Shown here: positions 1 to 58,385 of the stretch, piece by piece
How positions within the stretch are numbered: position 1 is the first letter of the stretch
Layout of the letters: each line of letters opens with the position of its first letter
Assembly: GCF_027484545.1 (NCBI RefSeq)
Contig: NZ_JAIXST010000194.1
Coordinates: 1 to 58,385, forward strand
Direction: 5' to 3'
DNA from: Runella sp.
Lineage (GTDB): Bacteria > Bacteroidota > Bacteroidia > Cytophagales > Spirosomataceae
Length of the DNA stretch: 58,385 nt
The notes under the pieces: generated by a model
What the model was told of the DNA's origin: nothing
The model's input: the letters and a program-made list of their open reading frames with translations, nothing else
Database searches by the model: none
Made by a program: the position numbers and the translations under genes

Positions 1-186
1 AGATCTGTGATTGAACATTCAAACGCTTGGATTGATGGGTTTAAAGCCCTTTTAGTGAGGTTTGAATTTTCAGTCAAAAATTGGATGTCATTGCATTTTA
101 TGGCATTCTCAGTCATTTTCCTACGTAAAATCAATAAAAAAACTAAAGTTTAAACAGGCTCATAAATAAAAATGTCGAATTCAGAG

Positions 187-231
187 TGCAGAATGTCGAA
201 TTTAATAGTTTATTTCACTCGACATTCTGCA
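187..231. repeat. Inverted repeat downstream of gnd
   Basis: A perfect 13-bp inverted repeat (187-199 and 219-231, 19-nt loop) sits just beyond the stop codon of the minus-strand gnd gene. Further copies of the same TCGACATTCT word, or its complement, occur near 171 and 240, so this is a small cluster of related repeats. It may act as a terminator, but there is no clear T-run. I see no coding gene in 1-261. Confidence 0.5.
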
Positions 232-261
232 TTCTGACCTCGACATTCTGAATTGGTCATT

Positions 262-1161
262 CTAAATGGCTTTCTCGACGGCGTGGCCGCCGAATTCGTT
301 TCGGAGAGCAGCTACTACTTTACCAGTAAAGGTGTCGTCCTGCTGCGAACGATACCGCATGAGGAGCGATAACGCAATGACAGGCGTTGGAACTCCCATG
401 TCTAAGGCCGTTTCGAGCGTCCATTTTCCTTCCCCCGACGAGTGCATAACCCCTTTGATGGTATCCAATTTGGGGTCTTTGGAAAAAGCATTTTCGGTCA
501 ATTCCATCAGCCAACTTCTCACCACAGAGCCGTGGTTAAACACCCGGGCCACCTGTTCCAAATTAAGGTTATAGTTCGATTTCTCCATCACTTCAAATCC
601 TTCGGCTATGGCCTGCATCATTCCGTATTCGATTCCGTTGTGAACCATTTTTACGAAATGCCCACTACCAGGACCGCCCGCGTGCAGGTAGCCGTTTTCG
701 AGGGAAATATCTCTGAATACTGATTCGCAATAGCTGAATACGTCGTCTTCACCGCCAATCATGGTACAGGCACCCAATAAAGCGCCCTCTACGCCGCCGC
801 TGGTACCGCAGTCTAAGTAGTCAAACCCTTTGGATTTAAGGTATTTATGACGACGTACGGAGTCGTTGAAGTTAGAGTTGCCACCGTCAATGACAATATC
901 ATTGGGAGCAAGATGAGGGAGCAGCGCTTCTATGCAATCATCCACAGGTTTGCCGGCAGGTACCATGAGCCACACCACCTTGCGTCCTTCCAATTGTTGG
1001 CACATGTCCTCTAAACTGTATGCCGGAGCAATGCCTTCCAGAAGGATATTTTTGACATTTTCGGTGACTACATCGTAAGCCACCACTTCATAGCCATGAC
1101 GATGTAGATTAAGTGCTAAGTTGTAGCCCATTTTGCCGAGACCTACGAATCCGATTTGCAT
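262..1161 (-). CDS. gnd: 6-phosphogluconate dehydrogenase, NAD-type short form
   Basis: Oxidative decarboxylation of 6-phosphogluconate to ribulose 5-phosphate in the cytoplasm. The 299-residue protein is the short form (about 300 residues, GntZ/YqeC type) rather than the roughly 470-residue pentose-phosphate enzyme; short forms usually use NAD. The Rossmann motif G7-x-G9-x-x-G12 is at the N-terminus, GGNSN lies at 93-97, SGGVEGA at about 121-127, and the catalytic pair K171 and N175 is in the HFVKMVHNG segment. It follows susC and susD on the same strand, separated from susD by a hairpin. The gluconokinase on the other side of the regulator makes its substrate, so the locus probably degrades gluconate. 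The pairing resembles gntK/gntZ of Bacillus. Start is ATG at 1161. Confidence 0.9.
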   Translation of the reverse strand: MQIGFVGLGKMGYNLALNLHRHGYEVVAYDVVTENVKNILLEGIAPAYSLEDMCQQLEGRKVVWLMVPAGKPVDDCIEALLPHLAPNDIVIDGGNSNFNDSVRRHKYLKSKGFDYLDCGTSGGVEGALLGACTMIGGEDDVFSYCESVFRDISLENGYLHAGGPGSGHFVKMVHNGIEYGMMQAIAEGFEVMEKSNYNLNLEQVARVFNHGSVVRSWLMELTENAFSKDPKLDTIKGVMHSSGEGKWTLETALDMGVPTPVIALSLLMRYRSQQDDTFTGKVVAALRNEFGGHAVEKAI

Positions 1162-1191
1162 ATTTTATACGAAGTGAATGAATGATATAAA

Positions 1192-1234
1192 AGAAGTGAG
1201 AAGCAAAATTAACAATTCTAAGCTTCTCACTTCT
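1192..1234 (-). terminator. Hairpin between susD and gnd
   Basis: A 13-bp perfect stem (1192-1204 with 1222-1234, 17-nt loop) lies in the 92-bp gap between the susD stop and the gnd start. On the minus strand it is followed by a short T-rich stretch. It may be a partial terminator that lowers gnd expression relative to susCD, or it may protect the mRNA end. Confidence 0.5.
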
Positions 1235-1253
1235 GAATTTCGGCTTCTTTTTA

Positions 1254-2789
1254 CTATTTATCCCACCACACTTTGGTGTCCAAATCGTCGGCACCCTGAC
1301 GGGCAATGGCTTCTTTAACGTTGGTACTGTTGACCGAAATCTCTGAGTTAGGGTACGTTAGGCGTCGGATGAAGTCACCCTTAATGGATTTTCCCGGGAA
1401 AGGATTGGGCGACAGTTTAGGGAATCCGCTTCTTCGGAAATTGGCAAATGCTTCGGCACCGTTTAGGAAGGAAGCCACCCAATATTGCGTATTGATTTGT
1501 TCCAGTGCATTTGCTGCCACAAAGGGATTGGCCTTTAAATAAGTATCAATGGAAGCCGCCGGCACGGCAGCGTTGGCATCATACAGAGCCAATTGTTCCA
1601 TGTGCAGGCGCACACCACGATTATAATAAGTTTCGGCAGTCGTGCCGGTTACCCATCCCCTCTGGGTGGCTTCAGCCAGTAAAAGTTGCGTCTGAGCAGC
1701 CGTTACCAAAAACGTGGGAGCGGTATTTTTGGTCATGCGGGTTCTATCAACTTGACTGAAATCGTAAAAACTTGCCAATTTGTTAAGTGCTACTTGAGAG
1801 GCTATGGTGCTGTTGTTGAATCCAAAAGGCATCCCGATTTGCACAGCGGGATCAGTAGAAGCGCGTGAGGCCACTTGTTCGGGGCCTGATTTTGCCCCAA
1901 TATACCGTACGGCAATGGATCTTAAGCGCGGATCATTGGTGTTTTTAAGAAAATCAGCAAAAGGAGCGGCTAAATATACGTTGGCGGCTTCGGTTGCGTT
2001 GAGTAGGTTTCCGATACCGTTTACGTAGCTGGCATCATGGCGAATTATGGCGTTGTCGGCGTTAATCTCCATCACACCGGCCTGAGCGGCGCGGGCTACT
2101 ACCTGCTGGGCTTGGGCGGCATCTACTTTGCTCAAACGCATACCGGCACGAAGCAGCAGCGAATTGCCGTATTTTTTCCAAAGTGCAATATTGCCGGTAT
2201 ATAATATATCGGCAGTCTCTATCGTCTTAGAAGCATCCAAAGCCGTGGTAGCCTCGGTAAGCTCTTTAATAATGCCCGCATAAACTGATTGCTGGGTGTC
2301 GTATTTTGGCGAAAAAACCTGAGTGGTATAGCCTTTTGAAGCATCTGTGTAAGGTATGTCCCCGTAGGTGTCCGTCAAAATCATAAAAGCGTTGGCTTGA
2401 AGAATTCTGGCCATGTTGGTCAGGTTGCTGCGGTTAGGCAGGGCTTTGGTTTGATCAATTACATCCTGCGTATGTCGGATAACGGAACGATAATATTTCT
2501 GCCAGTTCTGCACCGTATTATCACGGATGTCCTGATTGAAATTAGCCCCTGCCAATACGCCTTCGTTGGGAGTGATCATTTGTTGAACAATACCCATATC
2601 GTAAAAGATAGAGCTGTTCGTAAAAGACGAATTAACAGTGGCATTGTTAAGGATAAACACCGGATTGATGGCGGTAGCGGCGGTCTTGTTGATGTTGAGA
2701 TCATCAAAGCCGTTATCGCAGCCTGTCATCAAGCCCCCTAACCCCCAGAGGGGGAGTAAAAGAGCGATTGTTTTTATTATTTTTTTCAT
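1254..2789 (-). CDS. SusD/RagB-like nutrient-binding outer-membrane lipoprotein
   Basis: Surface lipoprotein that caps the SusC channel and captures ligand. The 511-residue protein has a lipoprotein signal peptide with lipobox ending at Cys24 (LMTGC). The segment beginning NGFDDLNINKTAATAI and the alpha-helical body match the SusD-like_2 branch of the family. It lies 69 bp downstream of susC on the same strand, as in nearly all SusCD pairs. The hydrophobic core of the signal peptide (about residues 11-20) is encoded by a copy of a GC-rich palindromic repeat that also occurs in non-coding places in this window. Ligand is unknown; the flanking gluconate genes suggest an aldonate or an oligosaccharide yielding one. 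Confidence 0.9.
   Translation of the reverse strand: MKKIIKTIALLLPLWGLGGLMTGCDNGFDDLNINKTAATAINPVFILNNATVNSSFTNSSIFYDMGIVQQMITPNEGVLAGANFNQDIRDNTVQNWQKYYRSVIRHTQDVIDQTKALPNRSNLTNMARILQANAFMILTDTYGDIPYTDASKGYTTQVFSPKYDTQQSVYAGIIKELTEATTALDASKTIETADILYTGNIALWKKYGNSLLLRAGMRLSKVDAAQAQQVVARAAQAGVMEINADNAIIRHDASYVNGIGNLLNATEAANVYLAAPFADFLKNTNDPRLRSIAVRYIGAKSGPEQVASRASTDPAVQIGMPFGFNNSTIASQVALNKLASFYDFSQVDRTRMTKNTAPTFLVTAAQTQLLLAEATQRGWVTGTTAETYYNRGVRLHMEQLALYDANAAVPAASIDTYLKANPFVAANALEQINTQYWVASFLNGAEAFANFRRSGFPKLSPNPFPGKSIKGDFIRRLTYPNSEISVNSTNVKEAIARQGADDLDTKVWWDK
2731..2757. repeat. GC-rich palindromic repeat inside the susD signal-peptide codons
   Basis: This stretch of C-run, short spacer, C-run, then G-run is one of five related units in the window (others near 2829, 7071, 24481 and 24565). 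Read on the minus strand it encodes about ten codons of the SusD signal peptide, with residues such as PLWGLGGL. Confidence 0.6.
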
Positions 2790-2828
2790 TGTTCAATTAT
2801 TTGTAGGTGTCCCCGAAAGCATTGTATT

Positions 2829-2855
2829 AAGCCCCCTTCAGGGGTTTGGGGGCTT
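2829..2855. repeat. GC-rich palindromic repeat between susC and susD
   Basis: A second copy of the C-run/G-run palindromic unit, flanked by AAG and CTT, occupies most of the 69-bp gap between the susC stop and the susD start. It could form an intercistronic hairpin that adjusts the SusC:SusD ratio, but it belongs to a dispersed family. Confidence 0.55.
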
Positions 2856-2858
2856 GAA

Positions 2859-5800
2859 TTAAAATTTAACGTTCAAATTAAAGCCCACACTGCGCGTAGT
2901 AGGCAAGCCTGTTGATTCCATACCCACGAGGTTGTCTGACGAGTAGCCAAATGATTCAGGGTCGATATTGTCCACCCATTTCTTGAGCATCAACACATTG
3001 TTGGCTACCAGACTCAGTTTGGCGGACTTAACAGGGAAGTTTTTGGGTAAAAGCTTTGTAATGTCATACCCTGCCGTAATTTGGCGCAATTTCCAATAGC
3101 CCCCATCATAGATGATAGGTTCTATCAAGGCTTGCGAGCGTACTACCGACCAATAATCCTGCACGGGCGCTTTCACAGCATTCACTTCTCCTTTTTCGTT
3201 TACGCCTACCCCCAATACGCCACCTTCGCGGCCTACCAATGTCATTTTGTTTAATCCATGACGCACTGCGTTGAAGTTAGTACCGGAAAGCATCATATTT
3301 CCCAGTTTGAAATCAATCAAAAACGATAAGTTGATACCTTTGTAATTGAAGGAGTTATTGATGCCTCCCACCCATTTTGGTAAAGCACTGCCGAAGGAAA
3401 TCAAATCGGGCGTGCGAAGCGGAAGGCCATTCGCACCAAAAATCATTTGCCCTTGTTCATTTCTTCTAAATCCAAAACCATAAATTTGCCCCATTTCCTG
3501 ACCTACTATCTGGCGCAATTCTCCGTTGAAGACGTGTGTGCCAACGGTAATACGCTCACCGGGAGTGTCTGTCAAAAGGCTCAACACTTTGGTCTTGTTA
3601 TAAGAAGCATTGAAGGTCAAATCCCACTGAAAATCGGATGATTTGATAGGTACTAAACCCAGCAATGCCTCCGCACCGTTGTTTTGGCTACGGCCGCTGT
3701 TTATCAGGGTACTTGTAAAACCGGAAGCATCAGATATTTGTGCCGAAACGATTTGATCTTGGGTAAGTTTCTGATAAATGGCGGCATCTAATGTAACGCG
3801 GTTTTTAAATAACTTCAACTCTAAACCAATTTCTTTTTCTGAAATACGCATCGGGCGTAGGTTGGCGTTGGGTACGGTATTCCCCGATGAGCCGCCCACC
3901 GGTTGCCCGCCAAATAAATTGGCGTTGATACCATAAAAGAGCGACTGTGAGTAAGGGCTTACGTCGGTATCACTACCCACCTCGGCATAGGCAGCGCGAA
4001 GTTTACCGAAAGATAGCCAATTGGGCGTGTTTTCAAATGCCTGAGAAAACACATAACTTGCCGAAACAGAGGGATACAAAATGCTGCGGTTGGCAGGGGC
4101 CAGCGTGGAAAACCAGTCGTTGCGGGCAGTAACGTTTACAAACAAATAATCTTTGAAAGAAAATTCTGCCGAGCCATACAACGAATTGACCGCTCTTTCC
4201 GAAAGTCCGTACTGGGGATCTTTCAAGCGGCCATTCATTACGGTATAAAGCCCACGCACTACAAAATCCTGTACTTGAACTGAGTTTAGATCTGAACGAC
4301 GATATAATTGATTGCCACCCACATTGACATCAAGGCCGAAGTTGTCAAAGGTTTTTGTGGCTGCTACCAGAAAATCAAGGTTGGTTTCTCTAAATCTCCG
4401 CGACTCTTGGGTGTAAATACCGTTCACAAAACCAACGGGTGCTGCCGCAAGTGAAGCTTGGCCTGTAGGAAAATTGTTATAATCCTGGTCACGCGACCAG
4501 TAATCTTGCCCTACGCGCCCCTGTATATATAGCCAGGGAGTCATGTTGTATTTGACTGAGATATTGCCAAAAAGGCGGTCACGGCGAATATTCTGAAACT
4601 GCTCCGATAGCGTAAAGTAAGGATTGGTTCGGTTCATGAACCGTGAATAGATAAATTCATTACCTGCAGCATTAAATTTCTTGGCTTCCAATAAATCCAA
4701 CGGCATGGAATTAGCCATGTTGGCAATAGAAGTTGGAATAGAGTTATCTTGGTTGGCAATGTTTGGCGGATTTTTGTTGTATTCCTTAGAGTAATTAATG
4801 TTGCCCGCAAAACTTATTTTCTTTGACAAATCATACGCAAATCCAAAATTGATGGTCTTACGGTTGAAGCTATTATTGGGTACAATTCCTTTACTGTCCA
4901 TGTTAGAAATTGAAAGATTCAAACCGCCTTTGTCTGAATTGGTAGCCAAAGAAACCGTATTGGTAAAGTTGGAGCCATTGCGGTAGAATTTTCTGATGCG
5001 GTTGTAAACAGGCTCATACGGTACTGTGACGCCATCAAAAAGTATATGGGTCATGCCGGGCTGAAATTTCTCCCCAAACGACCATTGACCCGAAGTGGGG
5101 TTGGGGGTAGTGGGGCGAACACCGTTCTCACCTTGACCGTATTCGTATTGATAATTAGTGAAGTCAAGCGGGGTTTCGTTGGTGTAGTTGGTGTTGTAGG
5201 TAACGCCAATGCCCTTGCTGTCGCCTTTAGATTTGGTTGTGATCATGATTACGCCATCTTTAGCCCGAGAGCCGTACAGGGCGGCCGCCGTTGCCCCTTT
5301 CAAGACCGTCATGCTTTCGATATCGTCGGGATTGATAGAACTGAGACCATCGCCACCGTCAGAGGTATTGCCGCTGCCGCGTACTCCGATAGAGTTGTCG
5401 GATGCCGCGTTGCCGGGGTTAGTACCAAAGTTTGTATTGTCAATCGGTACACCGTTTACCACAATGAGCGGGTTGTTTTGCCCCGAAATAGAAGACTGCC
5501 CCCGAATCCTGATTTTGGAAGTACCTGCCGGTCCTGTACCCAGACCGGAAATATTTACGCCCGCAATTTTCCCTTGGAGGGTATTCATGAAGTTAGGTGA
5601 TCGGTTTTCAGTAAGCGCATTCGCGTTGATGGTCGTAGTGGCGTATCCCAGTTTTTTGGACTCTTTTTTGATACCGAGAGCAGTAACTACTACTTCCTGC
5701 AATGCTTCGGCGCTTTCGGCGAGTGAAACATCAATTTTGGTCTGATTTCCAATAGAAATCTCTTTAGGGCTATAACCGATGAAACTGAAAACCAAAGTAG

Positions 5801-6017
5801 CTCCTGAGGGGGCGTTAATGGCGTAGTTTCCGTTTCCGTCGGTAGATGTACCCGTATTGGTTCCTTTTACCAATACGGACACGCCGGCTAACGCTGATTT
5901 GTCATTTGCATTTGTGACAGTGCCACTTATGCGGGTTTGCGCCCAAAGTGTGCTTTGGATCGCCAGGTAAGCCATCAATAGTAGGGCAACTCGTGGCAAG
6001 GATAAACGTTTTCTCAT
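2859..6017 (-). CDS. SusC/RagA family TonB-dependent outer-membrane transporter
   Basis: TonB-linked beta-barrel that imports a substrate delivered by the adjacent SusD lipoprotein. The 1052 residues include a signal peptide ending near residue 26 (TLWAQ), a carboxypeptidase-like beta-sandwich domain (about 28-105), the TonB-box region EVVVTALGI near 107-116, a plug domain with RIRGQSSISG and NPLIVVNGVPID, and a long barrel ending in an aromatic residue (VKF). Length is normal for the family. It is first in a minus-strand run susC-susD-gnd and is divergent from an AraC regulator. A weak start context without Shine-Dalgarno is typical for the phylum. Confidence 0.93.
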   Translation of the reverse strand: MRKRLSLPRVALLLMAYLAIQSTLWAQTRISGTVTNANDKSALAGVSVLVKGTNTGTSTDGNGNYAINAPSGATLVFSFIGYSPKEISIGNQTKIDVSLAESAEALQEVVVTALGIKKESKKLGYATTTINANALTENRSPNFMNTLQGKIAGVNISGLGTGPAGTSKIRIRGQSSISGQNNPLIVVNGVPIDNTNFGTNPGNAASDNSIGVRGSGNTSDGGDGLSSINPDDIESMTVLKGATAAALYGSRAKDGVIMITTKSKGDSKGIGVTYNTNYTNETPLDFTNYQYEYGQGENGVRPTTPNPTSGQWSFGEKFQPGMTHILFDGVTVPYEPVYNRIRKFYRNGSNFTNTVSLATNSDKGGLNLSISNMDSKGIVPNNSFNRKTINFGFAYDLSKKISFAGNINYSKEYNKNPPNIANQDNSIPTSIANMANSMPLDLLEAKKFNAAGNEFIYSRFMNRTNPYFTLSEQFQNIRRDRLFGNISVKYNMTPWLYIQGRVGQDYWSRDQDYNNFPTGQASLAAAPVGFVNGIYTQESRRFRETNLDFLVAATKTFDNFGLDVNVGGNQLYRRSDLNSVQVQDFVVRGLYTVMNGRLKDPQYGLSERAVNSLYGSAEFSFKDYLFVNVTARNDWFSTLAPANRSILYPSVSASYVFSQAFENTPNWLSFGKLRAAYAEVGSDTDVSPYSQSLFYGINANLFGGQPVGGSSGNTVPNANLRPMRISEKEIGLELKLFKNRVTLDAAIYQKLTQDQIVSAQISDASGFTSTLINSGRSQNNGAEALLGLVPIKSSDFQWDLTFNASYNKTKVLSLLTDTPGERITVGTHVFNGELRQIVGQEMGQIYGFGFRRNEQGQMIFGANGLPLRTPDLISFGSALPKWVGGINNSFNYKGINLSFLIDFKLGNMMLSGTNFNAVRHGLNKMTLVGREGGVLGVGVNEKGEVNAVKAPVQDYWSVVRSQALIEPIIYDGGYWKLRQITAGYDITKLLPKNFPVKSAKLSLVANNVLMLKKWVDNIDPESFGYSSDNLVGMESTGLPTTRSVGFNLNVKF

Positions 6018-6180
6018 CTGGGTGAAAGATTGGAATGATGTAATAATGAAATTATAGGGTGCTTAACTGATTGCAAAAAAAGCATAGTATTGTACAAAAA
6101 ACTTCTACGAATGGACGATGTAGAATTTTGCAATATTTTTATGTTTTATTTAAAAAATTTAATAATTGTTTTTTTAGTAA
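6018..6180. promoter_or_regulatory. Divergent control region between susC and the AraC gene
   Basis: The 163-bp AT-rich gap must hold the promoters of both susC (minus) and the AraC gene (plus) and probably the operator of the regulator. I see poly-A/T tracts but no exact TAnnTTTG box at the right spacing, so no promoter position is assigned. Confidence 0.4.
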
Positions 6181-7053
6181 ATGAATCTACCCGTTCAGCC
6201 GCTTTTGCCGCTGCCTGATTTTGCTCATATAAGAGAGTTAGTACGTCTCAAAAATCCTACCGTTCGTCTCAATGACTGGCCGGTTTCGGTAAGGGGAGGA
6301 GTGCAAATTGTATGCGTTCTGGAGGGGAAATTTGAGTGGATGGTGGAAGGGCAAAGACATGTACTTTATCCCAATGATGTAGTGGTTTTGTGCCCCTGGC
6401 AAGGCTTCGGAAGCCCTACAAATACCCTCGAAATCGGGAGCCTGTCCTGGATTATTTTAGAGCCCGAATTGTTCGAAGTACATAGAGAACTTTTTTTGGG
6501 AAAATGGTCGACAATTAGTGAAAACGACCAAAAACTCATGGGGCGGCTTTTGGTTTCTCATGCCCCTATGGTTTTAAATAATTTGAAGCAGGCCAACGAT
6601 TTGCTGTTACGAATTGAAGCAGAAGTAAAACAGGCTGAATTTGCGTATCAAACTCGTGTTAATCAATTGTTGGACGAATTGTTGGTAACGATTGTGCGTC
6701 ACCTGAGCCAACAACAAAATCAGCGTCGGGATTTCCCCCATGCTTTTGAACAACTCGAACAAATGCTTCGTGATAGTCTGGATCATCCCTGGACAGTAGA
6801 AGAAATGGCTACTGTCGTGGGGTCGGGCAGCACGGCTTTTACGGAAAAAGTGAAGGCTTATTCGGGTTTTTCTCCGCTCAATTATTTGATTAATATTCGA
6901 ATTGCCGAAGCAATGAGACAATTAAGGCAAACGAGTAAGAGTCTGACTGACATAGCATTAGATACGGGCTTTTATTCCTCACAGCACTTTTCGACGACCT
7001 TTAAAAAATTAACAGGTTATACACCGGGACATTTTCGAAAAAAAGCTCCCTAA
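6181..7053 (+). CDS. AraC-family transcriptional regulator
   Basis: Probable activator of the divergent susCD-gnd run and possibly of the downstream gluconokinase. The 290-residue protein has an N-terminal cupin-like sensing part (about 20-110), a helical linker and a C-terminal AraC double helix-turn-helix (about 190-288). The second HTH is conserved: SLTDIALDTGFYSSQHFS followed by FKKLTGYTPGHFRK. No membrane segment, so a cytoplasmic one-component sensor. The inducer is presumably a sugar acid, by context only. The last codons and stop fall at the edge of a GC-rich palindromic repeat that fills the gap to gntK. Confidence 0.85.
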   Translation: MNLPVQPLLPLPDFAHIRELVRLKNPTVRLNDWPVSVRGGVQIVCVLEGKFEWMVEGQRHVLYPNDVVVLCPWQGFGSPTNTLEIGSLSWIILEPELFEVHRELFLGKWSTISENDQKLMGRLLVSHAPMVLNNLKQANDLLLRIEAEVKQAEFAYQTRVNQLLDELLVTIVRHLSQQQNQRRDFPHAFEQLEQMLRDSLDHPWTVEEMATVVGSGSTAFTEKVKAYSGFSPLNYLINIRIAEAMRQLRQTSKSLTDIALDTGFYSSQHFSTTFKKLTGYTPGHFRKKAP

Positions 7054-7100
7054 CCCCAAGGCTAATTAAAAAACTCCCCCATCGGGGGCGGGGGGGCTTT
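7043..7100. repeat. GC-rich palindromic repeat between the AraC gene and gntK
   Basis: A third copy of the dispersed C-run/G-run element (best unit 7071-7100, preceded by a degraded half from 7043). It covers the AraC stop codon and ends 8 bp before the gntK start, so it may form an intercistronic hairpin. Confidence 0.5.
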
Positions 7101-7108
7101 CAATTATT

Positions 7109-8623
7109 ATGAATTGCATTATCACCATAGACATCGGAACCACAAAAGTTAAAGTTTCAGCTTTTGATGAAGCTACCAATTTGATTGGTTGGCGGCAGGG
7201 CACATACCCGACCTTTCATCCACAGCCTGACTACAGTGAACAAGACCCGGAGCAGATTTATCTGACGGTGTTGTATGCGCTTAAAAGCCTGCTTAACGAT
7301 GAATTAACAAAAAAACATCACCCCGTAGCGGTGGTTTTTGGGGCTTCCATGCACAGTATTTTGCCCATTGACAAGCACGGGGTACCCTTGCGAAATGCTG
7401 TCATTTGGGCCGATAACCGGGGACGTGACGAAGCCAATGCGCTCAAAAATTCGGAAGAAGGAAAAGTGATTTATGAACAGACAGGCACCCCCCTGCATCC
7501 CATGTCTCCGTTGGTGAAAATTCGTTGGTTTCGGAATCATACCCCCGCCACTTGGTTTGAAAAAGTCTATAAATTTATCTCCATAAAAGAGTACATCATT
7601 TATCAACTTACGGGGCAGTTAGTTGTTGACCAAAGCATTGCTTCTTCTACGGGTTTGTTCAATATTCATTCGCTGAAATGGGATTCTTTGGCGTTGGATT
7701 ATGCGGGAATTAAGCCCCAACATTTGTCAGAACCTGTACCTATTGATTTTGCAGAACTTAAATTTAAAAAAGAATACGTTCGACTTTTTCGTCTTTCGAG
7801 TGCCACCAAAGTGATTGTTGGAGCAAGCGATGGGTGTTTTGCTACGGTTGGTGCAGGTGTTGTGACCGAAGGAAACGCAACCATCACCATTGGTTCAAGC
7901 GGAGCGATGCGCGTGGCAGGCAAGCAAATGATTCAGGACAGCCAACAGCGATTTTTTAATTACATTTTAACGGAAGGGAAATACATATCCGGAGGCCCTA
8001 CCAACAATGGCGGTGTGGTATTTGAGTGGTTTGTGCAACAATTTGGAGCATCAGGTGTGCATTTGGACATGGAACACACGGTCAAACAATTGCTGATTGA
8101 GGCCGAGCGCGTACCGGCAGGAGCAGGCGGACTTTTGTTTTTACCTTATTTACTCGGAGAGAGAGCCCCACTTTGGAACGCCAATGCACGTGGAGCGTAC
8201 ATTGGGGTCAATATTACTCACGAAAGGCGGCATTTTATTCGTGCTACAGTAGAAGGAATTATTTATGAAATGTTCAGTATCGGTAAACTCCTTCAACAGT
8301 ATCGTTCCATTGAAAATCTATACATCAACGGAGCATACGCAACCCTGCCTTTATTTGCACAGATATTATCTGACGTATTTGGTAAAACGGTTTATGTCAA
8401 TGATAAGCACGACAGCGCGAGTGCAGGAGCTGCCCTATTAGCGCTGACACACTTAGGAGTTTTCAGCGATTTGGAAGCGGCGGCTCAAACCATTCGTTCG
8501 GTAGAAACTTATCAGGCCAATGCCGCTCACCATGCTCAGTATACCCGTTTTGCGGAAATATTTGACCGATTGAGCTATAAGTTGGCCGAAGATTTTGATG
8601 CGTTGGTAGCGTTGCAGGGATAA
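7109..8623 (+). CDS. gntK: FGGY-family gluconokinase
   Basis: Phosphorylates gluconate to 6-phosphogluconate with ATP. The 504-residue protein has the full FGGY-kinase layout: N-terminal phosphate-binding D8-x-G-T-T, the SEQDPE segment near residue 45, WADNRG near 110, TGTPLHPMSPL near 135-145 (characteristic of gluconokinases within the family), GASDGCFATVG in the middle, and a C-terminal GAYATLPLFAQILSDVF helix region. Together with the short 6-phosphogluconate dehydrogenase at 262-1161 it gives a two-step route from gluconate to ribulose 5-phosphate. Substrate assignment rests on remembered family motifs; a xylulose or other sugar kinase is a less likely alternative. Confidence 0.85.
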   Translation: MNCIITIDIGTTKVKVSAFDEATNLIGWRQGTYPTFHPQPDYSEQDPEQIYLTVLYALKSLLNDELTKKHHPVAVVFGASMHSILPIDKHGVPLRNAVIWADNRGRDEANALKNSEEGKVIYEQTGTPLHPMSPLVKIRWFRNHTPATWFEKVYKFISIKEYIIYQLTGQLVVDQSIASSTGLFNIHSLKWDSLALDYAGIKPQHLSEPVPIDFAELKFKKEYVRLFRLSSATKVIVGASDGCFATVGAGVVTEGNATITIGSSGAMRVAGKQMIQDSQQRFFNYILTEGKYISGGPTNNGGVVFEWFVQQFGASGVHLDMEHTVKQLLIEAERVPAGAGGLLFLPYLLGERAPLWNANARGAYIGVNITHERRHFIRATVEGIIYEMFSIGKLLQQYRSIENLYINGAYATLPLFAQILSDVFGKTVYVNDKHDSASAGAALLALTHLGVFSDLEAAAQTIRSVETYQANAAHHAQYTRFAEIFDRLSYKLAEDFDALVALQG

Positions 8624-8633
8624 AAATCGTTTG

Positions 8634-9341
8634 TTAAAATAAATTCCAATTGCCCAATTCATGATAACCTTCCTGCAACTGTCCCGTGCGAAATTGATTC
8701 ACAAATTCGTGAGCTTTACGGGTGGGTTCCAGCAGGCGATAGTTGCCGATGCAGTGTAAAGTGACGGTTAAGCTATCTTCCAAACTCATCTGATTGCCCG
8801 GCGAAATGAAAATCGGGTTTGCCTTGTTTTTACTCCGAAGGGCATACCCAATGACCTCTTCTTTGTCTTTAATCAGCGAATATTGGCCTTTGTAGTCGCC
8901 TGGATGCTGCCATTTTCCAAAAAGAATTTTCTTGGCACAGCCCAATGTTGCCGTTTGAGTAAGGCTGCCAAAATGGGCGGCAATCCCCATTCTTCGCGGA
9001 TGCGCTATCCCGTGTCCATCTACCATGATGATGTCAGGTTTTGTGGGTAGTTGCGCAAAGGCTTCCACCAAAGCCGGTATTTCCCGAAAAGCTAAAAAAC
9101 CGGGTACATAAGGAAAGACAGTCTTACTTTTTACCAACGAGTAAGCAATCGGTTGTAGATCCAAATAACGCAGGATAACAATACCCGCATAAATGATTTC
9201 ACTAAAACGATTCAGGGAAATATCTGCACCCGCGATGGTATGAATGGGCTGTTGTCGGGGAGTTAAATCAATACTTTCACGCAATTGAACTTGAATCGCT
9301 TTGGCTTCGGAGATGGTTAATCGATCGTAGTTGAGCTTCAC
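8634..9341 (-). CDS. nfi: Endonuclease V
   Basis: Repair nuclease that cuts near deoxyinosine (deaminated adenine) in DNA. The 235-residue protein carries all family landmarks: GADIS with metal ligand D40, the lesion wedge PYVPG at 77-81, E87 in FREIPAL, VDGHG with D108, and HPRRMG at 114-119, followed by GCAKK. Length is normal. It is convergent with gntK, with only 10 bp between the two stop codons, and stands alone rather than in an operon. Confidence 0.95.
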   Translation of the reverse strand: MKLNYDRLTISEAKAIQVQLRESIDLTPRQQPIHTIAGADISLNRFSEIIYAGIVILRYLDLQPIAYSLVKSKTVFPYVPGFLAFREIPALVEAFAQLPTKPDIIMVDGHGIAHPRRMGIAAHFGSLTQTATLGCAKKILFGKWQHPGDYKGQYSLIKDKEEVIGYALRSKNKANPIFISPGNQMSLEDSLTVTLHCIGNYRLLEPTRKAHEFVNQFRTGQLQEGYHELGNWNLF

Positions 9342-9460
9342 TGTAAAAGTGGATTAAAAAGCACTTTAAATACATTTTTAGTCAAATTTTCGTTATCTGT
9401 AGGCTTGCCTAAGTCGTTGAAAATTATATCAATACGGTAAAATTGTTGCCTTGGCATGAT

Positions 9461-9490
9461 TTGTGAGCAACCATTGGGAAGTATATTTTA
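9461..9490 (+). promoter_or_regulatory. Possible Bacteroidota promoter for the 9518 gene
   Basis: TTTG at 9461-9464, an 18-bp spacer and TATATTTT at 9483-9490 resemble the TTTG-N19-21-TAnnTTTG consensus with one mismatch in the -7 box. It lies 28 bp before the start codon. Confidence 0.35.
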
Positions 9491-9517
9491 AAAAGTTATG
9501 CCAAACTCAACAAATCC

Positions 9518-10063
9518 ATGAAAAAATTACTTATTTCTTTTTTGATTCTGTTAGCAACTATCATAGCAGTATGGGCACAGGCTCCAAATGCTTCATCATC
9601 CAAAAATAATTGGCGAATAAAGGATGGGAAAATCCAACGGTTTTTTGGGGAAAATTGGGAAAATGTAGAATTGCCCACAACTCTACCAATCACCGCACTT
9701 GATGTATTAACTGATGATTATGGCTGGGCAGTTGGCCACAATGCGACACTGCTTCGTTGGGATGGTGAACGCTGGAGTGATGTGTTGGTATTTACCAATG
9801 AAAATCTGACGGCAGTATATCTTGCCAATGCTCAGGAGGGTTGGGCGGTGGGAAATCAGGGAACAATTCTTCATTGGAACGGCACAAGTTGGAACCCGGA
9901 AGCTTGTCCACTAACGGAAGCACTGGTAATTGTGAAGCCTTTAGCTACAGGGGTAGTGCAAATTACATCGCAAAGCGGAATTACGTTGGTGCAGGAAATG
10001 GGTGTTTGGAAAATACAACTGGTTGCCAATCAACCAACGATGGCTGGCAAGCAGATCGAGTAA
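9518..10063 (+). CDS. Exported protein with BNR/YCF48-like repeats
   Basis: Small secreted or periplasmic protein of 181 residues. A signal peptide (about 1-20, ending VWAQ) precedes two similar beta-propeller-type repeats, GWAVGHNATLLRWDGERW (about 69-86) and GWAVGNQGTILHWNGTSW (about 107-124). These repeats are typical of BNR or YCF48-like blades; with only two full repeats it cannot form a complete propeller alone and may be a fragment of a larger ancestor. Function unknown. Its stop codon abuts that of the convergent TPR gene. Confidence 0.65.
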   Translation: MKKLLISFLILLATIIAVWAQAPNASSSKNNWRIKDGKIQRFFGENWENVELPTTLPITALDVLTDDYGWAVGHNATLLRWDGERWSDVLVFTNENLTAVYLANAQEGWAVGNQGTILHWNGTSWNPEACPLTEALVIVKPLATGVVQITSQSGITLVQEMGVWKIQLVANQPTMAGKQIE

Positions 10064-11242
10064 CTACCTGAAGAAATCTTTTGCTTCTTTTAAGAGAGCT
10101 TTGTATTCGGCCAGTTCTTCTACTTTTTTATAATAGCCAATGGCTTTTTTACGGTCTCCTGCCCGAAGAGCAATGCGGGCCAAACCTGCATAAGAAAAAG
10201 CGTGGTACTCTTTGGTATATTCGTCGTCGTAGGATTGGCGAAGAGCCGCTTGGTAGAACTTGACAGCTTCTTGGTCGTTTTTGAGGTGCTTTTCCTGAAT
10301 TAAACCTTCAAATGTTCGCCATATAATGGGGAAAAACTTGTCCGTCCGCTTGGTAAGTCGTTCGAGGTAAGGTTTGGCTTCCTCGTATTTGTTCAGAAGT
10401 AATAGAGCTTCCGTGTATTTCATCAAAAATATGGGATTGTTAGGGTATTTTTGGGTCAATGATGCTAAATAAACACCGGCACGTTCATACCGTAATTCAT
10501 GTTTTAGAAAAATTCTGGCTAAATAAAATGCTGATTCCGTGCGTGTAAAGACCCCCTTTCGGGCGGCAACATCCATTTGTCGAAGGCCTTCCTCGCGGTT
10601 TCCGTCTTTAAAGAAAAATAGCATGGGCTTAACAATCGGATGATCTTCAGGATAGCGAATTACGTAATAATTGTATAACCCAGACGAAAAATAAAATTCA
10701 GGATTTTTATCCATGTATTTAAACCCTTCCATCACGTAATCATACGCTTGTTTGGCTTCACTGACGGCCTTAAGCTTATCGCCATTGTAATTATGCATTA
10801 ATGCAATATAGCCATGCCCTGCCATTGAAAAGAAAGCGGCTTCCGGACGTGTCTTTTCGTTTTTCTCTAATACTTTGGCTTTTGCCAAACAATCATGTAA
10901 TAGACTAAGGTATTGCCCACTAACCCCTTTGTTGTCTTTCACGGGCAGGTATTGCCATTGTAGCTGCATGGCTTTGAGCATAGAATTAACGGGGTGATTA
11001 GGATATTTGGCTCGAATTTGTCGTGCTACAGGTTCAACCTCTCCAAATTCATAATTATAAATATGATCAATGGCTTCCAGAACTAAATTTTGGGTAGGGA
11101 TGTCGTACAGAATTTGAGTATGGGCTGTGGGAGAAACAAAACAAAAAGCAAAGAGAAAAAGGAAAAACTGCAAAAAGTGAGCGAGAATTGAGTTTTTTAT
11201 TTTTGAGGTATTTCCTTTAAATAAGAGAATGTTTCGTTTCAT
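10064..11242 (-). CDS. Tetratricopeptide-repeat protein, membrane-anchored or exported
   Basis: A 392-residue protein with a long hydrophobic N-terminal segment (about 20-42) that could be a signal peptide or anchor, followed by helical TPR-like repeats. The clearest units are around 225-260 (AFYLARIFLKHELRYERAGV) and 340-385 (FSYAGLARIALRAGDRKKAIGYYKKVEEL). Such proteins usually scaffold protein complexes in the periplasm. No catalytic motif is visible. The first ATG (MKRN) gives about 18 residues before the hydrophobic stretch; a later start is possible. Confidence 0.7.
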   Translation of the reverse strand: MKRNILLFKGNTSKIKNSILAHFLQFFLFLFAFCFVSPTAHTQILYDIPTQNLVLEAIDHIYNYEFGEVEPVARQIRAKYPNHPVNSMLKAMQLQWQYLPVKDNKGVSGQYLSLLHDCLAKAKVLEKNEKTRPEAAFFSMAGHGYIALMHNYNGDKLKAVSEAKQAYDYVMEGFKYMDKNPEFYFSSGLYNYYVIRYPEDHPIVKPMLFFFKDGNREEGLRQMDVAARKGVFTRTESAFYLARIFLKHELRYERAGVYLASLTQKYPNNPIFLMKYTEALLLLNKYEEAKPYLERLTKRTDKFFPIIWRTFEGLIQEKHLKNDQEAVKFYQAALRQSYDDEYTKEYHAFSYAGLARIALRAGDRKKAIGYYKKVEELAEYKALLKEAKDFFR

Positions 11243-11277
11243 GTAGCGGTTACTGCAGATAGATAGAAAATGCTAAT

Positions 11278-11309
11278 TTTGGGCGTTCGGTGGGAAACCT
11301 TTAGCTTTG
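11278..11309 (+). promoter_or_regulatory. Consensus Bacteroidota promoter upstream of the M16 peptidase
   Basis: TTTG at 11278-11281, exactly 20 bp of spacer, then TAGCTTTG at 11302-11309 is a full match to the phylum's -33/-7 sigma consensus. Transcription would begin near 11316, giving a leader of about 125 nt before the start codon at 11440. Confidence 0.6.
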
Positions 11310-11439
11310 TCCTTAACGTTAAAGAACCAATAAAGAGTTTAATAAACAATTATTTTTTTACGGAACGAGGGAGTATTCATCAGAACCTAACCCGGATTTA
11401 CTGTTGATTGCCGACTATTGACTGTGTACGCAAAAATTC

Positions 11440-12678
11440 ATGATTCACTACGACCATTTTACCCTTGACAACGGCCTTGAAGTCTATGTCCACGAAGATC
11501 ATACTACTGCCATGGCGGCAGTCAATATTTTGTACAATGTTGGCTCGCGTGATGAAGAAGAAAGCCGCACCGGCTTTGCTCACCTTTTTGAGCATTTAAT
11601 GTTTGGCGGCTCCAAGAACATACCTGCTTACGACGAACCGCTCCAAAAAGTAGGCGGAGAAAACAACGCTTTCACCTCGCCCGACATTACCAATTATTAC
11701 ATTACTCTCCCGGCCGTCAATTTGGAAACGGCCTTTTGGCTCGAATCCGACCGGATGATGAGTCTGTCATTTGACCCTAAAGTGCTTGAAATTCAACAAA
11801 AAGTAGTAATAGAGGAATTTAATCAACGTTACCTTAATCAGCCTTATGGGGATGTTTGGCTTAAATTGCGTCCGTTGGCTTATCAGGTGCATCCTTATCG
11901 CTGGGCCACAATTGGCAAAGAAATCAGCCATATTGAAAATGCGACACTCGAAGATGTTCGACACTTTTTTTATAAATACTATCTTCCCAACAACGCGATT
12001 TTGGTCGTGGCTGGCGATGTGACGTTGCCGCAAGTGAAAGCATTAACGGAGAAGTGGTTTGGACCCATCGCAGCAGGGGAGAAGTACGTCAGAAACTTGC
12101 CTCAGGAGCCGATTCAAACGGCTGCCCGATTTATGGAAACGGCGGAAAAAGTACCATTGAACGCGCTCTATAAAGCGTATCATGTTCCGGGACGTTTTGC
12201 GGAGGATTATTATACGGTTGATTTGATGAGTGATGTGTTGGGACGTGGAAAGTCAGCACGTATGTATCAAAAATTGTTGAAAGAGAGAAAGTTGTTTACG
12301 AATATCAACGCCTATAATACAGCTTCAGTGGATCCAGGTTTGTTCGTAGTACAGGGAAATCTGAACCCGGGTGTGACGTTTGAAGAAGCCGATGCTGCTG
12401 TGGAAGAAGTCTTACAGGAACTGGTAGAAATAACGTTGCCGGAAATGGAGTTGAATAAAGTAAAAAATCAGGCCGAATCTACACTTGCTTTCTCAGAAGT
12501 TGAACTGCTTAATCGGGCCATGAATTTGGCGTATGCAGCCAGTTCGGGAAACCCCGATTTGGTCAATTGTGAAGCAGAACAAATACAGGCTGTAACGGTA
12601 GAAGATGTGCAAAATATGGCTAAACGAGTTCTTAGAAAAGAAAACAGTTCTACGTTGTATTATCGAGCCATTCAATAA
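11440..12678 (+). CDS. M16-family zinc metallopeptidase
   Basis: Insulinase/pitrilysin-type protease. The 412-residue protein has the inverted zinc motif H48-L-F-E51-H52 and the distal glutamate in VVIEEFNQR (E125/E126), so the catalytic half is complete. The second half (about 200-412) is the usual M16 partner domain, giving the short single-chain form seen in bacterial processing peptidases. No signal peptide is visible, so probably cytoplasmic. It is followed 12 bp later by ispF on the same strand and is preceded by a strong promoter match. Confidence 0.88.
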   Translation: MIHYDHFTLDNGLEVYVHEDHTTAMAAVNILYNVGSRDEEESRTGFAHLFEHLMFGGSKNIPAYDEPLQKVGGENNAFTSPDITNYYITLPAVNLETAFWLESDRMMSLSFDPKVLEIQQKVVIEEFNQRYLNQPYGDVWLKLRPLAYQVHPYRWATIGKEISHIENATLEDVRHFFYKYYLPNNAILVVAGDVTLPQVKALTEKWFGPIAAGEKYVRNLPQEPIQTAARFMETAEKVPLNALYKAYHVPGRFAEDYYTVDLMSDVLGRGKSARMYQKLLKERKLFTNINAYNTASVDPGLFVVQGNLNPGVTFEEADAAVEEVLQELVEITLPEMELNKVKNQAESTLAFSEVELLNRAMNLAYAASSGNPDLVNCEAEQIQAVTVEDVQNMAKRVLRKENSSTLYYRAIQ

Positions 12679-12689
12679 AGAAAAGACGA

Positions 12690-13178
12690 ATGAAATTTAG
12701 AATCGGACAGGGTTACGATGTTCATCAATTGGAAGAAGGTCGAGATTTTTGGTTAGGAGGCATTAAAATCCCTCATACTTATGGCGCAAAAGGGCATTCA
12801 GATGCCGATGTGGTGTGCCATGTGTTATGTGATGCGCTGCTGGGTGCGGCCAATATGCGTAATATCGGCTACCATTTTTCGGACAAAGACCCGCAATGGA
12901 AAGGCGTAGACAGTAAAATACTCTTAGCAAAAGTTTTGGAAATGATTCGTGAGGCAGGATATGAGGTCGGAAATGTAGATGTAACGGTGATTTTGCAGGA
13001 ACCAAAACTCAATCCACACATACCCATTATGAAAGAATGTTTGTCAGGAGTAATGAACGTAGATGTCGAAGATATTTCCATCAAAGCCACTACTTCCGAA
13101 AACATGGGATTTGTAGGCCGAAAAGAGGGGATTGCCGCATTGTGTGTGGCTTTGATCTATAAACCTGAAGGGAGATAG
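12690..13178 (+). CDS. ispF: 2-C-methyl-D-erythritol 2,4-cyclodiphosphate synthase
   Basis: Cyclises CDP-methylerythritol 2-phosphate to MEcPP in the MEP isoprenoid pathway. The 162-residue protein is full length. Metal ligands D10, H12 (GYDVH) and H44 are present, as is the HSDAD motif at 36-40. The C-terminal TSENMGFVGRKEGI segment is the family signature. It lies 12 bp downstream of the M16 peptidase gene and is probably co-transcribed with it. Confidence 0.97.
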   Translation: MKFRIGQGYDVHQLEEGRDFWLGGIKIPHTYGAKGHSDADVVCHVLCDALLGAANMRNIGYHFSDKDPQWKGVDSKILLAKVLEMIREAGYEVGNVDVTVILQEPKLNPHIPIMKECLSGVMNVDVEDISIKATTSENMGFVGRKEGIAALCVALIYKPEGR

Positions 13179-13232
13179 TTAAGAGTAAGAATAAAAGCAG
13201 TGAAGGATACCATTATTTCAAAACCCAATACA

Positions 13233-14366
13233 ATGAAAAAACACCTTGCCTTTCTTTGCAGTTTGATTGCCTTGGCTGCCTGTGGCCAAAACACCAACAA
13301 CGGCCCCATTACTCAACCGCTTGGTTTTGAAGAATATGACCCTATCTCAACGCTCAAGGTCGCAGAGCATAAAGTAACGCGATCGAAATTTCCATTTATT
13401 GATGTTCATAATCACCAATTCGGGATGAATTCTCAGGATTTAGGAAAATTGATAACTGATATGGACGCGCTTAATATGGGAGTAATGGTCAACCTGAGCG
13501 GTCGGGGGTTTTCGCAACAATGGGAAGAAGGCACTTCTACCATCAACGGTGCCATTGCCAATGTTCGCAAAAATTATCCGAAACGGTTCATGATTTTTAC
13601 CAATCCTGAATTGAAAGACATTGGTTCACCGGGCTATGGGCAACGCGCTGCCAAGCAAATTGAAGATGATGTAAAAGCGGGAGCCGTTGGAATGAAAGTG
13701 TATAAAAGCTTGGGATTCAGCGGCATCAAAGACACCGACGGTAAACGCGTAGCCGTAAGTGACCCACGTCTTGATCCAATTTGGGCAAAATGCGGTGAAT
13801 TGGGCATTCCGGTCATTATTCACACTGCTGACCCCAAATCATTTTGGGACCCTATGGACCGCTACAACGAGCGTTGGTTGGAACTCAAAACTCACGCAGG
13901 ACGCAAGCGAGATGCCAACGACCCCGTTCCTTTTGACTCCTTAATGCGCGAACAACACGCCGTTTTTGCCCGTCATCCCAAAACGACGTTCATCAATGCA
14001 CACATGGGTTGGTATCCCAATGACCTTAAAAAACTGGATAGCCTGATGAAGAAATTCCCAAATATGTACGTAGAAATCGGAGCGGTCATTGCAGAATTGG
14101 GGCGTCAACCTCGCGCTGCCAATCAGTTTTTTACCAAATGGCAGGATAGAATCCTATTTGGAAAAGACAGTTGGGTGCCTTCCGAATACGCAACGTATTT
14201 TCGGGTTTTGGAAACGGATGACGAATATTTCCCTTACCACAAAAAATACCACGCTTTTTGGCGGATGTACGGAATGGGTTTGTCCGACGAAGTGCTGAAA
14301 AAAGTATATTACAAAAACGCGTTGCGGATTATTCCTAATATTGATAAGTCGCAATTTCCTGATTAA
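13233..14366 (+). CDS. Amidohydrolase-family lipoprotein
   Basis: TIM-barrel metal-dependent hydrolase of the amidohydrolase_2 type, exported as a lipoprotein. I choose the ATG at 13233 rather than an upstream GTG at 13200 because it places a clean lipoprotein signal at the N-terminus, with lipobox LAAC and Cys17. Metal-site candidates are the HNHQ segment after PFIDV, HTADP in the middle and HMGW. The late FGKDSW holds the expected aspartate. Substrate unknown; decarboxylase-like members share this fold. It follows ispF by about 55 bp. Confidence 0.8.
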   Translation: MKKHLAFLCSLIALAACGQNTNNGPITQPLGFEEYDPISTLKVAEHKVTRSKFPFIDVHNHQFGMNSQDLGKLITDMDALNMGVMVNLSGRGFSQQWEEGTSTINGAIANVRKNYPKRFMIFTNPELKDIGSPGYGQRAAKQIEDDVKAGAVGMKVYKSLGFSGIKDTDGKRVAVSDPRLDPIWAKCGELGIPVIIHTADPKSFWDPMDRYNERWLELKTHAGRKRDANDPVPFDSLMREQHAVFARHPKTTFINAHMGWYPNDLKKLDSLMKKFPNMYVEIGAVIAELGRQPRAANQFFTKWQDRILFGKDSWVPSEYATYFRVLETDDEYFPYHKKYHAFWRMYGMGLSDEVLKKVYYKNALRIIPNIDKSQFPD

Positions 14367-14433
14367 ATACAGCATGATTTAAGTAGAGATTTTGAGTGTT
14401 TTTGGAAGAAATGATTCGAAACAATTACCAAAA

Positions 14434-14688
14434 ATGGAAAATAGAATTTACAGAGTGGTCATTACCAAAGATGACACGGGAGGTTATTTTGCTGACATTC
14501 CAACACTTAACTACTGTATAGCTTACGGTAGTACCATGGAGGAAGCGATGCAAAATATTAGAGATGCTCTGGAAGGCGTTCTTTTAGTAATGGAAGAAGA
14601 AGGACTTCCTATTCCTGATGACAGTAATGCAGTAGAGTATTCCATTTCTGTACCCATCAATTCAGCTTCTAAACTTTTGATAGCATAA
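14434..14688 (+). CDS. hicB: HicB-like antitoxin
   Basis: Antitoxin partner of the HicA toxin encoded immediately downstream. The 84-residue protein starts at the internal ATG (MENRIYRV) at 14434; an upstream TTG extension would add unlikely residues. The partial RNase-H-like HicB fold is visible in GGYFADIPTLNYCIAYG, followed by the helix TMEEAMQNIRDALEGVLLVM. No obvious C-terminal DNA-binding domain is present, so it is a short HicB. The order antitoxin-then-toxin is one of the two known arrangements. Confidence 0.85.
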   Translation: MENRIYRVVITKDDTGGYFADIPTLNYCIAYGSTMEEAMQNIRDALEGVLLVMEEEGLPIPDDSNAVEYSISVPINSASKLLIA

Positions 14689-14692
14689 CTTG

Positions 14693-14896
14693 ATGAATCA
14701 GTCACCAAAGAATTTAATCAAGGTTTTGGAAGCAAAAGGTTGGATAATGAAACGTATTAATGGTAGTTATCATTTAATGTATCACCCCGAAAGAAAACAG
14801 ACAATGCCTATTCCTGTCCATGGAAACAAAGATATTCCCTTGGGATTGTTTTTGTCGATTCTTAAGCGGACGGATACGAGCATGGATGAATTGTAA
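14693..14896 (+). CDS. hicA: HicA-like mRNA interferase toxin
   Basis: Small dsRBD-fold ribonuclease toxin that cleaves mRNA on release from HicB. The 67-residue protein begins at ATG 14693, 4 nt after the hicB stop; a TTG three bases earlier is in frame. The catalytic-type histidine is H27 in NGSYHLMYHP, and the basic segment after it and the C-terminal helix GLFLSILKR fit the family. Its tight spacing with hicB implies one transcript. Confidence 0.85.
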   Translation: MNQSPKNLIKVLEAKGWIMKRINGSYHLMYHPERKQTMPIPVHGNKDIPLGLFLSILKRTDTSMDEL

Positions 14897-14939
14897 GTTA
14901 ATGTTTTAAGAGCTACATAAACCCACATAAACTAAAAGA

Positions 14940-15842
14940 ATGTCTCATTCCCTTCCCTCGGTTCATACATTACTCCAATCGCGTGGCTATATTGCTGACG
15001 AATACGTAGCAATGTCAGTCTATTTGGCAATGCAATTGAATAAACCGCTCTTGATTGAAGGTCCGGCAGGTGTGGGCAAAACCGAAATTGCCAAAGTAAT
15101 GGCGCAGGCGTTAGAGACAGACTTGATTCGACTGCAGTGTTACGAAGGATTGGATGCTCACCACGCCATTTATGAGTGGAATTATCAACATCAGTTGTTG
15201 TATTTGAAAATGGGAGAAAGTAATAAAGCAGAACGCAGTCAGGAAGAGATGGAGAAATCTATTTTTAGTGAGAAATTTTTACTGAAACGCCCCCTTTTAC
15301 AGGCACTTACGCACCCAAAGTCTCCCGTTTTGTTGATTGATGAAGTAGATAGAGCCGACGAAGAATTTGAGAGCTTTTTACTCGAAATGCTTTCGGATTG
15401 GCAAATAACCATTCCCGAAATAGGAACAATTAAGGCGACCCATATCCCGCACGTGATTCTGACGGGCAATCGTACCCGTGAACTTTCGGAAGCCTTGCGT
15501 CGGCGGTGTTTGTATCTGTGGATAGATTATCCGCCCTTTGAGAAAGAATTGGCCATTGTAAAATCGAAAGTAGAGCAAATAGACGCGACGTTGGCACGTC
15601 AGATTACTGCCTTTATGCAGGAGTTGCGAAAACAACGGCTCAATAAAGTGCCGGGCATTGCTGAAACACTCGATTGGGCGCAGGCTTTGGCAGGTATGCA
15701 CATCAATCATCTGGAAAAATCGTTGGTAGAATCTACCCTCGGAGTTGTCCTGAAAGATTGGCAGGATATTCGACAAACGCAGTTGAGTCTGTCGGAGTTA
15801 TTTGATAAAGTTGGGATTAAGTCCAAGTTGGAAGAAGCGTAG
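14940..15842 (+). CDS. MoxR-type AAA+ ATPase
   Basis: Chaperone-like ATPase, 300 residues. Walker A GPAGVGKTE at 41-49, Walker B VLLIDEVDRAD at about 130-140, sensor-1 LTGNRTRE and an arginine-finger region EALRRRCLYLWIDYPP identify the MoxR group, closest in appearance to CoxD-like members. These usually work with a von Willebrand A-domain protein, which is not encoded next to it here. It is flanked by two toxin-antitoxin pairs, so an unusual context rather than a maturation operon. Confidence 0.85.
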   Translation: MSHSLPSVHTLLQSRGYIADEYVAMSVYLAMQLNKPLLIEGPAGVGKTEIAKVMAQALETDLIRLQCYEGLDAHHAIYEWNYQHQLLYLKMGESNKAERSQEEMEKSIFSEKFLLKRPLLQALTHPKSPVLLIDEVDRADEEFESFLLEMLSDWQITIPEIGTIKATHIPHVILTGNRTRELSEALRRRCLYLWIDYPPFEKELAIVKSKVEQIDATLARQITAFMQELRKQRLNKVPGIAETLDWAQALAGMHINHLEKSLVESTLGVVLKDWQDIRQTQLSLSELFDKVGIKSKLEEA

Positions 15843-15917
15843 AAATCCCCGGAAAGCTAATTGCACAGTTTGAAGTTGTTGGTAAAAAAAGCATTTTTGC
15901 ATTAATATCTTACCTCG

Positions 15918-16211
15918 ATGAAGTTATCCAAGAATCATATCCGCCGAATTCAAAACTATTTTAAGACACAACCGGTCTTGAAGGCGTATCTGTTTGGCTC
16001 GTATGTACGGGGAGAAGCAACTGAAGAAAGTGATGTGGATTTGTTGGTTGAATTAGATTATTCTCAACGAATTGGACTTCATTATGTACAAATGATTTTT
16101 GATTTGGAAGACTTACTTCATAAAAAAGTGGATTTGGTTTCAGAAGAAGGCTTATCAAAATACATTCGACCCTATATAGAAGCAGAAAAACAACTGATAT
16201 ATGAAAGGTGA
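15918..16211 (+). CDS. mntA: MntA-like nucleotidyltransferase antitoxin
   Basis: Minimal nucleotidyltransferase of 97 residues. The motif GS(27-28)-x10-D39-x-D41 (LFGSYVRGEATEESDVD) is intact. In the HEPN/MNT systems such proteins AMPylate the active site of the HepT ribonuclease and so neutralise it. The gene overlaps hepT by 11 bp, implying translational coupling. Confidence 0.88.
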   Translation: MKLSKNHIRRIQNYFKTQPVLKAYLFGSYVRGEATEESDVDLLVELDYSQRIGLHYVQMIFDLEDLLHKKVDLVSEEGLSKYIRPYIEAEKQLIYER

Positions 16212-16545
16212 ATTGGGGGATGAAGCACGACTTCGACATATTTACGATGCCATTTTAGAAATTGAGACTTATACACATGATGTTGATATTGATAAGTTTT
16301 TAGGCAATTCAATGATGCGTTTTGCTTGTATTAAACAAATTGAAATCATTGGAGAAGCGGGTAATCATGTTACAAAAACAACCCAACTGCGGTTTAGTGA
16401 AGTAGAATGGCGCAAAATTGTTGGATTAAGAAATATTGTCATCCACGAATATTTCGGGATTGACTTTGATGTAATTTGGGGGATTATATTGAGTGATATT
16501 CCCGACTTGAAGGTAAAAATTGAACACATATTGAATCAACTATAA
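16201..16545 (+). CDS. hepT: HepT-like HEPN ribonuclease toxin
   Basis: HEPN-domain RNase, 114 residues, toxin of the MntA/HepT pair. The active-site motif R77-x4-H82-x-Y84 (RNIVIHEYF) is complete, including the tyrosine that is AMPylated in characterised systems. The start codon lies inside mntA. It ends 3 bp before kdsA, so this toxin pair is inserted directly against an essential LPS gene. Confidence 0.88.
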   Translation: MKGELGDEARLRHIYDAILEIETYTHDVDIDKFLGNSMMRFACIKQIEIIGEAGNHVTKTTQLRFSEVEWRKIVGLRNIVIHEYFGIDFDVIWGIILSDIPDLKVKIEHILNQL

Positions 16546-16548
16546 GAA

Positions 16549-17403
16549 ATGCAACAAAAGAAAATCGTTCGCGTAGGCGATATTGAGTGCGGAGCCGATG
16601 AATTATTCCTGATTTCGGGGCCGTGCGTTATTGAAGACGAAAAAATAATGATGACTGTAGCTGAACGCCTCAAAGAAATTTCGGAGCGGCTGGGTATCAA
16701 AATAATTTATAAGTCTTCTTTCATGAAAGACAACCGCAGTAGCTTGGATTATTACATGGGTCCCGGTTTAGAGGCAGGTATCAAGATTTTGGCAAAAGTA
16801 AAAGAGCAATTTGGCTTTACGCTTTTAACCGATGTGCATTATCCTGAACAATGTGCTCCGGTAGCCGAAGTGGTAGACGTGCTTCAAATTCCTGCGTACC
16901 TCTGTATGCAAACTACGCTCGTCGTGGCAGCTGCTAAAACAGGCCGTGTGGTGAACTTGAAACACGGGCAATTTTTGGCTCCTGAAAATATGAAGCACCC
17001 TGTCAAAAAGATTGAAGACAGTGGAAATGAGCAGATTATCCTGACCGAGCGGGGTTATACTTTTGGTTACAATGACTTGATTGTGGACCCGCGTAGTTTT
17101 TATCACATGAACAAAACGGGCTATCCCGTGGTATTTGACGTAACTCATGCGATTCGTAAATACGGGATTCCTTCTAAAGACAGCAAAGGCGGGGCACGTG
17201 AGTATTTGCCTGTGTTAGCTCGCGCCGGCGTAGCTGCGGGAGTGGATGGCTTATTTGTGGAAGCCCATACCTGTCCGTCAGAAGCGCTTTGTGATGCAGC
17301 GAGTCAGTTGGACATCAATTATTTGGAAGAGTTCTTGAAGCCTCTCATCGAGCTTCACAACGTCGAAGTAAAATACCGCGCTTCGGCTCAGGTATTGGCT
17401 TAG
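16549..17403 (+). CDS. kdsA: 3-deoxy-8-phosphooctulonate synthase
   Basis: Condenses phosphoenolpyruvate with arabinose 5-phosphate to make Kdo 8-phosphate for lipid A/LPS. The 284-residue protein has the expected length and signatures: LISGPCVIE near the N-terminus, KSSFMKDNRSS, LTDVHYPEQ, LKHGQFLAPENM and VFDVTHA. It shows that the host is a Gram-negative LPS producer. The ATG at 16549 is 3 bp after the hepT stop, so transcription may run through from the toxin-antitoxin pair. A clear hairpin follows the stop. Confidence 0.96.
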   Translation: MQQKKIVRVGDIECGADELFLISGPCVIEDEKIMMTVAERLKEISERLGIKIIYKSSFMKDNRSSLDYYMGPGLEAGIKILAKVKEQFGFTLLTDVHYPEQCAPVAEVVDVLQIPAYLCMQTTLVVAAAKTGRVVNLKHGQFLAPENMKHPVKKIEDSGNEQIILTERGYTFGYNDLIVDPRSFYHMNKTGYPVVFDVTHAIRKYGIPSKDSKGGAREYLPVLARAGVAAGVDGLFVEAHTCPSEALCDAASQLDINYLEEFLKPLIELHNVEVKYRASAQVLA

Positions 17404-17409
17404 GTATAT

Positions 17410-17457
17410 AAACCTCACAGGTTTCACGGTTTGACGATTTGTAAACCTGTGAGGTTT
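17410..17457. terminator. Long hairpin after kdsA
   Basis: A perfect 15-bp inverted repeat (17410-17424 with 17443-17457, 18-nt loop), with a short T-run at its right edge, follows the kdsA stop by 7 bp. It probably ends kdsA transcription. I recall similar AAACCTGTGAGGTTT hairpins as dispersed repeats in this phylum. Confidence 0.65.
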
Positions 17458-17468
17458 TGCTACAAAAA

Positions 17469-17596
17469 TTAATCTGCTTTTATCATCCACTTCTTTCCAT
17501 CCAATTTTAGGGTCGAATGAGCTACTCGCATCGCTTCATACTTGAAAAGCATAGTCAGCTTGAATGAAATTTTCTTTCCAACAATTATAGTCTCCG
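17469..17596 (-). pseudogene. Possible 3' remnant of a gene, minus strand
   Basis: An open frame of about 42 codons runs from the AraC stop region to a TAA at 17469, with a protein-like end (EAMRVAHSTLKLDGKKWM). It has no start codon and no upstream continuation, because a stop falls inside the AraC gene. It may be the tail of a lost gene, possibly of an NTF2-like or SnoaL-like type, or chance. Confidence 0.25.
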
Positions 17597-18505
17597 TTAA
17601 AAAAGCAAGTCGTTTTTACTATTTACAATCGCAGAATTTGTCATTCGGTTTTGAAATTTTTTGGGAGATTCTCCTATCTGCTTTTTGAATAGCCGAATGA
17701 AATAGGAGTAATCTTCATAACCCAAAGAGTCAGCAACGGCAGCTACGGTTACATCATTGTGAATCAGCATTCTTTGTGCCTCTACCATGACTCTTTTCAG
17801 AATCAAATCGGTCGTTGTTTGGTTTAATGTTTCCTGACAAATGCGATTTAAGTGACGCGTTGTCATATTCATTAAATCAGCGTATTCTTTAGGAAGTTTT
17901 TTCGTTTTGAAATTTTCATCAATCAATTTCTCCAGTTTTTTTATTCTGTTGTACTGAAAAGGCTGTTTATCAACGACTTTGTTGTGTTCCTGATAAGACC
18001 TTGAGAGTTGAATATAGGTTAAATCAATCAGCGAATTCAGTTTTTGAAATTTGAACGGTAAATGGGTTTGATATTCTTCGTAAATCGCTTTAAACAAAGG
18101 TATTACAGAGTCCAAAGCATCTTCTTGCAGGTAAATAACGGGGTAGTTAGTTTGGAGATAAAAGAAGGGAAAATCGGTCAACTTTTTAGAAAGATACGCG
18201 GTATTATAAAATGATTCGGTGTGGAAAAAAACGTAGCCGTTTATATCCGCCGACAGCTCCCACGAATGCACTTGCCCCGGCGTAAGTAAAAATACGCTTC
18301 CTGGACGTACTTCGTAGGTGTCAAAATCTATTTCATGTTTCCCGCTTCCTTCCGTAAACAATACCGCAATATAGGTGCTGTGTTTATGTGCTGAATTAAC
18401 AAAACGATGACTTTGAAGATGACTCCGTAAATTATTGGCATAAAATGCGGTTACCAAATCGGTTTCTGAAAATTCCGTGATACCGTAAATGGGAATGTTT
18501 TTCAT
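17597..18505 (-). CDS. AraC-family transcriptional regulator
   Basis: One-component regulator of 302 residues with an N-terminal cupin sensing domain (about 30-120; VRPGSVFLLTPGQVHSWEL) and a C-terminal AraC HTH domain (about 195-290). The second helix pair VAAVADSLGYEDYSYFIRLF and KKQIGESPKKFQ is well conserved. It is divergent from the DUF983 gene (100 bp between starts), which is one candidate target; no other obvious target is adjacent. Confidence 0.85.
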   Translation of the reverse strand: MKNIPIYGITEFSETDLVTAFYANNLRSHLQSHRFVNSAHKHSTYIAVLFTEGSGKHEIDFDTYEVRPGSVFLLTPGQVHSWELSADINGYVFFHTESFYNTAYLSKKLTDFPFFYLQTNYPVIYLQEDALDSVIPLFKAIYEEYQTHLPFKFQKLNSLIDLTYIQLSRSYQEHNKVVDKQPFQYNRIKKLEKLIDENFKTKKLPKEYADLMNMTTRHLNRICQETLNQTTTDLILKRVMVEAQRMLIHNDVTVAAVADSLGYEDYSYFIRLFKKQIGESPKKFQNRMTNSAIVNSKNDLLF

Positions 18506-18605
18506 GAAAAATGTCCGTATTATCCTGTATTTGGCTACAAAAATGGCTTATTTTTGGTAATAAATAGCTTTATTTTTGTATATTCAAAAAATCAAAATAA
18601 AGCTC

Positions 18606-18962
18606 ATGTCGCTCATTCACGCCCTTCAAAATAAATGCCCCAAATGCCATAAGGGACAAGTGTTTAACACGAAAAATCTGCTCAGCTTCCGACCTGCCGC
18701 GATGCAGGAGAATTGTCCTCATTGTCATTACAATTTCAGTAAAGAGCCGGGCTTTTACTGGGGCGCTATGTACGTCAGTTATGGACTTGCCACTTTAGAA
18801 ATGGCTGTGGTCTATGCAATTTGTATGACGTTAGGAGCCAATGCCGTTGATGTTAAAAATTTAGTAGTCAGCATTTTAGTGGTACTCATTCTTTTTCAGT
18901 TCAATTTCAGAATGGCGCGATTGATATGGCTCTATCTTTTTACGAATGTGATAGAATCGTAA
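18606..18962 (+). CDS. DUF983 membrane protein
   Basis: Small inner-membrane protein of 118 residues. The ATG at 18606 (MSLIHALQ) is preferred because a longer reading frame from 18576 starts inside a promoter-like TATTTTTG box (18571-18578). The N-terminal zinc-ribbon CPKCHKG and CPHCHY, the FYWGAMYVSYG motif and two transmembrane helices (about 55-75 and 80-105) match the DUF983 family. Function unknown. Confidence 0.85.
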   Translation: MSLIHALQNKCPKCHKGQVFNTKNLLSFRPAAMQENCPHCHYNFSKEPGFYWGAMYVSYGLATLEMAVVYAICMTLGANAVDVKNLVVSILVVLILFQFNFRMARLIWLYLFTNVIES

Positions 18963-19001
18963 TAGCTAACCGAACGGACACGATTCCGTACTCGCTTCTG
19001 A

Positions 19002-20039
19002 CTACTCACTGCTTGGATTACCGTATTTTTCCCATTTAGCCAATACGGCTTTAAAATCTTCGGGCAATTCTGACTCAAATTGCATCCATTCTTTGGTGCG
19101 TGGGTGCTGAAAACCAAGCGATTTGGCATGAAGCGCCTGACGAGGCATGAGTTGAAAGCAGTTTTCGACAAAGGCGCGATAACTGCCGCTCGTTGTACCG
19201 CGCAGAATTTTGTCGCCGCCATAGACCGAATCGCTGAATAATGGATGTCCCAAATGCTGAAAATGAGCCCTGATTTGGTGCGTTCGACCCGTTTCCAGCT
19301 TGCATTGAACCAAACTTACGTATTTGAAAGATTGCAGTACTTTATAATGAGTCACGGCATGTTTTCCCTGACTGCCATCCTCATAAACCGCCATTATTTT
19401 GCGGTCGCGGGCACTGCGACCGATGTGCCCTACAATGGTCCCTTCGGCCTCTTTGGGTTCTCCCCAGATAAGGGCATAATAGGTACGCTCAGTCGTATGT
19501 TCAAAAAATTGCCGCGCAATATGCGCCATTGAATATTCTGTTTTGGCAATAACGAGCAGCCCTGAAGTATCTTTATCAATTCGATGAATCAGTCCGGGCC
19601 TTGCTTCGCCGTTTCTTCCCGTAGGTAAGTTCTGAAAATAATAAACTAAAGCATTGACAACAGTGCCCGTCCAATTTCCATGAGCAGGATGAACCACCAT
19701 ACCTGCAGGTTTGTTGAGAACCAATACCTCCTCGTCTTCATAAATAATTGTAAGCGGAATATCTTCGGGGATAATGTCTGTGTCGCGTGGTGGATGCGGC
19801 ATTGAGACGGTAACCACATCCAATGGCTTGACTTTATAACTTGATTTTACTGGTTTATCATTAACTTTTACCGACTCAGTTTCAATGGCGTTCTGTAGTT
19901 TGGTCCTTGTAATATTGGAAAGGTGATGCTTAAGATAATGGTCAATGCGCATGAGGGATTGACCGCGGTCGACCACGATGCGGTGATGTTCGTAAAATTC
20001 CTCTTCTTCGTCGGTGTTTGGCGAATGATTTTCAATCAT
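19002..20039 (-). CDS. RluA-family pseudouridine synthase (RluD-like)
   Basis: Converts uridine to pseudouridine in structured RNA, most likely 23S rRNA. From the ATG at 20039 the protein has 345 residues; a TTG at 20063 would add eight. An S4 RNA-binding domain (about 22-80) precedes the catalytic domain, with the catalytic aspartate in HRIDKDTSGLLV and the conserved GRTHQIRAHF segment. The S4 domain and length point to the RluD rather than the short RluA group. Confidence 0.93.
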   Translation of the reverse strand: MIENHSPNTDEEEEFYEHHRIVVDRGQSLMRIDHYLKHHLSNITRTKLQNAIETESVKVNDKPVKSSYKVKPLDVVTVSMPHPPRDTDIIPEDIPLTIIYEDEEVLVLNKPAGMVVHPAHGNWTGTVVNALVYYFQNLPTGRNGEARPGLIHRIDKDTSGLLVIAKTEYSMAHIARQFFEHTTERTYYALIWGEPKEAEGTIVGHIGRSARDRKIMAVYEDGSQGKHAVTHYKVLQSFKYVSLVQCKLETGRTHQIRAHFQHLGHPLFSDSVYGGDKILRGTTSGSYRAFVENCFQLMPRQALHAKSLGFQHPRTKEWMQFESELPEDFKAVLAKWEKYGNPSSE

Positions 20040-20122
20040 TGAAATATTTTTTAATTTTTGCAATAAATTTTTCAGCAGGGCGTTTCTTGGGCGATAACTA
20101 TCTCTAACAAATTAACAATATT

Positions 20123-21097
20123 ATGGACTATAATCAAGAAGGACAAAAGAAAGACCGTAAAAGCCTCCTCCTTGCGGCGTTAGCGATTTTAGCTCTTCTA
20201 AACGTGGTGCTGATTTATTTTTTCTACAAAGAACGGGAAAAGAACAAAGAACAGGAAACCGTCATTGCCGTTAGAACGGAAGAAGTTGTAGCTACTAAAA
20301 TGAAGCTGGACTCAATTTCGGCGCAATTAGACGCTAAGATAGCTGAAATTCAGCAGTTGGGTGGGCAAGTGGACTCATTGATTACGTTAAAACAACAACT
20401 TGACAAGGACAAAGCAGCCTTGCGGAGCGCATCCAGTGCGGCCAATGTTGATTTATCTAAATACAAGCAGAAAATAAAGAACTATGAGGCAATTCTGGTT
20501 CAAAAAGATACCGATATTGCCAAACTGAAAGAAGAACTGGGAATTGTTACCGCTCAAAATCAGGAGCTTTCGTCCAAGGTGACGGGTTTAGAGGGTGAAA
20601 GAGAAACACTGCAGCGCACGCAACGCACTTTTGAAGATTCGGTGGGTAATTTGAGTGTCAAAAACCGGGAATTGGCCGAAAAAGTAACGATTGCGTCGGC
20701 ATTGAAAGCAGAAAAAATTGCCGTAAATGCGGTTTCTGCCAAAGGAAAAGAACGCGATGGAGGAGCTTATCGAGCAAAACGAATTGACAAACTCAAAGTA
20801 GATTTCGATTTAGCGGCCAATCCTATCTCGCAAAATGGTAACCGTGAAGTGTATCTGCGCATCTTGGATCCCGAAGGGGCGGTGATGGCCGATATGGCGA
20901 CTGGCTCAGGGACTTTTGTTTACGGAGGACGCGAAACCGTTTATACTGCTAAACAAACACTTAACTATAGCAATGACGGCTCGCAAGGCTCAATCATTTA
21001 TTCACGCGGCGGTATTCCTTTGAAAAAAGGGGACCATACCATTGAGCTGTATTGTGAAGGTTTCCGTATTGGTTCAACGACGTTTAAGGTACGTTAG
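20123..21097 (+). CDS. Coiled-coil membrane-anchored protein of unknown function
   Basis: A 324-residue protein with one N-terminal transmembrane helix (about 15-35), a long coiled coil (about 36-205) rich in heptads with E, K, Q and L, and a C-terminal globular beta-rich domain (about 220-324) ending GSTTFKVR. The topology suggests an inner-membrane anchor with the rest in the periplasm. I do not recognise a named family. It is divergent from the pseudouridine synthase gene and followed by a terminator-like hairpin. Confidence 0.7.
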   Translation: MDYNQEGQKKDRKSLLLAALAILALLNVVLIYFFYKEREKNKEQETVIAVRTEEVVATKMKLDSISAQLDAKIAEIQQLGGQVDSLITLKQQLDKDKAALRSASSAANVDLSKYKQKIKNYEAILVQKDTDIAKLKEELGIVTAQNQELSSKVTGLEGERETLQRTQRTFEDSVGNLSVKNRELAEKVTIASALKAEKIAVNAVSAKGKERDGGAYRAKRIDKLKVDFDLAANPISQNGNREVYLRILDPEGAVMADMATGSGTFVYGGRETVYTAKQTLNYSNDGSQGSIIYSRGGIPLKKGDHTIELYCEGFRIGSTTFKVR

Positions 21098-21117
21098 TCG
21101 TTGAAAATAAAATAAAA

Positions 21118-21187
21118 AGGAGTTAAAGGTTACGGGTTAAGAAGGGCAACTTTATTAACTTTTAATCTTTAACTCCTAACTTTTTTA
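21118..21187 (+). terminator. Terminator-like inverted repeat
   Basis: An 11-bp perfect repeat (21118-21128 with 21167-21177, loop of 38 nt) is followed by a T-run at 21180-21186. It should end transcription of the coiled-coil gene. Confidence 0.5.
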
Positions 21188-21219
21188 TATGGAATCCATA
21201 ACTCTTCACATTTAACTCC

Positions 21220-21227
21220 TATTTTTG
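21220..21227 (+). promoter_or_regulatory. -7 box upstream of infC
   Basis: TATTTTTG at 21220-21227 is a full match to TAnnTTTG. No TTTG is seen 19-21 bp upstream. Initiation from here would give a leader of roughly 90 nt, long enough for autoregulation of IF-3, which is known in other bacteria. Confidence 0.4.
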
Positions 21228-21323
21228 CATTTAATATAAACTTTTTTACACATTTTTTTGTAGAAAACTCAACTATTGATTAGTTTTCGCACAAAACAAA
21301 ACTTATCCTAATTTAAGTACTGA

Positions 21324-21878
21324 ATGGCTCAACAACAACGCAGACCTTTTCGACCAGTAAGACAAGAAGAACCGTATCGTATCAATGAGCGTATCCGAGT
21401 ACCGCAAGTACGCTTAGTAGGTGAAAATGTCCCACAAGGCATTTATGATGTGCAGCAGGCCTTGCGCATGGCGGAAGAACAAAACCTGGACTTAGTAGAG
21501 ATTTCTCCCAATGCCGTTCCACCCGTTTGTAAAGTAATTGACTACTCTAAATTCAAATACGAACAAAAGAAAAAGCAGAAAGAAATCAAGGCCAATGCGC
21601 AGAAAGTGGTGATTAAAGAAATTCGCTTTAGTCCTACTACCGATGATCATGACTATGATTTCAAACTCAAACACGCCATCAACTTCTTGAAAGAAGGTGC
21701 CAAAGTGAAAGCTTACGTACAGTTCTCAGGACGTGAAATCGTATTTAAGGACCAAGGTTATAAGCTTTTAGAGCGTTTTGCCAAAGCATTGGAAGAAGTT
21801 GGCAAAGTCGAACTGGAACCCAAGCTTGAAGGCAAACGGATGAGCATGATTTTGACACCTAAGGCTATTAAAAAGTAG
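21324..21878 (+). CDS. infC: Translation initiation factor IF-3
   Basis: Binds the 30S subunit and proofreads start codons. The 184-residue protein has the IF-3 N-domain ([30 protein letters not shown]), the lysine-rich linker (about 73-92) and the C-domain ([31 protein letters not shown]). The start here is ATG, not the rare AUU seen in many bacteria. The usual neighbours thrS, rpmI and rplT are absent on both sides, and a strong terminator follows directly, so infC appears to be a single-gene unit. Confidence 0.96.
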
Positions 21879-21902
21879 CTTACTGTATATGCTGATTAGA
21901 GT

Positions 21903-21936
21903 CTATTGAAAAAGCGCTTCGGTGCTTTTTCAATAG
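21903..21936 (+). terminator. Intrinsic terminator of infC
   Basis: A 13-bp perfect stem (21903-21915 with 21924-21936) closes an 8-nt loop containing CTTCGG, followed by a T-rich stretch. It begins 25 bp after the infC stop. Confidence 0.75.
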
Positions 21937-21968
21937 GCTTTTCTATTTTACCTAAACCCCATTGTGCT

Positions 21969-24509
21969 ATGAGTAAGGTCTGTTTATTCCTGATTGCTTT
22001 TGTCAGAGTAGTCACTGTTTGTGCCCAACCTACGCCCAAACAAATTACCACCCTTGATTCTGCCTTAACCAAACTGTACGAACGCGGGATGCTAAATGGT
22101 GTATTCCTATTGGCACAAGAGGGCAAAGCAGTGTATAAAAAAGCCTTTGGGATTTCTAACCTGACTACTCGCGAACCGCTCAAAACAACGTCTGCTTTTA
22201 ATTTAGCTTCTATCTCAAAGCAATTTACGGGCATGATGATTATGATGCTCAAGGAGAAAGACAAGCTCAGCTTCGACGATAAAGTGCAACGGCATTTGCC
22301 CGAATTTCCTTACTCAAACATTACGATTCGGCATTTGCTCAACCACACAAGCGGTCTGCCTGAGTACTTTGAGTTGGCTACTCAATATTACAATACGCTC
22401 GATACGCTGACCAACGAAAAGGTGCTTCAACTGTTGAAAAATCATCAACCGAAACTTGCCTTTGAACCAAACGGGAAGTTTTCTTACTGCAATACAGGTT
22501 ATGTTTTGTTGGCTATGGTGATTGAAAAAGCGTCGGGGATGTTGATACAGGACTATTTTAATCAGCAGATTGTCAAACCGTTGGGGTTGAAAGATACCTA
22601 TCTTTATAACTTCACCATTAAGCAATACCCAGCCAACCGTGTTTTTGGGGTTATACGAGAAAATGGGCAAATGCTTCCAAATGATTTAGTTCGTCTTGAT
22701 GGTGTATCAGGTGACGGGAATGTGTATTCATCAGTGGAGGATTTGCTGAAGTGGGAACAGGCACTTTATACGGAAAAATTGGTGAGTGCCAGTACGTTGA
22801 AAGAGGCATTTACACCTGCGAAACTTAATGATGGTACGATTTCAAGATATGGTTTTGGTTGGTTCTTAGACGAATCAGGTAAAAAGATGTCGCATACAGG
22901 CAGTTGGGTAGGTTTTTTGAACAATATATCGAGAGACATTGATAAGAAAATTACTTGGATTATCCTTACCAGTTCAACTGACGCTACAGCGCGTTCTATT
23001 ATCAAAGACATTCTGGAAGGGAGGTCACCCCAATTACCCAATACAAACCTAATAGCCAACGCCAATCTGATGGATGGAACTGGTACGGCGGCACGTCGGG
23101 CTTCGGTTCGGATGAAAGACAATGAAATATGGGAAATCGGTGATTTACAACCTTTTCCAAACGAAGCCGTTACCAATGCAAACGGCCTGACGTTGACTCC
23201 TGGATTTATTGATGCCCATAGTCACCATTTTGGTGGTTTGGAGACACATCCGGGTGCAGAGGCGCTGGTAAGCCAAGGGATTACAACGATTGTGATTGGG
23301 CAGGATGGTGGCAGTTTTCCGATGGATACTCTTCTAAGCAGAATGAATAAACGTCCTGTTTCGGTCAATGTCGCTACTTATACGGGACATTCAACCCTGC
23401 GGTCAAAGGCGATGGGAGCCAAAAGCTTGTATCGCACGGCAAAGCCCGAAGAAATTGAGAAAATGAAAGCTGAGTTGAAAACTGAAATGAGCAAAGGTTC
23501 TTTGGGTTTGGCAACGGGTTTGGAATACGAATCGGCTTTTTTCTCTAACCGTGATGAGGTATTGCAATTGGCGAAAGTTGCTGCAGAAGCCAATGGGCGG
23601 TACATCAGTCACATTCGCAGTGAAGACATTGGACTGGAGGAAGCATTGGACGAAATTATTGACATTGGCAAACAAACCAAGATGCCGGTACAGGTATCGC
23701 ACATTAAAATTGCCAAACGTGACCAATGGGGACGGTCACCCGAAGTATTAGCGAAATTGCAAAAAGCACGCTCGGAAGGAATCAATATTACCGCAGATTG
23801 CTATCCGTATGATTTTTGGAATTCAACTCTACGCGTGCTGTTTCCAAAACGAGATTATACCAATTTAGAAAGCGCTGCATTTGCCGTTAATCAATTGTTT
23901 GACCCGGCCGGTTCGGTCTTGGTTCGGTTTGCGCCCAATACTGCTTATGCGGGTAAAACCATTGCAGAAATAGCCAATACTAGAAATGAAAAACCTGCTC
24001 AAACTTTGATGGCTTTAATTGCTCAAGCAGGTGATTTTGAGTCTAAAAATCCCGATTACAAAGGCAGTATTGAGACTATCATGGGTAAATCCATGAGTGA
24101 AACCGACGTGGCTAATTTCTTAGCTTGGCCATTTACGGGCATCTGTTCGGATGGCGGCTGGGGCGGGCACCCGCGTGGCTACGGCGCATTTACGAGGGTA
24201 TTGGGAAATTACGTGAGAAACACCAAAACCTTGACCTTAGAAACGGCTGTTTATAAAATGACAGCTCTGACCGCGGAAAGTTTAGGTATACCAAACCGGG
24301 GACTGATAAAAACGGGCTATTTTGCTGATTTAGTGCTTTTTGACCCCAACACGGTGAAAGACAATGCCAACATTCAGAATTCAACGGCGCTTTCGTCGGG
24401 AATTGAAAAAGTATGGGTCAATGGGCAAATGGTGTATCAGAATCAGCAACCTACGGGGAGGTTTTCGGGGGTATTTATAAAGTCCCCTACCCCCCAACGG
24501 GGGAACTAA
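21969..24509 (+). CDS. Serine beta-lactamase-like hydrolase fused to D-aminoacylase
   Basis: Two-domain exported enzyme of 846 residues. I take the ATG at 21969, which gives a signal peptide ending VCAQ; an upstream TTG at 21906 lies in the infC terminator. Residues about 20-350 are a class C beta-lactamase/D-aminopeptidase-like domain with S81-x-x-K84 (SISK), Y173-C-N175 and HTG at about 309-311. Residues about 360-846 are an N-acyl-D-amino-acid deacylase-type amidohydrolase with metal ligands H417 and H419 (GFIDAHSHH), the HIRSED motif and CSDGGWGGHPRG. The first domain could release D-amino-acid units from peptides or N-acyl compounds, the second deacylate N-acyl-D-amino acids. The last codons overlap a GC-rich palindromic repeat. 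Confidence 0.88.
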   Translation: MSKVCLFLIAFVRVVTVCAQPTPKQITTLDSALTKLYERGMLNGVFLLAQEGKAVYKKAFGISNLTTREPLKTTSAFNLASISKQFTGMMIMMLKEKDKLSFDDKVQRHLPEFPYSNITIRHLLNHTSGLPEYFELATQYYNTLDTLTNEKVLQLLKNHQPKLAFEPNGKFSYCNTGYVLLAMVIEKASGMLIQDYFNQQIVKPLGLKDTYLYNFTIKQYPANRVFGVIRENGQMLPNDLVRLDGVSGDGNVYSSVEDLLKWEQALYTEKLVSASTLKEAFTPAKLNDGTISRYGFGWFLDESGKKMSHTGSWVGFLNNISRDIDKKITWIILTSSTDATARSIIKDILEGRSPQLPNTNLIANANLMDGTGTAARRASVRMKDNEIWEIGDLQPFPNEAVTNANGLTLTPGFIDAHSHHFGGLETHPGAEALVSQGITTIVIGQDGGSFPMDTLLSRMNKRPVSVNVATYTGHSTLRSKAMGAKSLYRTAKPEEIEKMKAELKTEMSKGSLGLATGLEYESAFFSNRDEVLQLAKVAAEANGRYISHIRSEDIGLEEALDEIIDIGKQTKMPVQVSHIKIAKRDQWGRSPEVLAKLQKARSEGINITADCYPYDFWNSTLRVLFPKRDYTNLESAAFAVNQLFDPAGSVLVRFAPNTAYAGKTIAEIANTRNEKPAQTLMALIAQAGDFESKNPDYKGSIETIMGKSMSETDVANFLAWPFTGICSDGGWGGHPRGYGAFTRVLGNYVRNTKTLTLETAVYKMTALTAESLGIPNRGLIKTGYFADLVLFDPNTVKDNANIQNSTALSSGIEKVWVNGQMVYQNQQPTGRFSGVFIKSPTPQRGN
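24481..24508. repeat. GC-rich palindromic repeat at the 3' end of the fusion gene
   Basis: This copy of the C-run/G-run element encodes the last residues (SPTPQRGN) and the stop codon of the D-aminoacylase fusion. It is in inverted orientation relative to the copy 57 bp downstream. Confidence 0.55.
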
Positions 24510-24543
24510 TACAGTTAATGATAAAAGAACGTAGGTCAAGAAT

Positions 24544-25629
24544 ATGGAATACATTGTAAAAAATAACTCCCCCATTGGGGGGCGGGGGGCTGTCATTCTT
24601 ACCAACGGCTTGCTCGTTACCAACGACGCCAAAACGGCACACGGGCTTATCCGCGGAACTGAACGCTACGAGATTGTAGGCGTGATAGACCCGCCGACTG
24701 CCGGACAGGACGCGGGCGCTGTATTGGACGGAAAACATCGGAACATTCCTATTTTTTCGAGTTTGACTGAGTCGCTTGAAAAGTTACAACCTATTGATTA
24801 TTTGATTGTTGGAGTAGCTACGGTGGGCGGAGTGTTGCCTTCGGATATGTTGGAAATTATAAAGGCAGCGATTCAAAAAGGAATTTCTATTGTCAATGGT
24901 TTGCACGAATATTTATCCGAAAAGCCTGAAATAGTGGCTTTAGCCGAACAACATAACGTCCAATTGATAGATGTGCGCAAGCCCAAATCACGCAAAGATC
25001 TGCATTTTTGGACGGGGGAGATTTATGACGTAAAAGCACCCATTATTGCGGTCATCGGGATGGATTGTGCGTTGGGCAAACGCACTACTGCCCGCATGAT
25101 ACGTCAGGCGTGCGAAGCCAATGGCATCAATGCACAAATGATTTATACGGGTCAAACAGGCTGGCTACAGGGAGGAAAATACGGGTTTGTTTTTGACTCT
25201 ACGCTCAATGATTTTGTGTCGGGCGAGGTGGAGCACGCCATTGTATCGTGTTGGAAAGAAACGAATGCGGAAGTGATTTTGATAGAAGGCCAATCGTCAT
25301 TACGAAACCCGAGCGGGCCGTGCGGGTTAGAGTTTTTGATTTCGGGACAGGCCAAATACGTGATTTTGGTCCATGCACCTAAGCGTACCTATTTTGACAA
25401 CGAACCGCATTGGGGGAAGATTCCGAGTGTAGAATCTGAAATTGAGATTATTGAAAAATTTGGCTCAAAAGTGATTGCGTTGGCGCTCAATACGGAAGAT
25501 TGCAGTGACCGGGAAGCCTTTGACTACCAAAGAAATTATAAAGCACGTTTGGGAATTCCGGTTTGGTTGCCGTTAGAAGAAGGCATTGATGTTCAAACAA
25601 TTCTTAGTCTCAACGCTGATAGGTTTTAA
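24544..25629 (+). CDS. DUF1611 / DgcN-like protein
   Basis: A 361-residue protein with an N-terminal Rossmann-like region (about 17-160) and a C-terminal P-loop domain, G172-MDCALGKRTT. It contains the family hallmarks TGQTGWLQGGKYG, LIEGQSSLRNPSGPCG and VLVHAPKR-like strands. DUF1611 members have often been mislabelled NAD-epimerases; DgcN, a D-glutamate N-acetyltransferase of a marine D-glutamate pathway, belongs here. The next-but-one gene is an enolase-superfamily epimerase, as in that pathway. About the first 14 residues are encoded by a palindromic repeat, so the true ancestral start may be the segment AVILTNGLLV; translation could also start elsewhere. Biochemistry here is inferred from family and context. 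Confidence 0.8.
   Translation: MEYIVKNNSPIGGRGAVILTNGLLVTNDAKTAHGLIRGTERYEIVGVIDPPTAGQDAGAVLDGKHRNIPIFSSLTESLEKLQPIDYLIVGVATVGGVLPSDMLEIIKAAIQKGISIVNGLHEYLSEKPEIVALAEQHNVQLIDVRKPKSRKDLHFWTGEIYDVKAPIIAVIGMDCALGKRTTARMIRQACEANGINAQMIYTGQTGWLQGGKYGFVFDSTLNDFVSGEVEHAIVSCWKETNAEVILIEGQSSLRNPSGPCGLEFLISGQAKYVILVHAPKRTYFDNEPHWGKIPSVESEIEIIEKFGSKVIALALNTEDCSDREAFDYQRNYKARLGIPVWLPLEEGIDVQTILSLNADRF
24565..24590. repeat. GC-rich palindromic repeat inside the DUF1611 start
   Basis: A copy of the dispersed element falls within codons 8-16 of the DUF1611 gene (residues NSPIGGRGA). Family proteins are not expected to have this segment, so the repeat appears to have been captured as coding sequence. Confidence 0.6.
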
Positions 25630-25670
25630 ATTCTATCAGCAATTATCTCAGTTTTTAAAAATATACCACT

Positions 25671-26900
25671 ATGTTCAAACAGCTTATCGTACTTTTTTTA
25701 TTAGCAAACCTTAGCCTTGCTCAAAATAAAGAAGGTGAACCTTTTATCATTGGCAAGAAATATACGATGACCTCCAAAGTCCTCAATGAAGAGCGTACGT
25801 ATTGGGTAAATCTGCCAACTTCGTACAACGATCCCAATTTTAGTCCACAAAAATACCCTGTCATGTATGTGTTGGACGGTAAATCGGTATTTTTCCCCTT
25901 GGTGGGGGTTGTCAATTTTATGAGCGGACGAGAAAGCGTCAATTTTCAAATCCCCGAAATGATTGTTGTGGGAATTGATACCGAAAATCGAATTCATGAC
26001 CTTACCCCCAATCCAACAACCAAAGGGATAGATGGAACAGAACCAACCACTGAGGCTGGAAAATTGATGTTTAAAGGAAGTGGAGGGGGCGAGCTGTTTT
26101 TGGAGTTTCTGACCAAAGAGCTTTTTCCGTCCATTGAGACCAATTATCGGACGGTTCCGTATCGAGTGTATGTAGGCCATTCGCTTGGGGGGCTTACATC
26201 GACATACACACTTTTGCATCATGCAGGTATTTTTGACAGTTATTTGGCGATTGACCCTAGCCTCTGGTGGGATGCCTCAAAATACCCAAATGAAGCTCAT
26301 AAGGTGCTACAAAACTATGAAACCAAGAAAATTCAGCGGTACTATGTAACTGTGATTGATTCTATGTACGCACCCGGACAGAGCTATCACCTCAATGCGA
26401 TACATAAGATGAGTAATCAATTGGCCAAATATGCCCCCGAAAACCTCCAATGGAAACTTCAGGTGATTCCTAAAACAGATCATTCTTCCATTCCATTACT
26501 GAGCTGGTATGAGGGTTTGCAGTTTATATTTGAGGGTTATGATATGAACCATTATAGTTTGATGCAAAACCCCGACTTAATTGAAAAGCAATTTGATGAA
26601 TTAGCAAAAAAAATAGGTCTGCGTATGTCGCCACCCGAAACAATTTTTGAGATTTTGGCACATTATCTTACCGCTCCCAATCGCTTTCCGGATGCTCAAA
26701 AGTCGCTGAAAGTGATCAATATGGGACTGAAATATCATCCAGAATCGTCTAATTTACACGATAAACTGGGGGCTGCCTATCTGCTTAATAAAAATATTCC
26801 TAAAGCCATAGAGTCTTATCAAAAAGCCTTAAAATTGAATCCTGCCAATGAAATTGCAAAAAAACGCATAGAAGATTTGACAAAACAGACGAAAAATTAA
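25671..26900 (+). CDS. Exported esterase D-type alpha/beta hydrolase with TPR tail
   Basis: A 409-residue protein with a signal peptide (about 1-17, LSLAQ), an esterase D/IroE-like alpha/beta-hydrolase domain (about 25-280) and two TPR-like repeats at the C-terminus (about 345-405, ending with SYQKALKLNPANEIAKKR). The nucleophile elbow is VGHSLGG, the acid/histidine region is PKTDHSSIP and the oxyanion side is MYVLDGK. Substrate is unknown; relatives cleave siderophore or feruloyl esters. It sits between the DUF1611 and epimerase genes on the same strand, so may liberate a substrate for them. Confidence 0.82.
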   Translation: MFKQLIVLFLLANLSLAQNKEGEPFIIGKKYTMTSKVLNEERTYWVNLPTSYNDPNFSPQKYPVMYVLDGKSVFFPLVGVVNFMSGRESVNFQIPEMIVVGIDTENRIHDLTPNPTTKGIDGTEPTTEAGKLMFKGSGGGELFLEFLTKELFPSIETNYRTVPYRVYVGHSLGGLTSTYTLLHHAGIFDSYLAIDPSLWWDASKYPNEAHKVLQNYETKKIQRYYVTVIDSMYAPGQSYHLNAIHKMSNQLAKYAPENLQWKLQVIPKTDHSSIPLLSWYEGLQFIFEGYDMNHYSLMQNPDLIEKQFDELAKKIGLRMSPPETIFEILAHYLTAPNRFPDAQKSLKVINMGLKYHPESSNLHDKLGAAYLLNKNIPKAIESYQKALKLNPANEIAKKRIEDLTKQTKN

Positions 26901-26937
26901 TAGGTAAAAAGCAGACAGCCGAGATGTCTGTACACCA

Positions 26938-28014
26938 ATGCAAATGAAAATCAAAACTATCCGTTCGTATGGCAGAAATTTGGCGCTGAGTAAACCTTAC
27001 AGCATTGCAGGTTATACCTTTTCAGAGGTAGAAAATGTGTTTTTGGAGATAGAGTTGGAAAATGGTATTATCGGGATAGGAGCAGCAAGCCCGGCCGAAG
27101 AAGTGGTGGGTGAAACCTGCACCCAAACGTTGCAGAACTTACAAACGGATTTTGTTCAAAACCTGATTGGGCGAGATATACGGCATTTTAGGCAATTGAT
27201 TTACGAAACCAACCAAGCATTTTCAAATTTTCCTGGCACGCAAGCCGCCCTTGATATTGCGTTGCATGACGCTTTTGGACAATATTTGGGCATTCCCATA
27301 GTAGAATTTTACGGCCAAAAAATCAAAACATTATCTACTTCTGTCACCATTGGCATTATGTCGGTAGCAGAAACACTTAATGAAGCTGAAGCCTATCGAA
27401 AGTTGGGTTTTAAAGTTCTGAAAGTAAAAACAGGTGAAAATTGGCAGGAGGATGCAGAGCGTATCCTGAAATTGAATGAACGCTACCAAAACCAATTCAA
27501 AATCAGGGTAGATGCCAATCAAGGGTATAGTTTAGAGGATTTGAAAAATTTTTTAGTGGTTACGAAAAGCGTTAATTTAGAGTTGATTGAGCAGCCGTTG
27601 CCCGTAGGAGACGAGCATGAATTGCTAAAATTAAATGTAAAAACCAGAAAGTTACTCGTGGCCGATGAATCTTTGAAAGATGCTCGCTACACCCTCCAGT
27701 TTTCCCAAGAGCCGCAATTGTTCGGCATTTTCAATGTCAAGCTGATGAAATGTGGAGGTATTTTGAATGCCTTTGAAATTGCAAACATTGCCCAACAAGC
27801 TGATATTGAGCTGTTTTGGGGTTGTAATGACGAAAGTATTGTTAGTATCACCGCTGCCTTACATACGGCTTTTGCCTGCCCCACAACAAAATATTTGGAC
27901 TTAGATGGGAGTTTTGATCTGGCAGAAGATGTAGTAAAAGGCGGATTTGTGTTGGAGAATGGGTATTTGAGATTAAATGGAAAACCGGGATTAGGAGTTA
28001 AAATGATTGAATGA
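26938..28014 (+). CDS. Dipeptide epimerase (enolase superfamily)
   Basis: Cytoplasmic Mg-dependent racemase/epimerase of 358 residues. The muconate-lactonising-enzyme fold is clear: catalytic K162-x-K164 (LKVKTG), metal ligands D192 (VDANQGY), E218 (LIEQP) and D243 (VADES), and second catalytic K268 (NVKLMKCGG). A D321-L-D323 motif corresponds to the DxD that binds the free amino group of dipeptides in L-Ala-D/L-Glu epimerases. That favours a dipeptide substrate; the related DgcA acts on N-acetyl-D-glutamate, which is the alternative given the DUF1611 neighbour. It overlaps the M20 gene by 4 bp, so they are translationally coupled. Confidence 0.88.
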   Translation: MQMKIKTIRSYGRNLALSKPYSIAGYTFSEVENVFLEIELENGIIGIGAASPAEEVVGETCTQTLQNLQTDFVQNLIGRDIRHFRQLIYETNQAFSNFPGTQAALDIALHDAFGQYLGIPIVEFYGQKIKTLSTSVTIGIMSVAETLNEAEAYRKLGFKVLKVKTGENWQEDAERILKLNERYQNQFKIRVDANQGYSLEDLKNFLVVTKSVNLELIEQPLPVGDEHELLKLNVKTRKLLVADESLKDARYTLQFSQEPQLFGIFNVKLMKCGGILNAFEIANIAQQADIELFWGCNDESIVSITAALHTAFACPTTKYLDLDGSFDLAEDVVKGGFVLENGYLRLNGKPGLGVKMIE

Positions 28015-29591
28015 TGATGAAGTGGATTTTACCAAACAGGAAGATACTATTTTTTGCCCTCATCTTTACCATTTCGAACCCGAAAGGGTACGGGAGAGGA
28101 ATCTTTGGCACTTTTGGGCAAAGCGATATAGAGAAAATAAGGGCTTATCGAAAGGGCAACGAACACAAGATTTTAGCAGAATACTTTGAATTACTGTCTA
28201 TTCCAAATTTTGCCTTAGACAAACGAAATATTCAAAGAAATGCCGAATTTATAGTAGCACTTTTGCAAAAACGGGGTGTTAAAACGCAATTGTTGTCTTC
28301 AAACACTTTTGGTACTCCCCCTGCTGTTTACGGTGAAGTTATGGTCCCTAATGCCAATCGTACCATTGTTTTTTATGCCCATTACGATGGTCAGCCCGTC
28401 AATCCTGAAAAATGGCATCCTGATATAAAGCCCTATACACCTTTACTTTTGACCAATTCGATTGAAAAGGGCGGGGAAATAATACCATTCCCAAAGCCCA
28501 ACGAACCCATTAACCCCGAATGGCGGATTTCATGCCGCAGTAGTTCAGACGATAAAGCAGGCGTAATGACCATCATCAATGCGTATGATGCGCTCGTTAA
28601 GAATGATTTAGAGCCTACTTGCAACATCAAATTTTTCTTTGAGGGCGAAGAAGAAATAGGGTCAACTCATTTAGGAGAAATTTTGGAGCGGCATCAAAAT
28701 TTGTTGGAGTCAGACCTTTGGATTATTGCCGATGGCCCAGTACATCAGTCGGGTCTGCCAATGCTTGACTTTGGGGTAAGAGGCGATGTCAATCTGGAAA
28801 TCACGACTTACGGTCCCAAACGTCCTTTGCACAGTGGCCATTATGGCAACTGGGCACCTAACCCCGCCAATTTGTTGGTGAAATTATTGGCATCCATGAA
28901 AGATGACAATGGCATGGTGACCATCAAGGATTATTACCGAGACGTGATACCTTTTACCGACAGTGAGAAAAAAGCCTTTGCCGCAATACCTGCAGTAGAT
29001 GAGCAGATGAAGAAAGAATTGGGGTTTATAAAACCGGAGGGCGGCGGAAAAACACTTTTTGAGACGTTTGAATACCCATCGCTTAACATAAATGGTATTA
29101 GAAGTGCTGATGTGGGAGAAAATGCAAGAAATGTAATTCCTACCGAAGCCACTGCCACGCTCGACCTGAGACAAGTGCTGGGAACTGACTATAAAAGGCA
29201 GATTGAGCGTGTTATAGCGCACATCAAAGGACAAGGTTTTTATGTGACTGATAAAAACCCTACCGACGAAGAAAGAAACACATTCAAAAAAATTGCCAAA
29301 GTGACTTCCCTAAAAGGTGGATACAATGCCCAGCGCACTCCCTTGGATTTGCCAATCTCTCAAAAAGTAATTGAGGCCGTGAAAAGTACCACTTCTGACC
29401 CGATAGTGATAGAACCTACTTCGGGTGGCAGTTTACCGCTTATTGTTATTGAAGAGAAGTTGAACGCTAAGATTATTAATCTCTGCATTGTTAATCACGA
29501 TAATAATCAACATTCTGAAAATGAGAATGTTCAACTTAAGAACTTATGGGATAGTATGGAACAGTTAGCCGCTATTATGTTGATAAAATGA
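28011..29591 (+). CDS. Exported M20-family metallopeptidase
   Basis: A 526-residue di-zinc exopeptidase or deacylase. Metal-site residues are in place: H124 and D126 (AHYDGQP), bridging D180 (SSSDDKAG), the E213-E214 pair (EGEEEIGS), D in IIADGP and the C-terminal histidine in NNQHSENE. The N-terminus (about 1-25) is basic then hydrophobic, suggesting export to the periplasm. Start overlaps the epimerase stop (ATGATGATG at 28011, so the exact ATG is uncertain). With the epimerase it could convert and hydrolyse mixed-chirality dipeptides, or deacylate N-acyl amino acids. Confidence 0.87.
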   Translation: MMMKWILPNRKILFFALIFTISNPKGYGRGIFGTFGQSDIEKIRAYRKGNEHKILAEYFELLSIPNFALDKRNIQRNAEFIVALLQKRGVKTQLLSSNTFGTPPAVYGEVMVPNANRTIVFYAHYDGQPVNPEKWHPDIKPYTPLLLTNSIEKGGEIIPFPKPNEPINPEWRISCRSSSDDKAGVMTIINAYDALVKNDLEPTCNIKFFFEGEEEIGSTHLGEILERHQNLLESDLWIIADGPVHQSGLPMLDFGVRGDVNLEITTYGPKRPLHSGHYGNWAPNPANLLVKLLASMKDDNGMVTIKDYYRDVIPFTDSEKKAFAAIPAVDEQMKKELGFIKPEGGGKTLFETFEYPSLNINGIRSADVGENARNVIPTEATATLDLRQVLGTDYKRQIERVIAHIKGQGFYVTDKNPTDEERNTFKKIAKVTSLKGGYNAQRTPLDLPISQKVIEAVKSTTSDPIVIEPTSGGSLPLIVIEEKLNAKIINLCIVNHDNNQHSENENVQLKNLWDSMEQLAAIMLIK

Positions 29592-29647
29592 TTTGGATTA
29601 TCCTTTCAAGTGCTGAGGTAAAGATGTTTGTTTAAACCATAAAAGAA

Positions 29648-30154
29648 ATGAAAAATTTGTTTTTGATGACCCTGTGGCTCACCTTTCAAAGTCTCGTGGT
29701 TGTTGTGCAAAAGGTTTCTTTCCCCGATGCCTGTATCGGCACGTGGAAAGGCACGATGTATATGTACAAACACGGTACCCTCAAAGACAGCGTGCAGGTA
29801 CGACTGACGGTAGCCAAGCATACCGACCCCAATGCTTGGGCTTGGAAAACCGAATACCTATCGGCACAGCGGCCTGCGGTGAAAGATTATGTATTACGCC
29901 TGAAAGACGCCGCCAAAAACCTGTACGTGACCGACGAAGGGGGAGGATTGGAATTAACCGATTATTTGGTGGGGAATAAATTGTACAGTGTGTTTGAAAC
30001 CGGCGGCTTTTTGTTGACTTCCTCCTACGAATTACTGGGCGACCACCTTATTTTTGAAGTAACTTCGGGTAAGAAAGAAACGGCAACTCACTCTGAGGTT
30101 GCCACCTATGCAACGGATAACCTGCAACGGGTAATTTTTGAAAAGGAGAAGTGA
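29648..30154 (+). CDS. Exported lipocalin-like protein of unknown function
   Basis: A 168-residue protein with a signal peptide (about 1-21) and a beta-rich body that begins IGTWKGTMYMY, a start typical of lipocalin or calycin folds. No family is recognised with certainty. It lies 57 bp after the M20 gene and may end the same transcript. Convergent with the following oxidoreductase gene. Confidence 0.6.
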   Translation: MKNLFLMTLWLTFQSLVVVVQKVSFPDACIGTWKGTMYMYKHGTLKDSVQVRLTVAKHTDPNAWAWKTEYLSAQRPAVKDYVLRLKDAAKNLYVTDEGGGLELTDYLVGNKLYSVFETGGFLLTSSYELLGDHLIFEVTSGKKETATHSEVATYATDNLQRVIFEKEK

Positions 30155-30282
30155 GATATTGAAAGGGGATTGGCTTGGCGCCGGGTTAGGTATTTTTGGA
30201 AAACACTGGATAGAGGGTTTACCAAAATCCTAATCCCGATCGCCAAGGTCGTGGTAGTCAGTATGACTGAAAGCATCAGCAA

Positions 30283-31629
30283 CTACATCAATTTCAAGTT
30301 TTTAGAATCCCAAGAAATTACTTTTTTCTCAAAGTAACTTTTGTTGCAGGCCAATACGGGTGCTGCGGCACGGAAGCCAAACAACGGATCTTCTATAATG
30401 GGTTTGTTGGATATAATGCCGTCAAAGAAACGGGCAAAATGATTTTTATGAGAATCGTCGCCGGGGGGCGCCTCAAATTTTACTTCTTTGATTGGCTCGG
30501 CGGTTCGAGTTTCAACGGGGTATTTCGACTCATACAGAGCTGTGTATTCTTTTTGTTGAGCGTCAGTAAAGGTATTAAAACTGTCTCCGCTTCCGTAACC
30601 GGGTGCTGCTGCCAGTTTGCGTTTGGTAAGCGTAAGCGTTTCACCGCTGAAGCTGATTTCTCCCTCATTCCCTACGATACGCGTCACATTTTTGATAGAG
30701 CCTGCGTTGGCAAAATTAACCCTAAGCACCATTTGGAAGGGGTCAAATTTGCCCTGAGCAGGGTATTCCATGGTAGCCACCATCACATCCGGTACGTCGC
30801 GACCATCTTTCCAGTAGGAGAGTTGCCCCGACGAAAAAATGCGATTGGGACCTAACGAACCCGTCACAAAATGAACGCCCGTAATGAGGTGAATGAACAA
30901 ATCTCCTGCTACGCCAGTGCCGTAGTCGCGGTAATTGCGCCAACGAAAGAAACGTACTGGGTCAAAGGCCCGTTTGGGGGCATCTCCCAAAAAGGCTTCC
31001 CAGTCAATGGTTTTAGGCGAAGCATCGGTCGGAATGGAATATTGCCACGCCCCAATGGAATTAAAACGGTCGTTGGTTGATTCGATGAAGTTTATCATGC
31101 CGATATCGCCTGCTTCCACCATCCGTTTGGCTTCCTGAAAAACCGCTCCGCTAATGCGCTGACTTCCTATTTGCATCACTTTTCCGGTCGCTTTGGCCGC
31201 CGCAATAACCGCCGCCCCTTCTTCGATGTTTTGCACCATCGGTTTTTCGCAATACACGTGTTTGCCTTTCTTGAGCGCGGCAATGGAAATGCGGTCGTGC
31301 CAATGGTCAGGAGTCACGATAAGCACGGCATCCACGTCCTTGCGTTCCAGTATTTCGCGGTAGTCGCGGGTGGTATAGATTTGATTGCCAAATACTTCCT
31401 TGGCGTGGGCCAATCGTCCGTCATACAGGTCAGCTACGGCCACTAACTCGCACATTTCAGTTCGTAAGGCAGCCCTCGTGTCCGCAAATCCCTGGATTCC
31501 CATCCCAATGGTTGCAATGCGGATTTTGTTATCATTGAGGCTTTTGATAATGTTGAAGGGTTGCACTATGGCAGTGGAAGCGGAGACAGCCCCCAACTGT
31601 TTTACGAAAGTACGACGGTCGGTTTTCAT
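30283..31629 (-). CDS. Gfo/Idh/MocA-family oxidoreductase, exported
   Basis: NAD(P)-dependent sugar oxidoreductase of 448 residues with a Tat-like leader (DRRTFVKQ near residue 4, then a moderately hydrophobic stretch). The Rossmann segment IRIATIGMGIQG starts about residue 36, and the family motif CEKPM is in GKHVYCEKPMVQN. Tat-exported members of this family occur often in Bacteroidota and oxidise glycosides to 3-keto sugars or act as hydrolases with bound NAD. The DUF1080 gene at 33268 is of the 3-keto-glycoside hydrolase type, so the two may belong to one pathway although they are not in one operon. Confidence 0.87.
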   Translation of the reverse strand: MKTDRRTFVKQLGAVSASTAIVQPFNIIKSLNDNKIRIATIGMGIQGFADTRAALRTEMCELVAVADLYDGRLAHAKEVFGNQIYTTRDYREILERKDVDAVLIVTPDHWHDRISIAALKKGKHVYCEKPMVQNIEEGAAVIAAAKATGKVMQIGSQRISGAVFQEAKRMVEAGDIGMINFIESTNDRFNSIGAWQYSIPTDASPKTIDWEAFLGDAPKRAFDPVRFFRWRNYRDYGTGVAGDLFIHLITGVHFVTGSLGPNRIFSSGQLSYWKDGRDVPDVMVATMEYPAQGKFDPFQMVLRVNFANAGSIKNVTRIVGNEGEISFSGETLTLTKRKLAAAPGYGSGDSFNTFTDAQQKEYTALYESKYPVETRTAEPIKEVKFEAPPGDDSHKNHFARFFDGIISNKPIIEDPLFGFRAAAPVLACNKSYFEKKVISWDSKNLKLM

Positions 31630-31707
31630 CTAAGTAAAGTGTAAAGGTTAAACGGGGGCGCTCGTGCGATTAAAAGTGTAAAGAAATGAAAGTGATAACG
31701 GTCTTGC

Positions 31708-31754
31708 TTCTCGTTAGCAACGAGAACGCGGAGAACAATGCGTTGATAACGCAT
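31708..31754. repeat. Two tight hairpins downstream of the DUF4126 gene
   Basis: Two adjacent hairpins with 3-nt loops: an 8-bp stem (31708-31715 with 31719-31726) and a 7-bp stem (31738-31744 with 31748-31754). They lie 21 bp beyond the minus-strand DUF4126 stop and may terminate that transcript. Confidence 0.4.
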
Positions 31755-31774
31755 CTAAAGTAGAAAGACCGAAT

Positions 31775-32335
31775 CTATTCAATCTTACTTTTTCTATTTA
31801 CTAACTTTTGAATGAGCCACATAACGAACAAAATCACTAAGACAAAAGCAACGATTGGAAACCAAAAAGTAAAAATCGAAAAGCCCACGGAAGCAAAAGT
31901 TTCAGCCGTTGAAACCACGGGGTTGGCTACCCCGCCGCTGAATTTTGAAGAGGCCAATCGTACCAAACTCGTACCAACCTGAATGAATCCTGCGGTACTG
32001 CCGCCCATGATGAGGCCCAATCCCCATTGTAGCATCGGGTTGTCAATTTCAATAAAAGAGGTGGTGAGCAGGGTGCCCGCCGCTACGGCGGCCGGAGCTG
32101 CGATGGTATCCAGCAGATTGTCTACCCAAGGAATGTAATAACCGCCGATTTCGAGCACGGTGGCCGTGGCAAGTACGGCAATAGCGGTCCAAGTGCCCAT
32201 CCATTCAAAGCCAACATCCACATGGGTCCACCCAAAATGAATGGCAATACTGCTCAATAAAAGCGGTACAAACACTCGAAAACCGCAGCATGCGGCCAAA
32301 CCAACGCCCAAACAAAGGCTAAGGAAGATTTCCAT
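31775..32335 (-). CDS. DUF4126 membrane protein
   Basis: Integral membrane protein of 186 residues with several hydrophobic helices (about 3-30, 48-68, 80-95, 105-125, 155-177) and the glycine-rich GLGLIMGGSTAG segment. Matches the DUF4126 family by pattern. Function unknown. It follows the NHL-like gene with an 17-bp gap and is probably co-transcribed. Confidence 0.75.
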   Translation of the reverse strand: MEIFLSLCLGVGLAACCGFRVFVPLLLSSIAIHFGWTHVDVGFEWMGTWTAIAVLATATVLEIGGYYIPWVDNLLDTIAAPAAVAAGTLLTTSFIEIDNPMLQWGLGLIMGGSTAGFIQVGTSLVRLASSKFSGGVANPVVSTAETFASVGFSIFTFWFPIVAFVLVILFVMWLIQKLVNRKSKIE

Positions 32336-32352
32336 GAATAGTTGCTTCCCTG

Positions 32353-33207
32353 TTACTTAATCTGATACGCCGTTACAGTATTCTTATAAAAATTGGGGAT
32401 GAGCACGGTTTTTTGATTTGGAATGTAGCCAAAGTCGGCGGTATTGGTTTGAGGCTCTTTGCTGTCGATGAGTTTCCACACTTTACCGTCAGGTTTTACA
32501 TAATATACTTCACCATGCCAACAGGAAATCAGGTAATCATTGCCGTAGCGCAGGATTCCATCGGCGGTTTTGTTGGTCATTGCCCAGGAAGTATATTTTT
32601 TTGTGGTGTAGTCCAATTTCCAAAGATTTCCTGTTCCCGCTGAAGCAACAATCATGTAGTCTTTTTCGGCAAAAACACCGTTGGGTCCCTGTAAATTAGG
32701 GTCATCTAAATACAGTTCCATTTTCCCGTCCGCGTAGCGGTACAGTTTGTGCCCGCGTGAATCACTCACGAATACTTCATCTCTCGGGCTGACACTTACG
32801 TCGTTGAGCATCACAGAGTTGATAGCGGCATGTCGTTTGATAATAACCCCCGTTTTTAAATCAATTTCCACTAAATCTTTCAAGTCGGCTACAAACAAGG
32901 AATTACCCAAAATTCCCATGCCTTTCGGGTCGTTGAGTCCCCTTGCCCATTTGAGATTGGAGATTTTTCCATCGGTATTTAGAATGGTAATAAAGCCGTC
33001 ACCGTCCGGGTTCTCTACGTTGACTTTGTTGATATTGGCCACGTATAATAACTGACGTTGAGGATCGTACTGAACCGATTCGGGAGTGCGCAGCAGGGTA
33101 TCCGATTTCCAAAGTTGAGTCAAGCTGACGGGGGCGTTGTCCTGGGATTTTGCGGTTGTTAAACAGCCGATAAGTAGTGCGGAGGTAATAAAAAAGGAAG
33201 TTTTCAC
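32353..33207 (-). CDS. Exported SMP-30/NHL-type beta-propeller protein
   Basis: A 284-residue protein with a signal peptide (about 1-21, TAKSQ) and repeated blades of the NHL/SMP-30 type: ESVQYDPQRQLLYVANI, DPKGMGILGNSLFVAD, LNDVSVSPRDEVFVSDS and GPNGVFAEKDYMIVASAG. Such proteins are lactonases or ligand-binding propellers. Catalytic identity cannot be settled from the sequence. Confidence 0.75.
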   Translation of the reverse strand: MKTSFFITSALLIGCLTTAKSQDNAPVSLTQLWKSDTLLRTPESVQYDPQRQLLYVANINKVNVENPDGDGFITILNTDGKISNLKWARGLNDPKGMGILGNSLFVADLKDLVEIDLKTGVIIKRHAAINSVMLNDVSVSPRDEVFVSDSRGHKLYRYADGKMELYLDDPNLQGPNGVFAEKDYMIVASAGTGNLWKLDYTTKKYTSWAMTNKTADGILRYGNDYLISCWHGEVYYVKPDGKVWKLIDSKEPQTNTADFGYIPNQKTVLIPNFYKNTVTAYQIK

Positions 33208-33267
33208 GGTAAAAAACAGTTAAGATTGACTTATTTTACTAAAATAAACACTTTATTATTAAAAGCA

Positions 33268-33888
33268 ATGAATCCATTCAAACTACGCAATTCATTTCTA
33301 TTGACAGCCTGTTGCTTATTGCTGACGGCTGGTACGTTCGCTCAAAAAGGAGGAAACTTATTTAACGGCAAGGACCTGACCGGTTGGAAGATTTACGGTA
33401 CAGAAAAATGGTTTGTCGAAAACGGCGAATTGGTCTGCGAAAGCGGCCCTGACAAAGGCTATGGCTATTTGGCCACGACAAAAACCTACAAAAACTTTGA
33501 ACTCAGTGTGGATTTCAAACAGGGTGCCAACGGAAACAGCGGGGTATTTATTCGTTCCAATATCCCCGATGGCAGCACTAAAATCAGCGGCTGGCAAGTG
33601 GAAGTAGCTCCCCCAAATCATGATACGGGCGGTATTTATGAGTCGTACGGGCGCGGTTGGATCATTCAAATTCCTGACGAAAAAGAAGGGTTTTTGAAAT
33701 TTGGCGAGTGGAATACGTTGAAAATCAGAGCAGAGGGTTCACGGGTACAAACTTGGCTGAATGGTCACGAAATGGTAGACTTGACAGACGAGAAAATCGG
33801 AGCCGGTGATGGTTCCATTGCGCTGCAAATTCACGACGGTGGCGGTATCAAAGTAAACTGGAAAAACCTAAAAATTAAGTCCCTGTAA
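33268..33888 (+). CDS. DUF1080 / 3-keto-disaccharide hydrolase domain protein
   Basis: Secreted concanavalin-like jellyroll protein of 206 residues. The ATG at 33268 (MNPFKLRN) is preferred over an upstream TTG at 33226 because it gives a normal signal peptide ending TFAQ. The family start LFNGKDLTGWKIYG, the NSGVFIRS strand and the end IALQIHDGGGIKVNWKNLKIK are diagnostic of DUF1080. Members bind or hydrolyse 3-keto-glycosides. It is divergent from the NHL-like gene. Confidence 0.87.
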   Translation: MNPFKLRNSFLLTACCLLLTAGTFAQKGGNLFNGKDLTGWKIYGTEKWFVENGELVCESGPDKGYGYLATTKTYKNFELSVDFKQGANGNSGVFIRSNIPDGSTKISGWQVEVAPPNHDTGGIYESYGRGWIIQIPDEKEGFLKFGEWNTLKIRAEGSRVQTWLNGHEMVDLTDEKIGAGDGSIALQIHDGGGIKVNWKNLKIKSL

Positions 33889-33924
33889 CTATTTTTGCCT
33901 TTTTTCGGTTATGGAGTAAGTTAA

Positions 33925-33951
33925 AGTTGGAAAGCGCATTGCTTTCCAACT
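33925..33951 (+). terminator. Intrinsic terminator after the DUF1080 gene
   Basis: An 11-bp perfect stem (33925-33935 with 33941-33951), 5-nt loop, followed by TTTGCATTT. It lies 36 bp after the stop and ends 21 bp before rhlE. Confidence 0.7.
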
Positions 33952-33972
33952 TTTGCATTTAAAAAATACTGC

Positions 33973-35271
33973 ATGACATTTGACTCATTAAATTTAATTG
34001 ACCCTATTCGCAGAGCGCTGCAGACCGAGGGTTACACAACGCCGACGCCCATTCAAGCCGAGGCTATTCCCATCGTTTTAGAAGGAAAAGACCTATTAGG
34101 TTGTGCTCAAACGGGTACGGGAAAAACAGCCGCTTTTGCGATTCCGATTCTTCAATTGTTGGCCGGGCGCCAAACCTTCCGTAAAGAAAAAAGAACCATA
34201 AAAGCCTTAATATTAACTCCTACGCGCGAACTCGCGATTCAGATTGGGGAAAGTTTTGCGGCTTATGGGCAGCATACCGGCTTAAAACATACCGTTATTT
34301 TTGGCGGAGTAAAGCAATTGCGTCAAACCGATGCCCTTCAAAACGGCGTTGATATCTTGATAGCTACGCCCGGGCGTTTGATTGACCTCATGGCGCAACG
34401 TTTTGTCAGTTTGAAGCACCTCGAAATCTTTGTATTGGACGAGGCCGACCGGATGCTCGACATGGGTTTTGTGCACGATGTAAGAAGAATCATTGCGGTG
34501 ATTCCTCCCAAGCGTCAATCCCTGTTTTTCTCGGCAACCATGCCGCCTGAAATTGTAAAGCTGGCGGATACGATTTTGGTTCGTCCTGAAAAAGTGGAAG
34601 TTACCCCCGTTTCTTCTACCGTTGACATTATTCAGCAATCGGTATTTTACGTAGATAAAGACAATAAAAATTACCTGCTGCTTCATTTGTTGGAAAATAA
34701 AGACATTGAAACCGCATTGGTATTTACCCGAACCAAACACGGTGCCGATAAAGTGGTCAAAATCCTTTTGAAACACGACATCAAAGCCGAAGCGATTCAC
34801 GGAAATAAATCTCAGAATGCCCGCCAAAATGCGTTGAATAACTTCAAGGAGAAATCGACGCGGGTATTGGTCGCTACCGACATTGCCGCGCGCGGCATTG
34901 ACGTGGATGAATTGGCGTATGTAATTAATTTTGAAATTCCTGAGATTCCCGAAACCTACGTACACCGCATTGGTCGCACGGGCAGGGCAGGAGCCAAAGG
35001 AACAGCTTATTCTTTTTGCGATACCGAAGAAAGAGGTTCGCTGAAAGACATTCAAAAACTGATTGCCAAAGTAATTCCCGTCATTGAGGACCATCCTTTT
35101 CCGTTGAGCCAAAAGCCGGGCAACGAAGCGCCTAAAGCGCATAATGTGGCCAACACCAACCGAAATAATCGTCCGAGCCGGCCCGCATCCAATCCTTCGA
35201 GCCAACCCAAAACTCCGACCGGTAATGCGGACCGTGGCAAAAAACCGTGGTTTGCTAAGCGGGGTAGATAA
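33973..35271 (+). CDS. rhlE: DEAD-box RNA helicase, RhlE type
   Basis: ATP-dependent RNA helicase, 432 residues. Motifs in order: Q motif ([11 protein letters not shown]), motif [23 protein letters not shown] ([12 protein letters not shown]), [22 protein letters not shown] and [10 protein letters not shown]. The C-terminal tail (about 375-432) is low-complexity, rich in N, P, S, R and K, as usual for RNA binding in RhlE. Single-gene unit between two terminators. Confidence 0.93.
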
Positions 35272-35292
35272 AAACCTTCTCGTTTTTTTTAC

Positions 35293-35323
35293 ATAAAACC
35301 GTATCAATGAGATGCGGTTTTAT
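35293..35323 (+). terminator. Intrinsic terminator of rhlE
   Basis: A 13-bp stem with one G-T wobble (35293-35305 with 35311-35323), 5-nt loop, followed by T-rich sequence. Confidence 0.7.
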
Positions 35324-35407
35324 TTTGCCTATGTGCGTAAATTTGCGGTGCAAATGCACTAATATCAAATAGAGTGGCCTCACCTTAACTCTGTAAATAC
35401 TATAAAT

Positions 35408-36205
35408 ATGCAACCCGACTATTTGGCAAAAAGAACAACGGAACTGATTGATATTGACGGAAATATACACAAAGAAGTGTGGCAAAAGGCAGAGTGGAGT
35501 AAGCGTTTTGTGGATATGACAACGGGGGATTCCGGTATGTATAATACCCAAACAGCCATTCTTTGGAACGACACTCATTTGTACATTGCTTTTGTAGCGG
35601 AAGAGCCGTTTGTCGAAGCCAAACTTACCGAAAGAGACAGTATTGTTTTTCTGGAAAATGACTTAGAAGTGTTTATAGACGGCGATGACTGTTATTATGA
35701 ATTGGAAATCAATGCCGCCAATACCATTTACGAAGTCTTCTTTATCTGGAAAGATGCCTACACGAAAGGTTCAAAATTTGATATTCCGCAATTTGATGTG
35801 CATCGTCCGCAAGCCTATACATTTGGGGGCGATTATGACCGTAACGGAGCCACTTTTTGGAAAGGAACCCACCCAAGGGGAATTCGTTGGGCTTTTACTG
35901 ATTTTGATATGCCTGGCTTGACCACTGCCGTAAATATTGACGGTACCTTAAACGACAATTCCGACATAGATAAAGGTTGGAGCGCAGAAATAGCTATTCC
36001 GTGGAATAGCCTCGCACTTCTTGCCAACGGAAGAAGCATTCCCCCTTCAAAGGGCGATGTTTGGAAGCTGTTTTTGGGGAGATTTCAAAAACTGATGCCT
36101 GGTGGCAAAGAAGTACAGCCTCACCCTGCCATGGCCTTAAACAGTCACGGAGTATATGACACCCACTTGCCCGAAAAGTGGAGCCGAGTCATGTTTGTGG
36201 ATTAG
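35408..36205 (+). CDS. CBM9-like carbohydrate-binding protein
   Basis: A 265-residue protein matching the carbohydrate-binding family 9-like domain: IDIDGNIHKEVWQKAEWS at the start, LWNDTHLYIAFVAEEP, then FLENDLEVFIDGDDCYYELEINA and a later WSAEIAIPWNSL. No signal peptide is visible, so it may be cytoplasmic or use another route. No catalytic domain is attached. It could recognise a sugar or be an uncharacterised hydrolase accessory. Confidence 0.75.
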   Translation: MQPDYLAKRTTELIDIDGNIHKEVWQKAEWSKRFVDMTTGDSGMYNTQTAILWNDTHLYIAFVAEEPFVEAKLTERDSIVFLENDLEVFIDGDDCYYELEINAANTIYEVFFIWKDAYTKGSKFDIPQFDVHRPQAYTFGGDYDRNGATFWKGTHPRGIRWAFTDFDMPGLTTAVNIDGTLNDNSDIDKGWSAEIAIPWNSLALLANGRSIPPSKGDVWKLFLGRFQKLMPGGKEVQPHPAMALNSHGVYDTHLPEKWSRVMFVD

Positions 36206-36332
36206 GTTGTAAATCTTGCACAGAGATTCACGGTTTATCTCATACAAGGCGCAATAGTTTTGGTCCGTTGACGCGCAGTCTGCTGAGCAGCGTCTCTACT
36301 TACAGAAAATTTAAAATTACAAACTTCAAAGA

Positions 36333-36346
36333 CGCAAAATTTTGCG
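36333..36346. terminator. Perfect palindrome at the 3' end of the Fur gene
   Basis: A 14-bp loopless palindrome, CGCAAAATTTTGCG, begins 4 bp beyond the minus-strand Fur stop. It may be part of a terminator or a protein-binding site. Confidence 0.3.
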
Positions 36347-36349
36347 CTT

Positions 36350-36766
36350 CTACTTGGTGCAAATCGGGCAGGTACCCTGAATCAATAAGTTCACTTCTTT
36401 CGTAGCAAATCCCTGCGGTAATTTTAAATTGGGAACGTGGACATCGTCCAAGCAGGTGGTTTTGCCGCACAATTGGCACTTAAAATGAACGTGGTCGTGG
36501 TGGTGGTCATGGTCATGACAAACCTCTTTGCAAAGCGCATAACGCAGCCCTTCTTCATCCAATACCTTGTGTATGATGCCTTTATCTACGAACGTCTTTA
36601 GCGTACGATAAATCGTAACACGGTCGTAGAGGTCTTTGAGTCCGTTTTCTAAGTCTCCGTGCGATAAAGCCGAATCGCGATTGTACAGAATATCCAAAAT
36701 ATCTTCCCGGCATCCTGTATGGCGCAACTCGTGCAAACGTAATGTATCTTTGGCGAACGTATTCAT
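36350..36766 (-). CDS. Fur-family metalloregulator (Zur- or Fur-like)
   Basis: Metal-dependent repressor of 138 residues. The winged helix (about 15-75; GDLENGLKDLYDRVTIYRTL) is followed by the dimerisation domain with structural-zinc cysteines C97-x-x-C100 and C133-x-x-C136. A histidine/aspartate-rich stretch (about 84-94) sits at the regulatory metal site. That richness fits a zinc sensor, but iron cannot be excluded. It is divergent from mog, with a short palindrome in between. Confidence 0.88.
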   Translation of the reverse strand: MNTFAKDTLRLHELRHTGCREDILDILYNRDSALSHGDLENGLKDLYDRVTIYRTLKTFVDKGIIHKVLDEEGLRYALCKEVCHDHDHHHDHVHFKCQLCGKTTCLDDVHVPNLKLPQGFATKEVNLLIQGTCPICTK

Positions 36767-36824
36767 AAATGATACAGCGAACGATTAAACGTTCTCTGTT
36801 ACTGTTAAACTAATTTAAACACCC

Positions 36825-36843
36825 CGAAAGTTCTCAACTTTCG
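36825..36843. promoter_or_regulatory. Palindrome between the Fur gene and mog
   Basis: An 8-bp inverted repeat with a 3-nt centre (36825-36832 with 36836-36843) lies 59 bp upstream of the Fur-family start and 39 bp upstream of mog. It could be an operator for autoregulation; it does not match a standard Fur box. Confidence 0.35.
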
Positions 36844-36881
36844 AGAAGTTATCAAAATTCCAACGCTTAAATTCTGAATTC

Positions 36882-37406
36882 ATGATTAAAATCGGAATCA
36901 TTAATGTGTCAGACCGTGCCAGTGCGGGTATTTACGAAGACATTCCCGGTAAAGCCATTGTGTCAACCCTCAACGAATATTTGACGAGTCAATGGGAACC
37001 TGTGTATCGGGTCATTCCAGATGAACAACACCTTATCAGTCAAGCCCTTGTCGAAATGTCCGACAAAGAAGGCTGCTGTTTAGTGGTTACCTGTGGCGGA
37101 ACGGGGCCTGCCCTCCGCGATGTGACGCCTGAAGCCACGGAAGCCGTTTGTCAGAAAATGATGCCCGGCTTTGGTGAACTGATGCGGCAGGTAAGTTTGA
37201 AATACGTTCCTACGGCTATTTTGTCGCGCCAAACGGCGGGGATACGCGGGAAGACCTTGATTGTCAATTTGCCAGGTAAGCCTTCCGCCATTCGACAGTG
37301 TTTAGATGCAGTGTTTCCCGCTATTCCTTACTGTATTGATTTGATTGACGGACCCTTTCTGGAAACCAATGAGGCCGTGATGAAAGTGTTTCGGCCAAAG
37401 AGTTAA
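36882..37406 (+). CDS. mog: Molybdopterin adenylyltransferase
   Basis: Adenylylates molybdopterin before molybdenum insertion in molybdenum-cofactor synthesis. The 174-residue protein starts IGIINVSDRASAGIYEDIPG, a Mog signature, and has the nucleotide-binding CGGTGPALRDVTPEA segment and NLPGKPSAI. No other moa/mod genes are nearby. The single-domain size separates it from MoeA and CinA. Confidence 0.9.
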   Translation: MIKIGIINVSDRASAGIYEDIPGKAIVSTLNEYLTSQWEPVYRVIPDEQHLISQALVEMSDKEGCCLVVTCGGTGPALRDVTPEATEAVCQKMMPGFGELMRQVSLKYVPTAILSRQTAGIRGKTLIVNLPGKPSAIRQCLDAVFPAIPYCIDLIDGPFLETNEAVMKVFRPKS

Positions 37407-37520
37407 AAACGGATAGTCAGAAGAAGGTTTAGCTTATTCAAATAGCCTGAATGAGATTAGAATCAGTATTTTAATGACTTTACACATTACACTTTACACA
37501 TTAACCTTTCCACTTTTTCC

Positions 37521-38792
37521 ATGACTTCTGAAAAAATTGCTTCTCTTCGTCAGGAGATTGAGACCTACCTTAACACCGGTCTGTTACCTTTTTGGATTTC
37601 CCGCACGGTTGACAAAGAAAACGGCGGCTTTCTTACTCACTTCGACCAGTTTGGAAACGACTCGGGTGAAGATGAGAAATCGTTGATTGCTCAATCGCGC
37701 TCGGTATTTACCTATTCTTCCGTACATCGGGCGGGATATGGTGATGGAGTGTTTGCCGAAATGGCACGGCACGGCGTTGATTATCTGATTGATAAAATGT
37801 GGGACAACGAATTCGGTGGGTTTTATTGGATGACCAACCGTAAAGGCGAAGTTACCGTTGACCAAAAAATAGCGTACGGCCTGAGTTTCTGCATTTATTC
37901 TCTTAGTGAATATACGCTTGCCACGGGTGACCCGCGCGGACGTGAATACGCCGAGAAAACCTTTGATTTGTTGCAAAAATACGCCGTTGATACGCATTAC
38001 GGCGGCTATTTTGAAATGTTTAACCGCGATTGGACGCTCAAAGGCCCCGGCGCAGCGGGTGGTGACCGCAAAACGCTCGATGTTCACATGCACTTGATGG
38101 AGGCATTTACGACCTTGTACGAGTGTACGGGCTTGGAGATTCACCGTCGTAAGTTGTTGGAAACCATCGAATTGCTCGTCAGTCGTGTAATGCACCCTGA
38201 ATATGGGACGGGAATTCCGCAGTTTTGGGCCGATTGGCGCGTGGCTCCGCAAATCAAATTTGACATTGTGTGGGGGTGGGACCGTTTCAATCCGGACGGT
38301 CTGAAATCGGCGGCAGAAGACAATACCAGTTACGGACACAATTCAGAGTTTGCGTGGCTTTTGATGCACGCATTGGATGTGTTGGGACTGCCGTATGATA
38401 CCTATCGCGACCAAATCACCAAATCCTACACTCATGCTGTAGAAAACGGAGTGGATTGGGAATTTGGTGGGGTATACGTAGAAGGTTCCCATTCCGGACA
38501 GGTGTACGACAAAGAAAAGGAGTTTTGGCAACAGGCCGAAATGCTCATCGGGATGTTAGATGCGTATCGCTTCCTGAAAGACGAAAAATACTTACAAGCC
38601 TACGAAAATATCCATCGGTTTGTGTTTGATAAAATGATAAACCACTCACTGGGCGAATGGTGGCCGCTCATGACCCGCGAAGGCGAACCGATTTGGAAGC
38701 ACATGAGCCACTCGTGGAAAATCAACTACCACGATGTACGTTCGATGGTGCAGTCTATTATGCGGTTGGATAAGATTGCGAAGGGAGTGTAA
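37521..38792 (+). CDS. AGE-family epimerase/isomerase (cellobiose 2-epimerase-like)
   Basis: Alpha/alpha-barrel sugar epimerase of 423 residues. Motifs typical of the cellobiose 2-epimerase/AGE group include RSVFTYSS near 62, KIAYGLSFCIYSLSEY, TLDVHMHLMEAFT, EDNTSYGHNSEFAWLL with the catalytic-type histidine, WQQAEMLIG and KMSHSWKINYHD-like residues at the end (HMSHSWKINYHD). It probably epimerises the reducing-end glucose of a disaccharide, or N-acetylglucosamine or mannose. No signal peptide; cytoplasmic. Single gene. Confidence 0.87.
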   Translation: MTSEKIASLRQEIETYLNTGLLPFWISRTVDKENGGFLTHFDQFGNDSGEDEKSLIAQSRSVFTYSSVHRAGYGDGVFAEMARHGVDYLIDKMWDNEFGGFYWMTNRKGEVTVDQKIAYGLSFCIYSLSEYTLATGDPRGREYAEKTFDLLQKYAVDTHYGGYFEMFNRDWTLKGPGAAGGDRKTLDVHMHLMEAFTTLYECTGLEIHRRKLLETIELLVSRVMHPEYGTGIPQFWADWRVAPQIKFDIVWGWDRFNPDGLKSAAEDNTSYGHNSEFAWLLMHALDVLGLPYDTYRDQITKSYTHAVENGVDWEFGGVYVEGSHSGQVYDKEKEFWQQAEMLIGMLDAYRFLKDEKYLQAYENIHRFVFDKMINHSLGEWWPLMTREGEPIWKHMSHSWKINYHDVRSMVQSIMRLDKIAKGV

Positions 38793-38801
38793 AGGCAATT
38801 C

Positions 38802-38882
38802 AATAGAACACGGATAAAACGGATTTAACAGATAAATACGGATTTGAGTATCCGTTTAAATCAGTGAAATCTGTGTTCTATT
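38802..38882. repeat. Cruciform-like repeat between convergent genes
   Basis: Outer arms of 10 bp (38802-38811 with 38873-38882) enclose inner repeats of the ACGGAT word, including an 8-bp pair (38817-38824 with 38850-38857). It overlaps the end of the DUF5829 gene and separates it from the AGE epimerase gene, so it likely works as a bidirectional terminator. I recall similar repeats with ACGGATTT words from many Bacteroidota genomes. Confidence 0.55.
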
Positions 38883-39714
38883 TTTCTTTTCGCACAAAGC
38901 TCCAAACTGCCTTTCCTCCTTCCATAAATCTCAGCGTTGAGCTCCCTAATTCCCAAGTTTGCTGAGAAGGTAGGGAATTGACCTCAAAAACTACTTCGGT
39001 AATGCTGTACAAGTCGCTGTTGGACAGATTGATGTGATAGGTTACTTCTTCGCTGTCGGTAAAAGAAAAACCCGTTTCAGTTGGCTTTTTTGAATACCCA
39101 AAATCTTCGGTGAATTTTTTAAAAGCGGCATAAACAGTGGAATCGGCCCATAAAGTCAGCCCGATTACGTTGCATAAAATAGGGTTTTCAACGGGTGAAA
39201 TGAGTGATTTATAACGGGTTAGAACGGTTTTTCGAGCCATCCATTCGGCTTTGGGTAAGTTATCGGCGGTGGCTTGAGGTTGCCATTTCTGTAAAAAAGT
39301 AGGTAAATATTCCATGGTCCAAACGGCTACGGGACTTTCGAGTGAGAATCCCGCAGGAATCAGCATTTCAAACCAGTTTACCTGACTGTCTTTGGCAGGT
39401 CGAGTGATGGTCAGGCGCGTTGAATGGAGCCATCTTTCCTGTAAAAGTGTTGTTTCTCCTTCCTGTTCCAAACCAAAGGCAATGGCCGAATCTCCTGCTT
39501 TTCGACTGGTTTCGGTGGTGACATCAAAAAACTCAAAATAGGTTTTTTCGCCGTAAAAATACAGGCCCGTATAGCTGCGGTCGGTGCGGTGCGTGGTGCG
39601 GATCTCGTTGGGGCCAAATTGATTCCTCAAAAAATCGCAATGCACAATGGCATCATACGTAGGGGCATCGAGGGTAAGGTAAAAATGGTTGAGAAGAACT
39701 TGGAGTGAAAGCAT
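38878..39714 (-). CDS. DUF5829 family protein
   Basis: A 278-residue protein whose start VLLNHFYLTLDAPTYDAI and segment TGLYFYGEKTYFEFFD fit the DUF5829 family, with a glyoxalase-like feel but no metal triad that I can assign. No signal peptide. It lies 1 bp after the M1 peptidase stop, so it is surely co-transcribed with it. Function unknown. Confidence 0.7.
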   Translation of the reverse strand: MLSLQVLLNHFYLTLDAPTYDAIVHCDFLRNQFGPNEIRTTHRTDRSYTGLYFYGEKTYFEFFDVTTETSRKAGDSAIAFGLEQEGETTLLQERWLHSTRLTITRPAKDSQVNWFEMLIPAGFSLESPVAVWTMEYLPTFLQKWQPQATADNLPKAEWMARKTVLTRYKSLISPVENPILCNVIGLTLWADSTVYAAFKKFTEDFGYSKKPTETGFSFTDSEEVTYHINLSNSDLYSITEVVFEVNSLPSQQTWELGSSTLRFMEGGKAVWSFVRKEK

Positions 39715-39715
39715 A

Positions 39716-41842
39716 TTATTTTATCACTAATTTTTGAACTAAAACCTCTCCCTGCTGTTCTAAAACGATGATGTACACGCCCTCCGGAATGGAGGTGAGT
39801 GTGGTTTTTATGGTATGCATTCCCACGGGAAACAACTCATTGGTCAATACGCAAACCGTTTGCCCCTCTAAATTCATCATTTTCAGGTTGACCTTAGCGG
39901 GAAGTTTCAACTTGAATTCCACCGTTACATTTTCGGTAGCAGGATTGGGATATACCTTGAAATAGCTACTGTTGGGCAGCTCATCAATGGTAGTAATGGG
40001 TGGAGTCGAGTTCAAGGTTTTCAAAATCCAATTTTGGGCATCCAACGTTATCGTTTCCTGTTTTCCCTTTACATCAATGTTAAAATACTGTTCGGCTTGA
40101 TTATTGAACACGATTGCTGTGTTGGGCAGCTCATCAATGGCAGTAATGAGTGTGAGTGGAGTCGAGTTCAAGGTTTTCAAAATCCAATTTTGGGCATCCA
40201 ACGTTATCGTTATCGGTTTTCCTTTTACATCAATGTTAAAATACTGTTCGGCTTGATTATTGAACACGATTGCTGTACTGTCTTTGACGGATGTTTTGAT
40301 TTGAAAAGGAATCGGCATGGTAAAAAACGACGGTTCCGTAGTACGAGTGCTTTGTTTGACCCTCAGATTGATACGATATACATTGTTGGGTTTTTGTTGA
40401 TACGTCCAACCGAAACTATAGGTAGGGAAACCTTCGCCATAAATCCATTCGTTGAAAAAGTAGTCTAATTTTTGTCCCATCACGGCTTCGGCAACGCTTT
40501 GAAAATCTTTGGTGGTGGCATTGGCATAAGCGAACTTTGAAGATACATACGTACGCAGAATTTGAAAAAACTTTTCATCCCCCACGATGCCGCGCAGCAT
40601 GTGCAATACAATCGAACCCTTCGCGTAGGTACGGTTACTGTTGAAAATCTCGTCGGAGTTCGACGCGTTTCGTACAAAAATCGAACCGGTAGCATTTTTA
40701 GCCCGTACCATTTGGGCTTGAATAAAAGCGTTGTAAGCCTTTTTTCCTCCCAAGTATTCCTGCCAAATGGCTTCGCCGTACGTGGCAAAGCCTTCATTGA
40801 GCCAAATGTGCTCCCACGTTTGACAGGTGATTTTATTCCCAAACCATTGATGCGCCAATTCATGCGCAATAAGACTTTGACCGTAGCTTCCTATCGAGGT
40901 ACACGTTTGATGCTCCATGCCACCACCAAAGCCGCATTCGGCATGACCATATTTCTCTTTCAAAAAAGGATAAGCTCCAAACTTCTCCGAAAAGACTTTC
41001 AGCATCGTGACGGTCTGATCTAAGTTCTTCTTGTTGGCGGCGGTTAAGTTGTCAGGCTGTACGAAGTGGCTCACCAACATCGAATCGGTGGCGTTGTATT
41101 TGTAGTAATTTTTGTACTGCGTATAGTTGCTGCACGCCACCGAAATCAGGTAAGGCGAAATGGGATAGCGATTTTTCCAACGATACGTTTTGGTATTGTT
41201 GGGGTTGGTGACTACACTTTGTAATGTGCCATTGGAAACTGACACAAAATAAGAAGGCGCTGTAATCCAAACATCCGACGAATCGGCTTTGTCGGCAGGG
41301 TTGTCTTTGCTTGGAAACCAATCCGGGCTTCCGTAAGGTTCGCTCAGGCTCCACATGGCCTGTGATTTTTTCTGATTGATGAGTCCAAATGAAAACGAGC
41401 CCAAACCCGTGGTGGCAGGAAGCCCTTGGTAGAAAATATTGAGAGAAACGATTTGACCGGCAGCCAACGTTTTAGAAAGCGTTATATTCAGACGATTGTT
41501 GGCATGGGCGAAATTAACCTTTTTGCCCGCGACTTTTACGGAATCTACTTTCAAAACCGAGTTTAAATCCAGAAAGCAACTCGTCAGATTGCTTTTTGCT
41601 TTTAGGTTGACCAGCACATCACCAATGAGGTATTTGGTCGTATAAGTCAGCGATAAATTGAGTCGATAATAGATGACATCCACGTTATCGTCGCCTGGGT
41701 AGGCCAAGCGGGAGCGCGGATTCTGAGAAAGCCGCCCGAAATATCGAATTTTGGCTTCTGCACATTGCAAGCTGCCATCGTCCTGCGAGAAAGAAACGGG
41801 CGAGATGAGTAAAAGAAAAATCAAAAATTTGAAAGTTCTCAT
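39716..41842 (-). CDS. Secreted M1-family metallopeptidase with type IX sorting domain
   Basis: Zinc aminopeptidase-type protein of 708 residues. Signal peptide about 1-19 (SFSQ). Beta domain to about 250, then GGGMEHQ (a variant of GAMEN) at about 306-311 and the zinc site H327-E328-x-x-H331 with E350 (HELAHQWFG, WLNEGFATYGE). The C-terminus (about 625-708; VYPNPATENVTVEF, ending LVIK) is a type A Por/T9SS sorting domain, so the enzyme is secreted through the type IX system to the surface or medium. Between catalytic and sorting domains is a tandem 50-residue duplication encoded by near-identical DNA. Confidence 0.92.
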   Translation of the reverse strand: MRTFKFLIFLLLISPVSFSQDDGSLQCAEAKIRYFGRLSQNPRSRLAYPGDDNVDVIYYRLNLSLTYTTKYLIGDVLVNLKAKSNLTSCFLDLNSVLKVDSVKVAGKKVNFAHANNRLNITLSKTLAAGQIVSLNIFYQGLPATTGLGSFSFGLINQKKSQAMWSLSEPYGSPDWFPSKDNPADKADSSDVWITAPSYFVSVSNGTLQSVVTNPNNTKTYRWKNRYPISPYLISVACSNYTQYKNYYKYNATDSMLVSHFVQPDNLTAANKKNLDQTVTMLKVFSEKFGAYPFLKEKYGHAECGFGGGMEHQTCTSIGSYGQSLIAHELAHQWFGNKITCQTWEHIWLNEGFATYGEAIWQEYLGGKKAYNAFIQAQMVRAKNATGSIFVRNASNSDEIFNSNRTYAKGSIVLHMLRGIVGDEKFFQILRTYVSSKFAYANATTKDFQSVAEAVMGQKLDYFFNEWIYGEGFPTYSFGWTYQQKPNNVYRINLRVKQSTRTTEPSFFTMPIPFQIKTSVKDSTAIVFNNQAEQYFNIDVKGKPITITLDAQNWILKTLNSTPLTLITAIDELPNTAIVFNNQAEQYFNIDVKGKQETITLDAQNWILKTLNSTPPITTIDELPNSSYFKVYPNPATENVTVEFKLKLPAKVNLKMMNLEGQTVCVLTNELFPVGMHTIKTTLTSIPEGVYIIVLEQQGEVLVQKLVIK
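39971..40275. repeat. Tandem 150-156-bp duplication inside the M1 peptidase gene
   Basis: Two adjacent, nearly identical units (about 39971-40120 and 40121-40275) encode the repeated segment NNQAEQYFNIDVKGK followed by TITLDAQNWILKTLNSTP. The units differ mainly by a 6-nt length change and a few substitutions, so the duplication is recent. Confidence 0.85.
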
Positions 41843-41957
41843 AAGTAACTAATCAGAATTAAACGTTATACATTTTTGGGTATTTTTTGTAATTAAATCT
41901 GTAAAATCAATGATAAGTAGTTGAGCAAATTTAGGTATTTTTTATTATTTTCGTGTC

Positions 41958-42855
41958 ATGGGACGTAAGAAAAAACATATTGAGTTAAGCGAAAGCGAGC
42001 GAATCACCTTACCAGAAGAGTCAAAGCATCACCCTAAATCTGAGTTTTGTTAAAAATATCAAGGCTTATTATTAAATAATTCAGGCATGGATTATGATAA
42101 AATAACACAGCATTTAGAGGTCAATAAAAACACAGTTTGCAACTGGGTTAAAGTTTGGCAAAAGCAAGTTATTGCTGGTTTGGCTCGAAAAAATGGACAA
42201 GGGCGGAGACAAATTTTAAGTGTCGATAATAAAAAACACACGGAGGTTTTAGATAGAGCTGTCGAAAATCATTATCAAAATATCAAAGCAATTCAAGCTG
42301 AATTGGTAAAAGAATTGGCACTGCCGATGAGTTCTGATAGAGTCAAAAGGTTTTTAAAAAAATAATTATTCCTACCGACGTGTTCGCTACTGTACCCACA
42401 AAGCGCAAGATAAAATAGACTATGCCGACAAGCATGAGAAATGGAAACTATGACTAACTCTTTCAATATTAGGGTACATAGAACTATATTTTGCTGACGA
42501 ATCGGGCTGTACAACGAAACCGCATCGGCGGTCTGACTTACAGTCCATATGCTTGGCAAAAAAAGGTGAAATACAGAGGCTTTTACTAAAAGAAACAATA
42601 GTAGGCTGAACGTTTTAGGCATAATGAGTCTCTCGTGTCATCTAACGGTTTATCACAGTGAGCAAAGCCTTGATGGTGAATTTATTAAAAACTCGTTGAG
42701 CGATTTTTGCAAAAGAGAGCATAAAAAGCCCAGAGTAATTGTAATGGATAACGGACCAATTCATCATGCGCAAATTGTTAAAGATGAGTTTGAAGAATGG
42801 CAAAGCCAAGAAGTGTCTATTTTCTTTTTACCCACTTACAGTCCTCTTTTTGATG
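41958..42855 (+). mobile_element. Decayed IS630-family transposase
   Basis: Broken transposase gene beginning at ATG 41958 (MGRKKKHIELSESERI). Recognisable parts are an N-terminal helix-turn-helix (about 42087-42200, KITQHLEVNKNTVCNWVKVW), and the catalytic DDE region VIVMDNGPIHHA and FFLPTYSP at about 42741-42850. Stops and frameshifts interrupt it near 42052, 42363 and through 42380-42620. The third acidic residue is missing because the gene is cut off near 42855 by unrelated sequence. The terminal repeats are not evident. It cannot be active. Confidence 0.8.
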
Positions 42856-43005
42856 GTGTACTTCGGCACACGTGGCCATGTAGCTGGTAAATGCTTCTCT
42901 CATCGAAAAAAGAGGTTTTCCGCCTTCAAGCATCCAACGGTATTCGCCGTCGTGTCTCAGCAGGCGATATTCGGTACGGTAGCCTACATGGTGAACGTGA
43001 AGGGA
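42856..43005 (-). pseudogene. PAS-domain fragment
   Basis: On the minus strand an uninterrupted 50-codon stretch encodes GYRTEYRLLRHDGEYRWML followed by EGGKPLF, the classic end of a PAS fold (strand with R-x-DG-x-YRW). It has no start and is bounded by the IS630 scrap on one side and the integrase scrap on the other, so it is a piece of a lost sensor kinase or diguanylate-type gene. Confidence 0.6.
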
Positions 43006-43018
43006 CTACAAACCCGCG

Positions 43019-43342
43019 ACGTTAGGAAAGCAGGTTAGTACGCTCAAAACGTTTCTTCGTGAAGCAACGGAGGAAGGTATCAATACCAATTTGAAATTTC
43101 AGAGCAAGGCGTTTAAAACGGTTGAGGATGAATCAGACAGCATCTCTCTAACAGAGGAAGAATTGGCCGCAATGTATGCGCTCAACTTGTCAGATAATCC
43201 ACGTTTGGATAAAGTGCGCGATTTGTTTTTGATTGGGGCAAATACAGGTTTACGATTTTCAGACTTCACGACCATTAAACCGCACAACCTCAAAAAAGTA
43301 ATTGATGAATATAATCTTGAAATCATACAGCCCTTACGGTGA
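43019..43342 (+). pseudogene. Tyrosine recombinase fragment
   Basis: An open frame of 107 codons without a proper start. It encodes the end of a phage_int_SAM-like domain (GKQVSTLKTFLREATEEGIN, SLTEEELAAMYALNLSDNP) and the first catalytic box with its arginine (GANTGLRFSDFTTIK). The HxxR and tyrosine boxes are absent, so this is only the middle of an integrase. It joins the PAS fragment directly at about 43018. Confidence 0.7.
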
Positions 43343-43597
43343 GGGAGTTATTGAACTATGAGGGGGGGAGGGTCAAAAGTTCAGGACTTTTTCGCGCGTT
43401 GACCCATGTACCCCTCCTTGCGAAATATTGGCAAAACTAAAGGGGGGGGGGAGCTAATACCGAAACAAAAATATAAGATACTGAAAATCAATAAATTACT
43501 TTGCTATCAGGGTAAAAAGTAGCACTTTTAAGTGGCTTTCAAGGCTTAAAATAAGGCTCGCAAAGGGGTACTAAGGCATCAAAAACAAGTTGTATTT
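43343..43597. other. Non-coding junction with G tracts
   Basis: No gene is visible in these 255 bp. It holds a run of seven G (43362-43368) and a run of ten G (43442-43451), then AT-rich sequence leading to the XRE regulator. It may mark the left junction of the restriction island and hold its promoter. Confidence 0.4.
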
Positions 43598-43795
43598 ATG
43601 GAAGCAACATTAGGAGCAATAGTGAAAGACGCGCGGCTTTACAGAGGCTTAACTCAAAAGCAGTTAGCCGCTAAATTAGGGGTTACTCAGCAAATTATTT
43701 CAAGCATAGAAGCAGATAGAAATACGCCTAATGTCTATACACTGATACAGATTGGTAAAGCTTTAGGGCTTACATTATGCCTTTCTTATAGGTAG
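43598..43795 (+). CDS. XRE-family helix-turn-helix regulator, possible R-M controller
   Basis: A 65-residue single-domain HTH protein (LYRGLTQKQLAAKLGVTQ, IISSIEADRNTPNVYTL). It precedes hsdM by 85 bp in the same orientation, the position of a restriction-modification controller protein. The C-terminal end ALGLTLCLSYR also resembles HipB-like antitoxins; no HipA gene is present here. Confidence 0.75.
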   Translation: MEATLGAIVKDARLYRGLTQKQLAAKLGVTQQIISSIEADRNTPNVYTLIQIGKALGLTLCLSYR

Positions 43796-43880
43796 AATTA
43801 AATGAGAAAAAAAGCTTATAATTGCAGGTTACCCTCACTTAAATCAGAGGTAAGGAAAGAATTTTAACGAAGCAGTACCC

Positions 43881-45440
43881 ATGTCCATAGACCACAAAAA
43901 ACAGCTTGAACAACAGCTTTGGAACATCGCTAACACCCTACGGGGAAAAATGAACGCGGATGAATTTAGAGATTATATCCTTGGATTTATTTTTTATAAG
44001 TACCTATCCGAGCGGATGAACCTCTTTGCTAATGAAATCTTACAGGAAGACGGACTAACGTATAATATCATAGACGAAACCACCGAAGAAGGACAGCAAT
44101 ACCTGGAAGCCATCAAAGAAGAAGCTTTAGAACAATTGGGCTTTTTTCTGAAACCCAACGAACTATTTCACGAAATAGCCGAACGGGGTAAGGCCGAAAC
44201 CAATAACTTTATCTTGGAAGACTTAGCCAATATCCTCACCAATATTGAGCAAAGTACAATGGGCTCGGATAGCGAAGACGATTTTAATAAACTCTTTGAA
44301 GACCTTGATTTGACTTCTACCAAATTAGGCCGTACCGAAGCCGCCAAAAACGAAATCATTACAAAGGTACTTTCTCACTTAGATACGATTGACTTTGAAT
44401 TACAAAACACCGAGGCCGATGTATTGGGCGATGCGTACGAGTATCTGATTGGACAGTTTGCGAGCGGAGCGGGCAAGAAAGCAGGGGAATTTTACACCCC
44501 TCAACAGGTTTCGACCATTTTGGCAAAAATAGTAACGACGGGCAAAACCAAGATAAAATCAGCGTATGACCCTACTTGCGGCTCAGGCTCTTTACTGCTT
44601 CGTTTGCAGAAAGAAGTAGAAGTAGCCAATTTTTACGGGCAAGAACTCAACCGCACCACCTACAATTTAGCGCGCATGAACATGATAATGCACGGGGTAC
44701 ATTACAAAAAGTTTGACATTCGCCAAGACGATACGCTCGAACACCCGCAGCACATAGACCAACGTTTTGAAGCCATTGTAGCCAATCCCCCGTTTTCGGC
44801 TATTTGGTCGGCAAGCCCGTTGTTTATGTCCGACGACCGTTTTAGCCAATACGGTAGGCTTGCCCCCGGTTCTAAAGCTGATTTTGCGTTTGTGCAGCAC
44901 ATGATTCATCATTTGGCCGAAAACGGCACCATGGCCGTAGTAGTGCCTCACGGGGTACTGTTTAGAGGCGGGGCAGAAGGACACATACGCCAATACCTGA
45001 TTGAAGACCGTAACTATTTGGATGCGGTTATCGGTTTACCTGCCAATATCTTTTACGGTACGTCTATTCCTACCTGTATGTTGGTGCTGAAAAAATGCCG
45101 CGAAAATCCCGACAACGTACTGTTTATTGACGGTAGCCAACACTTTGAGAAATCAAAAGCCCAAAACTACCTACGGGACAGCGACGTTGAGAAAATAGTA
45201 AGCACTTACCGCAACCGCACCCAAGAACCAAAATACAGCCATAAAGCAACGCTGGACGATATACGCGCCAACGAGTACAATCTGAATATACCGCGCTACG
45301 TAGATACGTTTGAGGCAGAAGGCACCATTGATATAAACACCCTTGCCGCCCAACTGAAAAGTTTAGATTTGGAAATGGCCCAAACGGATCAAACCATTGC
45401 CGATTTTTGTAAAGAATTGGGCATTGGAACCCCGTTTTGA
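43881..45440 (+). CDS. hsdM: Type I restriction-modification system methyltransferase subunit
   Basis: N6-adenine methyltransferase subunit, 519 residues. The HsdM N-terminal domain (about 8-160; WNIANTLRGKMNADEFRDYI) precedes the catalytic domain with FYTPQQV near 205, SAM-binding D230-PTCGSGS and N302-P-P-F305. Length is normal and the gene is intact. It is followed not by hsdS but by DUF1016 genes; hsdS lies 2.5 kb further on. The last 57 bp of this gene region are repeated at 46913-46969. Confidence 0.95.
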   Translation: MSIDHKKQLEQQLWNIANTLRGKMNADEFRDYILGFIFYKYLSERMNLFANEILQEDGLTYNIIDETTEEGQQYLEAIKEEALEQLGFFLKPNELFHEIAERGKAETNNFILEDLANILTNIEQSTMGSDSEDDFNKLFEDLDLTSTKLGRTEAAKNEIITKVLSHLDTIDFELQNTEADVLGDAYEYLIGQFASGAGKKAGEFYTPQQVSTILAKIVTTGKTKIKSAYDPTCGSGSLLLRLQKEVEVANFYGQELNRTTYNLARMNMIMHGVHYKKFDIRQDDTLEHPQHIDQRFEAIVANPPFSAIWSASPLFMSDDRFSQYGRLAPGSKADFAFVQHMIHHLAENGTMAVVVPHGVLFRGGAEGHIRQYLIEDRNYLDAVIGLPANIFYGTSIPTCMLVLKKCRENPDNVLFIDGSQHFEKSKAQNYLRDSDVEKIVSTYRNRTQEPKYSHKATLDDIRANEYNLNIPRYVDTFEAEGTIDINTLAAQLKSLDLEMAQTDQTIADFCKELGIGTPF

Positions 45441-45461
45441 AATAAACCCCGATTTTAAAAC

Positions 45462-45860
45462 ATGCAAATACTGTCGGACATAAAAAACATACTCCACCAA
45501 GCAAGGCAAAAGGCGTATCAGAGTATCAATTTGGCAATGGTGCAAGCCTATTGGCTCATCGGCAAGCGAATTGTGGAAGAAGACCAACAAGGCGAAGCAC
45601 GTGCCGTTTATGGAAAAGCACTTTTAAAAAACCTTTCGGCTCAATTACAAAATGAATTTGGTAAGGGTTTTTCTGAAAGAAACTTGGAACAAATGAGGGC
45701 GTTTTATTTAAACTACTCAATTTCGCAGACAGCGTCTGCGAAATCTCAAATTGTAGTTGGTAATACCCCCAATTTTCAATTGAGTTGGTCGCATTACTTG
45801 ATGCTCATTGCCATCAAAGATCCCAACGAAAGGGCATTTTATGAAAATTTACCGTTCTAA
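45462..45860 (+). CDS. DUF1016 N-terminal domain protein, truncated
   Basis: A 132-residue protein matching the N-terminal helical domain of DUF1016 (YhcG-like) proteins: AYWLIGKRIVEEDQQGEARA, YGKALLKNLSAQLQNEFGKG and FSERNLEQMRAFY. It ends after SHYLMLIAIKDPNERAFYE, where normal members continue for about 200 residues with a PD-(D/E)xK nuclease domain. It is therefore either a solitary binding domain or a truncated gene. It is followed 3 bp later by a second DUF1016 gene of a different subtype. Confidence 0.75.
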   Translation: MQILSDIKNILHQARQKAYQSINLAMVQAYWLIGKRIVEEDQQGEARAVYGKALLKNLSAQLQNEFGKGFSERNLEQMRAFYLNYSISQTASAKSQIVVGNTPNFQLSWSHYLMLIAIKDPNERAFYENLPF

Positions 45861-45863
45861 ATC

Positions 45864-46889
45864 ATGGAATTAACACGCTATAATTCTTTACTCAATGATA
45901 TAAAAATCAGGGTAAAAAACGCCCAAATCAAGGCAACACTTTCTGTAAATGCCGAAATGATTTTGATGTATTGGGACATTGGGATAATGATTCTCAAACG
46001 GCAACAAGAAAAAGGTTGGTCGGCAGGTATAATTCCGAAATTGGCTACTGACCTCAAAAACGAACTCCCCGAGCAAAAAGGGTTTTCCGAACGAAACTTA
46101 GGATATATGTTATGATTCGCCAAAGAATATTCAATTTTGCAACAGCCTGTTGCAAAATTGAATTATAAAAATCTTTTGCTTGCGATTCCGTGGGGCCACA
46201 ATATTTTGTTGATGGAAAAAATTAAAGAAGTAGAAAAAAGATTTTGGTATATCGAGCATATCATTGCCGGCGGTTGGAGTAGAGCCGTTTTGAGCAGTAT
46301 GATAAAATCAAAACTACTTGAAAGACAAAAATTATCTGTTAGCAACTTTGACTCCTATTTACCAAATCCACAATCTGAATTAGCAAAAGAAACCCTTAAA
46401 GACCCGTATATCTTTGACTTCCTGACGCTTGCCGAGCCTTTTGCGGAACGTGAATTGGAAATCGAATTAGTGAAACATATTGAAAAATTCTTGCTTGAAC
46501 TCGGTACTGGGTTTGCCTTTGTGGGAAGACAGTATCATTTGAATGTGGGCAACCAAGATTTTTATATTGACCTTCTGTTTTATCACCTAAAAATGAGGTG
46601 CTTTATTGTGATTGACCTAAAAAAAGGCAATTTCAAACCCGAATATGCCGGTAAAATGAATTTTTATTGCTCCGTAGTTGATGATACGCTAAAACACCCA
46701 ACCGACCAACACACAATAGGGCTAATACTTTGCGAAAACAGCAACAAGATAATTGCTGAATATGCCTTACGAGATACCAACAAACCCATTGGAGTGTCTG
46801 AATATGAATTGACGAGGGCATTACCCGAAAATCTAAAATCAAGCCTACCGAGTATCGAAGACATTGAAACCGAATTATCAAACAACTAA
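45864..46889 (+). pseudogene. DUF1016 family nuclease interrupted by one TGA
   Basis: One continuous frame of 341 codons with a single stop (TGA at 46113-46115). The first part (MELTRYNSLLNDIKIRV to FSERNLGYML) is the N-terminal domain; after the stop the frame resumes as FAKEYSILQQPV and runs to the end with the PD-(D/E)xK core, FYIDLLFYHLKMRCFIVIDLK. The expected residue at the stop is probably Arg or Trp, so a one-base change (for example CGA to TGA) would explain it. Translation could restart at 46137. DUF1016 proteins are often found with type I R-M genes; their role is unsettled. Confidence 0.85.
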
Positions 46890-46969
46890 AACCATGACCA
46901 CACAAATACCAAGATAAAACCATTGCCGATTTTTGTAAAGAATTGGGCATTGAAACCCCGTTTTGAAAT
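46886..46969 (+). repeat. Chimeric scar: hsdS start joined to hsdM end
   Basis: Positions 46886-46912 are identical to 47955-47981 (27 bp, including the hsdS start codon and its first codons). Positions 46913-46969 match 45387-45443 (57 bp covering the end of hsdM, two mismatches). The scar separates the DUF1016 cargo from the zeta cargo, and the preceding cargo gene's TAA sits at the same distance from the ATG as at the real hsdS. Confidence 0.9.
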
Positions 46970-47002
46970 GAGTTACTCGTATCTTTATAAAAACAAAAGA
47001 CG

Positions 47003-47227
47003 ATGCTAAACGAACAGGAATTAGATTATCTGGAACAGCAAATTCCGATTTTGGCCGAAACGGCTACCAAGCAAGCCTATTGGCAAACGCTCGCCTCGGG
47101 CGATAAAGTGATGATTGCCGAAGATGGAAAACTCATCGAAGTGTCGCCCGATGGAAGTCGAAAAATTATCAAAGAAATTGAAAAACCAATGAAGGTAACA
47201 CAACGGTTTTATAAAATTGTACGATAA
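47003..47227 (+). CDS. Small putative antitoxin partner of the zeta-like kinase
   Basis: A 74-residue protein, largely helical at the start (EQELDYLEQQIPILAETATK) with a beta-like middle (SGDKVMIAEDGKLIEVSPDG) and a basic end. Its stop codon overlaps the start of the zeta-like gene by one base, so translation is coupled. No family recognised; the antitoxin role is inferred from the arrangement only. Confidence 0.6.
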   Translation: MLNEQELDYLEQQIPILAETATKQAYWQTLASGDKVMIAEDGKLIEVSPDGSRKIIKEIEKPMKVTQRFYKIVR

Positions 47228-47958
47228 TGGAAGTACCAAGACTTAGAATGTTTGCGGGACCCAACGGCTCGGGTAAAAGCACCATTAAATCGGTTGTTTC
47301 ATCAAAATTACTGGGGCATTATCTGAATCCCGATGAGATAGAAAAAGAAATAAAAGACAGGGATTACCTTGATATTAGAGGCTACAATATTCAAACCAAC
47401 GAACGGGAGATAAGGGCTTTCTTTGACAAACACCCACTGATTGAGAAAACGGAACTGGGCGATTTTACCTACGAAATCAAGTATATTCAATCCGAATTTA
47501 TTGATTTCAGCGATGTAGGCATTGATTCGTACATGAGTGCCATACTGACCGATTTTTTGAGGCATAAATACTTAGAAACCCACCAATCGTTTACTTTTGA
47601 AACCGTGATGTCTTCGCCCGACAAAGTTGGAATTCTGAAAAAAGCCCAACAATTGGGCTATAAAACCTACCTGTATTTTGTGGCAACCGAAGACCCTGCC
47701 ATTAATGTACTCCGAATAAGCCACCGGGTAAAAATGGGCGGGCATCCTGTGCCGACTGACAAAGTAATTGCGAGGTATTACCGCTCACTTGATTTACTTT
47801 TTGAGGCAATAAAATACACCAACAGAGCCTATATTTTTGATAACTCAGGCGATGCCAAAACTTGGATTGCCGAAATAACCAACGGCACAGACATTTCACT
47901 ACAAGTAAATGAAGCACCTATTTGGTTCAGAAAATATGTATTAGAAAAATTAACCTAA
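47227..47958 (+). CDS. Zeta toxin-like P-loop kinase
   Basis: A 243-residue P-loop protein with Walker A GPNGSGKST at 11-19 at the very N-terminus, ESVMSS-like middle (QSFTFETVMSSPDKVGIL) and the region VLRISHRVKMGGHPVPTDKV typical of zeta-like AAA kinases that phosphorylate UDP-N-acetylglucosamine or act on nucleotides. Toxic activity is not demonstrated. It is located between the hsdM-end scar and hsdS, with stop TAA 4 bp before the hsdS start. Confidence 0.78.
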   Translation: MEVPRLRMFAGPNGSGKSTIKSVVSSKLLGHYLNPDEIEKEIKDRDYLDIRGYNIQTNEREIRAFFDKHPLIEKTELGDFTYEIKYIQSEFIDFSDVGIDSYMSAILTDFLRHKYLETHQSFTFETVMSSPDKVGILKKAQQLGYKTYLYFVATEDPAINVLRISHRVKMGGHPVPTDKVIARYYRSLDLLFEAIKYTNRAYIFDNSGDAKTWIAEITNGTDISLQVNEAPIWFRKYVLEKLT

Positions 47959-47962
47959 AACC

Positions 47963-49174
47963 ATGACCACACAAATACCAAAATTGCGCTTCCCTGAATT
48001 TGAAGGGGAATGGGAGGAAAAAGGATTAGGCGAACTTTTAGAGTTTAAAAACGGAATTAATGCAAGTAAAGAGCAATATGGTAAGGGGATAAAGTTTATC
48101 AATGTTTTAGACATTCTTAATAACGAGTATATAACACACGAAAAAATTATAGGCAGTGTAGATGTTGACGAAAAAACGTTAGCAAAATACCCTGTCAACT
48201 ATGGGGATATACTTTTTCAAAGAAGTTCGGAAACAAGAGAAGAAGTAGGTACAGCTTGTGTATATCTTGACGAAGTAAACACAGCTACCTTTGGCGGTTT
48301 TGTCATAAGGGGAAAGAAAATAGGTGAATACGAACCACGCTTTCTTAATAAATTACTGAAAACAGATTCTGCACGAGATGTAATAACATCAAAATCAGGA
48401 GGGAGTACGCGGTATAATGTCGGTCAAGAGACTTTATCATCAGTAAAATTGAGATTTCCATCCCTCCCCGAACAAACCAAAGTAGCCAACTTTCTCACCG
48501 CGATAGATACCAAAATCCAACAACTCACCCAAAAGAAAGCCCTACTGGAAGAATACAAAAAAGGCGTAATGCAGCAGCTTTTAAGCCAAAAGATACGATT
48601 TAAAGATGAGAATGGAGCGGATTATCCTGATTGGGAAGAGAAGAAGCTGGGGGAGATAGCGATGTTTTTTTCAGGTGGAACTCCTTTAACATCCAAAAAA
48701 GAGTTTTTTAATGGCGAAATTCCATTTATACGTTCAGGTGAGATACATTCTGAATCAACAGAGCAATTTATTACCGAATTAGGTTTAAAAAATTCTTCTG
48801 CAAAAATGGTAAAAGTAGGGGATATACTTTATGCTTTGTATGGTGCTACCAGTGGTGAGGTTGGAATTTCTAAAATTAATGGAGCAATAAACCAAGCTAT
48901 ATTATGTATTAGAAGTGTCAATAATCATTTTTATATATCATCCTTTTTAAGTCACCAAAAGGAAAATATTACTAAAACATATTTGCAAGGCGGGCAAGGG
49001 AATTTATCTGCTGAAATTATTAAATCGCTATTGATACCTCTACCATCTCTCCCCGAACAAACCAAAATAGCCAACTTCCTCACTGCCATTGATACCAAAA
49101 TCGAAACCGTAGCGAAGCAGATAGGCCAAACGCAATCCTATAAAAAAGGCTTATTACAACAGTTGTTTGTGTAA
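47963..49174 (+). CDS. hsdS: Type I restriction-modification system specificity subunit
   Basis: DNA-recognition subunit, 403 residues. Two target-recognition domains (about 15-160 and 220-350) are each followed by a conserved helical repeat beginning SLPEQTKVANFLTAIDTKIQ and SLPEQTKIANFLTAIDTKIE, which set the spacing of the bipartite target. Ends LLQQLFV, normal. Intact. The first 27 bp of its start region are duplicated upstream at 46886-46912. Confidence 0.95.
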   Translation: MTTQIPKLRFPEFEGEWEEKGLGELLEFKNGINASKEQYGKGIKFINVLDILNNEYITHEKIIGSVDVDEKTLAKYPVNYGDILFQRSSETREEVGTACVYLDEVNTATFGGFVIRGKKIGEYEPRFLNKLLKTDSARDVITSKSGGSTRYNVGQETLSSVKLRFPSLPEQTKVANFLTAIDTKIQQLTQKKALLEEYKKGVMQQLLSQKIRFKDENGADYPDWEEKKLGEIAMFFSGGTPLTSKKEFFNGEIPFIRSGEIHSESTEQFITELGLKNSSAKMVKVGDILYALYGATSGEVGISKINGAINQAILCIRSVNNHFYISSFLSHQKENITKTYLQGGQGNLSAEIIKSLLIPLPSLPEQTKIANFLTAIDTKIETVAKQIGQTQSYKKGLLQQLFV

Positions 49175-49248
49175 AACCCTTGCCTATTATAATTAAAAAT
49201 CACGCCTTTACGGTTTAATTAAATGGGAGTTTTACGTTGGTGGCAGTG

Positions 49249-49404
49249 TTATTTTATCGCTATTTTGGGTAATCCAATCTTTTTTAGCACTTCGTTGGCT
49301 TTTGCTAATTTTTCGGGAAACAAGTTTTTCCCTTTGTACTTTTCTAAAGACTTGTCAATCACTACAATTGGCGTTTTTCGTTTGTTTAGCTCCTCGATTG
49401 TCAT
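49249..49404 (-). CDS. Small conserved-looking protein, copy 1
   Basis: A 51-residue ORF antisense to the R-M operon (MTIEELNKRKTPIVVIDKSL at the start, then LFPEKLAKANEVLKKIGLP). It resembles copy 2 at 49497-49649 along its whole length, with conserved pattern of IPIVV-DK-LE-GK-LFPEKLAKANE-L-K-GLPK. Such conservation between two copies argues for a real coding sequence. No family recognised. Confidence 0.55.
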   Translation of the reverse strand: MTIEELNKRKTPIVVIDKSLEKYKGKNLFPEKLAKANEVLKKIGLPKIAIK

Positions 49405-49453
49405 AATTGTGCGAGTCCATTGAGTTTTGTGTTGCTCTTAGTATTACCGCCAG

Positions 49454-49489
49454 CCTACGTAGCGATTAGCGATGAGGCGGCACTATTGG
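49454..49489 (+). pseudogene. Scrap of the hsdR 5' region
   Basis: This 36-bp segment matches 50835-50870 of hsdR at 33 positions and encodes YVAISDEAALL, residues 25-35 of HsdR. It sits between the two small antisense ORFs. Confidence 0.8.
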
Positions 49490-49496
49490 TATCGTT

Positions 49497-49649
49497 TTAC
49501 TTTTGCGTTTTTGGGAGTCCTGCTTTCGCTAATATTTCATTTGCTTTTGCCAACTTCTCCGGAAATAAAGTCTTACCTCTAAATTGTTCTAACTTTTTGT
49601 CAAAAACAATAATAGGAATTTTTGAGTTATTTAATTTTTCTACTGTCAT
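49497..49649 (-). CDS. Small conserved-looking protein, copy 2
   Basis: A 50-residue ORF (MTVEKLNNSKIPIIVFDKKL, then LFPEKLAKANEILAKAGLPK). The ATG at 49649 is chosen by alignment with copy 1; an in-frame TTG at 49733 would extend it into the neighbouring repeat element. Antisense to hsdS and hsdR. Function unknown. Confidence 0.55.
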   Translation of the reverse strand: MTVEKLNNSKIPIIVFDKKLEQFRGKTLFPEKLAKANEILAKAGLPKTQK

Positions 49650-49743
49650 AATAGGCAAGTTTATTGTTTCTTGGTAGTAGGATTTACGCAAAACCCAAAG
49701 GGTTGGCATGATGATAGCCAAAAAATGTCCCAAATGCGATAAA

Positions 49744-49890
49744 ATCCCGAATCGGACTGCCGAAGCAGGGATGACACCCTTTCAGGGTTCAATAGGCCAC
49801 AAAAATACTTTTATCTCTATAATAATGGTATCCCTGCTTCGGCAGTCCGATGCTTCGGCAGTCCGATGCTTCGGCAGTCCGATACGGGAT
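49744..49890. repeat. Inverted-repeat element with 16-bp tandem copies
   Basis: A 29-bp left arm (49744-49772) reappears as its complement at 49830-49890, but the right arm contains three tandem copies of the 16-bp unit GCTTCGGCAGTCCGAT (49836-49851, 49852-49867, 49868-49883) in place of one. The centre (49773-49829) is AT-rich with an internal CCCTTTCAGGG palindrome. It looks like a small non-autonomous or REP-type repeat whose right arm has expanded. Confidence 0.8.
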
Positions 49891-49967
49891 AATTCAAACT
49901 CTGCGTAAGCCCCCCCAAACGGCAAAGTATTTATTGGATATTTGTTTCCAAATTTAGAAACTTTATT

Positions 49968-49975
49968 TACTTTTG
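49968..49975 (+). promoter_or_regulatory. -7 box upstream of the HigBA-like pair
   Basis: TACTTTTG at 49968-49975 fully matches TAnnTTTG. A TTTG lies at 49941-49944, 23 bp upstream, slightly farther than usual. The toxin start is 41 bp downstream. Confidence 0.4.
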
Positions 49976-50016
49976 TGGCGTTAAACAAAGAACATTAAAT
50001 CGGATCACCGAAGCGA

Positions 50017-50359
50017 ATGAAATATTTTGAGACGAGGTTTATGGAAGAAGCAAACGAGTTTATAGCAGAACTTGACCCAAAGACCATCAAAAAAATATTT
50101 TACAATATTGACCTTGCTGAACAGACGAATGACCCAAAGTTGTTCAAGAAACTGCAAAATGACATTTGGGAATTTCGGACAAAATTTGCAGGACTTCAAA
50201 TTAGGTTGCTTGCATTTTGGGACAAGTCAGACAACTAAGGAAACGTTAGTAATTGCTACCCACGGCTTCATTAAAAAAGTCGATAAAGTGCCAGCAAATG
50301 AAATTGACCGTGCAGTAAGACTAAAAGACAAATATTTCAACAACAAACCCAAAAAGTAA
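50017..50359 (+). pseudogene. HigB/RelE-like (Gp49-type) toxin, frameshifted
   Basis: The first frame (50017-50238) encodes a normal start, FIAELDPKTIKKIFYNIDLA and IWEFRTKFAGLQIRLLAFWD, then stops at 50236-50238. The remainder, KETLVIATHGFIKKVDKVPA and the C-terminal helix, continues in another frame to 50359. A one-base insertion near 50220-50238 explains this. The full protein would be about 113 residues, normal for the family. The downstream antitoxin gene is intact. Confidence 0.85.
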
Positions 50360-50364
50360 TCATC

Positions 50365-50691
50365 ATGGCAACTAAGGAAATCAAGACGTATTCGCTTGCC
50401 GAAATGAAGGACAAGTATATCGGCAAAGTCGGGACAATTGACCGTGACGAATACGAGTATGAACTTCGTATGGACGTGTTAGGAAAAATGATTAAATCTG
50501 CAAGACAAGAGCGCCACCTGACACAAGAAGAACTTGGGAAACTTATTGGTGTGCAGAAAGCTCAAATTTCTAAACTCGAAAACAGTGCAAACAGTGCGAC
50601 AATTGACACAGTTTTAAAAGTTTTTAGGGCATTAAAAGCAGAGATTAATTTTAACGTAAAACTTGAAGATAATTTTGTTAAAATCGTCTGA
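50365..50691 (+). CDS. HigA-like XRE antitoxin
   Basis: A 108-residue protein with an N-terminal extension (about 1-38) and an XRE HTH (about 40-95; RHLTQEELGKLIGVQKAQ, ISKLENSANSATIDTVLK). Gene order toxin then antitoxin with a 5-bp gap is that of HigBA-type systems. Intact although the toxin is broken. It precedes hsdR by 73 bp. Confidence 0.82.
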   Translation: MATKEIKTYSLAEMKDKYIGKVGTIDRDEYEYELRMDVLGKMIKSARQERHLTQEELGKLIGVQKAQISKLENSANSATIDTVLKVFRALKAEINFNVKLEDNFVKIV

Positions 50692-50764
50692 CAGAAAAGA
50701 AAGCCGAACGCATGAGAAGGGAAATAGGTTAGATCGGAAAAGCGAACCTTTATGGAAATAGAAA

Positions 50765-53701
50765 ATGAGTACACAGTCGGAGCAACTACTGGAAGATAAC
50801 CTTATCAAGCAACTGACGACGGATTTGGACTATACCTATGTAGCTATCAGCGATGAGGCGGCACTATTGGCCAACCTCAAAACGCAGTTGGAGAAGCACA
50901 ATAACGTTAGGCTTACCGATAGGGAATTTGGACAGGTACTCAACCACCTCAACAAAGGCAACATCTTTGAACGGGCTAAAATACTCCGTGATAAGATGCA
51001 ACTCACACGAGAGAACGGGCAGAGCGTTTACATTGAGTTTTTGAACATGGATTTTTGGTGTCAAAACCAATACCAAGTAACCCGCCAAATCAAAAACGAA
51101 GGCTCCTATAAAAACCGCTATGATGTTACGCTTCTTATCAATGGGTTGCCATTGGTGCAGATAGAACTTAAAAAAAGAGGGCTGGAACTCAAAGAAGCCT
51201 TTAATCAAATCAACCGTTATCAGCGGCATTCTTATTGGGCTTCTTATGGATTGTTTCAGTATGTTCAAATCTTTGTGATTAGTAACGGGGTAAATACCAA
51301 ATACTTTGCCAATAACCCAAAAGATGGTTTTAAACAAACCTTCTATTGGTCGGATGTTCAAAACAAGCCTATCCGACAACTGGAAGCCTTTTCAGCCGCG
51401 TTTTTGGAAGCCTGCCACCTTTCCAAAATGCTCACCCGTTACACAGTACAACATGAGACGTGGCAAATCCTGATGGTCATGCGCTCGTATCAGTACTACG
51501 CTACGGAGGCAATTATAGAGCGCGTGAAGAACACCCGCAGCGGCGGACCGCATAAGAACGGGTATATATGGCATACCACAGGCTCAGGAAAAACGCTTAC
51601 ATCCTTTAAAACAAGTCAAATATTAGCCACCTTGCCGCAGGTGCATAAGGTGGTGTTTGTGGTGGACAGGAAGGATTTAGACTACCAAACCCAAAAAGAA
51701 TTTGACAGTTTTTCTAAGGGCAGTGTGGATGCGACGGAATATACGGGCGATTTGGTCAAGAAATTTACGGACGATACCAAAATCATTGTAACGACCATTC
51801 AGAAGCTTTCCAACGCTATCAGTAAGCAGCACCACCTCAAACACATGGACGCGCTGAAAGATAAGCGGATTGTCTTTATTTTTGACGAGTGCCACCGCAG
51901 TCAGTTTGGGGATACCCACGACGATATAAAGAAGTATTTCAGCAACGCCCAACTTTTCGGCTTTACAGGAACTCCGATTTTTGTAGATAACTCCGTCAAA
52001 AACGAACGGGGCAAACGAACCACCAAAGACCTCTTTGATGAGTGCCTTCATAAGTACGTCATTACCGACGCCATCCGCGACGAAAACGTGTTACGCTTTA
52101 CGGTAGAATACGTAGGCAAGTACCGCAGGAAAGACGATACCCGAACGGAAATAGACATAGAGGTAGAAGCCATTGACACCAAAGAGTTGATGGAATCGCC
52201 GCAGCGGCTCGAAAAGATTGTAGATTACATCATCGCCAACCACGAAAAGAAGACGCATAACAAAGAGTTTACCGCGATGTTTTGCGTCAATAGCGTAGAT
52301 ACGCTGATAAAGTACTACGAACTCTTTAAAGCCAAAAAGGAAGAAGGGAAACATCATTTAAGGGTCGTTACTGTCTTTTCCTACACCGCCAACGAAGACG
52401 ACAAAAACGCCAACGGGATGCTACCCGATGAGGATTTTGGCGTTGAGAATGAACCGTTACGTATGGCAGCAGAACCCAAAGTGGCGTATAGAAACGAAAA
52501 ACTCATTACCGAAAACAAACATACCCGCGAAAAGTTGGACGAGTTTATTGGTGATTACAATAAGATGTACAACACCAAATACTCAACCAAAGACAGCCAA
52601 AATTTTTATAACTACTACAAAGACATTGCCAAACGGATAAAGGAGCGGGAAAAAGAAGGAAGCAAAGAAAGCGACCGCGTGGACATTTTGTTGGTCGTAA
52701 ATATGTTTTTAACGGGGTTTGATGCCAAAAAGTTAAATACCCTGTACGTGGATAAGAACCTGAAATACCACGGCTTGATTCAGGCGTTTTCGAGAACGAA
52801 CCGAATTTTGAACGAAAAGAAATCGCAGGGCAATATCGTTTGTTTCCGTAACCTGAAAAACGCCACGGATGATGCCATTACGCTTTTTTCCAACAAAGAG
52901 GCCAAGGAAGAAATCATAATGAAGCCGTATGAAGACTACGTAACCAAGTTTAACAAAGCCTACGAAAAGCTACTGCAAATAACACCCACCGTAGATAGTG
53001 TAGATGAGTTGCCAAGTGAGGAAGAAGAACTGGAATTTGTCAAAGCGTTTCGGGAATTGATACGGGTTAAAAATATTATGTCCACTTTTTCAGACTTCCA
53101 ATTTGAAGACCTGCAAATGGACGAACAGGATTTTGAGGACTTCAAAAGCAAGTACTTAGACCTGCATGACAAAGTAAAAAGCAATACGCAGAAAGAAGCC
53201 GTATCTATTCTAAATGACGTTGATTTTGAATTAGAATTGATTCAAAGGGATGAAATAAACGTAGCCTATATCCTTCGTTTATTGGCCCGGCTCAAAGAGG
53301 TATCAGCAACCGAACAAGCCAAGCAGCGCAAAGAAATCATGGAACTACTTTCGGGTGAGGTACAGCTACGGAGCAAACGGGAATTGATAGAGAAATTTAT
53401 CAATGAGAATTTACCCATCATTGAAGATGCCGACGATGTACAAGGCGAGTTTGAGGAATATTGGGAAGCCGAACGTCAAAAAGGGTTTGAAGCGATTTGG
53501 AAGGAAGAAAAGCTAAACCCTGACAAACTGCATACTATCGTTAGTGACTACCTGTTTTCGGGTCATAAACCACTAAAGAACGATGTTATCAAAATCTTAG
53601 AAGTGCTACCGAAAACCCTACAACGAAAAACCATAGGCGAAAGAATCATTGAGAAAATTGTCGGCTATGTAGATACTTTCTTTAATGGGATGGAGGGGTA
53701 G
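50765..53701 (+). CDS. hsdR: Type I restriction endonuclease subunit
   Basis: Translocating nuclease subunit, 978 residues, full length. N-terminal nuclease domain with D120 and E134-L-K136 of the PD-(D/E)xK site; SF2 motor with Walker A TTGSGKT at about 271-277, DECH box at 374-377 and FGFTGTP (motif III). The C-terminal helical part (about 690-978) docks to HsdM. It completes the R-M system whose other subunits lie 1.6-6.9 kb upstream, so all three proteins are intact and the system may be functional. Start ATG at 50765 with no Shine-Dalgarno. Confidence 0.95.
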   Translation: MSTQSEQLLEDNLIKQLTTDLDYTYVAISDEAALLANLKTQLEKHNNVRLTDREFGQVLNHLNKGNIFERAKILRDKMQLTRENGQSVYIEFLNMDFWCQNQYQVTRQIKNEGSYKNRYDVTLLINGLPLVQIELKKRGLELKEAFNQINRYQRHSYWASYGLFQYVQIFVISNGVNTKYFANNPKDGFKQTFYWSDVQNKPIRQLEAFSAAFLEACHLSKMLTRYTVQHETWQILMVMRSYQYYATEAIIERVKNTRSGGPHKNGYIWHTTGSGKTLTSFKTSQILATLPQVHKVVFVVDRKDLDYQTQKEFDSFSKGSVDATEYTGDLVKKFTDDTKIIVTTIQKLSNAISKQHHLKHMDALKDKRIVFIFDECHRSQFGDTHDDIKKYFSNAQLFGFTGTPIFVDNSVKNERGKRTTKDLFDECLHKYVITDAIRDENVLRFTVEYVGKYRRKDDTRTEIDIEVEAIDTKELMESPQRLEKIVDYIIANHEKKTHNKEFTAMFCVNSVDTLIKYYELFKAKKEEGKHHLRVVTVFSYTANEDDKNANGMLPDEDFGVENEPLRMAAEPKVAYRNEKLITENKHTREKLDEFIGDYNKMYNTKYSTKDSQNFYNYYKDIAKRIKEREKEGSKESDRVDILLVVNMFLTGFDAKKLNTLYVDKNLKYHGLIQAFSRTNRILNEKKSQGNIVCFRNLKNATDDAITLFSNKEAKEEIIMKPYEDYVTKFNKAYEKLLQITPTVDSVDELPSEEEELEFVKAFRELIRVKNIMSTFSDFQFEDLQMDEQDFEDFKSKYLDLHDKVKSNTQKEAVSILNDVDFELELIQRDEINVAYILRLLARLKEVSATEQAKQRKEIMELLSGEVQLRSKRELIEKFINENLPIIEDADDVQGEFEEYWEAERQKGFEAIWKEEKLNPDKLHTIVSDYLFSGHKPLKNDVIKILEVLPKTLQRKTIGERIIEKIVGYVDTFFNGMEG

Positions 53702-53814
53702 GAGGCTTGAAAAGTAGTAAATTAAATTCTTAGAGGCCTTGAAAATTACTTTAAAAGAGACGATTTTTTGCTTTGCGCCTTCCGTTGCTTAACCAAATGC
53801 TTAACATCTGCCAT

Positions 53815-53862
53815 AAGGAAAAAGCCTAATTATCTGATTGTAGATAATTAGGCTTTTTCCTT
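53815..53862. terminator. Long hairpin terminator beside the tRNA fragment
   Basis: A perfect 21-bp stem (53815-53835 with 53842-53862, 6-nt loop) containing AAAAAGCC / GGCTTTTT. It starts 2 bp from the tRNA 3' end, so it is the native terminator of the minus-strand tRNA gene. It can also stop hsdR transcription from the other side. Confidence 0.8.
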
Positions 53863-53863
53863 G

Positions 53864-53909
53864 TAGCGGGGAGCAGGATCGAACTGCCGACCTTAGGGTT
53901 ATGAATCCT
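53864..53909 (-). other. tRNA 3' fragment with CAT anticodon (attachment site)
   Basis: Read on the minus strand, this gives an anticodon loop TTCATAA, the 3' anticodon stem CCCTA, a variable loop, a T-arm with TTCGATC and the acceptor 3' strand CCCCGCT plus A. The D-arm and acceptor 5' strand are absent: the sequence upstream of 53910 is AT-rich and unrelated. The loop and CCC stem suggest a methionine (possibly initiator) tRNA; the Ile-CAT type is an alternative. A tRNA 3' half beside an integrase gene is the normal product of island integration, and the core would be about 53864-53905. Confidence 0.8.
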
Positions 53910-54008
53910 ACGAAATTTGGTTTTATATGAATCAATATGGTTTAATATGATTTGATAGTCAGGTAGTTACAAAAATAACAATTCAGAAAAAATCATAAAA
54001 AAACGCGA

Positions 54009-54047
54009 TTTGTTGTACCTATGTTGTACCAAATCTTTTTATCTTTG
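54009..54047 (+). promoter_or_regulatory. Integrase promoter region with direct repeats
   Basis: TATCTTTG at 54040-54047 is a full -7 match 32 bp before the integrase start. Upstream are two TTGTACC direct repeats (54013-54019 and 54024-54030) 11 bp apart, one helical turn, which could bind a regulator or the recombinase. Confidence 0.45.
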
Positions 54048-54079
54048 TTGAGATTTACAAAAACAAGATAATAATTTTT

Positions 54080-55280
54080 ATGGCATCGCTAAAAATTGTA
54101 CTGCGAGAAAAGAGAAGCAATGACGGTACGTATCCGCTTGCTATACGTGTTACCGTTGAACGTAAAACCACCTATATTTATCTTGGCTATTATCTGAAGA
54201 AAACAGATTGGGATGAGGTCAATCAGAAGGTCAAAAAGTCACATCCCAATTCTGTGCGCCTGAATCATTTGATCCTGCAAAAGAAAACAGAAGCAAGTGA
54301 CAGTCTGATGTTGGTGCAAGGGCAAACAAAAACAGTAGCCCTAAGTGCAGTACGGGACAACATTACGCCAAAAGCAGGGCCCAGTTTCTTTGCTCAAGCC
54401 GATATCTTTATTGAGAATATGCGTAAAGCTGGAAAATATAACCGTGTGAAGACCGACCAGACACGCATTAATCATTTTAAGGAGTTTCTCGGTGATAGGG
54501 ATATTTCTTTCCCTGAGATCACAGTCCCGCTGCTCAACCGCTTCAAAGCCTATTTAAAAGGCTCCAGAGGCATTTCTGAGCGTACTATCGTCAATCACCT
54601 GCTCATTCTATAATCAGGCTATCAAGGGCGGCCTGGTCGATAACAAAGCCTATCCGTTTGGGAAAGATAAAATCGCCATTAAGTTTCCAGATTCTGTCAA
54701 AATCGGTTTGATGCCCGAAGAGGTAAAACTGATTGAAGGGCTGGATCTGTCCGACAACGATTACTTTCATCACGCCCGCAACATCTGGTTATTTTCTTTT
54801 TATTTTGCAGGGGTGCGTGTATCCGATGTCCTGCGTATGAAGTGGTCAGACTTGCAGAATGAGCGACTTTACTACGCGATGGGCAAGAACCTCAAAGCGG
54901 GGTCGCTCAAAGTGCCTGATAAGGCTTTACGGATTATTGAACAATATAGAGCCGATAAAAAGAAAAATAACTTAATCTTCCCAGAACTCAAAGTTTTGGA
55001 CGATCTCAATGATACGTACAATGTGCAGCGTAAGATTTCTTATGCGGTTAAACGGCTCAATAAAGCGCTGCTGCAAATCGCCAAGCTGGCAAATATCACA
55101 AAGCCGCTAACCATGCACATATCACGCCATACCTTTGGTAACATTTCGGGTGAAAAAATCCCTGTGCAGATGCTGCAGAAACTGTATCGGCATTCGAATA
55201 TTACAACGACGATTGGATACCAGGCTAATTTTACCAATAAGACGGCCGATGATGCGTTGGAGGCGGTGATTGGAAGTTAA
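54080..55280 (+). pseudogene. Tyrosine recombinase/integrase with one frameshift
   Basis: Bacteroidota-type integrase of about 400 codons. N-terminal arm-binding domain (LREKRSNDGTYPLAIRVTVE, YIYLGYYLKKTDWDE), SAM-like core-binding domain (about 54400-54640) and catalytic domain with R in FAGVRVSDVLRMKW, HISRHTFG, YRHSN and the nucleophile tyrosine in TTIGYQANF. The frame breaks at about 54610 (stop at 54611-54613) and resumes one base shifted as YNQAIKGGLVDNKAYPFG. All catalytic residues survive, so a recent mutation, a sequencing error or programmed shifting are all possible. It sits directly beside the tRNA fragment. Confidence 0.88.
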
Positions 55281-55864
55281 GACCTAACAAACTCACTCAA
55301 CAACCTGTAATCATTTGCATCAGCAGCTTTTAAAGCCGTGATATAACGTTTGCGAACGTCGTTTGCGCTGGAGAGATCGTCGCTGCCCCATGTAAATGGG
55401 TCTTGCTTAAATATTTCTGTTAAAATGACATCTGTTATGAGGCGTGAATGACGACCGTTTCCATTTGGAAATAAATGTATCAAAACCAGACGATGATGAA
55501 AACGATAGGCAATTTCATCAGGTGAATACGATTTAAACTCTATCCATGTCTTTGTATCATCGAGCAGGTTGCGTAGTTCCATACGGACTTTTGTCCATGA
55601 CACACCAATATTTTTATCAGATCGGCGAAAATTCCCAGCCCATTGCCAGACTTTGTGGAACATTTTTTCGTGCAAGAGAAGAATAAAATCTTCATCCAGA
55701 ATATCTGATTTACGTCTACGGCTAAGCCATGATAGCGCATACTGAATATTATCCTGCTCCCAGCGGTCAAGTTCACCACGGGTGGTAATATGCCTGAGCT
55801 TCAAGCCATCTTGTTCTTCTGGGGTTAAGGGCGTAGCGCCTGGGGGATAATTAAACTCTGTCAT
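55277..55864 (-). CDS. Mobile mystery protein B, Fic-domain
   Basis: A 195-residue Fic-fold protein recognised as 'mobile mystery protein B' from its start (PPGATPLTPEEQDGLKL) and its pairing with protein A. The Fic motif is H130-LFPNGNGR138, with Asn at the position that is usually Asp or Glu. Fic proteins transfer AMP or other groups from nucleotides to target proteins. The gene overlaps mobile mystery protein A by 4 bp (ATGA), so the two are coupled. Its stop overlaps the last bases of the convergent integrase gene. The families are linked with plasmids and islands. Confidence 0.88.
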   Translation of the reverse strand: MTEFNYPPGATPLTPEEQDGLKLRHITTRGELDRWEQDNIQYALSWLSRRRKSDILDEDFILLLHEKMFHKVWQWAGNFRRSDKNIGVSWTKVRMELRNLLDDTKTWIEFKSYSPDEIAYRFHHRLVLIHLFPNGNGRHSRLITDVILTEIFKQDPFTWGSDDLSSANDVRKRYITALKAADANDYRLLSEFVRS

Positions 55865-56319
55865 TCGTCCCAGAAATCTTTGGCATCTTCAATCATAATC
55901 TTTTGCACCAAATCATCAAAGGCTTTAGCCTTTTCCTCGGTGCTCAGTTCCTGCTCTTCCAGACGCATAGTGTGATTAACCCGCTGCATACGCTTCAAAG
56001 CGATTTTCTTTGCCTGTTGCCTGACCATATCCTCAAGGCCATCCCGTGGAATGAAACCATAAACAAACGTCATGTTCAGACCTTCGGCAAGTTTCTTTAA
56101 TGAGGAGAGTTTGAGATCGCCATCTATTTCGGCATTCTCAAGCCGAGAGATACGCGATTGATCAATGCCGACACGTTTTGCCAACTGTGTCGTAGACATG
56201 CCTAGTGCTTCGCGTAACAGCTTAATCCAGCCATTATCCGATTGGAGAAGGGGTAACAACGGGCTTTTCAGCCTTTTATCCAGTTGTTCCCGAACCAGCT
56301 TTTTGTCCCAGTAGGTCAT
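55861..56319 (-). CDS. Mobile mystery protein A, XRE-family regulator
   Basis: A 152-residue DNA-binding protein with an HTH (about 36-70; LGMSTTQLAKRVGIDQSRIS, RLENAEIDGDLKLSSLKKL) and a C-terminal helical extension specific to the 'mobile mystery protein A' family (RDGLEDMVRQQAKKIALKRM). By analogy with toxin-antitoxin pairs it is likely the repressor or antitoxin of the Fic partner encoded downstream. Several ATGCTAT/ATAGCAT half-sites lie just upstream of its start. Confidence 0.88.
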   Translation of the reverse strand: MTYWDKKLVREQLDKRLKSPLLPLLQSDNGWIKLLREALGMSTTQLAKRVGIDQSRISRLENAEIDGDLKLSSLKKLAEGLNMTFVYGFIPRDGLEDMVRQQAKKIALKRMQRVNHTMRLEEQELSTEEKAKAFDDLVQKIMIEDAKDFWDE

Positions 56320-56330
56320 TTATGCTATAT

Positions 56331-56405
56331 ATAACATTAGAGTGTTAATATTTAATGACAATAATAGCATAAATATATCTAATTACAATGCTATTTGTAG
56401 CATTG
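56331..56405 (-). promoter_or_regulatory. Putative operator of the mobile mystery A/B operon
   Basis: Four half-sites of ATGCTAT in both orientations (56332-56338, 56364-56370, 56388-56394 and 56398-56403) lie upstream of the protein A start. The last two form an 8-bp palindrome with a 4-nt centre (56386-56393 with 56398-56405). The segment is very AT-rich and likely contains the promoter. Confidence 0.45.
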
Positions 56406-56514
56406 ATAAACGATTTAGCACGCTCCATAATTTATCCTAATGGATATCAGTCAATCTGAAAATTAATCTAATAAACTAAACTGTGCCATCGCACTACACG
56501 TAGACAAAACATGA

Positions 56515-57288
56515 TTAAATGATTGGATGCTTGACAACCCACGTAGGGAAGGCTACTGCCGTGGCGTCTTTATTGTCCACGTCTAGCTCGCCATCGCGGC
56601 TGTAGAGGAAGTACGAACTGTCATTATCGCGTGCCTCGCCATGTATCCAGTCGGCCTTGATACCAAGCGCTTTCTTGTTTTTAAACAGTGTTTGCAACAT
56701 ATCTGTGCCTGTTACCTGACCTCTCGGGCCGTATTTGCTAGTCGGAAAGTCAGCCCCCCCAAAGCCCGCTGCTCCATACTCGCCTTGTTTATTGATCTTC
56801 CTAAAAGCTGTAGCGGCTTTGTAGTGACTGTCGTTTTTCAGCACCGGGTCAACAGTCGTATACAGATGCCGGACATCGCCATTCTCGTCCCGGTAAATTC
56901 CACCTTTGTCATCTTTTACAAGACCGGCATACTGCACCCGGAACGGTAATCCCTCGGACGCTTTCGTCACATAGCCCACTTTTGTTACATCAACATTATT
57001 GTCATTTGCAAAGGCCGCTGCAACGCTGGCGGACATGCTCCCTACTGTTTTCTTGGCGGCTTCAAGATTTGCTATGTCCTGCTGCCACGAAGGCCCCAGA
57101 TTTTTAACCAAAGACAACAACAGTTTTTGTTGTGCGGCCATGTACGCATTAATGTCAGTAATAGCTTCGCCCTTGTCATCGAATATCTGCGGCTTGTCAT
57201 GGCCATTGATAATCATTTTAAAGCCATAGCCCGAAAGGGTGAGTTCTTCCTGTTGGTCGGTTTCCGCTTTTACAGCTGGGTTGGTCAT
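56515..57288 (-). CDS. Unrecognised 257-residue island protein
   Basis: No family recognised. No signal peptide or membrane helix is visible. An N-terminal polar part (about 1-75) with a helical stretch is followed by a glycine/aspartate-rich beta-like domain (about 100-257) with FPTSKYGPRGQVTGTDMLQ and a C-terminal YFLYSRDGELDVDNKDATAV. A GAGG Shine-Dalgarno lies 5 nt before the ATG at 57288, unusual for Bacteroidota. It is a single gene between the mobile mystery pair and the AlpA gene, so it may be a cargo effector, toxin or stress protein. Confidence 0.7.
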   Translation of the reverse strand: MTNPAVKAETDQQEELTLSGYGFKMIINGHDKPQIFDDKGEAITDINAYMAAQQKLLLSLVKNLGPSWQQDIANLEAAKKTVGSMSASVAAAFANDNNVDVTKVGYVTKASEGLPFRVQYAGLVKDDKGGIYRDENGDVRHLYTTVDPVLKNDSHYKAATAFRKINKQGEYGAAGFGGADFPTSKYGPRGQVTGTDMLQTLFKNKKALGIKADWIHGEARDNDSSYFLYSRDGELDVDNKDATAVAFPTWVVKHPII

Positions 57289-57432
57289 ATGAGCCTCATT
57301 AAATAGTATGGTTATATTGATTTAATTGCCATATTGTTAACATGATTCGGCAAAATGTCAAGTAATCTTATGTGATTAAGAATTGACATCTGTAAACACA
57401 ACGAAAATAGAAAATGGTGCGATTGATTAGTG

Positions 57433-57469
57433 GTGAGCACAGCTCAAACCACCCTTAAGCTGTGCTCAC
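57433..57469. repeat. 12-bp inverted repeat in the AlpA leader region
   Basis: Perfect 12-bp arms, GTGAGCACAGCT and its complement (57433-57444 with 57458-57469), 13-nt loop. It lies 145 bp upstream of the 257-residue gene's start and so could serve as a terminator, an operator or a replication/transfer structure. Confidence 0.6.
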
Positions 57470-57498
57470 AAAATCTGCCTAATCTATTAATAAACTTT

Positions 57499-57676
57499 CA
57501 TCAGACATCTGCCCTAAGTACAGCTTATGAGATGGTAGAAGTGGATATTTCAAAAAAATGACAAAGCATTATGTTTTTATTTTGTGAGCATTTTAGTGCT
57601 CTTAAAACCTTAAAGGGCTGTGTAAAAATAAGACCCATTTTTAGCCCTGGGCTGTGCGAAGGGAAGATGTCTGATG
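57499..57676. repeat. Widely spaced imperfect inverted repeat upstream of alpA
   Basis: A perfect 12-bp pair (57499-57510 with 57665-57676) extends as an imperfect pair of about 28 bp, enclosing 120-150 bp. The whole gap 57289-57848 (560 bp) holds no gene that I believe; it contains this pair, the 12-bp hairpin at 57433 and AT-rich sequence. Confidence 0.55.
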
Positions 57677-57848
57677 ATTTTTGTAGAAACGGTTTCTTTT
57701 TGCACATTTCTGTTTTGATTTTTGAGAAGGTTTATTCCTTATGCATCAATCATAACAAATACACAAACCCGCCGCTGATTATCAAAACCTATGATAAAAC
57801 AATTTTACAGGGTCGGAAAAACAGGTAATCAGCAAAAGGGGGAATGAT

Positions 57849-58073
57849 ATGGATCAAGTGTCACAAAATCACTTAACGGGCTTTCTGCAATTGGATCAGG
57901 TTTTAAAACTTATCCCTGTGAGCAAGGCAACGTGGTGGAATGGTTGCAAGTCGGGACAGTTCCCTAAGCCTTATAAGCTTGGCCCCCGCATAACGGCATG
58001 GAAGGTGATGACGAAACAATATCAATCATGGAATTTGGGGACACTGCAGCCGCGAACTGCACCGCCTGTCTGA
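57849..58073 (+). CDS. alpA: AlpA-family regulator
   Basis: A 74-residue HTH protein of the prophage AlpA type: FLQLDQVLKLIPVSKATWWN, then SGQFPKPYKLGPRITAWKV, the classic layout. These small regulators control excision or integrase genes of cryptic prophages and islands. A strong Shine-Dalgarno AAGGGGG (57836-57842) sits 6 nt before the ATG, which is unlike the surrounding phylum-typical starts and suggests import from another lineage. Confidence 0.85.
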   Translation: MDQVSQNHLTGFLQLDQVLKLIPVSKATWWNGCKSGQFPKPYKLGPRITAWKVMTKQYQSWNLGTLQPRTAPPV

Positions 58074-58128
58074 AAAGAGTTTTATTTTCGGCGCAGGCAT
58101 AATGAAAAACCCCTGTAACCCATTCCGC

Positions 58129-58150
58129 AGATTGTCCCACGGGATAATCT
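58129..58150. terminator. Short hairpin between convergent genes
   Basis: A 10-bp stem with one mismatch (58129-58138 with 58141-58150) and a 2-nt loop lies between the AlpA gene and the minus-strand partial gene, overlapping its stop codon. Confidence 0.4.
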
Positions 58151-58385
58151 CATACGATATTCCATTTTTCGGTGTTACTTAGGGCCTTATTCAAGCCCGG
58201 TAATTTATATTTAGTAATGGGATTCAATGTTTTGTACAGAGAAAGGGTTAGTAAATCTTTCTTTAATTCATCCAAAAGCGCTCCCAATAAGGCTCTGGTA
58301 GCAGGAGGGTATTTCAATGCCAGGCGAACCATAGTGTTTAAGTAATTGTCAGACAGACCTTTCAATATAGCGAGTAGGCGCTTAG
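58150..58385 (-). CDS. C-terminal part of a possible DUF6088/AbiEi-type protein
   Basis: The frame is open to the window edge, so the start lies beyond it. The visible 78 residues contain LSDNYLNTMVRLALKYPPAT, RALLGALLDEL and the end LNPITKYKLPGLNKAL. The pattern KYPP-RALLGA followed by LNP-TKY resembles the C-terminus of DUF6088/AbiEi-like antitoxins. I am unsure of the family. A partner toxin gene may lie outside the window. Confidence 0.4.
   Translation of the reverse strand, partial: KRLLAILKGLSDNYLNTMVRLALKYPPATRALLGALLDELKKDLLTLSLYKTLNPITKYKLPGLNKALSNTEKWNIV

Follow-up and report, generated by a model that had tools for sequence, protein, structure and literature searches.

Gene content of the hsd locus

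The window, by which we mean the whole 58,385-nucleotide stretch of DNA that was analyzed, is part of a Runella sp. draft genome of 354 contigs and carries a type I restriction-modification (R-M) operon in which hsdM, hsdS, and hsdR all lie on the plus strand with intact frames. Among the best 80 of 486 related stretches, the two closest relatives of its HsdM are both from Runella. The interval between hsdM and hsdS is occupied by a truncated DUF1016 gene, a second DUF1016/YhcG-type gene, a 74-aa gene, and a zeta-like gene, interspersed with partial copies of the bordering hsd genes. The features, by window position, are as follows.

43881-45440, plus strand: hsdM, 519 aa, intact (N6_Mtase, 1.5e-108; HsdM_N, 1.8e-19)
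45387-45443, plus strand: end of hsdM, source copy of the right half of the scar (55/57 identical to 46913-46969)
45462-45860, plus strand: cargo layer 1, DUF1016 gene with the N-terminal domain only (DUF1016_N only, 5e-39)
45851-45863, plus strand: 13-bp hsdM-end relic, 11/13 identical to the hsdM end before the same gene in L159
45864-46889, plus strand: cargo layer 2, DUF1016/YhcG-type PDDEXK nuclease gene with one in-frame stop (DUF1016_N and YhcG_C, 1.8e-67; 86.5% aa identity to L159)
46886-46915, plus strand: left half of the scar, copy of the hsdS start (27/27 to 46912 and 29/30 to 46915 against 47955-47984; colinear with L159)
46913-46969, plus strand: right half of the scar, copy of the hsdM end (colinear with L060)
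47003-47227, plus strand: cargo layer 3, 74-aa gene, the zeta partner; no family match; same pair in L060, L005, L006, L007, and L009
47227-47958, plus strand: cargo layer 3, zeta-like P-loop gene, 243 aa (Zeta_toxin, 5.2e-9, a modest match)
47963-49174, plus strand: hsdS, 403 aa, intact (Methylase_S, 5e-38, two stretches)
49454-49489, plus strand: relic from the start region of hsdR, in the hsdS-hsdR interval (33/36 identical to 50835-50870, E 5e-10)
50732-50761, plus strand: possible C-terminal relic of an Abi_2-type gene before hsdR (weak, by eye)
50765-53701, plus strand: hsdR, 978 aa, intact (HSDR_N, SWI2_SNF2, EcoR124_C)

The cargo thus sits between the genes of a multi-gene defense system, as embedded defense genes do. 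Both DUF1016 genes match PDC-S02, and both are broken in the window; the frames of the zeta layer are open. Compared with epsilon-zeta toxin-antitoxin systems, the pair in layer 3 combines a Zeta_toxin match with a small partner that has no match in Pfam, PADLOC, or NCBIfam and that is, judging from its position, a possible antitoxin. Among defense-family models, the zeta-like gene has only a weak match, to mad3 (5.6e-4), and it has no sequence relative in the PDB at E 0.01.

Several further features were seen, mostly by eye. Just upstream of the operon (42087-43342) lie broken frames that are apparently transposase- and integrase-like. Two similar small frames on the minus strand (about 49250-49400 and 49497-49733) flank the hsdR-start relic, and the latter has no Pfam or NCBIfam family match. 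Palindromic units between hsdS and hsdR (49744-49890 and 49999-50030) resemble a short, GATCGGATCGCCGAAGCGACAG-bearing repeat that is inserted in the 74-aa gene of L060 (about 3320-3460). The possible Abi_2-type relic was read against the ends of Abi_2-type genes in the same place in L094, L120, and L127.

A chimeric scar between cargo blocks

A first-pass annotation of this DNA had described, between two cargo blocks, 27 bp identical to the hsdS start and followed directly by 57 bp, with two mismatches, from the hsdM end. Both halves hold up: 46886-46912 is identical to 47955-47981, the hsdM-end half matches its source at 55 of 57 positions, and the chimeric scar, which separates the second DUF1016 gene from the 74-aa gene, is real. 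Searched within the hsdM-hsdS interval, the hsdM end returns an E-value of 6e-23 and the coding part of the hsdS start one of 8e-7. The two halves overlap by only 2 bp (AT, 46914-46915). The same annotation held that both cargo blocks stand at the same spacing before the hsdS start and begin after the same hsdM end, and this agrees with their common ending at the hsdS start, ...CTAAAACCATG, and the common sequence after which they begin, ...TTTTGAAAT. Its division of the interval into a DUF1016 cargo and a zeta-pair cargo needs amendment: the DUF1016 block consists of two genes, and the zeta name comes from a modest match (Pfam, 5e-9). Within the hsdS-start half of the scar, by eye, a 7-codon frame (46894-46917) ends inside the scar.

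Beyond what had been described, the hsdS-hsdR interval contains the hsdR-start relic, and the DUF1016 block contains a further joint (about 45847-45863) at which the truncated DUF1016 gene meets a 13-bp hsdM end directly before the second DUF1016 gene. The alignment of layer 1 with L175, a full-length relative, stops at 45846, where the gene breaks off; the 13-bp relic is short and hence less certain than the main scar. In L159, an hsdM end lies directly 5' of the ATG of the DUF1016 gene, and this arrangement, the 13-bp copy in the window, and the break in layer 1 together give a three-layer order: hsdM, truncated DUF1016 / hsdM end, DUF1016, hsdS start / hsdM end, small gene, zeta, hsdS.

Relatives that carry a single cargo

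Relatives with only one of the two cargoes, which the first-pass annotation had suggested looking for, exist for each. The zeta cargo without DUF1016 is found in Runella sp. HJF.20 (L060, which appears to be the 5408-base contig G007:C192), where hsdM is followed by the small gene and zeta, with no DUF1016 gene between, colinear with the right half of the scar and with the same hsdM-end-to-cargo junction as in the window. The hsdM of L060 is interrupted (codons 52-70 unmatched, 94% aa identity over 71-519), its 74-aa gene is disrupted by the inserted repeat, and its zeta protein is 93.5% identical over 217 residues. Because zeta is followed there by an IS-like gene and the contig end, hsdS is missing and the 3' end of the L060 cargo is unreadable. 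Conversely, L159 (G137), from another genus of the same family, carries the second DUF1016 gene without the zeta pair, arranged as hsdM end, DUF1016, and hsdS start; its hsdM is a remnant (residues 1-20 and about 469-519). It matches window positions 45851-46915 in a single 1067-bp BLAST segment at 85% DNA identity that runs through the left half of the scar. The form without cargo, with hsdM and hsdS adjacent, is seen in R. zeae DSM 19591 (L059).

The joint itself was searched for with a 125-base query across the scar in 200 genomes of the family, our own included, with at most four candidate places scored per genome. Any match at E 0.001 was found in 13 of the 200, and the joint was spanned in our own genome only. 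G137 matches the left part (query positions 3-55, with 57-107 matched at a separate place), and G007 matches positions 53-125, the right part. Since no other genome of this sample spans the joint, we reject the scar as an ancestral, conserved feature; junction sequence is nonetheless kept around different cargo in close relatives. The single-cargo relatives and the restriction of the joint to one genome support the earlier proposal that two hsdM-cargo-hsdS arrangements recombined.

Divergence between the window and L060 differs by gene: dS is 0.84 for hsdM (bootstrap 0.64-1.11) but 0.23 (0.14-0.35) for zeta and 0.25 for the 74-aa gene. The low zeta dS relative to that of hsdM shows that cargo 2 has moved between operons of different hsdM lineages. 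Of 54 positions compared in the hsdM end of the scar, 52 are the same as in the resident hsdM, 47 as in either L060 or L059, and 46 as in L159. The small-zeta pair also occurs in four stretches with no hsd match in their 2-4 kb (L005, L006, L007, and L009) and in L024, a 16-kb stretch around one of them. A gene beginning MKYPRKLSSGANN follows the pair in L024 (8642-9097) and forms a separate cargo behind an hsdM-end relic in L223 (3074-3592), so it may belong to the same cargo pool. For layer 1, we found no operon in which its gene alone lies between hsdM and hsdS; its three closest relatives outside the window (L175-L177) have no hsd matches in their 8-12 kb, and a DUF1016 gene behind hsdM in G019 (L223, L254) shows 46-50% identity. 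Parts of window positions 43881-49174 are matched by 371 plasmid records, none of which, among the matches listed, covers 80% in one place. Among viral contigs there was one zeta relative, at 50% (L255), with no hsd match in its 8.7 kb.

Cargo at the hsd junctions of related operons

The first-pass annotation had also regarded the hsdM-hsdS junction as a loading site for interchangeable defense genes. Our first sample comprised the best 80 of 486 related stretches from an HsdM scan of genome contigs, each up to 17.6 kb. A full hsdS was present in 65, and in 20 of these the hsdM-hsdS junction measured at least 250 bp, with a frame of at least 50 aa in 19 of the 20; gene starts were set mechanically, so such gap lengths are approximate. 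On the other side of hsdS, 45 of the 57 stretches with both hsdS and an hsdR start have at least 250 bp between them, and both junctions are long in 16. Most core and cargo genes are only a few bases apart.

Frames behind hsdM, including some from loci with no hsdS in the stretch, were clustered, and ten representatives were scanned. The clusters comprised RhuM (9 members), GxxExxY (5), Bro-N (5), RAYT-like (3, below NCBIfam's cut-off), KilA-N (2), GIY-YIG (2), DUF1016 (2, by similarity to those in the window), and a second Bro-N cluster (2), which we presume would go by the name DinD. Singletons included ORF6N, Fic, and MtlR-like genes, with three more outside the scan. Several correspond to PDC families, specifically PDC-S05 (RhuM and ORF6N), PDC-S13 (Bro-N), and PDC-S22 (KilA-N). 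Loci with near-identical hsdM genes (DNA identity) bear different or no cargo (L074/L080, 96.5%; L104/L113, 96.1%; L120/L132, 92.2%; L105/L122, 88.8%). Ten representatives from the hsdS-hsdR side yielded Abi_2, PDDEXK_4, HTH, Fic, SecB-like, HTH-M78, DUF4268, DUF3800, and AAA_21 genes, with one having no match. The loading-site proposal is hence supported by the share of long junctions and the many gene families found, and its restriction to defense genes only partly so, as RAYT-like and GIY-YIG genes are also loaded.

By eye, AT-rich stretches with inverted ends of the TTGTC(N)GAA and TTC(N)GACAA types flank GxxExxY genes as well as some empty junctions (L066, 9573-10112; L072, L100, L109, L121, and L232), perhaps a small mobile unit that targets hsd junctions. 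Also by eye, L079 (10904-13026; AAA_21 in the scan) and L130 (10952-12982) have, between hsdS and hsdR, an AAA-type gene and then a smaller one, an arrangement that we take to be reminiscent of rloA/rloB pairs.

Relics of facing gene edges

In all intervals of at least 250 bp, we searched for 110-bp edges and interior tiles of both bordering genes, and the main count took same-strand matches at E<1e-6 with the window excluded. The first sample prompted the test, which was then repeated on a second, of 67 stretches from class and order searches, 8 of which were dropped for an hsdM more than 98.5% identical to an earlier one, leaving 59, 52 with hsdS. Intervals below 250 bp and loci without a full hsdS (15/80 and 7/59) were likewise dropped. 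Edges facing the junction matched in 7/130 cases in the first sample and 10/108 in the second, compared with 0/124 and 0/107 for edges facing away and 2/1631 and 1/1436 for interiors. Pooled, 17/238 facing edges stand against 0/231 away-facing edges (Fisher p 1e-5) and 3/3067 interiors (p 2e-17), and the relics fall in 15 of 119 junctions. By these counts, edge relics evidently recur at both operon junctions.

We restricted the main count to the same strand once the second sample had turned out to contain inverted hsdS copies, namely minus-strand copies in four loci (L187, L188, L226, and L227). With both strands at E<1e-6, the second sample gives 10/108 facing, 4/107 away, and 8/1436 interior matches, and all four of the away and seven of the eight interior matches are these minus-strand copies. 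At a looser E<1e-3 on both strands, the counts are 13/134, 0/128, and 13/1679 in the first sample with the window, and 15/108, 6/107, and 19/1436 in the second. The hsdS-hsdR intervals of the four loci contain minus-strand copies of hsdS parts, as in invertible hsdS loci. The three interior matches of the main count lie in the AT-rich repeat flanking GxxExxY genes (L066, L100) or form a tandem repeat (L221). L101 and L193 were counted despite resembling tandem duplications of a gene edge, and relics below the threshold (L068, L072, L116, L223, and L232) were left uncounted.

The clearest mirror of the window is L127, in which hsdS is followed by cargo, an hsdR start fused to an hsdS end, further cargo, and hsdR; the two relic halves share GAACAA. 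L183 bears an hsdS-start relic at one junction and relics of the hsdS 3' region and the hsdR start at the other, and L198 has an hsdM-end relic directly 5' of hsdS. In L223, hsdM and DUF1016 are followed by an exact 17-bp hsdM end, other cargo, and hsdS, and L239 repeats sequence upstream of hsdR as well. The relic is flanked on either side by frames of at least 80 aa in 10 of the 15 affected junctions; in the other five (L079, L095, L101, L193, and L198), cargo is on one side only. By eye, several edge relics can be read as short frames that soon reach a stop, just ahead of the gene that follows (L095, about 3844-3883; L183, 2428-2511; L184, about 4339-4370), and such frames may keep translation coupled.

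Assembly of the junction and alternative explanations

We consider it likely that at least three layers of cargo are stacked in the junction and that they were added as related R-M operons recombined. Layers 2 and 3 have each stood alone behind an hsdM end, layer 2 has also stood before an hsdS start, and layer 1 presumably once stood alone behind an hsdM end as well. In the route that we propose, a resident hsdM–X–hsdS operon would meet a donor hsdM'–Y–hsdS', and a short-homology joint would connect a point just past X, a few codons into hsdS, to a point just before Y, in the last codons of hsdM'. The product would be hsdM–X–(S start/M' end)–Y–hsdS', and one homologous exchange in hsdS or downstream would complete the integration. 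In general form, the scar would join the start of the next gene to the end of the previous one, with one full hsdM and one full hsdS kept. Both core genes and both cargoes would survive, which would explain why relics come from junction-facing edges. That the DNA was imported, with homology at one end and an illegitimate joint at the other, is our inference, as are the order of the layers and selection for the cargo. The overlaps at the joints, 2 bp in the window and 6 bp in L127, represent the little homology that such a route would involve.

Several observations weigh against stacking by recombination between operons, namely the overlap of 2 bp only, the missing ancestor for layer 1, the unreadable 3' end of the L060 cargo, and the five junctions with cargo on one side of the relic. 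Further, no donor with a complete hsdS was found, so the second, homologous crossover is unlocated. The proximity of the scar's hsdM end to the resident hsdM also fits duplication within one lineage. If two hsdM-cargo-hsdS units arose by tandem duplication or came together by co-integration, loss of the DNA from the first hsdS start through to the second hsdM end would yield the same end product with no illegitimate import. This alternative, which draws further support from the tandem edge copies in L101, L193, and L239, strikes us as unlikely, given that none of the 80 first-sample stretches contains two hsdM genes and that the cargoes trace to operons of different genera.

The remaining explanations fare worse. 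That relics of whatever origin are kept as functional spacers, with short edge-made frames coupling translation from cargo to cargo, accords with the 7-codon frame in the scar, the similar short frames that start in L095, L183, and L184, and the close spacing of core and cargo genes; it seems quite improbable, as other relics are frameless gene ends and the scar is present in one genome only. The direct repeat of 27-30 bp that flanks a 1069-bp unit could in principle be a target-site duplication or att site of a mobile element or integron-like cassette. We reject this very improbable origin for cargo 2, as the window has neither a transposase nor a recombinase frame in its hsdM-hsdS interval, and the unit begins with an hsdM end, which in L060 also adjoins this cargo, behind a full-length hsdM region. 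Finally, an assembly artifact might be suspected in a 354-contig draft, yet the 30- and 57-bp repeats are shorter than ordinary reads and both halves of the scar are colinear with other genomes, while chance similarity is excluded by the E-values above; we give this possibility hardly any credence.

Relation to known systems and implications

Defense-type genes nested in type I operons, such as those in the window, are a known phenomenon, exemplified by the embedded genes behind the PADLOC PDC families. PDCs are described as found by guilt-by-embedding (PMC12988326), candidates from which also appear in PMC12255303, both papers citing a preprint. Going by these citing papers, that work concerns which genes are embedded, whereas we read the joints between layers and propose a joining route. 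Accessory genes between hsd genes, like the cargo here, include PrrC (PMC3874165, PMC3506569, PMC3710099), DarTG2 between hsdS and hsdR (PMC12255303), and rloA/rloB (PMC2928727), and Abi2-type genes have been called "embedded in R-M operons" (PMC3710099; see also the review PMC12707154). In the passages concerned, PrrC, DarTG2, and rloA/rloB appear as single functional partners, with no edge relics or layering described, in contrast to the layered cargo of the window. Invertible, domain-swapping hsdS loci share with the window recombination inside type I operons through repeated hsdS sequence (L187, L188, L226, and L227), but their inverted copies change specificity, while the window has direct partial copies of gene edges that flank cargo. 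Homology-facilitated illegitimate recombination, in which DNA is added through a homologous end and an illegitimate one, is a known process (PMC3240628); here, it is deduced from its product, with the homologous side unlocated. In the literature searched, which included no preprints and few subscription papers, we recognized no paper on gene-edge relics between cargo layers, and this is weak evidence of absence. To that extent, the layered edge scars and the joining route that they imply appear to be the new part.

The nesting and clustering of defense genes have mostly been argued from co-location statistics, whereas here, single joints can be read while one-cargo relatives persist. What the finding offers is a mechanism of joining that can be tested, a means of distinguishing layers, and a signature to look for in other defense operons, namely relics of gene edges that face the junction, the edges facing away serving as a control. 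Comparable relics in related bacteria point to a general process by which such operons accumulate additional, mostly defense-type genes. More tentatively, it is possible that type I junctions are recombinase-free docking sites, at which the hsd genes supply the homology to capture and stack cargo from related operons. If so, the operon would be a moving platform that assembles defense islands, and gene-edge relics would be a readable record of capture.
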